In this document: positions 1-64,000 of the stretch, one piece after another
Layout of the letters: every line of letters starts with the position of its first letter
How positions within the stretch are numbered: position 1 is the first letter of the stretch
Assembly (NCBI GenBank): GCA_016742275.1
Contig: JACVCD010000004.1
Location: 124,001-188,000, forward strand
Source of the DNA: Gemmatimonadaceae bacterium
GTDB taxonomy: Bacteria > Gemmatimonadota > Gemmatimonadetes > Gemmatimonadales > Gemmatimonadaceae
Reading direction: 5' to 3'
DNA length: 64,000 nt
Position numbers and translations under genes: made by a program
Notes under the pieces: model-generated
Database searches by the model: none
Seen by the model: only the letters and a program-made list of their open reading frames with translations
What the model was told of the DNA's origin: nothing

Positions 1-1146
1 GAACGTGAGGAAGAGCGCGCCAGGCAACGTGATGCGCTCCACGACCTGTTCAATATACTCTGCCGTCTTCGCACCCGGCTTGATGCCCGGCACGAATCCA
101 CCCTGCTTCTTCAGGTTCTCGGCCAGATCGACCGGATTGAAGATGATGGACGTGTAAAAGTACGTGAACAGCAGGATGAGCACCGCGAGCAGAACGATGT
201 AGAGCCACGGATTCGGGCCCTGCGGATTGAAGTACTCCGCAATCTCCTGCAGCTTCGGATTGCCGCTGAACTGCGCGAGCGCACCGGGAATGACGATGAC
301 CGACTGCGCAAAGATGATCGGCATCACGCCCGCGGTGTTGATGCGGAGCGGAATGAAGTTGCGCGCCGCTTCACGCTGACGCCCACGAGCCATCGTACGC
401 TGCGGGATCTGGATGAGCACCCGTCGGGCAGCCACCGTGATCGCCACCGTTCCCGCCACGACCGCCACCATCGCCAGCGCCAGCACCACGAGCGACAACG
501 GCGCGATAGCACCCGTCGACACGAAGTTGATCGTCTGGAAGATGGAGGGCCACATGGCCTCCACGATCGAGAAGAAGATGATCAACGATGCGCCATTGCC
601 CAGGCCGCGCTCGGTGATCTGCTCACCCAACCACATCACGAAAATCGCACCCGTGGTGAGGAAGAGCATCATCTGAATCGTGAACCACGGACCAGGACGC
701 GACACGGCTGCGGGCAGCGACGCGGTGAAGAGCGCAAAACCGTACGCTTGCACCAGCGCCAGCACCACCGTGAGGTAGCGCGTGTACTGCGTCAGCTTTT
801 TCCGGCCTTCCTCGTCCTTCTGCATCTTATCCACGTTCGGCAGCACCGCACCCGCGATCTGGACGAAGATGCTCGCCGAGATGTAGGGCATGATGCCGAG
901 CGCAAACACCGTCGCACGCGACAGACCGCCACCCACGAACATGTCGTAGAGGCCAAGAAGGCCACCGCCCTGCTGGCGGGTGAAGTAGTCGGTCAGCGCC
1001 TGGACATCGATGCCGGGCGCCGTGATATGCGAGCCGACGCGATAGATCACCAAACACAGGAACGTGAAGGTGATCTTCGCCCACAACTCAGGCGTCCGGT
1101 AAATGTTGGAGACAGCTTGCGCTGCCGCGTTGTTCTGTTCTGCCAT
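1..1146 (-). CDS. secY: Protein translocase subunit SecY (3' end outside window)
   Basis: SecY is the central channel of the SecYEG translocon in the inner membrane. The frame is open from an ATG at 1146 to the window edge, giving 382 codons against about 440 in the family, so the C-terminus is missing. The translation starts MAEQNNAAAQ and shows alternating hydrophobic helices. Typical SecY segments include the plug region around GIDVQALTDYF, the stretch GLLGLYDMF, and the cytoplasmic loop with RRVLIQIPQR. It is the last gene seen of the spc-type operon, 18 bp after rplO. Co-transcription with the ribosomal genes upstream is inferred from strand and spacing. Confidence 0.95.
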   Translation of the reverse strand, partial: MAEQNNAAAQAVSNIYRTPELWAKITFTFLCLVIYRVGSHITAPGIDVQALTDYFTRQQGGGLLGLYDMFVGGGLSRATVFALGIMPYISASIFVQIAGAVLPNVDKMQKDEEGRKKLTQYTRYLTVVLALVQAYGFALFTASLPAAVSRPGPWFTIQMMLFLTTGAIFVMWLGEQITERGLGNGASLIIFFSIVEAMWPSIFQTINFVSTGAIAPLSLVVLALAMVAVVAGTVAITVAARRVLIQIPQRTMARGRQREAARNFIPLRINTAGVMPIIFAQSVIVIPGALAQFSGNPKLQEIAEYFNPQGPNPWLYIVLLAVLILLFTYFYTSIIFNPVDLAENLKKQGGFVPGIKPGAKTAEYIEQVVERITLPGALFLTF

Positions 1147-1164
1147 GCGCTGTGGGCTCCGTTA

Positions 1165-1638
1165 TCAGCTGTCGATGCGGCCACCGGCCGCTTCGATCTT
1201 CGCCTTGGCACCGGCGCTGACACGCACACCCTTGACCGTCAGGGCACGCGGCACATCGCCATTGGCCAGAAGCTTCGGGGCACCCTGTCCGACGCGGATC
1301 AAGCCCGCCGCCAGCAGCGATTCCACCGTCACTTCATCACCCTGCACCCGGGCCAGATCGTCGAGACGCACGAGCTGCGCCTCTTCACGGAACGGATTGG
1401 TGAAACCACGCTTCGGGATACGACGCGTGATCGGCATCTGACCGCCTTCGAAGTGCGGCTTGCCACCACCAGGACCGCCATGACCCGAACGGGCCATGGA
1501 ACCCTTGTGACCCTTACCGGACGTCTTGCCCAGGCCGGAGCCCGGACCGCGGCCCAGACGACGGCGCGAGCGATGCGAGCCCGGCGCCGGCGAGAGGTTA
1601 TGCAGGCCGATCTTGTCGACCGTCTCGTTCTTGGCCAT
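1165..1638 (-). CDS. rplO: 50S ribosomal protein L15
   Basis: Large-subunit protein of 157 aa, the normal family length being about 145-150. The N-terminus has the typical L15 basic glycine-rich tail (GSHRSRRRLGRGPGSGLGKT, then GKGHKG), which threads into 23S rRNA. The C-terminal part carries the conserved globular domain ending KIEAAGGRI. It lies 3 bp after rpmD and just before secY, the standard spc operon order. Confidence 0.97.
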   Translation of the reverse strand: MAKNETVDKIGLHNLSPAPGSHRSRRRLGRGPGSGLGKTSGKGHKGSMARSGHGGPGGGKPHFEGGQMPITRRIPKRGFTNPFREEAQLVRLDDLARVQGDEVTVESLLAAGLIRVGQGAPKLLANGDVPRALTVKGVRVSAGAKAKIEAAGGRIDS

Positions 1639-1641
1639 CGG

Positions 1642-1896
1642 TTATCCCTCCACCGGCGTCACCTGAACCAGGTGACGCACCTTCTTGAGCTGACCGCGCA
1701 GCGAGGCGGAATCCTGCTGCACGACGCTGGCCTGATGATGACGGAGGCCGAGCGCCGCAAGCGTCGCCCGCATCCGCCACGAATGGCCGATGGCGCTGCG
1801 CACCTGCGTGATCTTGAGCTTCCCGTTACCGGGCGCTTCGAGCTTCGGCGTCTTGGCCGGGCCCTTGGACGGGTGCCACACGAACGTCCGCGGCAT
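1642..1896 (-). CDS. rpmD: 50S ribosomal protein L30, N-terminally extended
   Basis: L30 normally has about 60 residues and starts right at the motif seen here as KLKITQVRSAIG. This one has 84 residues, with about 25 extra at the front rich in Lys and Pro. The ATG at 1896 overlaps the TAA of rpsE by one base (TAATG), which suggests translational coupling. No ATG lies closer to the conserved core and the only GTG is codon 6, so the extension appears genuine. The core with HxxHQxSVV-like residues is intact. Confidence 0.93.
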   Translation of the reverse strand: MPRTFVWHPSKGPAKTPKLEAPGNGKLKITQVRSAIGHSWRMRATLAALGLRHHQASVVQQDSASLRGQLKKVRHLVQVTPVEG

Positions 1897-2690
1897 TATG
1901 CAACCTCCGCGGCCACCACGGCCGCCTTACGGATGTCCACGGATTCCGTCTTCGACTTCGCACGGGACTTGTACCCGATCTGAGCCGGGTCGAGCCCACG
2001 CTCCTTCGCAGCCAGCTCCACCGTGATGAGGTCCTTGAGACCATTCACCGCGGCGCGCACCATGTTGTGCGGATTCGTCGAACCGAGCGACTTCGTGAGG
2101 ATGTCGTGAATACCGGCGCACTCGAGCACCGCGCGCACCGCACCACCGGCGATCACACCGGCACCCGGCGCAGCGGGCTTCATGAGCACCTTGCCAGCGC
2201 CATGCTTGCCGACCACTTCGTGCGGGATCGTCGAGCCGGTCAACGGGATGCTCACCATGCTGCGACGGGCGGCGTCCACGGCCTTGCGGACCGCTTCCGA
2301 CACTTCGTTCGCCTTACCGGTGGCAAAACCGACCTTGCCCTGTCCGTCGCCCACCGCGACCAGCGCGTTGAACGAGAAACGACGACCACCCTTCACGACC
2401 TTGGCCACGCGATTGATCGCAATCACGTTCTCGACGAGATCGCTCTGCTCACGCTCCTGCGGCGCGTTGCGGTCGGGACCACGGCCACGGCCACCACCAT
2501 CGCGGCCGCCACCCTGCTGACCACCTTCGCCACCGGGACCACGGCCACGGCCGCCACCCGGGCCGCCCGGACCACGACCACGGCCACCGCCCGGGCCACC
2601 CGGACCACGGCCACGACCGCCGCCTGGGCCACCACGTCCGCCGCCGCCGCCGCTGCGCGGCGCGCCACCCTGATTCTGTCCGTCAGCCAT
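1896..2690 (-). CDS. rpsE: 30S ribosomal protein S5 with RGG-rich N-terminal extension
   Basis: S5 helps form the mRNA entry site and decoding-fidelity region of the 30S subunit. The conserved domain starts near residue 83 ([20 protein letters not shown]) and runs to the end, matching the usual length of about 165 aa. The first 82 residues are extra: almost entirely Gly, Arg and Pro, including three tandem copies of an 11-residue unit [11 protein letters not shown] at residues 20-52. The ATG at 2690 lies 2 bp after the rplR stop. Such RGG-like tails are usually disordered and bind RNA; a role here is inference. Confidence 0.95.
2535..2633 (-). repeat. Three in-frame 33-bp tandem repeats inside rpsE
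   Basis: Three consecutive copies of a 33-bp unit encode [11 protein letters not shown] at residues 20-30, 31-41 and 42-52 of S5. The DNA copies are near-identical, so copy number may vary by slippage. Confidence 0.85.
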
Positions 2691-2692
2691 GA

Positions 2693-3048
2693 TCAGAACT
2701 CCAGCCCGCCTTCGCGGGCTCCTTCGGCCACCGCCTTCACGCGGCCATGGTACTGGTAACCAGCGCGGTCGAAGACCACCTTCGAAATGCCGGCCGCCTT
2801 CGCCTTCTCCGCCGCGGCCTTGCCGACAGCGAGCGCGCGCTCCGACTTCGTGCCGCTCATCCCCTCGTCGCCAACGGTCAGCAGCGTGCGCTGCGCGACG
2901 TCGTCCACGATCTGGGCATAGATGTGCTTCAGGGAGCGGAAGACCACGAGGCGCGGACGCTCTGGAGTTCCGTTTACTGCCTTGCGCACACGCAGGTGAC
3001 GACGCTTGCGCCGTTCTGCATTCGTGCGCGGGATCGCGATCTTGGCCA

Positions 3049-3049
<1 letters not shown>
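2693..3049 (-). CDS. rplR: 50S ribosomal protein L18
   Basis: 5S rRNA-binding protein of the central protuberance, 118 aa, normal length. The basic N-terminus ([20 protein letters not shown]) and the stretch [20 protein letters not shown] are typical, as is the C-terminal [19 protein letters not shown]. Its ATG overlaps the rplF stop by one base (TAATG). Confidence 0.97.
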
Positions 3050-3588
<539 letters not shown>

Positions 3589-3600
3589 GTTGGTTGCTCC

Positions 3601-4002
3601 TTACCAGACGAGGGCGAGGAGTTCGCCGCCAGTGTTGGCTGCGCGCGCGTCACGGCCCGACATGAGGCCCTTCGACGTGCTCAGGATGGCCATACCGAGG
3701 CCATTGCGCACGTGCGGGATTTCGGTGGCGCCGACGTACTTGCGAAGACCCGGCGTCGACACGCGACGCGTCTGACGGATCACCGACTGGCCGCCGTGCG
3801 CGTACTTGAGGATCACGCGGAGAACGGACTTGCCGTCCTCGAGTTCTACCGTGCGGTAGTCCTGGATGAACGCGTTCTCCTTCAGGATACGCGCAATCTC
3901 GACCTTCACCTTCGAAACCGGCATGTCGACGCGGCGGTGCTTGGAAGCACACGCGTTGCGAATGCGCGTCAGCATGTCGGCAATGGGATCGTTGAGGCTC
4001 AT
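3601..4002 (-). CDS. rpsH: 30S ribosomal protein S8
   Basis: S8 binds central-domain 16S rRNA and in E. coli represses the spc operon. It has 133 aa, starting MSLNDPIADMLTRIRNA. The C-terminal signature with STSKGLMSGRDARAANTGGE is complete. A 68-bp gap separates it from rpsN, the longest within this part of the operon; I saw no clear promoter in it. Confidence 0.97.
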   Translation of the reverse strand: MSLNDPIADMLTRIRNACASKHRRVDMPVSKVKVEIARILKENAFIQDYRTVELEDGKSVLRVILKYAHGGQSVIRQTRRVSTPGLRKYVGATEIPHVRNGLGMAILSTSKGLMSGRDARAANTGGELLALVW

Positions 4003-4070
4003 GCTCTCGGGGTTCTCCTATGGTATCCGCGCTCAGCGGACCTGTAGGAAGTGAATGGAGGACCTACGTG

Positions 4071-4376
4071 TTACCAGCTCGCCTTGCGAACACCCGGGAT
4101 CAGGCCGTTCAGGGCCATGTCACGGAGCGCAATGCGGCTGAGGCCGAAGTGCCGCAGGAAGGCACGGGGACGACCGCTCATGCTGCAGCGGTTGCGCACA
4201 CGTGTCGCCGACGAATTGCGCGGCAGCTTATGCAGCGCATTCACAGCCGCCAGCTTCTCTTCCGGCGTGCTCTTCGGGTTGTTGATCGTGGCCTTGAGCG
4301 CCGCGCGCTTCTGGGCAAACCGCTGCACCAGTTCCTTGCGCTGCTCATTCCGGGCCAGCTTGCTCGTCTTCGCCAT
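4071..4376 (-). CDS. rpsN: 30S ribosomal protein S14 (zinc-independent type)
   Basis: S14 of the 30S head, 101 aa, the length of the long class that lacks the zinc ribbon. Only one cysteine lies in the C-terminal region ([18 protein letters not shown]), not the CxxC pairs of the short zinc form. The end IPGVRKASW is typical. It lies 16 bp after rplE. Confidence 0.96.
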
Positions 4377-4392
4377 CAGTCAGTCCTGGGAA

Positions 4393-5169
4393 TTAGGCCG
4401 CGCTCGGCTGCGCCACTTTCGGCGTCACCGGCTTGTCGTCGCCACGGAACGGCATACCGAGCTGGTGCAACAGCGCAAACGCATGCGCATCCTTCTCGGC
4501 CGATGTGACAAACGTAATGTCCATGCCGTGGATCTGCTCGACCATGTCGTAGTTGATCTCGGGGAAGATCATCTGCTCCTTGATGCCGAGCGTGTAGTTG
4601 CCACGACCGTCGAACGACTTCGTGCCGAGACCGCGGAAGTCGCGGATACGCGGGCACGCCACCGTCACGAAACGATCGAGGAACTCCCACATGCGCGCAC
4701 CGCGCATGGTCACCGACGCACCGATGTCCTGACCTTCGCGGAGACCGAAGTTCGCGACCGACTTCTTCGCCTTGCGGCGCACCGGCTTCTGACCAGTGAT
4801 CAGTGCGAGTTCTTCCACCACCACGTCGAGCAGCTTCGGCTGCTTCACCGCTTCACCCACACCGCAGTTGATCACGATCTTTTCGAGCGTCGGGATCTGC
4901 ATCGGGTTGGTGAAACCGAACTGCTTGGCCAGGCTCGCCCGGACCGTCTGCTCGTAGTGCGCCTTGAGACGCGGAGCCGCCACTGGCAGCCCAGCACCCG
5001 CGTGGTCGCGCTTCGTGAAGTCAACGGCAGCGCGCGTCGTAGCCGCGCCACCCTTCTTCCCGCCGCCCTTCGCCGGGGCACCACCCTTGGCCCCGCCGCC
5101 CTTGGCAGCACCGGCCTTTGCTCCACCCTTGGCGCCACCCTTGGCAGCGCCCTTTTCCTTGGTCGCCAT
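4393..5169 (-). CDS. rplE: 50S ribosomal protein L5 with Lys/Gly/Ala-rich N-terminal extension
   Basis: L5 binds 5S rRNA and contacts the P-site tRNA and S13. The conserved domain starts near residue 68 (LKAHYEQTVRASLAKQFG, then LEKIVINCGVGEA) and has the usual length of about 180 aa. The first 66 or so residues are extra, built from irregular repeats of AKGG, AKAG and KGGAP, with a strong positive charge and no aromatic residues. The ATG at 5169 is 14 bp after rplX. Absence of a good ATG at the usual start supports translation of the extension. Confidence 0.94.
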   Translation of the reverse strand: MATKEKGAAKGGAKGGAKAGAAKGGGAKGGAPAKGGGKKGGAATTRAAVDFTKRDHAGAGLPVAAPRLKAHYEQTVRASLAKQFGFTNPMQIPTLEKIVINCGVGEAVKQPKLLDVVVEELALITGQKPVRRKAKKSVANFGLREGQDIGASVTMRGARMWEFLDRFVTVACPRIRDFRGLGTKSFDGRGNYTLGIKEQMIFPEINYDMVEQIHGMDITFVTSAEKDAHAFALLHQLGMPFRGDDKPVTPKVAQPSAA

Positions 5170-5183
5170 CGTAGTTACTCCGG

Positions 5184-5588
5184 TCAGCGCGAACGGGGAA
5201 TGACTTCACCGCTCTTCACGCCGACGCGCTCCTTCGTGCCGTCCTTGTCGATGCGCGCCTTCGTGCGCGTCGGCTTGCCGGTCTTCGAATCGAGCAGCAT
5301 CACGTTCGACGCGTGGAAGGGAGCCGCCATCTCGATGATGCCGCTCTGCTCCTCCGCCGTGCGCGCCTTGCGGTGCTTCTTCACGATATTGATGCCTTCC
5401 ACCTTGATGCGGCCCGTCTTGGGGTACACCTGAAGGACCTTGCCTTCCTTCCCCTTGTCGTCGCCACGCATCACGCGAACGGTATCACCCTTCGTTACGT
5501 GGATCGCTTCACGCGACGCCTTGAGGGCGTGACGCGCCGCGCCGAGGCGCTGACCGCGATCCGTCTTGTAGTACACGTTCTTACGCAT
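5184..5588 (-). CDS. rplX: 50S ribosomal protein L24, N-terminally extended
   Basis: L24 is an assembly initiator of the 50S subunit. The KOW motif is seen in IHVTKGDTVRVMRGDDKGKEG and the following VQ-like core. At 134 aa it is about 30 longer than E. coli L24, with about 27 extra residues in front (MRKNVYYKTDRGQRLGAARH region). Gene spacing is 1 bp to rplN, so coupling is likely. Confidence 0.96.
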   Translation of the reverse strand: MRKNVYYKTDRGQRLGAARHALKASREAIHVTKGDTVRVMRGDDKGKEGKVLQVYPKTGRIKVEGINIVKKHRKARTAEEQSGIIEMAAPFHASNVMLLDSKTGKPTRTKARIDKDGTKERVGVKSGEVIPRSR

Positions 5589-5589
5589 C

Positions 5590-5958
5590 TCAGAGCACCT
5601 CAGGGGCGAGCGACACGATCTTCATGTAGCGCTTCTCGCGAAGCTCGCGCGCCACGGGGCCGAAGATACGCGTGGCCTTCGGTTCGCCGTTGTCGTTGAT
5701 GATCACGACCGCGTTCTCGTCGAAACGGATGTAGGAACCGTCCTTGCGACGCGTTTCCTTCACCGTGCGAACGACCACCGCCTTCGCGACGTCGGACTTC
5801 TTCACCGTGCCGTTGGGGAGCGCGTCCTTCACCGCCACGATGACCCGGTCACCCAGGCCAGCATAACGGCGGCGCGTGCCGCCGAGCACGCGGATCACCA
5901 GGGCGCGCTTGGCGCCACTGTTGTCCGCCACCTTCACCACCGATTCCTGTTGGATCAT
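5590..5958 (-). CDS. rplN: 50S ribosomal protein L14
   Basis: L14 forms part of an intersubunit bridge and is the target of the silencing factor RsfS in other bacteria. It has 122 aa, the standard length, starting [20 protein letters not shown]. The conserved C-terminus [18 protein letters not shown] is complete. It is tightly packed between rpsQ and rplX. Confidence 0.97.
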
Positions 5959-5969
5959 GGGTCAGGTCC

Positions 5970-6266
5970 TCAGCGTGCGCGTTCGACGATCTCGACCACA
6001 CGCCACCGCTTGTCCTTCGACAAGGGCCGGGTCTCCATGATACGGACGGTGTCGCCGACCTTCGCCGAGTTCTCCTCGTCGTGCGCCTTAAGCTTGCTGG
6101 TCTTCGTCACCATCTTGCCGTACTGCGGGTGCGGCATGCGACGGTCAATCGCCACCACCACCGTCTTTTCCATCTTGTCACTCACGACCAGCCCGACGCG
6201 CACCTTCCGCGCGGTCCGTTCGGAGGCGCCGTTCTGCGCGGCGCTCGCGTTGTTCATCTCTGCCAT
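5970..6266 (-). CDS. rpsQ: 30S ribosomal protein S17
   Basis: Primary 16S rRNA-binding protein of 98 aa. The OB-fold core is seen in [19 protein letters not shown] and [20 protein letters not shown]. About 15 extra residues rich in Ala and Asn precede the usual start. It lies 14 bp after rpmC in standard order. Confidence 0.96.
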
Positions 6267-6280
6267 CGATCGGATTCCGG

Positions 6281-6484
6281 TTAGCGGCCGCGGCCGACGA
6301 GCTGACGCTCGCGCTGCACCGTCTTGAGGCGCGCAATGTCCCTGCGGATGCTGCGCAGCCGCAGCGGCTCTTCCAGCGCTTCGGTGCCGCTGCGGAACCG
6401 GAGGCGGAAACGCTCCTCCTCCAATTCTCGGATGCGGGACACCAGCTCGTCGTCAGCCAGACCGCGGATCTCTTCAGCCTTCAT
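6281..6484 (-). CDS. rpmC: 50S ribosomal protein L29
   Basis: Small helical protein of 67 aa near the exit tunnel. The family pattern is present in [20 protein letters not shown] and [19 protein letters not shown]. The start overlaps the end of rplP by 11 bp, which favours coupled translation. Confidence 0.96.
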
Positions 6485-6902
6485 GGGTCACCGCCTCCTC
6501 GCGAACAACAAACTTGGTTCTCACAGGCAACTTCGCGGCGGCCAGCGACATCGCTGTCTCGGCCAGTTCACGCGTCACGCCTTCGATTTCGAACATCACG
6601 CGGCCCGGCTTCACCACGGCCACCCACAACTCCGGCGAACCCTTACCCTTACCCATTCGGGTTTCGGCCGGCTTCTTCGTGACCGGCTTATCCGGGAACA
6701 CCCGGATCCACACCTTGCCGCCACGCTTGATGTGACGCGTCATGGCGACACGGCACGCTTCGATCTGGCGGCTGGTGATCCAGCCCGGCTCGAGCGTCTG
6801 CAGACCGTAGTGCCCGAAGGACACATCCGATCCACGGAACGCGAGGCCGGTGGTCCGGCCCTTGAACATCTTGCGGAACTTGACCCGCTTCGGACTCAGC
6901 AT
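6474..6902 (-). CDS. rplP: 50S ribosomal protein L16
   Basis: L16 contacts the A-site tRNA elbow. It has 142 aa and starts [19 protein letters not shown]. The conserved loop with [19 protein letters not shown] is intact. It lies 11 bp after rpsC and overlaps rpmC. Confidence 0.97.
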
Positions 6903-6913
6903 CTCTTAGTTCC

Positions 6914-7573
6914 TCAGTTGCCGGTCGAGTAGGTCTTGCCGCGACGATCTTCCACGATCTCGCCCTTGAAGATCCACACCTTGATGCCGATGGCACCAAA
7001 CGTGGTTCTCGCCGTGCTCGTCGCGTAGTCGATGTCGGCGCGCAGCGTGTGAAGGGGCACCCGGCCCTCCATGTACCCTTCAACGCGCGCGATCTCGGCG
7101 CCACCGAGGCGGCCGCCAGCCTTCACCTTGATGCCGAGGGCACCCATGCGCATCGCACTCTGCACCGCGCGCTTGAGCGCACGACGGAACGAGATACGCT
7201 GGGCCAGCTGCGCCGCGATGTTGTCGGCCACGAGCTGCGCCTCGACTTCCGGACGCTTGATTTCTTCGACGTTGATGCCGACTTCCTTGCCCGTAAGCTG
7301 AGCCAGCTCATCACGCAGCTTGTCGACTTCCGCGCCCTTCTTGCCGATCACCACACCGGGACGTCCCGTGTGGATCGTCACCACAACCTTGCCCGGCTTG
7401 CGCTCGATCGTCACGTCGGCGATCGCCGCGTTGTCGAGGCGCGCCTTCAAGTACTTGCGCAGCAGCGCGTCTTCCTTGAGCAGCGCCGGCATTTCCTTCT
7501 TCGCGTACCACGTCGAACGCCAGTTCTTCGTGACCCCGAGGCGGAAGCCGATCGGATTGGTTTTCTGTCCCAT
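6914..7573 (-). CDS. rpsC: 30S ribosomal protein S3
   Basis: S3 lies at the mRNA entry channel. It starts [20 protein letters not shown], the classical N-terminus, so the ATG at 7573 was chosen over an upstream start inside rplV. The protein has 219 aa. A KH domain follows, with [19 protein letters not shown], and then the conserved C-terminal domain ([19 protein letters not shown]). The ATG overlaps the TAA of rplV by one base. Confidence 0.97.
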
Positions 7574-7950
7574 TAGCGCACCGCCTCCGTCACGACGATC
7601 TCTACGTGGCTGGTCCGCTTCAGCATCGGCGTCGCACGGCCCATGGCCGCCGGCGTCCAACGCTTGAGCTTCGGACCTTCGTTCACGATGGCCTTCGTGA
7701 TCACCAACGCGTCCACATCCAGCGACGTGTTGGCCGCACGGGCCGCCTGCTCCGCGTTCGCCACGGCCGAGTTGAGCGTCTTCTCGATCTGCTCAGCCGC
7801 ATGCTTCTTCGAAAACTTCAGCAACGCCAACGCGTCGTTCACACGCTGACCGCGGATCTGGTCAATGACCAGACGCATCTTGTAGGGCGACTGACGCGTC
7901 GTACGCTGAATGGCACGCGCCTCGATCCCGGCCTTGATAGTCTTGGCCAT
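7573..7950 (-). CDS. rplV: 50S ribosomal protein L22
   Basis: L22 lines the exit tunnel. It has 125 aa, with the family pattern [20 protein letters not shown] at the N-terminal helix and the tunnel hairpin near [21 protein letters not shown]. It lies 3 bp after rpsS and overlaps rpsC by one base (TAATG). Confidence 0.97.
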
Positions 7951-7953
7951 GGG

Positions 7954-8247
7954 TTACTTGCCTCCCTTGCCCTTCTTGGCGTCCACCTTCTGTCCCGCAT
8001 GACCGCGGAACAGACGCGTCGGCGAGAATTCGCCGAGCTTGTGGCCGACCATGTTTTCCGTCACGTACACCGGGATGAACTTGTTCCCGTTGTGCACGGC
8101 GAACGTGTGTCCAACGAATTCCGGCAGGATCGTGCTCGCGCGCGACCAGGTCTTCACGACCTTCTTCTCGTTCTTGGCGTTCATCGCAACCACCTTCGCC
8201 TCGAGGCGTTCGGCGACAAACGGACCCTTCTTAATGCTTCTCGACAT
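7954..8247 (-). CDS. rpsS: 30S ribosomal protein S19
   Basis: S19 of the 30S head, 97 aa. The start [19 protein letters not shown] and the block [20 protein letters not shown] with [13 protein letters not shown] are diagnostic. It lies 24 bp after rplB. Confidence 0.97.
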
Positions 8248-8271
8248 ATCGGTTCTCGTTTCGCCTGGCGG

Positions 8272-9102
8272 TTACTGCGTGGCTCGGCCGCGCTTGCGGC
8301 CGCGCACGATGAGACGCGTCGACGCCTTCTTCTTGTTGCGCGTCTTGACGCCTTCCTTCTTGCCCCACGGGCTCACCACGTTGCGACCACCGCGGGTACG
8401 ACCACCGTGCGGGTGATCCACCGGGTTCATGACTTCACCACGCACCTTGGGGCGCTTGCCGAGCCAACGGCTCTTGCCGGCCTTGCCGTGCGACTGAAGC
8501 TCATGTTCCGAGTTGCCCACTTCGCCGATCGTCGCCATGCAGTTGCCATGCACGAGGCGCATTTCAGTCGACGCGAGACGCAGTGTCACATACTCGCCTT
8601 CCTTCGCCACGACCTGGGCAAAGGTGCCGGCCGAGCGGGCCATCTGGCCGCCCTTGCCGATCTTGAGCTCGATGTTGTGCACCGACGTACCGAGCGGCAC
8701 TTCCTTGAGCGGCATCGCGTTGCCCGTGCGCACATCGCTGCCCGGACCCGCCACCACCGAATCACCCTGCTTGAGACCCTTCGGGTGCAGGATGTAGCGC
8801 TTCTCGCCGTCCGCGTACTCGATCAGCGCGATGCGCGCCGAACGATTCGGATCGTACTCGATGTGCGCGACCGTACCCACGATACCAAACTTGTTGCGCT
8901 TGAAATCGATGATGCGGTACATGCGCTTGTGGCCGCCACCGATGCGACGCATCGAGATGTGGCCATGATTGTCGCGACCGCCCGACTTCTTGATCGGCTC
9001 CAGGAGCGACTTCTCGGGCGTCGAACGCGTGATCTCGGCGAAATCCGACACCGAGCGGAAGCGCGTGCCCTTCGTAACCGGCTTGAACTGACGAATGCCC
9101 AT
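8272..9102 (-). CDS. rplB: 50S ribosomal protein L2
   Basis: L2 supports the peptidyl-transferase centre and subunit joining. It has 276 aa, the usual length. The N-terminus [20 protein letters not shown] and the C-terminal signature [18 protein letters not shown], with the conserved histidine, are present. It lies 5 bp after rplW. Confidence 0.98.
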
Positions 9103-9107
9103 GCGAC

Positions 9108-9395
9108 TCAGCCCTCGAAGATCGCGATGGTGTCGCCGTCACGCAGCTTCACAATCGCCTTCTTGGTGTGGGGGCGGCGTCCGATCGACTGACCGACGCG
9201 ACGCGCCTTACCACGCGCATTCGACGTCCAGACACCGGTAACCTTGACGCCGAACAGCTGCTCGACGGCCGCCTTGATGGCGAACTTCGTGGCGTCAGGC
9301 GCCACCTCGAACGTGTACTCGCCGCGATCCTGGTAGGCGGCGGACGTGCGCTCCGTGATGATCGGGCGCACGATGGTGCGATACAGTGCACTCAT
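9108..9395 (-). CDS. rplW: 50S ribosomal protein L23
   Basis: L23 forms the docking site for trigger factor and SRP at the tunnel exit. It has 95 aa, with the family pattern [35 protein letters not shown] and the [11 protein letters not shown]-like tip. It is 3 bp from rplD. Confidence 0.96.
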
Positions 9396-9398
9396 GGC

Positions 9399-10040
9399 TT
9401 AGCCCTCCGCCTGAGTCGAGGACAGCGCCGACGATTCGATCACGACGACGTCCGACCACAGGATGTGATACGTGCTCACGTCGCTGTACGGCATGACGTG
9501 CGCGCGCTGCAGGTTGCGGGCGCTCAGATACACGTTCGGCTTCACGCCGTCCGTCAACACGAGCACCTTCTTGGTCGCCACACCCAGCTTCTCGAGCAGG
9601 CCGGTCATGCTCTTGGTCTTCGGCGCGCTGAAGTCGAGCGCGTCAACGAGGACCACCGCATTCTCCCGGGCACGCGCGTTGAACGCGCTCTTGCGCGCCA
9701 AGGCACGCACCTGCTTCGGAACGATCTGCGTGTAGCTGCGCGGCTGCGGACCGAACACGGTACCACCGCCCGGCCAGTTCGGCGCGCGCGTCGAGCCCTG
9801 ACGGGCGCGACCGGTGCCCTTCTGCTTCCACGGCTTCTGGTTACCGCCCGTCACTTCACCACGCGTCTTGGTCTTGGCCGTGCCCTGGCGACGATTGGCG
9901 AGGAACGCCTTTACCGCCTGGTGCATGACCGGCACGTTGACGATCCCGTCAAACGTGCCCTCGGGGAGCTGGCGCGTGCCGCCCTGCTTCCCCTGCGCCG
10001 TGTACACCGGCGCCTCGAAGGTCTTGGATTCCGCCATCAT
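9399..10040 (-). CDS. rplD: 50S ribosomal protein L4
   Basis: L4 extends into the exit tunnel and in E. coli also represses the S10 operon. It has 213 aa. The conserved loop region has [20 protein letters not shown], then [20 protein letters not shown]. It starts [20 protein letters not shown], 2 bp after rplC. Confidence 0.97.
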
Positions 10041-10042
10041 GA

Positions 10043-10723
10043 TCAGCCCTGCTTCCGCACGAAGACGATGCCGTTGGTCGGCCCCGCCACGCTGCCGCGC
10101 AGATAAATGAGGTTGCGCTCCGCATCAATCTTCTCGACGCGGATGCTGATTGCCGTATGCTGCTTGTTGCCGTACTGGCCGGGCATCTTCTTGCCCTTGA
10201 TCACGCGCGACGGGTCCGTACCGGCGCCGATGGAACCCGGCTTCCGGTGCTTCGTGTTACCGTGCGTGTTCGGACCACCGCCGAAGCCGTGGCGCTTCAC
10301 AACACCCTGGAAGCCACGACCCTTCGACGTGCCCGTAACCTTCACGCGCTCGCCGGGGGTGAAGATTTCCACGGAAATCGTGTCGCCGATGTTGTAGGAC
10401 GGCGCTTCGGCGTTGCCGGGCGCGTCGTCGAGGCGGAAGCTCTTGAGCACGCGCGGCGCAGCCTCGAGGCCCGCCTTCTTCGCATGTCCGAGCTCTGCGC
10501 TGGTGGCACGACGACCCTTGGGCGTGCGCTCACCCTTCTTGTTGGGGCGCGCCGTGCGCTGGGCCCCGTATCCGAGCTCCACCGCTGAAAAGCCCGCCTG
10601 ATCCGCCGACGTCACCTTCACGACGGGGTTTGGCGTGGCCTCCACCACGGTGCAGGGCACTTGCTGCCCCTGCTCGTTGAACAGCTGGGTCATGCCCAGC
10701 TTTTTGCCGATGATGCCGATCAT
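10043..10723 (-). CDS. rplC: 50S ribosomal protein L3
   Basis: L3 organises the peptidyl-transferase region. The classic start [20 protein letters not shown] fixes the ATG at 10723; an upstream in-frame start at 10861 would add 46 unrelated residues from the leader. The protein has 226 aa and carries the signature [20 protein letters not shown]. It follows a 192-bp leader after rpsJ that holds a hairpin and periodic repeats. Confidence 0.97.
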
Positions 10724-10817
10724 GAAATGACTCACTCCGTACGAGTCGCGGGGCCCTTGCGGGACCACCGTTGGACTGTGGATGAAACCGCCCTGTGCGG
10801 CTCCATCTGTACTACTC

Positions 10818-10900
10818 ACAGCGCTTTTATCTTTACGCTGTCCGACCTTACGCCTTCCCAACCTTACGCCGTGAAACCGTAAGCCAGCCTACCTCACGCC
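10818..10900 (-). promoter_or_regulatory. Repeat-bearing leader between rpsJ and rplC
   Basis: The rpsJ-rplC gap is 192 bp, far longer than the other gaps here. On the plus strand it holds five related 9-nt words of the CCTTACGCC type, at 10831, 10846, 10862, 10877 and 10892, a 15-16 nt period. A 6-bp stem (ACAGCG with CGCTGT, 10818-10841, 12-nt loop) overlaps the first copy. It could be a control region for the S10 genes. No L4-binding structure of the E. coli type was recognised. Confidence 0.5.
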
Positions 10901-10915
10901 CCTGGGGAGCGCGTC

Positions 10916-11224
<309 letters not shown>

Positions 11225-11295
11225 CTGAGTTCCTTGAAGGGAACCTTCGAACCGCGGGCACCGGCGTACCGGCACCCGCAGCGCGAAAGTCCTGG

Positions 11296-12498
<1,203 letters not shown>

Positions 12499-12539
12499 GG
12501 TTCCAGTTCTGTGTTGGGTAGTGAATGAGTGGGTGAGGC

Positions 12540-14660
<2,121 letters not shown>

Positions 14661-15186
14661 AGTCTTCGGTCAGCGCCACCGGGGCGGCGCAGTGAGAGAT
14701 CGAGTTGACCAACCGGATGAACCAGTCGGGCTGACCAGCAAAAAAACGGCTGGACCAGTCCCCCTGCTGTTAGGCAGAAGCGGTATCCATCCGCTGTCGC
14801 CGGGTACGCTCGCCGCTGCTGCACGAGTGGGGACCCAAGCGCGCCTCCGGTCGAAGAACTGCAGACTCCATCCGGTGACGTTGAATTGGCTGCGTTGCTT
14901 TTCGGGAGTTCTTCCTTCTCGCAAGGAGGAACCGGTACAGCGTGTCCTGTCGGTATGCTGACGTGGACGCCCCACCAGACTGCGGTGGCCCATGGGTGTC
15001 GGCCGCAGATCGCCGACGGTGTTTCAGGGGTGTTGCAACGACAAATCTTGGTGCAGAAGACGCGATAGGAAAATCCGCATTTTCTGACAGACTCCCAACT
15101 TCATCAGGTCTGTTGTCAATGTCAAGCGGTGTTTGCCGAGTGTTGCAGAGTGTTGCTCCCGGTTTTCTGTCGTGGCGCAGGTGGGT
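14661..15186. other. Intergenic region upstream of fusA
   Basis: About 500 bp with no convincing gene. It should contain the fusA promoter. On the minus strand two overlapping TTGACA words occur at about 15113-15128, and further downstream CTGTCA is followed after 17 nt by TATCGC. None is strong enough to call a promoter. Confidence 0.4.
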
Positions 15187-15363
15187 TTCAACTGCGCACG
15201 CAGAGCCGCAGAGAGTCGCGGAGGCGCAGAGGGGACCGGAGACGCTTCGGGGTATGACCGCCTCGCCGTTCAATACTTCAGTTTCTATCCTAGCGCCCCC
15301 CTTCTTTGTTGGCACACCTCTGCGGCTCTGTGACTCCTCTGCGCCTCTGTGTGTGCGGTTGAA
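15187..15363. repeat. Small inverted-repeat element (MITE-like)
   Basis: Two imperfect inverted arms of about 46 bp, at 15187-15232 and 15317-15363, enclose 84 bp with no gene. The arms are built from CGCAGAG-like words and differ by several substitutions and one indel. It resembles non-autonomous repeats scattered in environmental genomes. No transposase and no clear target-site duplication were seen. Confidence 0.65.
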
Positions 15364-15706
15364 CGCCGTCAGCCCACGCCGTGTACCAGCCAACGGGCAA
15401 TTGAGGCACCCACGCCACACCTCCGGACTGAACCGTTTCACCAGTGCAGCAGTTTGGGGGTGCATTTCATGGTAACATATTCATGTTGATCGGCCCTTCT
15501 GTGACAGTATGCAGTGCGGGCTCGACCATATAAGATTTGCATTTGCAACATGTTATTGTCATTTTTCAACACCGAGCTCAACAGTAAGCTGTGATAACAG
15601 TGCATGCTCGAGGTCGGCTTTGGTACGACTGATGCTCTATCTAATTGTCGAAGGCCCCTCCGTCTTTGGAGCGCGCCGATTACATTCGAGCACCATGAGG
15701 CTCACC

Positions 15707-16477
15707 ATGAAGAAGGCCATCCTCGCCGGCATCCTTGCGGCGTCCATTGCATCGAACGCCGAAGCCCAGACGACCTGGGCCAACTGGTCGCTGCCATCGT
15801 CCTGCACCGGCGATGTCACCGGAACATTCGGCACCGGTACGGTGACCTTCAGCGGACCGTACAACGGTGTGCAGTCGAGCGCGCTCGGCGCCGGCAGCTA
15901 CTGCACCAGTCCTGACGCGAACGGAGCGTTCGCGTTCAACACTGGTGGGGTGAACTACTGGCAGCCGACGGCGGCGTACAATCCGCTGCCCGACAATGCG
16001 TCGTTCATTCAGCAGGTGGAAGGCGTAAAGGCAGCCTACAACGACGAGCAGGTGTTTCAGGGCTACGTTTCCAACGGCACCCGCACCGTCACGTTCAGCG
16101 AAGCGATCATTGATCCGTACATCGCCTTGATCAGCGTAGGCTCCAAGGAGCTGGATCTTTGGGTCGAATACCAGTTTGACCGCGCATTCACCGTGCTTTC
16201 GTATAACGATCCCCTTCTAAATCCCTGGGGCCCCGGTTTCTACGAGATTCTCAACGACGGGAAGACACTGCGCGCGAAGGAATTCAGTGGCATCATCCAG
16301 TTCAGCGGCTCGGTCAATGCCCTCTCGTTCACATTGAACACGAACGAAAACTGGCACGGCTTCTCCGTCGGCGCGCCAACTCAGGTACCGGAACCGGCAA
16401 GCATCCTGCTGCTCAGCGCGGGTGTGGTTGGACTTGGTGCTGCAGCACGTCGGCGTCACATGAAGGCGCGCTCCTGA
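15707..16477 (+). CDS. PEP-CTERM sorting domain protein
   Basis: Secreted protein of 256 aa, function unknown. It begins with a signal peptide (MKKAILAGILAASIASNAEA). The C-terminus has the exosortase sorting signal: VPEPAS, a hydrophobic helix ILLLSAGVVGLGAAA, then a basic tail RRRHMK. The central part is rich in Gly, Ser, Asn and aromatic residues. ATG 15707 was chosen because an AGG lies about 6 nt upstream; ATG 15695 is an alternative. No exosortase gene lies in this window. It stands alone just before the polysaccharide genes, and exosortase systems elsewhere are often linked to exopolysaccharide. Confidence 0.85.
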   Translation: MKKAILAGILAASIASNAEAQTTWANWSLPSSCTGDVTGTFGTGTVTFSGPYNGVQSSALGAGSYCTSPDANGAFAFNTGGVNYWQPTAAYNPLPDNASFIQQVEGVKAAYNDEQVFQGYVSNGTRTVTFSEAIIDPYIALISVGSKELDLWVEYQFDRAFTVLSYNDPLLNPWGPGFYEILNDGKTLRAKEFSGIIQFSGSVNALSFTLNTNENWHGFSVGAPTQVPEPASILLLSAGVVGLGAAARRRHMKARS

Positions 16478-16527
16478 ATCGCTCCTGAATTCGGGCTAAC
16501 CCTCAGCGGTAACGCTCGCCATATTGT

Positions 16528-16557
16528 CGCCCGGCCCGTCTTGTGACGGGTCGGGCG
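16528..16557 (+). terminator. Hairpin after PEP-CTERM gene
   Basis: A 13-bp stem (CGCCCGGCCCGTC with GACGGGTCGGGCG, one G-T pair) and a TTGT loop, 50 bp after the stop. Only a weak T-rich tract follows. Confidence 0.7.
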
Positions 16558-16669
16558 ATTGTGCATTCCCCGGCCCCGTCCTCGTGGCACCAGCGGTGGA
16601 ACGGTCGTGCGCTGATCCACCTTCGCACCGTCCTCAGCCCTGCGCGTCCTTTTTCTCCGGTCGTTCGAT

Positions 16670-17890
16670 ATGTCCGCAGCTCCGGTCACCCATAAAGTTT
16701 GTCTGGTCATCGGTACGCGTCCGGAGGCCATCAAGATGGCTCCGGTCGTGGCCGCAATTCAGGCGCACCCGTTCCTCGAGCCTCTGGTCATTGCAACGAC
16801 GCAGCATCGGGAGATGCTGAAACAGGCCCTCGATGTCTTCGGTATCGTGCCCGACATCGATCTGGGGTTGATGCAGAACGGACAGAACCTCGGTGTGTTC
16901 ACATCACGTGCGATGGCGGCACTCACCGAATGTTTCCTCGAACATCAGCCACACTTCCTCCTGGTCCAGGGTGATACGTCGACGGTAACCGCCGCGTGCC
17001 TCGCTGGCTTTTATCAAGGCATACCGATTGGCCATATCGAGGCCGGACTGCGGTCATTCGATCTTTCGAGTCCGTTTCCTGAAGAGGTCAATCGGCGTAT
17101 TGCGACCTGCACCGCCAACGTGCACTTCGCCCCGACAACAGAAGCACGCAACAATCTGATTTCCGAAGGCATCCCCGAAGGCGACATCTTTGTCACCGGC
17201 AACACGGTGGTCGATGCCATGCACATGATTCCACCGCGCGCAACATTCGACACACCAGCGCTCAACGCCATCCCGTGGGATGACAGCCGTGTGCTGGTCA
17301 CGACGGTGCACCGACGCGAGTCGCTTGGTGAGCATCTGGAAGCCATTTGCGACGCACTCGAGGCGATCGTGCGTCTGCATGCGAACGTGGAGGTGGCGTT
17401 CCCGGTGCACCTCAATCCGCGTGTGCGCGATGTCGTGCATTCAAGACTGGGCAACATCCCGCGTATTCATCTGCTGGATCCCCTGCCCTACCCTGAACTA
17501 CTCGAATTGCTGCGCCGCTCGCACTTCGTGCTGTCTGACTCTGGTGGTATTCAGGAAGAAGTCCCGAGTCTTGGCAAGCCCATTCTCATTCTGCGCGACA
17601 CCACGGAGCGGCCAGAAGTCGTACACGCGGGATTCGGTGAACTGGTTGGCACCGATGCCAAACAGATCCTCGCGCGTACTTCGGCGCTACTCACCGACGA
17701 TGCGCTCTATCGCATGCGCACGTCCGGCAAGAACCCCTTCGGCGATGGACGTGCGGCATTCCGCATCGCCGAAGTGATCGACACGCTGCTGCGCCATCCC
17801 ACCGAACGACGTGGGCCACGTCGCCTTGATCACCAGCAAGTGCACGCCACCCTCGAACGACTTGCCATCTCGTCCGTCGACGCGGAATGA
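16670..17890 (+). CDS. wecB: UDP-N-acetylglucosamine 2-epimerase (non-hydrolysing)
   Basis: Converts UDP-GlcNAc to UDP-ManNAc for cell-surface glycans. It has 406 aa. The N-terminal Rossmann part starts CLVIGTRPEAIKMAPVVAAI, with VQGDTSTVTAA and GHIEAGLRS; the C-terminal part carries the substrate-binding DSGGIQEE and RDTTERPE. All hallmark motifs of the WecB/MnaA family are intact. It begins a plus-strand run with a membrane protein, a GT2 and a bactofilin-like protein, which suggests that ManNAc feeds a surface polysaccharide (inference). Confidence 0.93.
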   Translation: MSAAPVTHKVCLVIGTRPEAIKMAPVVAAIQAHPFLEPLVIATTQHREMLKQALDVFGIVPDIDLGLMQNGQNLGVFTSRAMAALTECFLEHQPHFLLVQGDTSTVTAACLAGFYQGIPIGHIEAGLRSFDLSSPFPEEVNRRIATCTANVHFAPTTEARNNLISEGIPEGDIFVTGNTVVDAMHMIPPRATFDTPALNAIPWDDSRVLVTTVHRRESLGEHLEAICDALEAIVRLHANVEVAFPVHLNPRVRDVVHSRLGNIPRIHLLDPLPYPELLELLRRSHFVLSDSGGIQEEVPSLGKPILILRDTTERPEVVHAGFGELVGTDAKQILARTSALLTDDALYRMRTSGKNPFGDGRAAFRIAEVIDTLLRHPTERRGPRRLDHQQVHATLERLAISSVDAE

Positions 17891-17950
17891 CCCTCCCTTC
17901 CCTATCTTTCGTGTCAGACGTGAGCCCCTCCTCCGCCGGAGTCCGCTAAG

Positions 17951-18943
17951 GTGTCGCGCGTAACAGGCAAACCCTCCCGGCGTATCGATCAATTGCGTGA
18001 CCGCGGATTCCGCGGTGGACGTATTGCTCCACATCGGGCCATGATCGGTCTCGAAATTTCGTGGACGCTGGTCGTGGACATGCTCGTGCTGCCGCTGATG
18101 TTCGCGGTCGCGATGTTCGCGCTGCTCGATCCACTCATGGAAGCGTGGCGCGCGTTCTTCAATGCCATACGCGAACCCCTCGGGCTCCCGGGCGTCATCA
18201 CAACCCGCGTGTTCGAAGTGGGACCACTCGGTGTGGCCATCCCGTACTTCACCGCGGGCACTGTATGGCCGGAAGCGCGCGACCTGCAGACTGGATGGCT
18301 GGTCACCCTGGTGCTCTTTGCCATCAGCTTCTTCCTCAAGGGACGCTGGCTGCCGTTTGCCTATCTGCTGCGTTTCGTCGCCGCCGTGCAGCTCACAGCA
18401 CAGCTCTGGTTCACGTTCGCGTCACCGCCGTTCACCTACGACCTGGCATCATACGTGGCCGGTCTGCTCATCTGCGGTGTCGTGATCCTCGTACTGTCGC
18501 CATTCCTGGTGGCGTTCACGTTTCACATTTTCGACTTTCTTCTCTGGCAGAAAGTCGCGATGGGCTCATTGCTGCTGGCACACCTGAGTGTGCTGCTCCC
18601 GCTTCAGGCAGCGGTCCACACGTGGATCATTCATCGTGCGTCACTGCTGTCGTTGCCGATGCTGTTTCTCGTGTTCGGCGTACTGCTCGACGTGTTCGTG
18701 TACGTCGCGTTGTACGGTTGGGGCATGAGCTGGCGGTCGGGTGGTGTGCTTGATGCCGTCGATCGTCGTCCGCCCGCCACTCCGGCACGCTACCCCGAAG
18801 ATCGTCCGCGTCCGACACCGACACCGCAATCCGTTCGCGCCATCACACCCATCGGTTCGCAGATCGTGCGTGCCCTGGGTTATCGCGCGCTCGGCTATGG
18901 GTCGATGCTGGTGCGGCGTATGGGACTCGGAGGTCGCCTGTGA
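17951..18943 (+). CDS. Polytopic membrane protein next to GT2 synthase
   Basis: Protein of 330 aa with about six or seven predicted membrane helices between residues 35 and 260 and a proline-rich cytoplasmic tail (residues 265-300). No family was recognised. The GTG at 17951 has GGAG about 9 nt upstream; the ATG at 18041 is an alternative that would remove a basic 30-residue leader. Its stop overlaps the GTG of the following glycosyltransferase, so the two are probably co-translated. It may act as a partner of that polysaccharide synthase. Confidence 0.75.
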   Translation: MSRVTGKPSRRIDQLRDRGFRGGRIAPHRAMIGLEISWTLVVDMLVLPLMFAVAMFALLDPLMEAWRAFFNAIREPLGLPGVITTRVFEVGPLGVAIPYFTAGTVWPEARDLQTGWLVTLVLFAISFFLKGRWLPFAYLLRFVAAVQLTAQLWFTFASPPFTYDLASYVAGLLICGVVILVLSPFLVAFTFHIFDFLLWQKVAMGSLLLAHLSVLLPLQAAVHTWIIHRASLLSLPMLFLVFGVLLDVFVYVALYGWGMSWRSGGVLDAVDRRPPATPARYPEDRPRPTPTPQSVRAITPIGSQIVRALGYRALGYGSMLVRRMGLGGRL

Positions 18944-20229
18944 ACGCCGTGGTGGCCTTCGCCAATACCGGACTGTGGGTGTGTATCGTCATCCTCGCGA
19001 TCTACACACTCCGGCACTACTTCTTCACGCTCAACCGGCTTTTCGGTCGGCATCGTCAACCGTTTGTCGATGTCATCCAGGCCGATTGGCCGTCGCTCGT
19101 GGTCTTCGTTCCCGCACACAACGAAGAGCGCGTGATCCGCGATTCGCTCGACGCGCTGCTCACCTGCGACTATCCCGAGGATCGACTCAAGATCGTTCCG
19201 GTGGATGATCGGTCCTCCGACGGTACGCGCGACATTCTGAAGGAGTACGCAGAGAACTATCCGGGACGCATCATCCCTTTCCTCCGTGATGAAGGCATCC
19301 CCGGAAAGGCGGCGGCACTCGCTGATGCCATGATGCTCCATCAGGACGAGATCTTTCTCGTGTTCGATGCGGACTACATCCCCGGCGAACGCCTGCTCAA
19401 GCAACTCGTCTCGCCATTTTTCGACGCCGAAGTTGGCGCGGTCATGGGTCGCGTTGTGCCGCTCAATGTTGGTCTCTCCCTGCTCACGCGCCTGCTCGAC
19501 CTCGAACGTGCCGGTGGCTACCAGGTAGACCAGCAGGCCCGCATGAATCTGCGACTCGTGCCGCAGTATGGTGGCACAGTCGGTGGAGTACGTCGCGTTG
19601 CCCTCGAACAAGTGGGCGGGTGGAACGTTGACTCGCTGGCCGAAGACACCGACCTCACCGTACGACTCGTGATCGCTGGATGGGAAGTCGTCTACCAGAA
19701 CCGCTCGGAGTGCTACGAAGAAGTACCGGAGACGTGGGAGTCCCGCATCCGGCAGATCAAACGCTGGGCCAAGGGACACAACCAGGCCCTTCGCCGCTAT
19801 GTCACAGCGCTCATCACCAACCGGACGCGCCTCCCGCTTTCACAGGTGATCGATGGCGTGCTGTTGCTGGGCGTGTTTGTTGTGCCCCTCGTGCTCGCGG
19901 TGGGTTGGTTTTGCACCATCGTGTTGTTTTTCGCCGGCTACCCACCGGAATGGGGACGCTTCACGGTGCTGGCCATCTCGTCCTTCAATACGGTCGGAAA
20001 TTTCGCCGCGTTCTTCCAGGTGGCAGCCGCGAGTCGCCTCGATGGCTCACGTGAGCGCATTCGTATGCTGCCGTTCCTGTTCCTTGGATTTCTCGTCAGC
20101 ACATTCGCCGTAGGACGTGCTTCGTTGTCACGCGCCTCATGGCTCCGCGGTCAGCCCGTTCAGTGGCAGAAAACCGAACGGCATCGCGAAGGGCGTGCGA
20201 CGACCAATGGTAAGGGAGGCGCCAAGTAA
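18940..20229 (+). CDS. Processive family-2 glycosyltransferase (membrane polysaccharide synthase)
   Basis: Protein of 429 aa with an N-terminal helix, a GT-A domain, and two or three C-terminal helices. The catalytic motifs are visible: VDDRSSDGT (UDP binding), FDADY (metal), EDTDL (acceptor base) and QIKRW, the QxxRW signature of processive synthases such as cellulose and hyaluronan synthase. The GTG start overlaps the upstream stop, and its own stop abuts the next ATG. The polymer made cannot be told from sequence; linkage to a UDP-GlcNAc epimerase hints at an amino-sugar polymer. Confidence 0.88.
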   Translation: MNAVVAFANTGLWVCIVILAIYTLRHYFFTLNRLFGRHRQPFVDVIQADWPSLVVFVPAHNEERVIRDSLDALLTCDYPEDRLKIVPVDDRSSDGTRDILKEYAENYPGRIIPFLRDEGIPGKAAALADAMMLHQDEIFLVFDADYIPGERLLKQLVSPFFDAEVGAVMGRVVPLNVGLSLLTRLLDLERAGGYQVDQQARMNLRLVPQYGGTVGGVRRVALEQVGGWNVDSLAEDTDLTVRLVIAGWEVVYQNRSECYEEVPETWESRIRQIKRWAKGHNQALRRYVTALITNRTRLPLSQVIDGVLLLGVFVVPLVLAVGWFCTIVLFFAGYPPEWGRFTVLAISSFNTVGNFAAFFQVAAASRLDGSRERIRMLPFLFLGFLVSTFAVGRASLSRASWLRGQPVQWQKTERHREGRATTNGKGGAK

Positions 20230-21278
20230 TGCCATCGACTCCCGGCATGACATTCCTGCTGCTGTTCCTGGCGTTCATCGTCTGGATGGCTCTACCGCTT
20301 GTTCCTGCGTTCCTCGAACTCCTGCGTCCGCGCGACGCGGCGCCACTCAGTGCCGTAGGCAACGACGCCGGCAGGCTGACCTACTTTGCCGACTCCTTCA
20401 CCAAGCGCGCACAGCGTGAAGGTCTGCTTGGCACCATGGTACCGCCTCGTCTGTCCGATGGTACACCGGTGCTGTCGCACTCACAGGGCGCACCGCTGGC
20501 CAGACAGCGGAAGCCGTTTGAGCAGATGGTGGTGCTGATGGATAGCGAGCCGCTACCGGAAGGTTGCGAGCTCGCCACTGAAGTGCTGGCCCGACTCACC
20601 GTTCGCGGTTCACGACGCGTGACCTATCGCGCCCTGCTCGGCCAACGCGACGTGTATCTCGGCGACGAGTCCACCGTTCTACGCTGGGTGCACGCCCGTG
20701 GGCGACTGGAAGTTGCCAACGGTAGCCGTCTCCTGGGTCGCGCCACAGCCGAACGCACTATCGTTCTCGGAACGAATGTGGTGTTCGAGCGCCTCGAGGC
20801 TGGCGTCATCCGCGTCACGGACCAGGAAACCCAGGAAGCGGCGCTGCTGCCCACTGGCGCATACGAGCGGTTCGTACCGAGTTATGGCAAGCAGCTCACG
20901 ACCGGATACTGGCGCATCGATGGTGGGTTGCCCATCACCGCAGGGTCCGCATTCATCGGCTCCGCCATTTCCACGGGCGCCATCGTGGTGAACGAAGGTG
21001 CGCGTGTGACCGGCTCACTCAAGGCGCATGATGAAATCATCGTGCGTAGCGGTGCCGTTGTGGTGGGATCGCTGGCATCACGCAAGCGTATCACCATCGA
21101 GCGTGGCGCCAAGGTCAGTGGCCCGATCATCTCCGAAGAAACCATTGTGGTGGAAGCCGCCGTCATTGGCAGCAGTACCAAGCCTACGACGGTCACGGCG
21201 CCGGTGATTCGCCTGCTCCCCGGAGCCACGATCTACGGCGCCGTCATGGCCAGCGAGAACGGACTTACGGTCGCGTAG
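20229..21278 (+). CDS. Bactofilin-like polymer-forming protein, membrane-anchored
   Basis: Protein of 349 aa. One N-terminal helix (residues 6-30) is followed by a linker. The C-terminal half (about 235-345) has the right-handed beta-helix pattern of bactofilins and polymer-forming cytoskeletal proteins, seen as repeated short hydrophobic steps such as GAIVVNEGARVTGSLKAHDE and AVVVGSLASRKRITIERGAK. It directly follows the GT2 gene and is convergent with the next GT2 on the other strand, overlapping it by 14 bp. It may scaffold the synthase in the membrane (inference). Confidence 0.75.
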   Translation: MPSTPGMTFLLLFLAFIVWMALPLVPAFLELLRPRDAAPLSAVGNDAGRLTYFADSFTKRAQREGLLGTMVPPRLSDGTPVLSHSQGAPLARQRKPFEQMVVLMDSEPLPEGCELATEVLARLTVRGSRRVTYRALLGQRDVYLGDESTVLRWVHARGRLEVANGSRLLGRATAERTIVLGTNVVFERLEAGVIRVTDQETQEAALLPTGAYERFVPSYGKQLTTGYWRIDGGLPITAGSAFIGSAISTGAIVVNEGARVTGSLKAHDEIIVRSGAVVVGSLASRKRITIERGAKVSGPIISEETIVVEAAVIGSSTKPTTVTAPVIRLLPGATIYGAVMASENGLTVA

Positions 21279-22092
21279 GCCGTGTGATTGGCGGGAGCGC
21301 AGGGCGCCAATGCGCCCGCTCCCGCCGCAAATGCAGCAGTTCCATGCACGCGCGAACAAAGTCGCCAGGGCGCACCTTCGATCCCGAGCGGTGCTCCCAT
21401 TGTGCCAGTGGAGCTTCGTACACCACGTCGGTGAGTCTTCGCGTTGTGTTGCTCAGAACAAACACTGCGCGCGTCAGCATCTCCACATCAAAAATCCAAC
21501 GCGAGCGGAACGGTGTGCTGAGCACTTCCTGGAGCAGTGATGTGCTGCGAAAGAGCTTGGCACCACATTGCGTGTCGTACGAATCAATACCAAGCAATAT
21601 CGAACTGCACGTAGCAAAGAGTCGCCCGAGATAGTGGCGCAACGCGCGTCGGTGAATGTTGCGTCCCAAGGCACGCAAGCGAATTCCGAACACCCAATCA
21701 ATCGTCGGGCGCTCGCACAGCAATTGTCTGAGCGAAGCGACTTCTTCAAGCGGCGCCGCCAGATCGGCGTCCCAGAATCCGCAGAGCGCTGACTGTGTCA
21801 TGGCCTGCGCCAATCCCTGCCGGACCGCTTCGGCCTTACCCGAGTTTCTCGCCAGATGCAGCACGGAGATACGATTGGGTACGCTGGCCGCGAGATTGTC
21901 CAGCATGACGGCTGTGTCGTCCGTGCTGCCATCGTCTACGAACAGCACACGCAACCAAGCGTCACGCTGCAGCGCGGCCCGGAACGCGGCGCCATCGAGC
22001 CGTGCGGCCTCGTTGAAGCAAGGCACAACCAGGGTCAGTGCCGCATCCTTCGGAGCACTAACGTCTGATACGCCAAGGTGAGACTCACTCAC
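21265..22092 (-). CDS. Family-2 glycosyltransferase (dolichyl-phosphate-type)
   Basis: GT-A enzyme of 275 aa without membrane helices. The motifs are LTLVVPCFNEA, VDDGSTDDT, and WDADLAAP, with a C-terminal domain similar to polyprenyl-phosphate glucosyltransferases (SRWIFDVEML). The GTG at 22092 overlaps the TGA of the methyltransferase by 4 bp, so this start is preferred over one at 22170. It may charge a polyprenyl phosphate with a sugar for the membrane glycosyltransferase encoded two genes upstream. Confidence 0.85.
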   Translation of the reverse strand: MSESHLGVSDVSAPKDAALTLVVPCFNEAARLDGAAFRAALQRDAWLRVLFVDDGSTDDTAVMLDNLAASVPNRISVLHLARNSGKAEAVRQGLAQAMTQSALCGFWDADLAAPLEEVASLRQLLCERPTIDWVFGIRLRALGRNIHRRALRHYLGRLFATCSSILLGIDSYDTQCGAKLFRSTSLLQEVLSTPFRSRWIFDVEMLTRAVFVLSNTTRRLTDVVYEAPLAQWEHRSGSKVRPGDFVRACMELLHLRRERAHWRPALPPITRPTRP

Positions 22093-22811
22093 CTTTTTCT
22101 CACCACGGCCAGCAGCGACAAACCAATCGGCAATCGCCCGGACGGAATAAAGAAGCGCTCCAATCGCCATAGCCGGAACAACAACTGATTGACGAATGGT
22201 GATGGCATCAACGCGTCAACATGATAGCCAAACAACCGCTCCTTGAGACGTTGCAGTACCGCTATGGGAAGCAGCACCGTATTCATGTACGTCAAATACT
22301 CCACCTGCAGTCCGGCTTCCAGGACATGCGCACGGAGTGTGGCGGCGGTATAGCGACGATAGTGATGGTGCGTTTCGTCGTGCGGCCCCCAGAGCGCGGG
22401 AAGCGCGGGCACCGTGATCACGAGCGCGCCGTTCGGTGACAGGCGTTTGCCGAGTGCCGAGAGCGACGGAACTGGTTCCTCGAGATGTTCGAGTACATCG
22501 AACAGTCCGATGAGATCGAACGCTACACCTTCAAAGGGTATCGGAGACGGTAGCGCACCGCCGTCTATGGTCACCCCTGGCAGTGTCGCGGCCACAGCCC
22601 GCGCATCTGCATCGTACTCGAATCCCCACACAGAACCGAATTGCGCGAGAAGCGGCAGATTGCCGCCAGACCCGCATCCGGCGTCGAGTACGCGTGCATT
22701 TGCCGGTAGCGCCAGTGTTCGGATCGCCCGTTCGATGAAAAATCGTCGACCACGAAACCACCAATGGTCTCGCTCGGACTGCGCCATCAGCGCAAAGGCG
22801 TCACGATCCAT
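22089..22811 (-). CDS. Class I SAM-dependent methyltransferase
   Basis: Protein of 240 aa with a Rossmann methyltransferase core: motif I VLDAGCGSGGNL, an acidic residue in GFEYDADA, and FDVLEHLEEP as motif IV. The N-terminal part with ERDHWWFRGRR is common in methyltransferases of glycan clusters. The ATG at 22811 has AGGA 7 nt upstream and sits 9 bp after the previous stop; an ATG at 22874 is an alternative with a 55-bp overlap. The substrate is unknown, possibly a sugar or lipid carrier. Confidence 0.85.
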   Translation of the reverse strand: MDRDAFALMAQSERDHWWFRGRRFFIERAIRTLALPANARVLDAGCGSGGNLPLLAQFGSVWGFEYDADARAVAATLPGVTIDGGALPSPIPFEGVAFDLIGLFDVLEHLEEPVPSLSALGKRLSPNGALVITVPALPALWGPHDETHHHYRRYTAATLRAHVLEAGLQVEYLTYMNTVLLPIAVLQRLKERLFGYHVDALMPSPFVNQLLFRLWRLERFFIPSGRLPIGLSLLAVVRKR

Positions 22812-22819
22812 ACGTGGTC

Positions 22820-24907
22820 CTAGGGCTTGGGTAGGCGCCAGAGGGCCGTTGACGGCCAGTTGGGTCGACTCCATCGCTGCACGAGTTGCAAGCCAGCTGT
22901 GCTGAACTCACTCTCGCGAGATTCCGGCAACAAGACATAGTCGGCTTTCACCGTGGGCAGATCCTTGGCATAGAACGGCCCGAACGGCGTGATCACATGA
23001 TGCCGATAATCACGACCCATCGCGTAGTAGCCCGAAGGCTGTGATGCGAGGTTGAGCACGGTCGAAGGCGGCAGCGTTTCAATTGCCGAAGGGATGGGTG
23101 GCCGCGGATCCTGCAACAATACGTTGTATGCCGCGCCACCGGCCAACTGAAAGCTCAGCGCGCACATGGTGAGTATCGCAGACGATGCGCTCACACCGAT
23201 CGCCACGCGTGAGGGCACGCGCAGCAGCAAGGGGCCAATGAAAACGAAAGACAGCAGAATGGGAAAAAGACCGTATCGTGGCACGATAACACCGGTCTGA
23301 ATCCAGGCCGCTGCCGTCAACAACCACACGAGCCATAGGAATCGGCCGTGACGCATGCTGCGCGTAGTCCAGAAGCCGGCCAACACCGCAAACACCACGA
23401 TGACAGCAACAGCGGCTCCGAGGCCTGTTTCAAAGCCGAGCACATGCCCCGCTTCGCGCCATGGATACGCCAGACGTTCCCAGGTACCTGAGGGAGCCGG
23501 CAATCCCGCAAGCAGCTGCCCCAAGGGAATTCCGGGCAGACCGGCGACCGAGAGCGGAAACACCGGGTTTCCTTCGCGAATGGCATTTCGCGCATACCAG
23601 AAAACCATTCCGGGCAGTGCGGACACGATGAGAATGGCCGCCTGCGGTGCAAGCCAACGCACATCGACGAGAGGCTGCTCGAATCCTTCGCGCAACACAT
23701 CACGCGCCGCATACCACAACCAGAACAACCCGAGAATGACCACCGGGGGGCCGGCCGAATACTTGGCCCCCATTGCCAGCCCGAGTGCAATACCAAAACC
23801 CGCCGTCAGCAGACGATCACGTGCACCTGTATCGCGCCACAACACGAGAAGCCAGGTAGCGAGCAACAGGCAGAGTGCGGTGAATGTGTCGCTGTAGACC
23901 ACCATTCCCTGATAGGCCAACACCTGCAACGAGGCACTGATCCCTGCAGAGATTCGCGACGCCTGTTCCGGCATGCCGATATCTCGGGCCAGGCGGTACA
24001 CCACCCATACCGATGCGATCGCGCTTGCATAGGACGGTAGGAACGACAGCCGGTCTGATCCGAAGGACAGAATCCAACGTACCAGCAGTTCGAAGTTCCC
24101 TGGATAGTACGTGACCACTTCACCAGCAGCGCCGGGTTCGAGACGACCCGTTACCAGCCAGCGGGCTGGCCGCGCGATATGGTCACTAAAGGAATCGTAT
24201 CCCTGAAGTCCAGACAGCCCGGCCAGCAACACAACCCCTGCAAGCACGGCCATCACGATCAACACAGCAGTTGCCCAAGGCTTGAGCAACTGTTCTGTGG
24301 TACGCAACAGAACATGTCGTTCCCGCGTGACGCGATTACGCGAAGCGTCAGTCACACCACGCGACACCAGGAAAGCGCCCGCGCGTGTCACGTACCAGAT
24401 CACACCGAGCAGCACGAGGTGCAGCGCGGCGACATTCTCATTGGTGACCAACCCAGCGCCGTCTGGCCATCCGACAGTGGCCAACAGCAGTGGTGGTACA
24501 ACGAACACACCAAGTCCGACCACGAGTCCGAGTGGTGCGGCGGCACGCTGTCTTGCGATGGACACGAATGCCGCACGATACACCAGCCAACCGCTCGCGA
24601 CACTGGCCAGCGCCGTCACTATGGCCGATGTGATGGACAGCCAGGTGCGCGGAACGTGCAGCGAAATGGTGGAGACGCGTGGCGCCTTCACATACGAGGC
24701 AATAACAAATCCGAGATAGTCGGCCTGCTCCAGCCATATCGCGACGGCGCGACTCTGCCACAGATACAACATGGCGCTGAGCGTGCATAGAACAGCGAGC
24801 GACACGGAAAGCCGTGCCGTGATCCGGTCGGACGGCGTCTCCGACCGAATCGCCGCGTCAGAAATCGACGAAGTACGTGAGTCCAATGGCACGCCGCTGG
24901 AAGACAT
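22820..24907 (-). CDS. Membrane glycosyltransferase (PMT/ArnT-like GT-C fold)
   Basis: Protein of about 695 aa with a dozen or so hydrophobic helices from residue 30 to 575 and a periplasmic C-terminal domain. Acidic and proline-rich loops near helix 7 (GYDSFSDHIARPARWL and EVVTYYPGNFELLV) suit the GT-C fold that uses polyprenyl-phosphate sugars. Family assignment is from topology, not from a signature. The start is uncertain: any ATG lies within the end of the preceding gene (overlap of 50 to 90 bp); ATG 24907 was taken. It probably works with the nearby GT2. Confidence 0.7.
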   Translation of the reverse strand: MSSSGVPLDSRTSSISDAAIRSETPSDRITARLSVSLAVLCTLSAMLYLWQSRAVAIWLEQADYLGFVIASYVKAPRVSTISLHVPRTWLSITSAIVTALASVASGWLVYRAAFVSIARQRAAAPLGLVVGLGVFVVPPLLLATVGWPDGAGLVTNENVAALHLVLLGVIWYVTRAGAFLVSRGVTDASRNRVTRERHVLLRTTEQLLKPWATAVLIVMAVLAGVVLLAGLSGLQGYDSFSDHIARPARWLVTGRLEPGAAGEVVTYYPGNFELLVRWILSFGSDRLSFLPSYASAIASVWVVYRLARDIGMPEQASRISAGISASLQVLAYQGMVVYSDTFTALCLLLATWLLVLWRDTGARDRLLTAGFGIALGLAMGAKYSAGPPVVILGLFWLWYAARDVLREGFEQPLVDVRWLAPQAAILIVSALPGMVFWYARNAIREGNPVFPLSVAGLPGIPLGQLLAGLPAPSGTWERLAYPWREAGHVLGFETGLGAAVAVIVVFAVLAGFWTTRSMRHGRFLWLVWLLTAAAWIQTGVIVPRYGLFPILLSFVFIGPLLLRVPSRVAIGVSASSAILTMCALSFQLAGGAAYNVLLQDPRPPIPSAIETLPPSTVLNLASQPSGYYAMGRDYRHHVITPFGPFYAKDLPTVKADYVLLPESRESEFSTAGLQLVQRWSRPNWPSTALWRLPKP

Positions 24908-25685
24908 CCACCTTGTTTTCGTAGTCGAGTCGCACCGAGACACCACTACGCTTGGTCACCCACTTCGATACGAACGCCGACGCGAAGCGGCTCTGGAATC
25001 GGGCGTCGAATGGTGTTGCGGCAAGCAGCCGATAGGCTTCGTTGCCGGCTCCAACACCTCCGCCGATCCAGAAGCGTCCCTGCGTTCCCCACTGACCTCC
25101 CGCCTGCCATGCGTGCGAGCGCGCACCACTCGCGCGATCCTCATTGAAGAACACGGCGCCATTGTAGATACCACGTCCCCGATACACGGTGGGACCCACG
25201 GAAATGATGCGGCCACCTGCGCGCTTGTCTGAATAACGCAGGTCGGTGAAACCGGTAGAAACCAGCACGCCCGGCATCTTGGGTACAGACAGAAACAGCG
25301 TGGCATCACTGCGAATACGAGGGAACAGCACAGTGCCGCGATCGGGCGCGGTGCCAATACCCACGATGGCGTATGCCCATTTCGTGAGATTGACGTAGGA
25401 ACCCAGACCGACCGCTTCCTGATGCCCTTCCGGACGCTGCTGGGAGCCCAGCGACAGGAACGGACTGACGCGCTTCCCCGAATACAGCAGACGCGCATCC
25501 TGGCCGGTCCACACACCGTATCCGTTGTCTGCGGAGCTGTAGTAAGTGCTGGTCTGCAAATGCCACGACGCCGGGCGATCCGGTGCAATGACGCGCGCGC
25601 TGTCCCGAGCCTGAGCCTCGAGCAGTGCTGGCGTAAGCAGTACGACGGAAACGACCGTACGTCGGATTTGGCGCAGGAGGGGCAT
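24858..25685 (-). CDS. YaiO-like outer-membrane beta-barrel protein
   Basis: Protein of 275 aa with a signal peptide (LRQIRRTVVSVVLLTPALLEAQA). The mature part shows alternating amphipathic strands and ends in VDF, with an aromatic last residue as in outer-membrane barrels. Similarity to the YaiO family is suggested by the pattern of GLGSYVNLTKWAYAIVGIGT. The ATG at 25685 was preferred because it starts the signal peptide. It is the first gene of the minus-strand glycan set and starts about 120 bp after the rpsG terminator. Export of the glycan is a guess. Confidence 0.7.
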   Translation of the reverse strand: MPLLRQIRRTVVSVVLLTPALLEAQARDSARVIAPDRPASWHLQTSTYYSSADNGYGVWTGQDARLLYSGKRVSPFLSLGSQQRPEGHQEAVGLGSYVNLTKWAYAIVGIGTAPDRGTVLFPRIRSDATLFLSVPKMPGVLVSTGFTDLRYSDKRAGGRIISVGPTVYRGRGIYNGAVFFNEDRASGARSHAWQAGGQWGTQGRFWIGGGVGAGNEAYRLLAATPFDARFQSRFASAFVSKWVTKRSGVSVRLDYENKVDVFQRRAIGLTYFVDF

Positions 25686-25805
25686 GTTCGTGGGCTGACG
25701 CAAAGTGGCTGGCGTGGTGATGCACAAACGTGGAGTCACATACACGCTTGCGCCAGTCGCGGAACGACGATCATGTCGCGCAACAATCACGGCAGACGGA
25801 AAAAC

Positions 25806-25835
25806 GAATCGCCCCAACCGAGGTTGGGGCGATTC
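25806..25835 (-). terminator. Rho-independent terminator of rpsL-rpsG
   Basis: A perfect 13-bp stem (GAATCGCCCCAAC with GTTGGGGCGATTC) and a 4-nt loop, followed on the minus strand by GTTTTTCC. It ends the rpsL-rpsG unit 36 bp after rpsG, so fusA is not in the same transcript. Confidence 0.92.
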
Positions 25836-25871
25836 AGTGACAGCGGTGCGTATGAACCGCCGTTTACCTGG

Positions 25872-26338
25872 TCACCAACGGTAGTGCGCGAACGCCTTGT
25901 TGGCTTCAGCCATGCGATGCGTGTCTTCCTTCTTCTTGATCGCATTGCCTTCACCACGCGACGCCGCAAGCACTTCGGCCGCGAGCTTCTCGGGCATGCT
26001 CTTCTCGTTGCGGTCACGCGAGTACGAGATGAGCCAACGCATGGCCAGCGCGGTACGACGGTCCTGACGGACTTCGACCGGCACCTGGTACGTGGCACCG
26101 CCGACGCGGCGGCTCTTGACCTCGATCACCGGCTTGAGGTTGTTCAAGGCCTGCTTGAACACGCCCACGCCCGGCTGGCTGGTCTTGGCTTCCACGATGT
26201 CCATCGCACCATAGAAGATGCCTTCGGCGGTGGACTTCTTGCCCTGCGTCATCAGGTTGTTGATGAACTTCGAGACAGTCTGGCTGTCATAGCGCGCATC
26301 AGGCAACACGACGCGCTTCACGGCACTCTTGCGACGGC

Positions 26339-26342
<4 letters not shown>
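25872..26342 (-). CDS. rpsG: 30S ribosomal protein S7
   Basis: S7 nucleates the 30S head; it has 156 aa. It starts [20 protein letters not shown] and shows [20 protein letters not shown] and the C-terminal [14 protein letters not shown]. The ATG overlaps the end of rpsL by 4 bp. The gene is followed by a terminator instead of fusA. Confidence 0.97.
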
Positions 26343-26746
<404 letters not shown>

Positions 26747-26864
26747 CAGGTTCTGGTAGCCCAATGGCGCAGAGCCATCGGGACGTTCGTACTCCGACTT
26801 CTACGTGGATCGCCTCGCCAACAAACTGGGGTCCGAACGCGAGGCGGCACGGAACAGAACCCTA

Positions 26865-26893
26865 AGCTTAGGCAGGTCTTGAGGGTGGGTCAA
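26865..26893 (-). promoter_or_regulatory. Sigma-70-type promoter for rpsL-rpsG
   Basis: On the minus strand TTGACC (26888-26893) is followed after 17 nt by TAAGCT (26865-26870), which keeps the key T, A and T of the -10 box. It would give a leader of about 110 nt before rpsL. Confidence 0.6.
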
Positions 26894-27220
26894 CTGCTCC
26901 ACCTCAAGCTCGACCCAGCGACACGGAATCGGCTTGACCGCCCGACTCCGAACATTTACCGTAAGCTCCCCTCCGCAGCAGGCGAATCCGGGGTCCATAC
27001 CACGGCGTAGGGCCAAGTGCATGAAAGAATTGCCGTGCATCATTTGGCGGTACCGTGGTGTCTCAAAAACGACACCAACGAGGTACGACGGCTTGGTGAA
27101 CCACCTTTGTAGCCTATGACTAACGACGTGCCCCGCCATGCGTCCACATAGAGGATCGTTGGATGCGTGGAGACGCTGTACATTCGTGCTGCACCTGATC
27201 GCCCCTGAACGTGAACTGCC
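26894..27220. other. Divergent intergenic region, rpsL and kinase
   Basis: About 330 bp between the rpsL promoter and the GTG of the kinase gene. Short frames here have no recognisable family and poor starts. It should hold the kinase promoter; none stands out. Confidence 0.4.
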
Positions 27221-29215
27221 GTGAGTGATTTCCAGGCCCGACTCCAAAAAGCGCTCGATACCGATTTCCTGATCGAACGGGAGCTCGGTGGAGCGGGCAT
27301 GTCTCGTGTTTTCGTTGCCACTGAGCGGGCCCTGCAACGACGGGTGGTGGTCAAGGTATTGCCGCCAGAACTCGCGGCCGGCGTCAATGTCGAGCGTTTC
27401 CGGCGCGAAATTCAATTGGCCGCGCAGCTCCAGCATCCGCACATCGTTCCCCTGCTCGCGGCAGGTGACGATCACGGTCTGCTGTGGTTCTCGATGCCCT
27501 ATATCGAGGGCGAATCCCTGCGCGGCTCGCTATCGCGTCAGGAGCGTCTGTCATCGCGCGATGTCGTGCGGATTCTGCACGATGTGGTCGACGCACTCGC
27601 TTACGCGCACGCGCGCGGCATCGTGCATCGTGACATCAAGCCCGACAACATTCTCACGTCGGGCATGCACGCGCTGGTCACCGACTTCGGTGTGGCCAAG
27701 GCGCTGAGCGCCGCCATTCCCGTGCATGGCGGTACGACAACGGGCATGGCGATCGGAACGCCCGCATACATGGCACCGGAGCAACTGGCCGCAGATCCGG
27801 CTGCCGATCATCGCGTCGATCTCTATGCCGTCGGCCTGCTCGCCTATGAGTTGCTCACGGGACGTGGTCCCTTTGCTGGCACGTCACCGCAGGCCACGCT
27901 CGCCGCACAGCTCACGCAGATGCCGGAGCCTCCGCATCGCACATTCAGCGATATCCCGGAAGCCCTCTCTGCGTTGATCATGCGGTGTCTCGAGAAAGAC
28001 GCGACCAAGCGTCCGGCAACGGCAACGGCCTTGCTCGCAGAGCTCGAAGCTTTGCCGCCGATGTCCGGTGCCACCTTTGCATTGGCCCGCCGCCGGCGCG
28101 TCGCACCCTGGATGCTGCTGACTGGTACTCTTGGCGCAGCAGCCGTGGTCTGGGCGATGGTGTTCCGTCCTTGGCAGCCCGCCGTCGGCGCTGGCATTGC
28201 CGACTCACTTCGCGCGCGCGACACGGGCCCTGGAGCCGGCGTACGCTCCATGGACATCGCCCGACGCGATGCGCGCAGCAATCCCGCTGTTCGCGCCGAC
28301 AGCTTCATCGTGGACACCATTCCGGTGTTTCGCGAACTGGGAGACGGCGCACCAGCCGTGTCCGTGCCATTGGTCATTACGCGGGCTGAGTCACTGGCCA
28401 TCGCCGAAGCCGTACGTAAGCGTCAGGCCGAATCGAAGCCGACACCGACTCCCGCGACAGCGTTAGTGGCGTCCTCTGCGCCAGGTGCAGTCACAAATCG
28501 CGACAACCCTGGTGGCCGGGTCGCTTCAGCGCAGGGTACCGCTTCAGGCATTTCAGGCAACACCCGCGTATTCGTGCGAACCACCGATGGTGGTGCGGAG
28601 ATCGATCGGGAAGCGCTGCTCGCGGAAGTCGGCCGGATCTTTGCCGACTCCATGCTGCGCGCGCTCAAGCACATGGACTCGGCCATGGCCACCGCGCCGC
28701 GTACCATGCGCTTCACTCAGCCAAGACCGAATGTGCCGGCCGTGGTGACTCCGCTCATGGCACCACCGCACGATTCACGACTGCGCGTTGTGGTGACGCC
28801 ATATACGAACTCCACCGGACGACGCGATGGCGCGTCGACCGCACGTGACCTGGCAGAGGAAGTCCGCGACGCCATCGCCGAGGAACGCTTCGATGTCGTG
28901 CCGCGCGAGATGGTCGACAAGGCCATGCGCGTGCTGCCGGACAAGATGGCGGTGGGCTGGGCGCTCCGCGCGGACTATGTCGTCAGCGGTTTGCTCACGA
29001 TGCGCGCCGATTCGGTTCTCATGATCACCATGCTGACCGACGTCCGAACCGGACGATTCTCCAAGGGTTCGGAGGTCGTGGTCTCGTTGACGGACCCCTC
29101 GCGCGCATTCGATGTGGCGCGCAAGCAAGTGACCGCCTGGCTCGACACGGCGGCTACGCTGGCAGGCAAGCGTGGCGGTGGACGGGGCGGGCCAACGGGC
29201 GACCTGCTCCGCTAA
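27221..29215 (+). CDS. Membrane Ser/Thr protein kinase with periplasmic TolB/FlgO-like tail
   Basis: Protein of 664 aa. Residues 1-275 are a Hanks-type kinase: glycine loop ELGGAGMSRVFVA, Lys45 in VVKVLPPE, HRDIKPDN with Asp138, DFGVAK and MAPEQL are all present. One membrane helix follows at about residues 294-316. The external part (320-664) begins with a low-complexity linker and ends in a domain resembling the N-terminal fold of TolB or FlgO (RLRVVVTPYTNSTGRRDG, RADYVVSGLLTM). The start is GTG. The next gene is about 100 bp away on the same strand. Confidence 0.9.
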   Translation: MSDFQARLQKALDTDFLIERELGGAGMSRVFVATERALQRRVVVKVLPPELAAGVNVERFRREIQLAAQLQHPHIVPLLAAGDDHGLLWFSMPYIEGESLRGSLSRQERLSSRDVVRILHDVVDALAYAHARGIVHRDIKPDNILTSGMHALVTDFGVAKALSAAIPVHGGTTTGMAIGTPAYMAPEQLAADPAADHRVDLYAVGLLAYELLTGRGPFAGTSPQATLAAQLTQMPEPPHRTFSDIPEALSALIMRCLEKDATKRPATATALLAELEALPPMSGATFALARRRRVAPWMLLTGTLGAAAVVWAMVFRPWQPAVGAGIADSLRARDTGPGAGVRSMDIARRDARSNPAVRADSFIVDTIPVFRELGDGAPAVSVPLVITRAESLAIAEAVRKRQAESKPTPTPATALVASSAPGAVTNRDNPGGRVASAQGTASGISGNTRVFVRTTDGGAEIDREALLAEVGRIFADSMLRALKHMDSAMATAPRTMRFTQPRPNVPAVVTPLMAPPHDSRLRVVVTPYTNSTGRRDGASTARDLAEEVRDAIAEERFDVVPREMVDKAMRVLPDKMAVGWALRADYVVSGLLTMRADSVLMITMLTDVRTGRFSKGSEVVVSLTDPSRAFDVARKQVTAWLDTAATLAGKRGGGRGGPTGDLLR

Positions 29216-29318
29216 GAAAATCGAGAACTCCGAAGCGTATCCTGGGTAACAGCTGCTGCTGCGCCCTCCCTCATGAGTGCTCCTCATGCGCAGCGCGACC
29301 GGCGAACCGGAGATTGCA

Positions 29319-31778
29319 ATGAGAATTTGGGGCCTGGCGATAGGCGCCTTGTTCGTGTTGGGCTGTGCACATGCGGCAAAACAACAGGAACGGGTACGTC
29401 GGGCCGTGGATTTGGCGGATTCGCTGTCGGCGTTCCCCGAAACCGAACTGGCAGCAATCATCACGTACTCCGATTCTCTCGGGCGTCGCGGTCCGGAACG
29501 CAAGTATGCGGGAATGCGTGGTACACAATGTGTTTCGCTTGCGTCCCAGGTCGATCCCACGACGGCGATTGCAGCAGCACAGCGATTGATCGAACGCAAC
29601 GAACGTGTGCCGTTCGACTCACTCGACCTTTGGAGTCTGTGCGCTACGCACAATTGGCAGCTTGCCTTTGGACTCTCGGGAGAAATCCCACTGACCTGGT
29701 TGGCAGATCACGCGGCGACGTCCTTGCTGTCCATTCATGCTGCGCATCGCGCCAAGGGTTTGGTCCGGTTCGACAGTGCGTTGGCCGCCACACTCGCTCG
29801 AGGGGATACAACCCAGGCCCGCAGTGCCCTGGCGCAATTCGCGCTTGAGATGTGGGTGCGCGCACAGGCGCGGCTTGAGCGCCCACTGCGCGGAATTCAT
29901 GATCAGGAGCACGCCGTGCATGATCTGGCCGCTGGCATGCCGCTACGATTTGCTGCCTTGCCGCCCATTCCCGCCACGTCGGATTTACTCGGCGAGTCCG
30001 AAGCAGAGTGGGCCGCGCGCTTGTTCACGACTGGCGCAGAGTGGACCAAGGGCCCGCGACGCAGTTGGTGGTATCGCCTCTCCCTCGCGCCTTGGGTTGC
30101 CATGGCGAAATGGGATGCGCTCGATTCAGCGGCCACGCATTCACTTACGCGCGCACCGGGCGACTCCGCACTCGTCATGGCCAGACCGCTCGCGCATTGG
30201 TATACGGAACGCGCACGCCCAGCGGCGGCGGCCAGAATCGACTCTCAATTCGATCACGCTGCGGCGCAACTTCCACGCGTGGATTCGGTTCGCTACGACG
30301 GTTTTGACAATGTGCTTTCAGCCGACGACGACGAATGGCGCTATGGCTTTCTGCCGGATACGCGTCGCAACATTGATCGACGTGGATGGGTGGTGCTCGA
30401 TCCCATGTGGACGACCCCCACGAATGAAATCAGGCTCGCCAAACGGGTGCGTGTCGCCGAGTCGGACTATCTCTATGCCAATGTGACGCGAGTAGGCCAG
30501 AGTGGAAGTGAAACACATGCTGGTCGACTGCACCTGCGCCGTGGGCGCCCTTCGATGCGATGGCAGTTCGTAGAGGACCGTGGAGGATTGCTACACTTCG
30601 AGCGCCTGTGGGACGGGGTCGTCCAGCGTATTGCGATCGAAGATACGCGAGAGTGGTGGAAGGCTTTCAGCGGTGGCAGACAACGCGCCGCGCAGATGGG
30701 AGTTTGGGCCATTGCGAAAAACACTCCGGATTGTGAATGGCACGAGATTCCGATCACCGCAACGGCCTGCGCCGAACGCCAACGAGCCCTGTGGACGGGT
30801 GTGCGTTTCGTGGGTCGCATGGACACAGTGGATGTCATGCTCGCGCGGTTCCGTGCGGCCTCTGATTCAGTCGACATGCATGTGGAGAGCCGCATCCCGC
30901 TCCGCACATTTCCGCATCGTGACTCACCGCGTGTACGACGGGACTCCCGCATCATCACCACGCTGTTCCTGCGCAATGAACTTGGTGGTCCGATCATCGA
31001 AAAGACCACGGAAGCCGCCCTGCTCCCGAGCAATCGCATCGCCCTTACGCATCAATGGGACGTACGGACGGGAACGGGCCAGGTCATGCATCGGGTTGAA
31101 TCGTGGGAGGCGTCCCGTGACGCCGCAGCTCGTGGAGTCATGCACTTCTCATCTGATGCCGCGATTCGGATTCCGGTTCGTGGTTTTGGTATGAGTGATG
31201 TCTTGATCACCGGGAATGCCGTTGAGAACAGACGGCCGGCACAACGCTGGAGCGATTTCACTTTCACACCGAATGCCGGCGTCGTGGCGCAAAAGGAGCG
31301 CTTCTCGTTGCTCTGGGAGATTTATGAGCTGACGCCGGGTCCCGATGGACGCGTACGATGGCGTGTGGATATCCGGCGCGAGGCTGGTGAGGCCACGACC
31401 TCCGCCGACATGCGTGACGCATTGACCACAGCGACAAAGGCCGGTGCCAAGGTCGAAGCAGATGAACCCGATGCGGCGTCTCTCAACTACACGCGCGAAG
31501 CTCCCGCCCGTGCGGTCATCGTGGAGCATGTGAAGCTACCCATTCCTGAGAAAGCGCCACATGGACGGCATGTGGTATCGATCAAGGTCACCGATCTGGT
31601 GAGTGGTCGATCGGAAACACGAAGCACTCCAGTCCGCGTGCTGCTCCCTTCGTTGCAGCAACGCATCAACACCACGCCCCCCGCACCACTGGTCGCTCCA
31701 TCGATGGGGATGCCGACGGGATCGAGACCCGTAGTGCGTCCGCCTCGTCCTCCAGTCGACGAGAATCGACTGCATTGA
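29319..31778 (+). CDS. GWxTD-like lipoprotein, copy 1
   Basis: Predicted lipoprotein of 819 aa; the signal MRIWGLAIGALFVLGC ends in a lipobox with Cys16. ATG 29319 has GGAG about 8 nt upstream. Central residues 355-410 resemble the GWxTD domain: RRGWVVLDPMWTTPTNE, then AESDYLYA, then GSETHAGRLHLRRGRP at 396-411. In place of G-W-x-T-D there is G-S-E-T-H. The C-terminal part (SLLWEIYELTPGPDGRVRWR) matches the partner beta domain of that family. Its function is unknown; assignment is by pattern. Confidence 0.7.
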   Translation: MRIWGLAIGALFVLGCAHAAKQQERVRRAVDLADSLSAFPETELAAIITYSDSLGRRGPERKYAGMRGTQCVSLASQVDPTTAIAAAQRLIERNERVPFDSLDLWSLCATHNWQLAFGLSGEIPLTWLADHAATSLLSIHAAHRAKGLVRFDSALAATLARGDTTQARSALAQFALEMWVRAQARLERPLRGIHDQEHAVHDLAAGMPLRFAALPPIPATSDLLGESEAEWAARLFTTGAEWTKGPRRSWWYRLSLAPWVAMAKWDALDSAATHSLTRAPGDSALVMARPLAHWYTERARPAAAARIDSQFDHAAAQLPRVDSVRYDGFDNVLSADDDEWRYGFLPDTRRNIDRRGWVVLDPMWTTPTNEIRLAKRVRVAESDYLYANVTRVGQSGSETHAGRLHLRRGRPSMRWQFVEDRGGLLHFERLWDGVVQRIAIEDTREWWKAFSGGRQRAAQMGVWAIAKNTPDCEWHEIPITATACAERQRALWTGVRFVGRMDTVDVMLARFRAASDSVDMHVESRIPLRTFPHRDSPRVRRDSRIITTLFLRNELGGPIIEKTTEAALLPSNRIALTHQWDVRTGTGQVMHRVESWEASRDAAARGVMHFSSDAAIRIPVRGFGMSDVLITGNAVENRRPAQRWSDFTFTPNAGVVAQKERFSLLWEIYELTPGPDGRVRWRVDIRREAGEATTSADMRDALTTATKAGAKVEADEPDAASLNYTREAPARAVIVEHVKLPIPEKAPHGRHVVSIKVTDLVSGRSETRSTPVRVLLPSLQQRINTTPPAPLVAPSMGMPTGSRPVVRPPRPPVDENRLH

Positions 31779-31842
31779 TGACTGGTCCAGCACGTCGCGC
31801 ACACCACGTCGCAACTCACTCGGCACAATAGCTCCCTCCCCA

Positions 31843-34227
31843 ATGCGTGTGATTCTTCTGCTGGCCGTCTGCACGGCGGCTCTGTGGTCTTGTCGGCATG
31901 GTGCGCCAGCATCGGAGCGCGTCCGGCGCATGATGGAGCTCAAAGACCCATGGGAGGGGAAAGGCGGCTCCGTCCTGGCAGGGATTACCGTTCAAAGTGA
32001 TTCGCTTGGCAGACGAGGCATACTGCCACGTGAATATCCGGGCATGCGCCTGACCCCCTGCATGGTCGACAGTGCGCAAAACAATGCAACCATCGCGCTC
32101 AAGGGGGTACGCCAATTGGTTGCGCGGAATGAACGCGTGCCATTCGACTCCACAGAGTTGATTGCCATGTGCGTGCATCACGGCTGGACGCATCTTTTCA
32201 ATCTCGTGGGTTCACCACCATTGTCCTGGATTGCAGAGCAGACCGTCTGGCAACTGCTCTCAGTGCACGTGGCACATCGAGCACAGGCGCTAGCAAGATT
32301 CGATTCTGCTCTATCTGCGACGGCCCGCCGCGGCGACTCGATCAGCGTCCGCGATGGGTTGATTCCTTTTGCTGATGAGCTGTGGACCCGCGCACAGGCG
32401 CGCCTCGAACGCCCACTGCGCGAAGTACAGTCTGAGGAGCAACGCGTACACGACCTCGCCGCCGGCCTGCGACCTCTGACAACCTTGGCGCCAGTTCCTG
32501 CAACCTCTCGATTGCTTGGTGAATCGGAGGCAGAATGGAGCGCGCGCCTTTACGCCCAAGCCGCGCGGCTCTCCACGGGCCCCGATCGCAGTAGGTGGCT
32601 TCGAATGGCTTTGGCACCCTGGGTCGCAATGTCTCGGTGGGCCGCGCTTGATTCAGCAGCGAAGGACATGTTGCGATGGGCGCCCAATGACTCTGCGTTG
32701 GTAATGGCCGGACCGCTGGCCACCTACCACCTGGCGGGCAGCAATGTGTCACGTCTCCCGGAAGCTGAAGCGGCCTTCCAGAACGCCTCGCGGTACCTAC
32801 CGCGTGTCGATTCGGCCCGCTTCTATGACTTCGATGGCATCTTGACGCGAGACGACGATGAATGGCGATATGGGTTTCTCCCGAACGACCGATTGGATAT
32901 CGATCGTCGCGGTTGGCTCGTTATTGATCCGATGTGGAGCACGCCAGTCAACGAAGTGCAGCTCGCGCGAATGGCTCGCATGGCTGAAGCAGACTACCGC
33001 TACGCGCAGCATGCGCGACCGGGACAGAGCGGCAGTGAAACACCCAGTGGTCGTGTCCATATGCGCCGGGGCGCGCCATCAGCGCGATGGGAGCGTATCT
33101 ATCCCGGTCGATTCGACAACTTTCGATATTTCCGTCGGACCTGGGATGGCCTTACCCAGGATATGCAGGTCGAAGATCTGGCAGAATGGTGGCGCGCGTT
33201 CGCCGGTGGGCGCCAACGGGCGGCGCTCCTTGGATTCTGGACCGTGAAGCAGCGCTCGTGTCTTGATCCGCGATTCCTCAATGCCGCCTATCGCTGTGTG
33301 GAGCAGGAACGCGCAAGCTGGAAGGGTGTCCCCTTCGTTGGCACCATGGACACAATCGACGTCATGCTGGCCCGATTTCGTGGAGGACTAGACTCGATGG
33401 ACTTGCATGTTGAGGCACGAGTCCCGCTTCGCTCGTTTCCCCATCAGAAATCGGCGAACGTACAAGCGAATGCACGAATTGCCACCACACTTTTTCTGCG
33501 GCAACCGATGGGCGAGCCCATCGCAACTCTTTCGACTTCGGATCCACTCCCGCCCAAGGACCGCATAGCCTTCGTGCAGCAATGGCAGACGCGCGCTGGA
33601 CCTGAAGAAGTGATGCACCGTGTCGAGGCCTATGAACCGCTAAGCGCAAGTGCCGCTCGGGGAATCATGCACTTCAACTCCGACGCTGCCATTCGCATCA
33701 ACGTCCGCGGCTTTGGCATGAGCGATGTGTTGATCACAGGCCATGCAGTTGAGCAGGTTCGCCCTGCGGTGCGGTGGAACGACTTTGTCTTTACACCCAA
33801 TGCGGGTGTTGTCCTTCCCAAGGAACGATTTTCGGTCCTGTGGGAGATCTATGATCTCACACCAGGCCCTGACGGGCGCATCAGATGGAGTGTGAATATG
33901 CGCCGTGAGACTGGAGAAATAGTAAACAACGTCGACATGCGCGACGCCTTGACCACAGCTCGCAAAGCAAGCGCGAAAGTGCTTGCGGACGAACCCGATG
34001 CGTCATCCCTCAGTTACACCCGGGAGGCGCACGCCAAACCGGTGGTCGTGGAGCACATCAAGCTACCGCTGCAGGGAAATGCACCGTATGGGCGCCACGT
34101 GGTCTCCGTCACGGTCACCGATCTCGTAAGCGGTAAGCGTATCACCCGCAGCACAGGTGTTCGACTTCTCGTGCCATCGTTGCAGCGTCGACTGGATCCG
34201 ATAGTACCTGTGTTGCCTTTCAGGTGA
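31843..34227 (+). CDS. GWxTD-like lipoprotein, copy 2
   Basis: Predicted lipoprotein of 794 aa with signal MRVILLLAVCTAALWSC (Cys17). It aligns with the gene before it along nearly its whole length: shared blocks include ERVPFDS, QARLERPLRE, FAGGRQRAA-like and RGFGMSDVLITG. The GWxTD-like motif reads GSETPSGRVHMRRGAP starting at residue 397, almost the same position as copy 1. The two genes are therefore a tandem duplication, 64 bp apart. It is convergent with the histidine kinase gene, 3 bp away. Function unknown. Confidence 0.7.
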   Translation: MRVILLLAVCTAALWSCRHGAPASERVRRMMELKDPWEGKGGSVLAGITVQSDSLGRRGILPREYPGMRLTPCMVDSAQNNATIALKGVRQLVARNERVPFDSTELIAMCVHHGWTHLFNLVGSPPLSWIAEQTVWQLLSVHVAHRAQALARFDSALSATARRGDSISVRDGLIPFADELWTRAQARLERPLREVQSEEQRVHDLAAGLRPLTTLAPVPATSRLLGESEAEWSARLYAQAARLSTGPDRSRWLRMALAPWVAMSRWAALDSAAKDMLRWAPNDSALVMAGPLATYHLAGSNVSRLPEAEAAFQNASRYLPRVDSARFYDFDGILTRDDDEWRYGFLPNDRLDIDRRGWLVIDPMWSTPVNEVQLARMARMAEADYRYAQHARPGQSGSETPSGRVHMRRGAPSARWERIYPGRFDNFRYFRRTWDGLTQDMQVEDLAEWWRAFAGGRQRAALLGFWTVKQRSCLDPRFLNAAYRCVEQERASWKGVPFVGTMDTIDVMLARFRGGLDSMDLHVEARVPLRSFPHQKSANVQANARIATTLFLRQPMGEPIATLSTSDPLPPKDRIAFVQQWQTRAGPEEVMHRVEAYEPLSASAARGIMHFNSDAAIRINVRGFGMSDVLITGHAVEQVRPAVRWNDFVFTPNAGVVLPKERFSVLWEIYDLTPGPDGRIRWSVNMRRETGEIVNNVDMRDALTTARKASAKVLADEPDASSLSYTREAHAKPVVVEHIKLPLQGNAPYGRHVVSVTVTDLVSGKRITRSTGVRLLVPSLQRRLDPIVPVLPFR

Positions 34228-34230
34228 CTC

Positions 34231-37200
34231 CTACTCGACCGGCTTCCCTGGTGGAGTCAGATCCAGCACCTCACGCACGCGACGCAACAACTCGCTCGGC
34301 ACAAACGGTTTGGGCAAGTAGTGCAAACTGTCGGTGAACTCGCCAAGACCATCCGCTGCCTGTTGCGTGTATCCCGACATATAGAGCACGCGTAGTCCGG
34401 GCGATTGGCGCAGCAGCTCTTCGGCCAGCTCGCGTCCTCCCATATGCGGCATCATGAGATCGGTGATGAGCAAGTCCATCGGCCGCTCCATTGCGCTCAC
34501 CAAACGCAGTGCCTCAAGGCCATCTGCAGCGGAAACAACCTGATAGCCATGCGTAGCCAAAGCACGTGCAGCGACTGCGCGCACGGCGTAGGTATCCTCA
34601 ACCAACAACACGGACTCGGTACCACGTGATGTCGGCACGTCAGCCTTCGGCAACACGCTGTCTACTGAGCGTGCAACACGCGGGAGATACAGGCGGAACG
34701 TGGCCCCTTGTCCGAGCTCACTGTAGCCGGCCAAATGCCCACCGTGCTGCTTCGCGATACCATAGCACACCGCGAGTCCCAATCCGGTACCCTGCCCCGC
34801 GGGCTTGGTCGTAAAGAAGGGCTCGAACACATGATCCAAGACCTCTGATGACATACCAACGCCGTTGTCGCTGACGGCCAGCATGACATACTCGCCCGGT
34901 GTGACATCGGCGCGCGTGGCCGCATACGCTTCATCCAGCGTGACGTTGGCTGTCTCGATGGTGAGCCGCCCACCACGCGGCATTGCATCACGCGCATTGA
35001 CCGCGAGGTTGACGAGGATCTGCTCGATCTGTCCTGGATCAGCCTCTGCGGCACCGATGCCCGGTGCCAGGAGCGTCACCATTTCGATGTGTTCGCCAAG
35101 CAATCGGCGTAGCATGCGATCAACGCCAAGGGTAACGGCGTTGAGATCGATAACACGGGAAGCGAGCGGTTGTCTTCTGCTGAAGGCAAGAAGTTGGCGC
35201 GTGAGCGTGGCCGCACGTTCACCCGCACTGGTGATCTCGGTGAGACTCTCCGTGAGCGGTGCCCCGATACGACGCAACTCGGGACGCGAAGCCACTTCTT
35301 CGCGCGCGAATGTTGCGTGACTGAGAATGACGGTGAGCAGATTATTGAAATCGTGCGCCACACCGCCGGCGAGCTGACCAACAGCATCGAGTTTCTGCGA
35401 ATGGCGCAGCTGCGTTTCCAGCTCAGCGCGTTCGCTCACATCGCTGATGACAACGAAGTGACCACTGGCCACCACACGCGATGAGACAGGTTGGCCAGCC
35501 GCTGCGCCGGCTGTCGCCCCGACCGTCGCCTTCGTTGGCGTTGCTGTGCGATGCACCAGCGATACCATGCACCGGGCTTCTTTTCCGTCGGCACGTAGCA
35601 GCGTCGTTTCGAACACAATGGCCGAACCGTCGGCGATGGTGCGTGTGCGCGACTGCAAGATCGTGCGTGCGTCAGGCGGGAAGAGATCGGCAAACGACAT
35701 GCCGATCAGTGCTTCACGCTCACGACCAAAGAATGCCGTGAATGCGCGATTCACGAAATTGAGCGTGCCGGTTGCCGACACATCACCAATGAGCAAGGGA
35801 ATACCGTCGGTCACCATACGGTACTGCTCTTCGCTCACTCGAAGCGCCCGCTCGGCAGTTACACGCTGCGTCACATCATCCGCCAATACGAGGCGTGCGG
35901 CCTTCCCATCAAACTCAATCGGAATGGCGGTAACCGAAACCAGCATGATGCTGCCGTCCTTGCGCAGATGCCGGAACGGCTCATCAACATGCACCCGTTG
36001 CTCCTCCGACTGGAGCCGGGACATATGCATCAACGGTACATCTTCCGGTGGGCGGATATCGACAATGGTCATGGACAGAAACTCTTCGTGCGTCCAGCCA
36101 TAGCGCGTCACCGCCGTACTGTTGACCGCCAGAATCGCGAGCGATGTGTCATCGTACACCCACATCGCACCAGGATTGCGCTCGAACAGGTAGCGATACC
36201 TGGCTTCCATCCGCTCGAGTGATTGCGTGCGCTCCGTCAGATCATCCGCCATGCGGTTGAACGCACGCGCCAGAGGACGCAGTGGTCCCGATGCATTCAC
36301 ATCCGCTCGCCGTCCAGCTTCTCCACGTCCCAGTGCACGCGCGTCAACAATGAGTCGCCCAATCGGTCGTCCCAGTCCGCGTGCCATGTACGCGGCCAGC
36401 AGCAGTGCAGCTGTGAGAACAAAGCCTGCCAACAATGAGCTGCGCAGCAGTACATCCCGTTCGACACCAGCCAGCAAAGCCGTTGGTGTCGCCACGAAGA
36501 TCAACCATGGCGTACCAGCCGCTGGCAGATACGCACCGAAGCGATGGATGCTGTCTATGCCGAAAAATTGTCCACTGCCTCTACGCTCTCGCAGTATCTG
36601 CTGCACCGACGAATCGGCGCTGAGATCACGCCCCACCCAACGCTCGGGGTCAAGACTGCGAGTAACGATAAATCCCAGTGTGTCCAATACCGCAACCACA
36701 GCATCACCAGGAAATTGTGGAACGGCCAGCATCTCCAGGAGATGATCGAGCTCCGATGATACCGTCACCAACCGGACAATCTCTCCGCTGGCGGAGACCA
36801 CTGGTAAGGCGGATCCAACCACCCTTCGCCCCGTGATGCGGGAGACAACAGGTTCTCCCACGGCAAATCGTCGAGTCGCAATGGCGTTGCGGAAATACGC
36901 ACGATCACCAACCGATGGACGCACTTCGCCTGGCGCGTACGGATAGGCGTGCGCCACGTTGCTACCGTCGGGACGATACACACCGACGTAGCGGATATAC
37001 TCGGGTAGGCGATCGTCTATGCGTCGCAGCAGTTGGTCAAGTTCTCCTGCCGGAACTGCCGTATCGGCGCCGACAGTCGATGCGACCAACGACAAGATCG
37101 TCTGCTGCTCACGAACGAAATCTTCGACGCGACTGCCGACGATTCGCGCCACACCTTCAACCTCGAGACGCGCCTGATCGCGTGCATCACGCGCCAGCTC

Positions 37201-37344
37201 ACGAATGGTGTAAGCCGTGAGCAGACTCAGTGGTACGGCAACAGCCAATACGATTCCGGCCAGCGGCGGCCAGATCGAACGCATGGCGTTCGCGGCGCGC
37301 GGGTCCGTGCCTCCCGTGGTCCCTTCGTCGGGCATCCTGGGCAT
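34231..37344 (-). CDS. Hybrid sensor histidine kinase (Cache-HAMP-PAS-PAS-HisKA-HATPase-REC)
   Basis: Protein of 1037 aa. Two membrane helices (about 25-45 and 305-330) flank an extracellular Cache-like sensor with PDGSNVAHAYPYAPGEVRPS. Next come HAMP, two PAS domains (about 385-500 and 510-640), a HisKA box GGVAHDFNNLL with His664, an ATPase domain with DNGVGM and GTGLGLAV, and a receiver with ITDLMMPHMGG (Asp962). An insertion rich in Ala, Thr and Gly lies at about 610-625. It has no adjacent response regulator, so its partner is elsewhere. ATG at 37335 is an alternative start. Confidence 0.9.
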   Translation of the reverse strand: MPRMPDEGTTGGTDPRAANAMRSIWPPLAGIVLAVAVPLSLLTAYTIRELARDARDQARLEVEGVARIVGSRVEDFVREQQTILSLVASTVGADTAVPAGELDQLLRRIDDRLPEYIRYVGVYRPDGSNVAHAYPYAPGEVRPSVGDRAYFRNAIATRRFAVGEPVVSRITGRRVVGSALPVVSASGEIVRLVTVSSELDHLLEMLAVPQFPGDAVVAVLDTLGFIVTRSLDPERWVGRDLSADSSVQQILRERRGSGQFFGIDSIHRFGAYLPAAGTPWLIFVATPTALLAGVERDVLLRSSLLAGFVLTAALLLAAYMARGLGRPIGRLIVDARALGRGEAGRRADVNASGPLRPLARAFNRMADDLTERTQSLERMEARYRYLFERNPGAMWVYDDTSLAILAVNSTAVTRYGWTHEEFLSMTIVDIRPPEDVPLMHMSRLQSEEQRVHVDEPFRHLRKDGSIMLVSVTAIPIEFDGKAARLVLADDVTQRVTAERALRVSEEQYRMVTDGIPLLIGDVSATGTLNFVNRAFTAFFGREREALIGMSFADLFPPDARTILQSRTRTIADGSAIVFETTLLRADGKEARCMVSLVHRTATPTKATVGATAGAAAGQPVSSRVVASGHFVVISDVSERAELETQLRHSQKLDAVGQLAGGVAHDFNNLLTVILSHATFAREEVASRPELRRIGAPLTESLTEITSAGERAATLTRQLLAFSRRQPLASRVIDLNAVTLGVDRMLRRLLGEHIEMVTLLAPGIGAAEADPGQIEQILVNLAVNARDAMPRGGRLTIETANVTLDEAYAATRADVTPGEYVMLAVSDNGVGMSSEVLDHVFEPFFTTKPAGQGTGLGLAVCYGIAKQHGGHLAGYSELGQGATFRLYLPRVARSVDSVLPKADVPTSRGTESVLLVEDTYAVRAVAARALATHGYQVVSAADGLEALRLVSAMERPMDLLITDLMMPHMGGRELAEELLRQSPGLRVLYMSGYTQQAADGLGEFTDSLHYLPKPFVPSELLRRVREVLDLTPPGKPVE

Positions 37345-37563
37345 AGCCTCGGCTTCAGAATCGCGATACTGCGGTGAATGACAATCTTGACATCAGCCAA
37401 CAACTGAACCTGCGGTCATAACGCAGAAGCGTCAATTCGTGTTCCTGTACTAAGGCTCGGAACACTTAGTCCTAACTGGGAGGGTGAGAGGTCGGAGGTG
37501 GCCGGGAGGGTTCGCTTTTGGACGATCTATCCAGCGGATGGGTGAGAGGCTGAGAGGGCCAGC

Positions 37564-37601
37564 TGGAAATAGACATTGAGAGGGTGAGCAACTCCGGAGC
37601 C
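37564..37601 (+). repeat. Left inner inverted repeat (38 bp)
   Basis: Begins TGGAAATAGACATTGAGAGG. Its reverse complement recurs at 38141-38178 with two mismatches. It ends about 100 bp before the four-helix-bundle gene. Confidence 0.9.
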
Positions 37602-37703
37602 CAGCTCCCGGAGGTTCGGCGGAAGGGTTGGGTGTGCGTCAGAATGTGTCGACTGGCGAAGAATCGGTGCGACACGCGAGAACATCCGGCCCTATCGTGG
37701 CAC

Positions 37704-38093
37704 ATGCCCCACAACCCATCGAGGCTACAGGTCATTGATCGGGCGTTTGCATTGGCCGTGGCGATTCATCGCCTGGCCGACCGTCACGCCGAGGCTCTTG
37801 CCAGTTGTAGCCCTAGCCTACGTTCGCAACTTCTGCGCGCAGTTGACTCCGTAGCGAGCAATCTCACCGAAGCCACCGCCTTCGACGCACCGAAGCGCTG
37901 CCGCGCATTTCTCCGAATTGCCATCGGTTCATGTAACGAGGTTGAGTTGCAATTGCGACTCGCAGTCGCTTTGCAGGCGCTACCGGAATCGGCAAGCACA
38001 AGCATCGCGGAGACCGTCACCGTTCGCCGCATGACCTACGGTTGGATGAAGCATCTGGAGGAAAGAGCTGCAAGAGGGCTACCGTGTGAGTAA
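37704..38093 (+). CDS. Four-helix-bundle protein (S23/Avd-like)
   Basis: Protein of 129 aa of the family known from intervening sequences in 23S rRNA genes, related to Avd of diversity-generating retroelements. The helical signature is present: SQLLRAVDSVASNLTEATAF, then KRCRAFLRIAIGSCNEVELQ. The ATG at 37704 starts where the family usually starts. The molecular role of the family outside retroelements is not established. Here it is neither inside an rRNA gene nor near a reverse transcriptase but enclosed by long inverted repeats. Confidence 0.88.
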   Translation: MPHNPSRLQVIDRAFALAVAIHRLADRHAEALASCSPSLRSQLLRAVDSVASNLTEATAFDAPKRCRAFLRIAIGSCNEVELQLRLAVALQALPESASTSIAETVTVRRMTYGWMKHLEERAARGLPCE

Positions 38094-38140
38094 TGCTCAC
38101 ATCACCAACCGCAGTCCTTGCTCCAGCACCTCCGAGCACC

Positions 38141-38178
38141 GGCTCCTGAGTTGCCCACCCTCTCAATGTCTATTTCCA
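38141..38178 (-). repeat. Right inner inverted repeat (38 bp)
   Basis: Reverse complement of 37564-37601 with two mismatches; it begins 47 bp after the stop of the four-helix-bundle gene. Confidence 0.9.
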
Positions 38179-38202
38179 TCTGACACTCTCAGACTCTCAA
38201 AG

Positions 38203-38260
38203 TCTGAGAGTCTGAGAGTCTGAGAGTCGAGAGTCGAGAGTCGAGAGTCGAGAGTCGAGA
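38203..38260. repeat. Tandem short repeats TCTGAGAG (x3) and TCGAGAG (x4+)
   Basis: Three copies of the 8-mer TCTGAGAG are followed by four full and one partial copy of the 7-mer TCGAGAG. Just before it, 38186-38210 can form a 10-bp hairpin (CTCTCAGACT with AGTCTGAGAG). It abuts the rpoC terminator. Confidence 0.95.
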
Positions 38261-38268
38261 AAAGAAGA

Positions 38269-38295
38269 CGGCCGGAAGAACAAGTCTTCCGGCCG
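38269..38295 (-). terminator. Rho-independent terminator after rpoC
   Basis: A perfect 11-bp stem (CGGCCGGAAGA with TCTTCCGGCCG) with a 5-nt loop, followed on the minus strand by TCTTCTTTTC. It lies 31 bp after the rpoC stop. Confidence 0.92.
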
Positions 38296-38325
38296 CCTCT
38301 CATATCTCAACTCTCAGCCTTCAGA

Positions 38326-42639
<4,314 letters not shown>

Positions 42640-42642
42640 GTG

Positions 42643-47211
<4,569 letters not shown>

Positions 47212-47290
47212 CATATCCTTAAGGGGCTCACCCTCGTGCGGGGTGCGCGGGACCCGGAACGCCCGGAACGGGCAGACCGGAGGCGCAAAG

Positions 47291-47349
47291 CGCTCCGTCC
47301 CCGGGGGCATCGGTCAGCAGAAACTGACCGATGCCCCCGGGGCGGAGCG
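47291..47349 (-). promoter_or_regulatory. Long hairpin between rplL and rpoB
   Basis: A near-perfect inverted repeat: 19 bp, one bulged base, then 7 bp more, closed by a 6-nt loop at 47318-47323. No T run follows on the minus strand, so it is not a typical terminator. In E. coli the rplL-rpoB interval holds an attenuator and an RNase III site; the same role here is inference. Confidence 0.75.
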
Positions 47350-47404
47350 TTCCAAAGCGGAACTGCGATTGTGCGACGTAAACCCTTCGGCTGGTGCCTG
47401 GGGA

Positions 47405-47791
<387 letters not shown>

Positions 47792-47860
47792 GGTGGTACT
47801 CTCTCCGTATGTCTCCCCCAGGGAGCCTGGGGCGTGTAATCAGGCGAACGCCTGGGGATC

Positions 47861-48364
47861 TCAGTTGGAGCCTTCGAGCTGCGTCTTACGGGCGTCGAGG
47901 GCGAGGGCGAACATCATCGGGATGCTGTTGAGGTAGCCAGCGAACATCGACAGAGCTTCGTCGCGCGTCGGCAGGGTGGCCAACTTCTTGACCAGTGCCT
48001 CGTCCACGGCGTTGCCTTCGTAAATGCCGCCCTTCACTGCGGGCTTCGAGTCGTTCTCCTTCGCAAAGTCGGAGAGGACCTTCGCCGCCGTGATGGCATC
48101 CTGCGCAACAACGACCCCTGTGGGGCCACTGAGGCGCGTGCCCGCCAGGCCCGCTTCGTTCACCGCGCGGAGCGCCAGCGTGTTCTTGATCACGACGTAG
48201 TCCACGCCCGCCTTCTTCAGGCGGCGACGCAGATCCGTCATGCGCTTCACGTTCAAACCCGTGAAGTCGGTGTAGTACAGCGCCTGAGCGCCGCTGAGCT
48301 TGGACACCAGCCCATCGACGAGGAGCTGCTTCTGAGGCTTCTTGGCCTTGGTCTTGGCTTTCAT
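47861..48364 (-). CDS. rplJ: 50S ribosomal protein L10
   Basis: Base of the L7/L12 stalk, 167 aa. The conserved blocks are [20 protein letters not shown] and [13 protein letters not shown], with a C-terminal helix for L12 dimers. The N-terminus is lysine-rich. It lies 15 bp after rplA, leaving little room for the classical L10 leader. Confidence 0.96.
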
Positions 48365-48379
48365 GAGTGCGTCTCCCTC

Positions 48380-49069
48380 TTACCGGTACGGCGTGGTGTC
48401 GATGGTGACGCCTGGCCCCATGGAGCTGGAGATCGCGACGTTCCGGATGTACACGCCCTTGGCCGCCGACGGCTTCGAGCGAACGATCGTATCCATCAGG
48501 GCCGTGAGGTTGCTCTCGAGCTGGTCCGGCGTGAACGACACCTTGCCGATCGGGGCGTGCAGATTGCCACCCTTGTCGACGCGGAATTCGATCTTGCCGC
48601 CCTTCGATTCGCGAACCGCCTTGCCCACGTCAAACGTGACCGTGCCGGCCTTCGGATTCGGCATGAGACCGCGCGGACCGAGGACACGGCCGAGCTGGCC
48701 GAGCTGTCCCATCTGGTCCGGTGTCGCGATCAGCACGTCGAAGTCGAGCCAGCCTTCCTTGATCTTCGCGAGGAATTCGGTGCCGACAAAATCGGCACCC
48801 GCTTCCTGCGCTTCCTGCACCTTGGCGCCGGTCGCGATCACGAGCACGCGCATCGTCTTGCCCGTACCAGCCGGCAACACGACCGTGCCGCGCACCACCT
48901 GATCGGCGTGACGCGGATCGACACCGAGGCGCACCGCGAGTTCGACGGTCTCGTCGAACTTCGCAAAGGCCATATCCTTCACCAGGGCGATCGCCTGCTT
49001 GACTTCGTACGACTTCGCCTGGACGCGACGCTCACTCGCGGCGCGGAACTTCTTGCCATGTGTCTTCAT
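48380..49069 (-). CDS. rplA: 50S ribosomal protein L1
   Basis: Protein of the mobile L1 stalk, 229 aa; in many bacteria it also represses its own operon. The signature is seen in [20 protein letters not shown], and the C-terminus has [20 protein letters not shown]. It lies 5 bp after rplK. Confidence 0.97.
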
Positions 49070-49074
49070 AAGGC

Positions 49075-49497
49075 TCAGTCCTTCACCGTGATGCCCATGG
49101 AACGCGCCGCACCGGCGATCATCGCCACCGCGGACTCCATGGAATCGCAGTTCAGGTCGGGCATCTTCGTCGTCGCAATCTTCTCGAGCTGCGCGCGCGT
49201 GATGGTGCCCACCTTGTTCTTGTTCGGCTGACCCGAGCCCTTCGGAACGCCGATCTCCTTCTTGATGAGTTCCGCCGCCGGCGGAGTCTTCAGAATGAAG
49301 GTGAACGACTTGTCCGCGTAGATCGTGACCTCGACCGGGATGATCATATCACCGCCCTGCGTCCGAGCATTAAACTCTTTGCAGAAGCCCATGATGTTGA
49401 TACCCTGGGGACCGAGGGCCGTACCCACTGGGGGCGCCGGGTTCGCCTTACCTGCAGGAATCTGCAGCTTGACGAATCCAGTGACCTTTTTGGCCAT
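49075..49497 (-). CDS. rplK: 50S ribosomal protein L11
   Basis: GTPase-associated-centre protein of 140 aa, needed for RelA activation in other bacteria. The N-terminal domain shows [20 protein letters not shown] and [19 protein letters not shown]; the C-terminal 23S-binding domain is intact. A 110-bp gap with a hairpin separates it from nusG. Confidence 0.97.
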
Positions 49498-49518
49498 GCT
49501 ACTTCCTCATCGCGAGTT

Positions 49519-49543
49519 CCGCCGTGGGACCATCCCACAGCGG
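49519..49543 (-). promoter_or_regulatory. Leader hairpin upstream of rplK
   Basis: An 11-bp stem (one G-T pair) with a 3-nt loop lies about 20 bp before the rplK start on the minus strand, with no T run. The L11-L1 leader in other bacteria binds L1 near this place; whether this is such a site is a guess. Confidence 0.45.
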
Positions 49544-49607
49544 TCTGGCTACCACTTTGTTTTGCGTCGGGTGGTGACGACGTCCCCAAGGGGCACCTGC
49601 CAGAAAC

Positions 49608-50165
49608 TCAGTACCCGCGGAGCTGCAGGTAGTCGAGTTCCACGCTCGTCGGCCGTCCGAACAGACTGACCGACACGCGCACCTTGCCCTTTTCGGGCAG
49701 GATTTCTTCGACCGTCCCGTTGAAGTCGGCGAACGGACCCTCGGTGATTGCCACCGCCTGTCCCACGAGGAATGGAATCTCCTCGCGCACCGGAGCATCG
49801 TCGGTTGGATCCGCCTGCCCCAGCAAGCGACGCACTTCGTCGTCGCGCAGCGGCATCGGATCCCGATCCTTCCCCACGAACTTGATCACGCCCTGAATGG
49901 CGTTGATCTCGTGCAGGGTGTCCTGCGAAGCCACCATCTCCACGAGCACATAGCCCGGGAAGATCTTCCGTTCGACAGTGACCTTCTTGCCGTTCTTGAT
50001 CTCGACGACTTCCTGCGTCGGCACGAGCGCCTGACGAATCAGACGATCTTCGGGAGCAGCCGGATCCGTGTCGATCTTTCGCTGGATCAGGCGCTGCACC
50101 TTGTTCTCATGCCCAGACGTCGTCTGGATCGCATACCACCGGTGCTCAAGCATCGACACTGTCAT
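49608..50165 (-). CDS. nusG: Transcription termination/antitermination factor NusG
   Basis: Protein of 185 aa linking RNA polymerase to Rho or the ribosome. The NGN domain starts RWYAIQTTSGHENKVQRLIQ and has KIFPGYVLVEM; the C-terminal KOW domain shows GPFADFNGTVEEILPEKGKV. It lies 10 bp after secE. ATG 50153 is an alternative start. Confidence 0.97.
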   Translation of the reverse strand: MTVSMLEHRWYAIQTTSGHENKVQRLIQRKIDTDPAAPEDRLIRQALVPTQEVVEIKNGKKVTVERKIFPGYVLVEMVASQDTLHEINAIQGVIKFVGKDRDPMPLRDDEVRRLLGQADPTDDAPVREEIPFLVGQAVAITEGPFADFNGTVEEILPEKGKVRVSVSLFGRPTSVELDYLQLRGY

Positions 50166-50175
50166 GATGTTCGGC

Positions 50176-50406
50176 TCAGCCGACCAGCATGGCAGGCAGG
50201 CGCACCAGCAGGAACTGGAGCGCCACGTCGACCAGACCGATCACCGCGCCAAGCAACAGCACGAAGATGATGATCTGGATGGTCGCCGACTGCAGCTGCG
50301 GGCGATCCGGCCAGGTCACCTTCTTCATCTCGGCGACCACGTCATGATAGAACGTGACCATCCGCGTGCCGAACCCCGCGCGATTCACCTCGACGGGAGC
50401 GGTCAT
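50176..50406 (-). CDS. secE: Protein translocase subunit SecE
   Basis: Short SecE of 76 aa with an amphipathic helix (FYHDVVAEMKKVTWPDR, the family signature) and one membrane helix (IIIFVLLLGAVIGLVDVALQ). It stabilises SecY in the translocon. It sits 3 bp after rpmG and 10 bp before nusG. Confidence 0.95.
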   Translation of the reverse strand: MTAPVEVNRAGFGTRMVTFYHDVVAEMKKVTWPDRPQLQSATIQIIIFVLLLGAVIGLVDVALQFLLVRLPAMLVG

Positions 50407-50409
50407 GGC

Positions 50410-50562
50410 TTACTTGGTTTCCTTATGCAGCTGATGCTTGTTGCAGCGCGGGCAGTACTTCTTCCACTCCACGCGCTCCGGATGAAGACGCTTGTTCTTC
50501 ATCGTGAAGTAATTCCGGTTCTTACACTCGGTGCACCCGAGGATGATCTTCTCGCGCGGCAT
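50410..50562 (-). CDS. rpmG: 50S ribosomal protein L33 (zinc type)
   Basis: Small protein of 50 aa starting [20 protein letters not shown] and ending [11 protein letters not shown]. Two CxxC pairs (CTEC and CPRC) form the zinc ribbon, so this is the zinc-dependent class. The gene is the first of the rpmG-secE-nusG unit and lies 3 bp before secE. Confidence 0.95.
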
Positions 50563-50969
50563 GTGGCGGCTCCGTGCTGCTCTTCAGTAATGCCTGTTTT
50601 TGCGTCGACTGGGACACACCCCACCAGCGCATTCTCAGCAGACTGGCGCGCGCTCAAGAGCGCCGACACCTGACTCCACTGGTGATGCCTGAACGGGGTG
50701 AGCCTTGCAACGTAGCAGCGACGGTAGCCCCCCGCAAGTCACGGGCCCGCCCTATCCACATGACCTCATTGGCGACCGCAAGTGACGGCCCCCAAGGCTC
50801 TTACCTCCTGGAATGGCCTCCCGAACCCCGCCCGAATGGACGCGCAATCCCCACTTTTCCTCGAGAACGGAAACCACACCGGCGGACTCTTTCCTGATAT
50901 CGCAGATGGTGATGTCACGCACCGTCTTTCACACACGCAATTCGACGGATTCAGACGGTGGATTCACAG
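50563..50969. other. Divergent intergenic region
   Basis: About 400 bp between rpmG and the divergent monooxygenase gene, without a recognisable gene. A tRNA-Trp or tuf gene, common at this place in other bacteria, was looked for and not found. Promoters for both directions should lie here; none is clear. Confidence 0.5.
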
Positions 50970-52061
50970 ATGGATAGTGCGCCAACCTTTGGCCTGGAAA
51001 CCTTTGGGGATGTCACCCTGGGCGACGATGGTCGCCCGCTCCCGCATGCGCAGGTCATCCGCAATGTGGTGGCAGAAGCCGAGTTGGCAGACGAAGTGGG
51101 AGTGGACCATTTCGGCATCGGGGAGCATCACCGCTCGGACTTTGCCGTAAGCTCACCAGAACTCGTACTGGCCACCATCGCTGGTCGGACCTCCCGTATC
51201 ACGTTGGGCTCGGCGGTCACGGTACTCAGTTCGGATGATCCGGTTCGGGTCTTCCAGCGCTTCTCTACGCTCAACGCGACCTCCAACGGACGAGCCGAAG
51301 TGATTCTGGGCCGTGGCTCGTTCACGGAATCGTTCCCACTCTTCGGGTTCCCGCTGTCGCAGTACAACACGCTGTTCGAAGAGCGCCTGGCACTGTACGC
51401 CGAGATTCTCGAGTCAGACCGCACCATGCTGCCGGTGAATTGGCAAGGCACCACACGCGCGCCGCTCGAGGGACAGCGGGTGTTTCCCAGCACGGAGACC
51501 GGTCACCTGACGACCTGGATCGGAGTGGGTGGCAGCCCACAGTCGGTGGTTCGTGCGGCGGACTACGGGTTCCCGCTCATGCTGGCCATCATTGGTGGTG
51601 ATCCGCAGCGCTTCCTGCCCTTCGTTCAACTCTATCATCGCACGTTGGCACAGCGTGGTGCGGCCGCGCTGCCCATTGGCATTCACTCTCACGGCTGCGT
51701 GGCGGAAAGCGATGCAGAGGCGCGCAAGGTGTTGTGGCCATCGTGGCGAGAAATGCGCGATCGCATCGGGTCGGAACGTGGTTGGCCTCCAACCAGTGAA
51801 CACGAGTTCGAACACGAAATCGAGTCGGGTTCGATGTATGCCGGAGCGCCCGACACCGTCGCACGAAAGATTGCCGACTCGATGCTGGCCCTTGGTGTGC
51901 AGCGGTTCGACATGAAGTACAGCGCCGGTCCGTTGTCGCACGACCACATGCGACGCACGATTGAGTTGTACGGCCGCGAGGTGATTCCGCGTGTGCGGGC
52001 GCATCTCGAAGCGGCTCGCGGAAAAACGGCGACTGCTGCGGGTGTTCAGGTCGGCGGCTGA
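50970..52061 (+). CDS. Luciferase-like (LLM-class) flavin-dependent monooxygenase
   Basis: Protein of 363 aa with the bacterial-luciferase TIM-barrel pattern: VDHFGIGEHHRSDFAVSSPE, TSRITLGSAVTVLSSDDPVR, NGRAEVILGRGSFTESFPLF. It would use reduced flavin from a separate reductase; the substrate is unknown. ATG 50970 has GGTGGA 7 nt upstream; GTG 50958 is an alternative. It is convergent with the FAD oxidoreductase gene, overlapping by 16 bp. Confidence 0.88.
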   Translation: MDSAPTFGLETFGDVTLGDDGRPLPHAQVIRNVVAEAELADEVGVDHFGIGEHHRSDFAVSSPELVLATIAGRTSRITLGSAVTVLSSDDPVRVFQRFSTLNATSNGRAEVILGRGSFTESFPLFGFPLSQYNTLFEERLALYAEILESDRTMLPVNWQGTTRAPLEGQRVFPSTETGHLTTWIGVGGSPQSVVRAADYGFPLMLAIIGGDPQRFLPFVQLYHRTLAQRGAAALPIGIHSHGCVAESDAEARKVLWPSWREMRDRIGSERGWPPTSEHEFEHEIESGSMYAGAPDTVARKIADSMLALGVQRFDMKYSAGPLSHDHMRRTIELYGREVIPRVRAHLEAARGKTATAAGVQVGG

Positions 52062-53137
52062 TCCAGCGCGCTGATCAACTCATCGGCCGCTGCACGACCG
52101 GCCCTATTGGCTCCAATGGTACTGGCTGACGGACCATAGCCCACCAGGTGCACGCGTGGATCGCGTTGCACCTGTGTGGCGAGCCGCCCCGTCATCACGA
52201 TGCCACCACCTGGCTCACGCAACTCGAGCGGATCCAGGTGATCGAGTGCACTGAGGAATCCCGTGCACCAGAGAATCACATCGGCATCAAGTGTGCGACC
52301 ATCGTCCCACATCACGCCGGTGGAGGTGATTCGCGAAAACATCGGCAAACGTGTGAGCACTCCGCGAGCGCGCATGGCTTCAATGGCCGGCGTCACGGGC
52401 AAACCGGTCACCGACACAACCGATTCAGGTGGGAGTCCGGCGCGCACGCGATCATCAACCAGCTTTACGGCACGACTGCCCGCGACATCATCGAACGGGC
52501 CTTCGCGAAAAACCGGTTCACGACGCGTCACCCAGGTAGTGCGCGTGATGTGTGAGATCTGATCGAGCAGTTGAATTGCTGAAATACCGCCGCCGACAAT
52601 CACGACATGCTGCCCCACGAACTCGTCGGCTGTTCGATAGTCGCGCGTGTGCAGAGTGCGTCCACCGAATTGCTCGGCACCAGCAATGTGCGGGATATTC
52701 GGCTTGGTCCAGGTGCCTGTGGCATTGATGATGCCGCGCGCGGAGATTTCGCCGCGTGAGGTATGCAGCAGATAGCCCGTATCGTGGCGTTCGACCTGGT
52801 CGACCTTGAGTGGTCGATACACCGGCAAGGCAAACCGTTGTTCATAGGCCGCGAAGTATCGGGGCACGGCATCGGCTGCGAATACGGACGCGGCAGACGG
52901 ATCGACCATATCACTGAAGGGCATGCCCGGCAGATCGTGAATGCGATTGACCGTGCTGAGCGTGAGTGATGGCCAACGATGCTGCCATGCACCACCCGGC
53001 CCGCTCTCCTGATCGAGCACGAGATACTGTCGTACGGGGGCCAGACCGCGCAGCGACAGATGATAGGCCGCCGACAATCCTGCCTGACCAGCGCCAATGA
53101 CCACGATGTCGGTGCGAAGCCGCGGGCCGAAGGCCAT
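52046..53137 (-). CDS. FAD/NAD(P)-dependent oxidoreductase (flavin monooxygenase-like)
   Basis: Protein of 363 aa with two dinucleotide-binding motifs: IVVIGAGQAGLSAAYHLSLR (FAD) and HVVIVGGGISAIQLLDQI (NADPH). Between them is PGGAWQHRWPSLTLSTVNRI, typical of single-component flavoprotein monooxygenases. The ATG at 53137 begins MAFGPRLRTD; an upstream frame continuing to 53374 reads through a tRNA gene and was discarded. The substrate is unknown. It lies just after the terminator of tRNA-Thr. Confidence 0.88.
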   Translation of the reverse strand: MAFGPRLRTDIVVIGAGQAGLSAAYHLSLRGLAPVRQYLVLDQESGPGGAWQHRWPSLTLSTVNRIHDLPGMPFSDMVDPSAASVFAADAVPRYFAAYEQRFALPVYRPLKVDQVERHDTGYLLHTSRGEISARGIINATGTWTKPNIPHIAGAEQFGGRTLHTRDYRTADEFVGQHVVIVGGGISAIQLLDQISHITRTTWVTRREPVFREGPFDDVAGSRAVKLVDDRVRAGLPPESVVSVTGLPVTPAIEAMRARGVLTRLPMFSRITSTGVMWDDGRTLDADVILWCTGFLSALDHLDPLELREPGGGIVMTGRLATQVQRDPRVHLVGYGPSASTIGANRAGRAAADELISALDQPPT

Positions 53138-53170
53138 GTCACTCCGAATGAGGCGCGATCCCACAAACGA

Positions 53171-53204
53171 CGAACCCCTCGACCACGGATGTGGGAGGGG
53201 TTCG
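53171..53204 (-). terminator. Hairpin terminator after tRNA-Thr(GGU)
   Basis: A perfect 10-bp stem (CGAACCCCTC with GAGGGGTTCG) and a 14-nt loop, followed on the minus strand by GTCGTTTGT. It lies 17 bp after the tRNA. Confidence 0.8.
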
Positions 53205-53220
53205 CGAAAGACTTGTAGAG

Positions 53221-53293
53221 AGCTCACGACCGGGATCGAACCGGTGACCTCATCCTTACCAAGGATGTGCTCTGCCGACTGAGCTACGTGAGC
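53221..53293 (-). tRNA. tRNA-Thr (anticodon GGU)
   Basis: A 73-nt cloverleaf with acceptor GCTCACG pairing CGTGAGC, D arm with AGTCGGCAGAGC, anticodon loop TTGGTAA (anticodon at 53258-53260) and T loop TTCGATC. CCA is not encoded. The equivalent in E. coli is thrT. Confidence 0.96.
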
Positions 53294-53416
53294 GGTACCA
53301 CGGACTGCCACGATCGCGTTCGCCAAAGCGTACGCGATCGTGGCCAGACAGCCAATGTAGCCACCACGGTGCACCGGATCAAGCTGGAGTCCGTAGAGGC
53401 TGTGCGAGGTGCTTAC

Positions 53417-54502
53417 TCAGGCAGCCGTGGCCTCGCTTCCTGCTTCACGGCGTGCGCGCTTGTCGGCATACATCGCTTCATCGGCCAGCCGCTGCAGCGT
53501 GGCCAGCGACGAGGGATACTCCGGCAGCCAGGTCGCCGTACCAGTGCTTGCACGCAGTGCAAAGCGACGTTCGGAGCCCGCATTGAAGGCCGTCAGCGCG
53601 CTCTCCAATCGTGCCCGAAATTGCGTTGCAGCAGTGGCCGCGGTTCCGGTGAGCAGCACCGCGAACTCGTCTCCGCCAAGTCGTGCCACGACGTCCGAAT
53701 CGCGCGCGACATCCTGCAGCAGTGCGGCCATCTCGGTCAGCGCCACATCGCCGACATCATGGCCCAGTGTGTCTTTGATGGTCTTGAAGCCATCCAGGTC
53801 CACCATGACGAGTGTGAGCGGTGCGAAAGTGCGCTGCGCGAGCGCGATGTGCTGCCGCGCACACTCGGCGAAACCACGGCGATTGAGCAGACCAGTGAGC
53901 GCATCATGCAGCGCCTGCCGATGCAACTCGTCCTGCACATTGGCCAGTTCACGCAACGTGGAGCGCAGTTCGATTTCGGCCATGGCCGCCTGCGCGAGAT
54001 CTTCCAGGATCTCAACCTGTTCCGCCGTCCATTCCACTGGGACGGAGTTGATCGCGCAGAGCGCGCCGAGGCAGTCTCCCTTGGGAGTGCGAAGCGGCAC
54101 ACCGGCATAGGCCGTGGTATCGAGCTCCGTGTGCCCGCGGCTCTCTCGTAGCGTGGGATGTTGCGAAGCATCCGCAACAATGAGCGGTGCATTCTGTCCT
54201 GCCACGTAACGGCAGAACGAATATGTGAGTGATGTGCCCCGCTGTGCGGCCGCCCAGTTGTCCAAGCCAAACATGCCCGGGAAATGCTGCGCCTCGGTGT
54301 CCACGAGCGTTACAAGGGCCGCGGGTACACCAAGCAGTCGCGCCGCCAGGCGCGCCAAACGATCGAGCACCTGCGATTGCGCACCCGGTTCGAGCAGACC
54401 GGACGCACGCAGCGCCTTGAGACGGGAGGGGTCGGCCAGTCGCCCCTGCAACTCGTCCGCGTCCACGAGATCCGCAAAGCCGGTGTTGAAGATCGTGATC
54501 AC
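53417..54502 (-). CDS. Diguanylate cyclase with GAF sensor domain
   Basis: Cytoplasmic protein of about 360 aa that would make cyclic di-GMP. The GAF domain (about residues 25-170) contains LAARLLGVPAALVTLVDTEA and GALCAINSVPVEWTAEQ. The GGDEF domain has the intact active site GGDEF with VDLDGFKTIKDTLGHDVGD before it. RDSD five residues ahead of GGDEF is an inhibitory I-site (RxxD). The start is unclear because the frame continues to a TTG at 54571; GTG 54502 was taken. The gene splits the tRNA cluster, with terminators on both sides of it. Confidence 0.88.
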   Translation of the reverse strand: MITIFNTGFADLVDADELQGRLADPSRLKALRASGLLEPGAQSQVLDRLARLAARLLGVPAALVTLVDTEAQHFPGMFGLDNWAAAQRGTSLTYSFCRYVAGQNAPLIVADASQHPTLRESRGHTELDTTAYAGVPLRTPKGDCLGALCAINSVPVEWTAEQVEILEDLAQAAMAEIELRSTLRELANVQDELHRQALHDALTGLLNRRGFAECARQHIALAQRTFAPLTLVMVDLDGFKTIKDTLGHDVGDVALTEMAALLQDVARDSDVVARLGGDEFAVLLTGTAATAATQFRARLESALTAFNAGSERRFALRASTGTATWLPEYPSSLATLQRLADEAMYADKRARREAGSEATAA

Positions 54503-54579
54503 ACCGGGAAGTATCGGAACGCGGCTCAAACTCCTGCACGTCCTGTGAACGACGTGATCATTCGCCCGCAAAACACAAA

Positions 54580-54606
54580 CGGCCGCCCCTGTGATAAGGG
54601 CGGCCG
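54580..54606 (-). terminator. Rho-independent terminator of the tRNA Thr-Tyr-Gly unit
   Basis: A perfect 9-bp stem (CGGCCGCCC with GGGCGGCCG) followed on the minus strand by TTTGTGTTTTG. It lies 27 bp after tRNA-Gly. Confidence 0.9.
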
Positions 54607-54633
54607 TTCACGTGACACATGTCGTGCTTCCAG

Positions 54634-54706
54634 AGCGGGAGACGGGGCTCGAACCCGCGACATCAAGCTTGGAAGGCTTGCGCTCTACCAGCTGAGCTAC
54701 TCCCGC
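54634..54706 (-). tRNA. tRNA-Gly (anticodon UCC)
   Basis: A 73-nt cloverleaf with acceptor GCGGGAG, anticodon loop CTTCCAA (anticodon at 54671-54673) and T loop TTCGAGC. CCA is not encoded. The equivalent in E. coli is glyT. Confidence 0.96.
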
Positions 54707-54758
54707 AAGTCGTCCTACCCGGTCAGTCACAACCGGTCATACATACTGCACCTGCACA

Positions 54759-54841
54759 TGGTGGGGGAAGGATTCGAACCTTCGAAGGCTTGCGCCGTCA
54801 GATTTACAGTCTGATCTCGTTGGCCACTTGAGTACCCCACC
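54759..54841 (-). tRNA. tRNA-Tyr (anticodon GUA)
   Basis: An 83-nt class II tRNA with acceptor GGTGGGG, a long variable arm, anticodon loop CTGTAAA (anticodon at 54805-54807) and discriminator A. CCA is not encoded. The equivalent in E. coli is tyrU. Confidence 0.96.
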
Positions 54842-54875
54842 CAAGTTCGTTCGCTTCTGCCCCGAGCGGGGTGGA

Positions 54876-54948
54876 AGCTGACGAGGGGGCTCGAACCCCT
54901 GACCTGCTGATTACAAATCAGCTGCTCTACCAACTGAGCTACGTCAGC
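54876..54948 (-). tRNA. tRNA-Thr (anticodon UGU)
   Basis: A 73-nt cloverleaf with acceptor GCTGACG, anticodon loop TTTGTAA (anticodon at 54913-54915) and T loop TTCGAGC. CCA is not encoded. It leads the cluster, like thrU in E. coli. Confidence 0.96.
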
Positions 54949-55023
54949 AGCAAGGACCCGACCCGCCGGAGTCCCCAAGGATAATGGCTCCCCGGGCCCG
55001 GCGGTAGTGACCTTTGGTATGAC

Positions 55024-56436
55024 CTATCCACGCCGCCAGCGTGTTCCCGACGGACCATCTTCGATCAAAATACCACGCGCAGTCAGTTCTTCCCGCACCG
55101 CGTCGGCGGCAGCGAAGTCACGACGCTCACGTGCTTCGCGCCGTGCAATGAGACGGCCTTCGACCCACGCGCCCAACTCCGCGTCAGTTTCCTGCTCCGG
55201 TACCAGATCGAGCACGCCATCCATCAAACGAAATGCTGCGCGAGCACGCTCGAGCGCCGCCGTATCGGTGCCCCCCGCATCGAGCTCACGATTGGCTTCG
55301 GTGATGAATGTGAATAGCACCGCCATCGCTTCCGGTGCATTCAGATCATCGAACAGCGCATCGAGGAACAGCTGCTCGGCGCGTGTTGCGGCTTCCGCCA
55401 AGACCGGCGTAGCGGCAGTGGCTTCTGCCAGACGACGTGCAAAAGCTCCGACACGATTGACCGCCGCACGTGACTGATCGAGCGATTCTTCGCCGAGGTT
55501 GAGCTGCTTGCGATAGTGCGCACTGAATACGAAGTGCCGATACGCGGTGCCACTGATGCCCTGCTCGCGCATACCCACGACATTGGTGACGTTGCCGACT
55601 CGCTTGGCCATCTTGGTGCCGTCGGTGAGCAGGAACTCCCCATGGCACCAGCACCGGGCAAACTGCTTGCCCGTGGCCGCTTCACTCTGAGCAATCTCGT
55701 CTTCGTGGTGCGGGAAGATGAGATCGATACCACCGGCATGCAGATCGAACGTCTCGCCAAGGTACTTCATGGCCATGGCCGAGCACTCGAGGTGCCATCC
55801 GGGACGCCCACGTCCCCAGGGCGAATCCCAGGCAGCACCAGTGGCCTCGTCTTCCGGCTTGGCCGACTTCCAGAGTGCAAAGTCCTGCGCGTTCTCCTTG
55901 GCGTATTCGTCCTGCGCCACACGAGCACCGGCCTTCACTTCCCGCTTGTCGAGTTGCGACAACTTGCCGTAGTCGGCGAATCGATCGATGGCGAAATACA
56001 CCGATCCATCTTCGGCCACGTACGCCACGTCGTTGGCGACGAGGCGTTCCACCAGCGCGATCATCTCGGGGATGTGCTCGGTGGCCTTGGGATAAATCTC
56101 GGCGTCTTCGATGCGCAGATAGCGCCGGTCCTGGTGGAACAGCGCCGTGAATGGCTCGGTGACCTGCAGGATGTTCTCGCCATTGGCGGCTGCCTTGCGA
56201 ATGATCTTGTCATCCACGTCGGTCAGGTTCATGACCTGTTCGACCTGCCAGCCCACCAAGCGGAACGTGCGACGCAACAGATCCTCGAAGAGGAACGTGC
56301 GGAAATTGCCAAGATGCGCCGGGTTGTAGACGGTCGGTCCACACGTGTACATGCGCACCGTATGACCATCGGCGGGCGCAAACGACTCAACGCGGCGCGT
56401 GAGCGTGTTGTACAGGCGGAACTCGGGCATCGGCAT
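55024..56436 (-). CDS. cysS: Cysteinyl-tRNA synthetase
   Basis: Class I aminoacyl-tRNA synthetase of 470 aa that charges tRNA-Cys. The HIGH motif appears as PAHLGNFRT, the zinc site uses TCGPTVYN, HLECSAMA and LIFPHHEDE, and the KMSKS loop is the variant KMAKR. The N-terminus MPMPEFRLYNTLTRRVESFA sets ATG 56436; the frame continues upstream to 56487 without family residues. It ends 75 bp before the tRNA cluster on the same strand. Confidence 0.96.
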   Translation of the reverse strand: MPMPEFRLYNTLTRRVESFAPADGHTVRMYTCGPTVYNPAHLGNFRTFLFEDLLRRTFRLVGWQVEQVMNLTDVDDKIIRKAAANGENILQVTEPFTALFHQDRRYLRIEDAEIYPKATEHIPEMIALVERLVANDVAYVAEDGSVYFAIDRFADYGKLSQLDKREVKAGARVAQDEYAKENAQDFALWKSAKPEDEATGAAWDSPWGRGRPGWHLECSAMAMKYLGETFDLHAGGIDLIFPHHEDEIAQSEAATGKQFARCWCHGEFLLTDGTKMAKRVGNVTNVVGMREQGISGTAYRHFVFSAHYRKQLNLGEESLDQSRAAVNRVGAFARRLAEATAATPVLAEAATRAEQLFLDALFDDLNAPEAMAVLFTFITEANRELDAGGTDTAALERARAAFRLMDGVLDLVPEQETDAELGAWVEGRLIARREARERRDFAAADAVREELTARGILIEDGPSGTRWRRG

Positions 56437-56487
56437 GCAGGAGTACGGGGAGTCGTGCGGATGGCGTGTCGGGGACCTCGACGCCAA

Positions 56488-57216
56488 TCATGGTTGCCCG
56501 AACAGGATAGACTCGGACGGTGGTGTCGTGAAGTGTAAGTCGTGCACCCGTCCGTGGTGAAGCCAGAGTGTGCGTACGTTTGTCGCAGGGGTCGCTCTTT
56601 CCGGTCGCTCGTGTAGGCGACCACGATGTTCGGCTGCCCATGACACCGGTTCTGGTCCACTCGTCGTCGAGGCGGGCCGCCGGCCATCGGGAGTTGGCGC
56701 CACAATAACCAGAGCACCCCCGGCTTCACGTCGGCTCCGGGCCCAGCGGCGCCATGCCTGCAGCTCGTGACGCGGTACGGCTCCCTCCCGGGATCCACGC
56801 AGCAGGTGCACCACCGGGGAGCGATGAACGACAGGGCCGACCTGTCCAGGCCCCGTCTGCCCCGCAATTTCCAGTGAGCGCACTTCCAGATCCCGCCAGC
56901 CTTCCAGCACGGCGGGGATGACAGCGGCACGTATGCTCGCACGCCGAACGCGAACACCGGCCGCTTGCGTGCGCGTGCCATTCCATCCGGGCAAGCGATG
57001 CCAGGGAACTCCACCCTCGAGCGCAGCCAGCAACACGCGAGCGGCGGCCGGATCTTCGTGGCGGACAACCACACAGTCTCCACGACATACGACGAGGTGC
57101 ACGCGATCAAGCATTCGTGCGGCAATACTGCAGGCCGGCGGCATTCCTGCACGCCATTCAGCTGTTACTTCGCGCAGCGCAAGCAGCGGTTCCGGTGTGC
57201 GATGGGAGGCAATCAT
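56488..57216 (-). CDS. Degenerate ABC-ATPase-like protein lacking Walker motifs
   Basis: Protein of 242 aa, no firm family. The layout follows a short ABC ATPase, but the catalytic residues are gone. GDCVVVRHEDPAAARVLLAA stands where a GxxGxGKST P-loop would be; VVHLLRGSREG stands where Walker B would be; and GGALVIVAPTPDG and VRTLWLHHGRV resemble the H-loop strand and final strand. It is Arg-rich like its neighbours. If the reading is right it cannot hydrolyse ATP. A coding role is supported by tight packing with cysS, 51 bp away. Confidence 0.5.
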   Translation of the reverse strand: MIASHRTPEPLLALREVTAEWRAGMPPACSIAARMLDRVHLVVCRGDCVVVRHEDPAAARVLLAALEGGVPWHRLPGWNGTRTQAAGVRVRRASIRAAVIPAVLEGWRDLEVRSLEIAGQTGPGQVGPVVHRSPVVHLLRGSREGAVPRHELQAWRRWARSRREAGGALVIVAPTPDGRRPASTTSGPEPVSWAAEHRGRLHERPERATPATNVRTLWLHHGRVHDLHFTTPPSESILFGQP

Positions 57217-57282
57217 GCCTCACGGTATGGGTGCACAGCGTCGCCAGTTGCACCAATTCATCGCCTGTAGTGTCCTTCGAAC

Positions 57283-57316
57283 GCATCGCATCGCGATCAA
57301 TTGCGCGATGCGATGC
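57283..57316 (-). terminator. Hairpin after the DUF1611 gene
   Basis: A perfect 13-bp stem (GCATCGCATCGCG with CGCGATGCGATGC) and an 8-nt loop, 7 bp after the stop codon. No T run, so its role as terminator is uncertain. Confidence 0.6.
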
Positions 57317-57323
57317 GGTCAAC

Positions 57324-58397
57324 TCATACGGATCGCACCGCAGAACCCTTACGCGTGCGATGAAACCGCACGATAGCCTCGGCGATCGGTTGTCCGCTGA
57401 ATCGCACGGGATCGCTGCAGGGGAGGCCGGTCTCCTTTTCCGCGTCGGCGATGGCTCGACGCGCACTGGCGTCGTCGAGGTCATACGTGTTGAGCGCCAG
57501 AGCGATAACTGGTGATGGACGCACACCACGCATGCTGTGTTCGTACAGCGCAATAACGTCACGTAGTGGCGGGATTGGTACCCAGTCATTGCGATGGATC
57601 GTCGTGCGCGAGGGTTGTCCGCACAGCACCATGGCATGCGGGAGACTGCCGTGCATGAGCCCCAACGTGACGCCCGAATACGACGGATGCAGCAGTGACC
57701 CCTGCCCTTCAACGAGCACGATTTCTGCGCCTTCGGCTGCCTCGAGTGTCAGCGCTTCTGCTGCGCCGGCAATGAAGTCCGCCACTACGGCATCAACGGC
57801 AATGCCACGCCCTTCGATCAGAATGCCCGTTTGACCCGTGGCTGCGAAGTGCACCTTGGGCCCCAACGCGCGCACCGCGCCCTGCACCTGCAACTGCGTG
57901 GTCATCTTGCCGATGTTGCAATCGGTGCCAACGGTCAGGATGATGGTCTGCGACAGTTGCTGTACGCGCCCGGTACCGACATCGAGACTCGATGGGGCGC
58001 GACGCAAATCGCGAATGGTCGCGCCAGAAGCACGGGCGAGTGATGCGAACTCGGGGTCGTCACCCAGGAGGTTGTGCAATCCGCTCCACACATCGAGACC
58101 ACTGCGCAACGCCGCCGCGACTATGGGACGCCACGCATCGGGGAATTGACCACCCGCCGGTGCAATGCCGATGAGCAACGCCTTCGGTTGCAACGCCATG
58201 CCCTGATCCCAGCTCGCAACGACCGGGATATCGCCACTGAAGCCGAGTACCGACTGCGCCGTGCGCCCAGCAGAGGTGCTGTCGAGCACTGCAACCACTT
58301 CGTGTTCGCAGTAGCGAATGCAGGCGTTAGCGGTCTTCGACGACAACGGGCCGAAGCTGCCTTCGGCAAGGATCAGGAAGCGGCGTGAGTTCGGCAT
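57324..58397 (-). CDS. DUF1611 family protein (DgcN-like)
   Basis: Protein of 357 aa. The N-terminal half is Rossmann-like (RRFLILAEGSFGPLSSKTAN); the C-terminal half is P-loop-like with TVGTDCNIGKMTTQLQVQGA, VLVEGQGSLLHPSYSG and MVLCGQPSRT. The family includes DgcN, reported as a D-glutamate N-acetyltransferase in D-amino acid catabolism; the usual partner, a dipeptide-epimerase-like enzyme, is not next to it, so the assignment is by family only. ATG 58397 was chosen because the upstream extension to 58463 would encode a terminator hairpin. Confidence 0.8.
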   Translation of the reverse strand: MPNSRRFLILAEGSFGPLSSKTANACIRYCEHEVVAVLDSTSAGRTAQSVLGFSGDIPVVASWDQGMALQPKALLIGIAPAGGQFPDAWRPIVAAALRSGLDVWSGLHNLLGDDPEFASLARASGATIRDLRRAPSSLDVGTGRVQQLSQTIILTVGTDCNIGKMTTQLQVQGAVRALGPKVHFAATGQTGILIEGRGIAVDAVVADFIAGAAEALTLEAAEGAEIVLVEGQGSLLHPSYSGVTLGLMHGSLPHAMVLCGQPSRTTIHRNDWVPIPPLRDVIALYEHSMRGVRPSPVIALALNTYDLDDASARRAIADAEKETGLPCSDPVRFSGQPIAEAIVRFHRTRKGSAVRSV

Positions 58398-58410
58398 GTC
58401 CGGAAAATAA

Positions 58411-58449
58411 CGAAGCGATGGCACTGACCGATCCGGTGCCATCGCTTCG
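58411..58449 (-). terminator. Rho-independent terminator after pspA
   Basis: A perfect 14-bp stem (CGAAGCGATGGCAC with GTGCCATCGCTTCG) and an 11-nt loop, followed on the minus strand by TTATTTT. It lies 24 bp after pspA and 14 bp before the next start. Confidence 0.93.
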
Positions 58450-58472
58450 TCCATACTGGTCAAGCTTGAAGA

Positions 58473-59342
<870 letters not shown>

Positions 59343-59345
59343 GGA

Positions 59346-59750
59346 TCAACGAGCCTCGCGGAAGGCGGCGAGCTCACGCAAATGCGTGGTGAGCGAAAGA
59401 GTCATGCTTTCGAATGACGCCAGGAATTCTTCGAAATCCAGATGCGCGAGTTCGAGAGCTTCAGTGAGTACGATGGCATCTCCGTCGAGACCATAGGCGC
59501 CGTGCAACAGATCGGACGCATTGAGCTCGAGCAGCCGCTTGTTGAGCGCTGCTGCCTCATTGGTATCGGACGGAATGGGCATCACCTTCACGCGCAGCAG
59601 CACAACCGGTGGGTTGTGCGTGACCACCACGTCGAAATCGAGGGAGCCACCGGGTTTGACCACCCAGAGACCGGGTTCGACTTCCTCATGCGAAGCCCCC
59701 TCGGTATTCAGGCGATCGAGAAATGCTTCAATGTCTTCGCGCGTGACCAT
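59346..59750 (-). CDS. YbjN-like protein coupled to pspA
   Basis: Cytoplasmic protein of 134 aa with the fold pattern of YbjN/CesT-like proteins: a helix (REDIEAFLDRLN), strands (LWVVKPGGSLDFDVVVTHNP, VVLLRVKVMPIP), then helices (ALNKRLLELNASDLLHGAYG). AGGA lies about 9 nt before the ATG. It is translated just before pspA, so it is probably a partner or regulator of PspA (inference). Confidence 0.7.
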   Translation of the reverse strand: MVTREDIEAFLDRLNTEGASHEEVEPGLWVVKPGGSLDFDVVVTHNPPVVLLRVKVMPIPSDTNEAAALNKRLLELNASDLLHGAYGLDGDAIVLTEALELAHLDFEEFLASFESMTLSLTTHLRELAAFREAR

Positions 59751-59855
59751 GATTGATGTCCTGTTAGTAACGGGTAGCCTATCATACGGAGCCGACGCCC
59801 GTCGCGTTTCGCCGCACGTGACACAAGATACCGCGCGAAACGATCCAGCCGCGGC

Positions 59856-60311
59856 TTACCCGCGCAACATCCCCAGGACGGACTTCACCAGGTCGCCGCT
59901 GTTGGTTGGGATGCTGCCGCCAGGCGTGAGCTGATTTACCAGTTCCGGAAGAACCGCCGCGAGTCCATTGCTGGCTTCGGACGGGCTGACGCCGGCCTGG
60001 GAAGCGACGGAGGCGACTGAATCGGCACCGAGCACCCGTTCCAGCTGCGCGCCACTCACAGCCGTGTTGGCTCCCGTACCAACCCACGACTGCACGACGT
60101 CGCCCAGTCCACCGGACTGGAACTTCTGTACCAGCCCCTCAATGCCGCCGTTCTGCTGCACGAGCGTTATGGCCGCTGCCAGCAGTCCGTTGGCGCTCCC
60201 CTGTCCGCCAAACTGCTTCAGCAGCCCGCCCACGATCTGCTGCGTATCACCACCCTGGCCGCCGAGCAACGAGCCAGCGACCTGTCCCAAAGCGCCGTCG
60301 AGCAATCCCAT
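59856..60311 (-). CDS. YidB-like protein (DUF937)
   Basis: Protein of 151 aa starting MGLLDGALGQVAGSLLGGQG, with repeated amphipathic segments rich in Gly, Gln and Val. The C-terminal part (GAQLERVLGADSVASVASQA) matches the YidB family, whose function is unknown. A strong AGGAGG lies 5 nt before the ATG. It is divergent from the TerB-like gene, sharing a gap of 100 bp. Confidence 0.85.
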   Translation of the reverse strand: MGLLDGALGQVAGSLLGGQGGDTQQIVGGLLKQFGGQGSANGLLAAAITLVQQNGGIEGLVQKFQSGGLGDVVQSWVGTGANTAVSGAQLERVLGADSVASVASQAGVSPSEASNGLAAVLPELVNQLTPGGSIPTNSGDLVKSVLGMLRG

Positions 60312-60411
60312 CGTTCCTCCTGCTGATGCAGGTTATGGTGCGCACGTAATGTTCTCCCTTCCCGGCCAACGTAGCGTGCCTTCCCACGTCTCGCCTACCC
60401 CTGCCTCCTCC

Positions 60412-61386
60412 ATGTCCGACGACACCCCAGCGCCAACTGAGACCGAAGGCCGCGCCATCATTGCCATCGCTACCCTCGCCGCATTGGCCGATGGTTCGCA
60501 TGATCCGGACGAGCGCGCCCGCATCAATACCGTCGCCCAATCGCTCGGTTTGTCGGACGCCGAGGCGGTTATTGACGCGGCCTCCCGAGGTGCTCTGACG
60601 CCGGCCATGGTGGCGGCCGATCTGACTTCGCCGACGACCCGTCAGCTCGCCTATGACACGGCGGCCGCCATCTGTCAGGCCAATGGCTGGCGGAATCCGT
60701 CCGAATCGGCCTTTCTGCGTGAGCTGGCCTCGACTCTCGGTGCCGATCCCGTTCCTGCCCAGCGCGCGGGAGACGTCGACCATTTGTCCCAGGCCACCGC
60801 CTCCTTAACATCGGCGGCGGCCGGTTCGTCAAAAGAGATTCCGTCCTCAGGTCCTGCCGCATCCGCTCTCGACGAGCACATCCTCGACCAGGCCATGCTC
60901 ACTGCAGCACTCGAGCTGCTTCCGGATCGTCTGGCCAATCTCGGTATTCTGCCACTGCAACTCCGACTGGTGCAGCGCATCGGACAGCATCATGGGCAGG
61001 CTCTCGACGCCTCACAAATCAAGGACCTCGTCGCGACGCTTGGAATCGGAGCGGCAGCCCAGGTCCTCGAGAAAGTGGTGCGTCGTTCCTTCGGCGGCCT
61101 CGCAGGCGGTCTGCTTGGTACAGCCCTTGGTGGATTACTTGGCGGATCGGCCGGCAGCGTAGCAGGTCTCGCGTCGGGTGCCGCCGTGACCTTTGCCGCG
61201 ACCTACGCGCTGGGCCACGCCGCCGACCAGTACTACGCCCAGGGACGGCAGCTTTCGACATCGGACCTCAAGGCCCTTTTTGCACGGTTCCGTGACGACG
61301 CGGATACCATCTTCCCGCGTGTTGAGCAGCGCGTGCGGGATCTGGCTCGCAGCAATCAGCTCGGAGGAATCCTCCGACGCATATGA
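60412..61386 (+). CDS. TerB-like protein with C-terminal glycine-rich membrane segment
   Basis: Protein of 324 aa. Residues 10-110 resemble the TerB helical fold (AIIAIATLAALADGSHDPDE, then a second half-repeat ending LRELASTLGA). Residues 160-230 (LELLPDRLANLGILPLQLRL) recall DUF697-type domains. A glycine-zipper hydrophobic stretch follows (GGLAGGLLGTALGGLLGGSA, about 225-265), then a charged tail. ATG 60412 was chosen by the domain start; the open frame extends back to 59968 over the divergent YidB-like gene. No good ribosome site is seen. Function unknown. Confidence 0.7.
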   Translation: MSDDTPAPTETEGRAIIAIATLAALADGSHDPDERARINTVAQSLGLSDAEAVIDAASRGALTPAMVAADLTSPTTRQLAYDTAAAICQANGWRNPSESAFLRELASTLGADPVPAQRAGDVDHLSQATASLTSAAAGSSKEIPSSGPAASALDEHILDQAMLTAALELLPDRLANLGILPLQLRLVQRIGQHHGQALDASQIKDLVATLGIGAAAQVLEKVVRRSFGGLAGGLLGTALGGLLGGSAGSVAGLASGAAVTFAATYALGHAADQYYAQGRQLSTSDLKALFARFRDDADTIFPRVEQRVRDLARSNQLGGILRRI

Positions 61387-61516
61387 TGGCGCTGCGGACG
61401 ACTACTCGTCCCAGCCGCTGACACCATCCGGCATTCTGCCGGTCCCACCTCCCCCACCACTCAACGTCGCACACGCGGCGCGAGTAATTCACCGGACCCC
61501 TCCCGGAGACCCATCC

Positions 61517-64000
61517 ATGTCCTACCTCACGCGTCCCGTCGGACGCTGGAGCGCCGGCCTGCTGCTCGCTGCAACGGCCAGCACTCTCCCCGCCCAGAAC
61601 AACGCCCAGGCCACCCAACCGGATGAAAACCGTGCGGTGAAGGCCAACTGGTCACTCGCCAATCGGTTCAACACCGCGGCGCTGCGTGGCATCACGTACA
61701 CCTTCGGTGTGCAGCCGCGCTTCCTCGGCCAGTCGGACACGATGTTCTACAACTGGCGCGATCGGAACGGCAATCGATTCATGCTGTATGTGCCGTCGCC
61801 CACGGGTGGCAGCAAGCGGCTGTTGTTCGATCCGGCCAAGATGGCTGAGCAGCTGACGCTCCTTAGCAAGAAGCCGTACGACGCGACGAATCTGCCGTTC
61901 CAGACCATCACGTTCCTCAAGAGCCATAAGGGCTTCCGTTTCACCGTGGACACGGTGCGATACGAGTGGACGCTGGCCACGGAGACGCTCAAGTCGCTGG
62001 GTCGCCCGGCGCGCAACGCGCCACCGCCAGCTGACGAAGAGCGTGATACGCAGGGTGGTGGAGGCGGTGGTGGTGGTGGTGGTGGTGGATTTGGCGGAGG
62101 CGGCGCTGGTCGCAACTTCCAGAACTACAATCCCGACAGCACCGCGTTTGTCTTCGCGCGCAATCACAATCTGTACTTCGTCGAAGTCGGCAAGCCCGAC
62201 ACCATCCGCATCAGCACCGATGGCGTGGAGCACTACAGCTTCGGCTTCCGCGACACGACGGAGAATCGTCGTCAGCTGAACGCACTGAGTGGTGGCGGCG
62301 GTCAGCAGAACCAGGGTGAAGACGACGAGCAGGAAGACAACAACTCCACCGACATGCGCGTGCGTCCGGGTGGCTCGTGGTCGCCCGACGGCAAAAGCTT
62401 TGCCGTGGTGCGTCGCGATCAGCGCAAGGTGAAGGAGCTGTTCCTCGTGAACGTGCTCGCCAATCCGCGCCCCGTGCTGTTGCACTACAAGTACACGATG
62501 CCGGGCGAAGACGACGTCACGCAGAGCGAACTGTGGGTATATCGCCGCGGTGAGCCGGCCATCAAGCAGGTCAACGTGCGCAAGTGGAAGGATCAGTCGC
62601 TGCAGGATCTGCACTGGCCGCTCAACGGCGACAAGCTGCGTCTGCTGCGTCGTGATCGTCCGCAGCGCTCGGTGGACTTCATCGAAATCGATATCGCGTC
62701 AGGCGCCATCAAAACGCTGTTGACGGATGCGATCGAAGGTGCCGCACTTGAACCCAAGCCCATTCAGTATCTCAAGAAAGGCGGTGACTTCCTCTGGTGG
62801 TCACAGAAGACCGGCTGGGGCATGTACTACGTGTACGGCTTCGACGGCGGTGAGAAGAACGCGCTGACGACAGGTCAGTGGAACGTGAGCCGCGTGGTCA
62901 AGATCGACTCCACCACTGGTCAGGTGTGGGTGGCCGGTCAGGGTCGCGAGCCCGGCGAACAGCTCTATCAGACGCACCTCTATCGCGTGAACGCCAACGG
63001 CTCCGGCCTCACGATTCTCGATCCGGGCAACGCGCACCATGCGTTGACGCTTGGCGAGAACGGCACCCCCAGCTTTGTGTCACCCACGAAGCGCTACGTG
63101 TACGACACATACTCGCGCATGGATCAGCCGCCGGTGTCGGTCGTGCGTGATGGTTTGACGGGACGTCAGATCGCCAAGCTGGAAGAGATGGATTTGACCA
63201 AGCTCAAGGAGCTGGGCTTCCAGGGTGCCACACCGTTCTCGGTGAAGGCGGCGGATGGTGTCACGGAACTCTTCGGCAACATGTGGAAGCCGATCGACTT
63301 CGACAGCACGAAGAAGTATCCGATCATCAACTACGTGTATCCGGGCCCGCAGACGGAAGCGGTCACGACCGGCTTCAGTGTGGGTGGTGGCCAGATGCAG
63401 CTCGCGCAGCTGGGCTTCATTGTCATTCAGGTCGGTCACCGTGGCGGCTCACCGCTTCGCTCGTTGGCGTACCATCGCTACGGCTACGGCAACCTGCGTG
63501 ACTACGCCCTTGCCGACAAGAAGGCGGCCATCGAGCAGCTTGCGGCGCGTCACAGCTACATCGATCTCGACAAGGTCGGTATCTACGGCCACTCGGGTGG
63601 TGGCTTCCTGACGGCTGCGGCCATGCTGCTGCCGCCGTACAACGAGTTCTTCAAGGTGGGTTGGTCCGAATCGGGTAACCACGACAACAACATCTACAAC
63701 CAGAACTGGAGCGAGTGGAATCACGGTGTGCGCGTGATTGCTCGTGCGGACTCTGCGCGTGGTGGCGCACGTGCTGGCGCCGGTGGTGCAGCGGCAGCCG
63801 CGGCGCAGCGTCGTGGTGGTGCAGGCGGCCCGGGTGCTGGAGCAGCGGCGCGTGAAGTGGTGCAGGACTCCACGAACTACGACAACGTGCGCTTCGAAAT
63901 CCGCGTGCCGACCAACCAGGATCTGGCCGCGAACCTCAAGGGCAACCTGGCCCTGATCACGGGTGACCTCGACAACAACGTGCACCCGGGTGGTACGATC
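61517..64000 (+). CDS. S9-family prolyl oligopeptidase (3' end outside window)
   Basis: Secreted serine peptidase of the DPP4/acylaminoacyl-peptidase type; 828 codons are present. GGAG precedes the ATG by 9 nt. A signal peptide (VGRWSAGLLLAATASTLPAQ) is followed by a beta-propeller and an alpha/beta-hydrolase domain with GHSGGG (Ser693). GDLDNNVHPG near residue 818 is the Asp region; the catalytic His lies beyond the edge. Two low-complexity inserts stand out: a run of 12 Gly near residue 180 and an Arg/Ala/Gly block near 747-780. Promoter not identified. Confidence 0.93.
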   Translation, partial: MSYLTRPVGRWSAGLLLAATASTLPAQNNAQATQPDENRAVKANWSLANRFNTAALRGITYTFGVQPRFLGQSDTMFYNWRDRNGNRFMLYVPSPTGGSKRLLFDPAKMAEQLTLLSKKPYDATNLPFQTITFLKSHKGFRFTVDTVRYEWTLATETLKSLGRPARNAPPPADEERDTQGGGGGGGGGGGGFGGGGAGRNFQNYNPDSTAFVFARNHNLYFVEVGKPDTIRISTDGVEHYSFGFRDTTENRRQLNALSGGGGQQNQGEDDEQEDNNSTDMRVRPGGSWSPDGKSFAVVRRDQRKVKELFLVNVLANPRPVLLHYKYTMPGEDDVTQSELWVYRRGEPAIKQVNVRKWKDQSLQDLHWPLNGDKLRLLRRDRPQRSVDFIEIDIASGAIKTLLTDAIEGAALEPKPIQYLKKGGDFLWWSQKTGWGMYYVYGFDGGEKNALTTGQWNVSRVVKIDSTTGQVWVAGQGREPGEQLYQTHLYRVNANGSGLTILDPGNAHHALTLGENGTPSFVSPTKRYVYDTYSRMDQPPVSVVRDGLTGRQIAKLEEMDLTKLKELGFQGATPFSVKAADGVTELFGNMWKPIDFDSTKKYPIINYVYPGPQTEAVTTGFSVGGGQMQLAQLGFIVIQVGHRGGSPLRSLAYHRYGYGNLRDYALADKKAAIEQLAARHSYIDLDKVGIYGHSGGGFLTAAAMLLPPYNEFFKVGWSESGNHDNNIYNQNWSEWNHGVRVIARADSARGGARAGAGGAAAAAAQRRGGAGGPGAGAAAREVVQDSTNYDNVRFEIRVPTNQDLAANLKGNLALITGDLDNNVHPGGTI

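Follow-up and report, generated by a model that had tools for sequence, protein, structure and literature searches.

Proteins of the S23 family are known mainly from open reading frames in intervening sequences (IVS) of ribosomal RNA, and their function is not known (PMC4990558). What does such a gene do when it resides elsewhere, between two long arms of an inverted repeat? The case discussed here comes from a window of 64,000 nucleotides, by which we mean the whole stretch of DNA analysed, in a genome of the Gemmatimonadaceae (4.57 Mb; G000 in the following). The neighbours of the element are rpoC and a sensor kinase gene. Its parts are:

37543–37601, forward strand: left arm of the inverted repeat, 90% complementary to 38141–38199 and found at nine other intergenic loci of G000
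37564–37627, forward strand: left half of the palindrome as in compact gene-less copies, aligned with positions 22–85 of the compact copy C4:109945
37628–38107, forward strand: gene cassette of 480 bp, exactly at the hairpin apex; missing from compact copies, in which the halves abut at 85/86
37693–37698, forward strand: TATCGT, probable −10 box of a leaderless promoter, with the TANNNT pattern of S23 genes of the genus
37704–38093, forward strand: S23 four-helix-bundle gene, 129 aa (ATG at 37704, stop codon ending at 38093), assigned by PF05635, TIGR02436, structure model and PDB matches
38108–38199, forward strand: right half of the palindrome as in compact gene-less copies, aligned with positions 86–179 of C4:109945
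38141–38199, reverse strand: right arm of the inverted repeat, pairing with 37543–37601; same dispersed family
38179–38265, forward strand: outer short tandem and inverted repeats of the (GAGAGTC)n type with units of 7–8 nt; autocorrelation peaks at lags 7/8 and 14/16

An earlier note on this DNA had described a compact repeat unit with a single S23-type gene within long, nearly symmetric arms, and with neither a transposase, a reverse transcriptase nor an rRNA gene at the locus. This description is borne out. The arms measure 59 nt each and enclose 539 nt. In profile searches the protein reaches 62.4 bits with PF05635 (cut-off 33.8) and 66.8 bits with TIGR02436 (cut-off 24). ORF inspection yielded no second plausible gene between the arms, the sole one being that of PF05635, and no reverse transcriptase was found in or beside the element. 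Rfam gave no match at this locus or at the other five S23 loci of G000, i.e. no rRNA gene; given this result and the neighbours rpoC and sensor kinase, an association of the element with rRNA was rejected. Elsewhere in G000, a weak RVT_1 match (30.3 bits; C4:68494-68940), lying in a long frame with one TGA, is the sole signal that resembles a reverse transcriptase. Folding of the transcript had also been proposed: the 657-nt strand of the element folds with −302.8 kcal/mol (z = −9.9 versus dinucleotide shuffles). The arrangement of the arms and the S23 gene is well beyond chance.

The 64-kb window holds just one further inverted repeat of comparable kind with arms not more than 3 kb apart. It is built from CGCAGAG-type units (15187–15232 / 15317–15363; 83% over 47 nt, gap 85) and has no match to any S23 locus in the sample; it may be an orphan hairpin family that has lost its S23 gene. 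Two large neighbouring ORFs of the window, 29277–31778 and 31843–34227, are related to each other and probably stem from a tandem duplication.

The model of the window S23 protein has a pLDDT of 95.4. Its best Foldseek matches are 2gsc (XCC0516) and 2rld (BT_0352), with TM-scores of 0.81–0.87 by target length. Both structures were solved in 2006–2007 and are labelled as hypothetical or of unknown function. After the S23 structures the list continues with Avd (4dwl, 8ub7, 8ub8). The S23 protein of Xanthomonas is a homopentamer (PMC4990558). A recognisable nuclease, transposase or other catalytic domain was found neither by profile search nor in the structure model nor by Foldseek. Across 203 S23 proteins from many phyla the polar residues Q42, R45, S49, N53, E56, S76 and E79 (window numbering) are nearly invariant, and they may form a binding or active site. 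No plasmid match to the window protein was found.

A TANNNT motif starts 11–13 nt before the ATG in 57 of 90 S23 genes of the genus, and a Shine-Dalgarno-like sequence in none of the 90. This pattern points to a leaderless S23 mRNA that would be transcribed from inside the arms. The 5' arm would then lie outside the gene's own mRNA and, in consequence, pairing of the arms would have to take place in DNA or in read-through RNA. When read inward, most arms (83 of 94) are rich in G. A G-rich 5' arm as a signal of the coding strand was, however, rejected, because an inverted repeat reads alike from both strands.

The earlier note had looked to further copies of the arms in the same genome, and many are indeed present. 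The window arms have copies at nine further intergenic places in G000, mostly as close inverted pairs without a gene between them; such copy numbers, here and below, are approximate and are to be read as lower bounds. Eight of the gene-less copies were folded and gave hairpins of about 130–160 nt with −72 to −105 kcal/mol. When the window element is compared with the compact copy C4:109945, its two palindrome halves abut, and the compact copy equals the window element minus 480 bp, which places the gene with its promoter exactly at the apex. Five of the nine copies are flanked by convergent genes and the other four by tandem genes; no copy has divergent neighbours, and the distance to a stop codon is often less than 50 nt. 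Among the 30 congeners searched, the arm family is confined to G000; the other matches in that search were the S23 gene itself or short bits of the outer GA-rich repeat.

Within the dispersed copies, the two arms are no more alike than arms from different copies, and covariation within copies was not significant (P ~0.34 in G048, P ~0.10 in G000). RNAalifold with eight G000 copies revealed six pairs changed on both sides, the covariation term being unfavourable. Given these results, structural conservation of single hairpin copies is not claimed. The lack of covariation within copies argues against the view that each hairpin is under selection once inserted; it agrees with a decay of the inserted copies.

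S23 genes come with their own repeat families. G000 contains six S23 genes in total. Three of the other five are likewise enclosed by long imperfect inverted repeats (74% over 174 bp, 81% over 166 bp and 72% over 82 bp) of unrelated sequence; of the remaining two, one lacks an inverted repeat across the gene, and the other is truncated at a contig end. The flanks of these other genes also recur in G000, many as plus/minus pairs. The idea of multi-copy arms around TIGR02436-type genes, as put forward in the earlier note, thus stands in so far as other such genes also lie inside inverted repeats, but their arms differ. A single arm family shared by several S23 genes did not emerge: the families are unrelated from one S23 gene to the next, and their dispersed copies carry no gene.

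The same holds beyond G000. The best inverted repeat between two flanks of 350 bp reaches at least 40 bits in 92 of the 118 S23 loci of Gemmatimonadaceae for which both flanks were available, versus 0 of 234 controls (Fisher P 3e-61); the controls, taken 1 kb away with equal geometry, are mostly coding DNA rather than intergenic DNA only, and none of them reaches 30 bits. Flanks paired across different S23 loci gave a strong inverted repeat in just 2 of 120 cases. The 19 loci of the 118 that stay below 30 bits have no inverted repeat. Dispersal of S23 arms was checked in five congeners, many congener genomes being draft assemblies. The arms of the rpoC-side S23 gene have at least about 40 matches in the closed genome G048, and those of one S23 gene about 40 in the closed genome G086. 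About 20 matches were seen in G107, a handful in G022 and several families in G101; the largest family exceeds 40 copies. For the most part, arms dispersed in their own genomes form plus/minus pairs. When S23 genes at non-syntenic loci share less than 60% protein identity, none of 661 pairs has detectable similarity of the arms. Above 60% identity six non-syntenic pairs were testable, by which a coupling of arms to protein cannot be shown; the comparison serves only to state that different S23 lineages have different arms.

Two side observations belong here. The S23 genes L009 (G000:C7:288524), L071, L061 and L059 have high family scores and no inverted repeat across the gene; possibly, they are a domesticated or decayed group. 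S23 copies with an in-frame stop are found at G022:C1:995518 and G086:C1:2497243, where the repeats persist; judging from the reading frame, these copies are probably pseudogenes.

Sites that can be compared between species tell more about the fate of the elements. Downstream of rpoC, an S23 element is present in 11 of the 16 genomes covered (L316–L331). The S23 gene has one orientation relative to rpoC in G000, G108, G101, G086, G114 and G119, and the other one in G048, G113, G109, G069 and G098; relative to the window gene, the inverted ones are L319, L320, L322, L324 and L326. These flips fit recombination between the arms. The element is absent in G106, which has a gene-less hairpin instead, and in G107, G022 and G104; it looks decayed in G115. 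The arms within one rpoC-side element score 86.8 bits on average, versus 27.6 bits between species. Evidently, both arms change together, be it by selection for pairing or by conversion.

The sole syntenic site of a gene-less copy that was compared is C18:43k, where the genes on either side align in seven congeners. There G000 has a hairpin of the window family and G048 one of the family of its own rpoC-side S23 gene. A GGGGGCA-type hairpin occupies the site in G098 and G069, and other families do so in G106 and G086. G107 has, in 91 nt, nothing but a short terminator-like hairpin; in G022 the site contains an insertion of 2.2 kb. When aligned with the empty site of G107, the similarity is lost over the intergenic gap, and neither an exact junction nor a target-site duplication was resolved. 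In G109, a complete S23 element is present at two loci; these are 93% identical over ~1.85 kb and have no similarity outside. As judged from such alignments, the states of the element at the rpoC side, at C18:43k and in G109 show repeated gain, loss and copying, which does not imply any particular chemistry. Empty sites at orthologous loci, which the earlier note had linked to mobility, do exist, since the rpoC side is free of the element in some congeners and C18:43k is empty in G107. Mobility itself is only partly upheld. Multi-copy arms and element-free sites speak for it, but the insertion in the window is an old one: at least ten congeners have an S23 element in this position beside rpoC.

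The anatomy is not restricted to Gemmatimonadaceae. In 43 contigs of a viral collection, 26 S23 genes have inverted repeats of at least 35 bits, versus 0 of 138 controls. In a scan of GTDB genomes, for which 80 loci were picked by protein alone, 28 of 77 loci reached at least 35 bits and 44 of 77 at least 30 bits, versus 1 of 267 controls. These loci span Bacteroidota, Pseudomonadota, Chloroflexota, Planctomycetota, Verrucomicrobiota, Patescibacteria, Bacillota, Archaea and others. S23 arms are dispersed in a genome of the Terriglobia and in a planctomycete (~40 matches each) and more sparsely in the other genomes tested.

Many S23 flanks consist of degenerate tandem heptamers. Autocorrelation is in excess at lags 7, 14 and 21 in the GTDB set. 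In Gemmatimonadaceae the excess is at lags 7 and 14, with a slight rise at lags 8 and 16 too. The periodicity is the only test with an intergenic control, a comparison made because the shifted controls are mostly coding: within intergenic DNA, the lag-7 excess is 0.168 beside S23 (n=57) versus 0.020 in the remainder of these loci (n=256; Mann-Whitney P 1e-15). In the window itself, heptad periodicity is weak in the left side and in the core arm, the units of 7–8 nt being confined to the outer right repeats.

How does this compare with known systems? In Coxiella and Leptospira, rRNA IVS with an S23 ORF have complementary borders that form a stem-loop, and they have been described as selfish or parasitic (PMC4990558). 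The window S23 ORF is also placed inside a stem of complementary flanks. The window element, however, lies outside rRNA, has dispersed gene-less copies in intergenic DNA and one arm family per S23 lineage, with heptads in many families. Like REPIN/RAYT systems (PMC3116915), it has hairpin-forming inverted repeats interspersed in the genome, a particular gene linked to them and numerous non-autonomous copies; yet the linked gene encodes a four-helix bundle instead of a tyrosine (HUH) transposase, the arms are longer and the gene is in the loop. The Avd protein of diversity-generating retroelements has, according to the model, the same fold as S23, but the S23 element is devoid of a reverse transcriptase, and none was detected in closed genomes rich in S23 families. 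Thus, the S23 element lacks one defining feature of each of these systems: the location of rRNA IVS, the HUH transposase of REPIN/RAYT and the reverse transcriptase of the Avd systems. Heptanucleotide intergenic repeats of unrelated bacteria (PMC4679880, PMC4692102) are similar in their degenerate or exact 7-nt tandem units; those papers, however, describe direct repeats and do not mention S23, whereas the S23 arrays are inverted about a gene. MITEs of insertion sequences, too, are short inverted-repeat elements that are non-autonomous and have a longer relative with a gene; in the S23 case, however, this relative encodes no transposase.

The explanation we are inclined to accept, if with some reserve, is a class of interspersed hairpin elements linked to S23, which resembles REPIN/RAYT in its logic and has no recognisable transposase in the element; we infer the role of S23 in their spreading. 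The window element would be the gene-bearing member of such a family, a long palindrome with degenerate heptanucleotide units in many of the families and spread across intergenic sites, one copy of which bears a promoter and an S23 gene as a cassette at its apex. An S23 oligomer would most probably recognise the hairpin of its own repeat, either as single-stranded DNA in replication or as read-through RNA. These two are favoured over the S23 mRNA, because a leaderless mRNA would lack the 5' arm. S23 would then promote copying or insertion of the hairpin via host enzymes of replication and repair. The gene-bearing copy would thereby act as the source and the gene-less ones would be its non-autonomous offspring. 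This is supported by the apex gene with its gene-less copies, the enrichment of inverted repeats, the separate arm families, the concerted arms, the turnover, the recurrence of the anatomy across phyla and the lack of RVT_1 in closed genomes. Against it speak the lack of a recognisable catalytic domain in S23, the loci without an inverted repeat, the second window hairpin that matches no S23 locus, and the arms of dispersed copies, which are no more alike within than between copies.

Alternatively, S23 may be a passenger of repeats that grow from short units by replication slippage and are spread by host recombination; its elements would persist in intergenic DNA rich in these repeats, and the protein would have another role, e.g., in RNA binding or in handling damage at hairpins. 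A protein without recognisable nuclease or transposase domain, heptamer repeats from genomes in which no link to S23 has been noted (PMC4679880, PMC4692102) and at least one window hairpin without a match to the sampled S23 loci would be in line with this. Chance residence, however, does not let one expect the inverted geometry, one arm family per S23 lineage or the concerted change of the arms, and the periodicity is missing from other intergenic DNA of the same loci; we thus consider the passenger role rather unlikely. Still less probable is an unlinked enzyme such as a RAYT or an IS200-like transposase that moves the hairpins, S23 being a cargo or accessory gene gained in the loop. REPINs do spread this way (PMC3116915), and the compact hairpins are like such non-autonomous elements in size and placement. 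A shared enzyme, however, would be expected to act on common ends, while within one genome the arms of S23 genes from different lineages have nothing in common, and genes of this one class would need to have been acquired again and again across phyla.

Hairpins that are immobile and selected by the host as bidirectional terminators or mRNA 3' ends could account for their high stability and for the position of the window family, with five of nine copies between convergent genes, often close to stop codons, and none between divergent ones. This placement, however, equally fits avoidance of genes and promoters. The restriction of the arm family to one of 30 congeners, an orthologous site with unrelated families or none, and pairing that is not kept within copies make such a host function very improbable. 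We give least credence, and very little indeed, to a retroelement in which a reverse transcriptase copies the hairpin RNA with S23 acting like Avd, although Avd structures come directly after those of S23 among the PDB matches. RVT_1 (PF00078) was detected in just 3 of 30 congeners. The closed genomes G048, G086 and G022, the first two of which contain tens of copies, gave no match, and the leaderless mRNA would not contain the 5' arm. A general dependence on reverse transcriptase was rejected, since these closed genomes lack RVT_1.

We return to the S23-linked hairpin elements as the preferred explanation. Heptamer repeats are known from Beggiatoaceae, Cyanobacteria and Bacteroidetes; the mechanism of their transmission was not evident, and S23 was not mentioned (PMC4679880). 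In the open-access literature we found no paper that connects S23 genes with heptamers or with repeats of a dispersed kind. A wider version, plausible but somewhat more likely to fail than to hold, would make S23 a dedicated hairpin-spreading factor of bacteria and archaea. The elements would be a mobile class without transposase, in which an oligomeric bundle hands its cognate hairpin to host replication and repair and has thereby made many of the heptanucleotide repeats of prokaryotes; rRNA IVS would be copies that landed in tolerated rRNA helices. Two questions are thus joined, the role of the widespread S23 proteins and the transmission of the abundant prokaryotic heptanucleotide repeats, and the association of S23 with its own repeats across phyla brings both of them within reach of tests with a single protein and a single set of oligonucleotides. 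Should this be confirmed, the S23-linked hairpins would join REPIN/RAYT as a further class of interspersed elements, one that makes use of no known transposase and of no reverse transcriptase.
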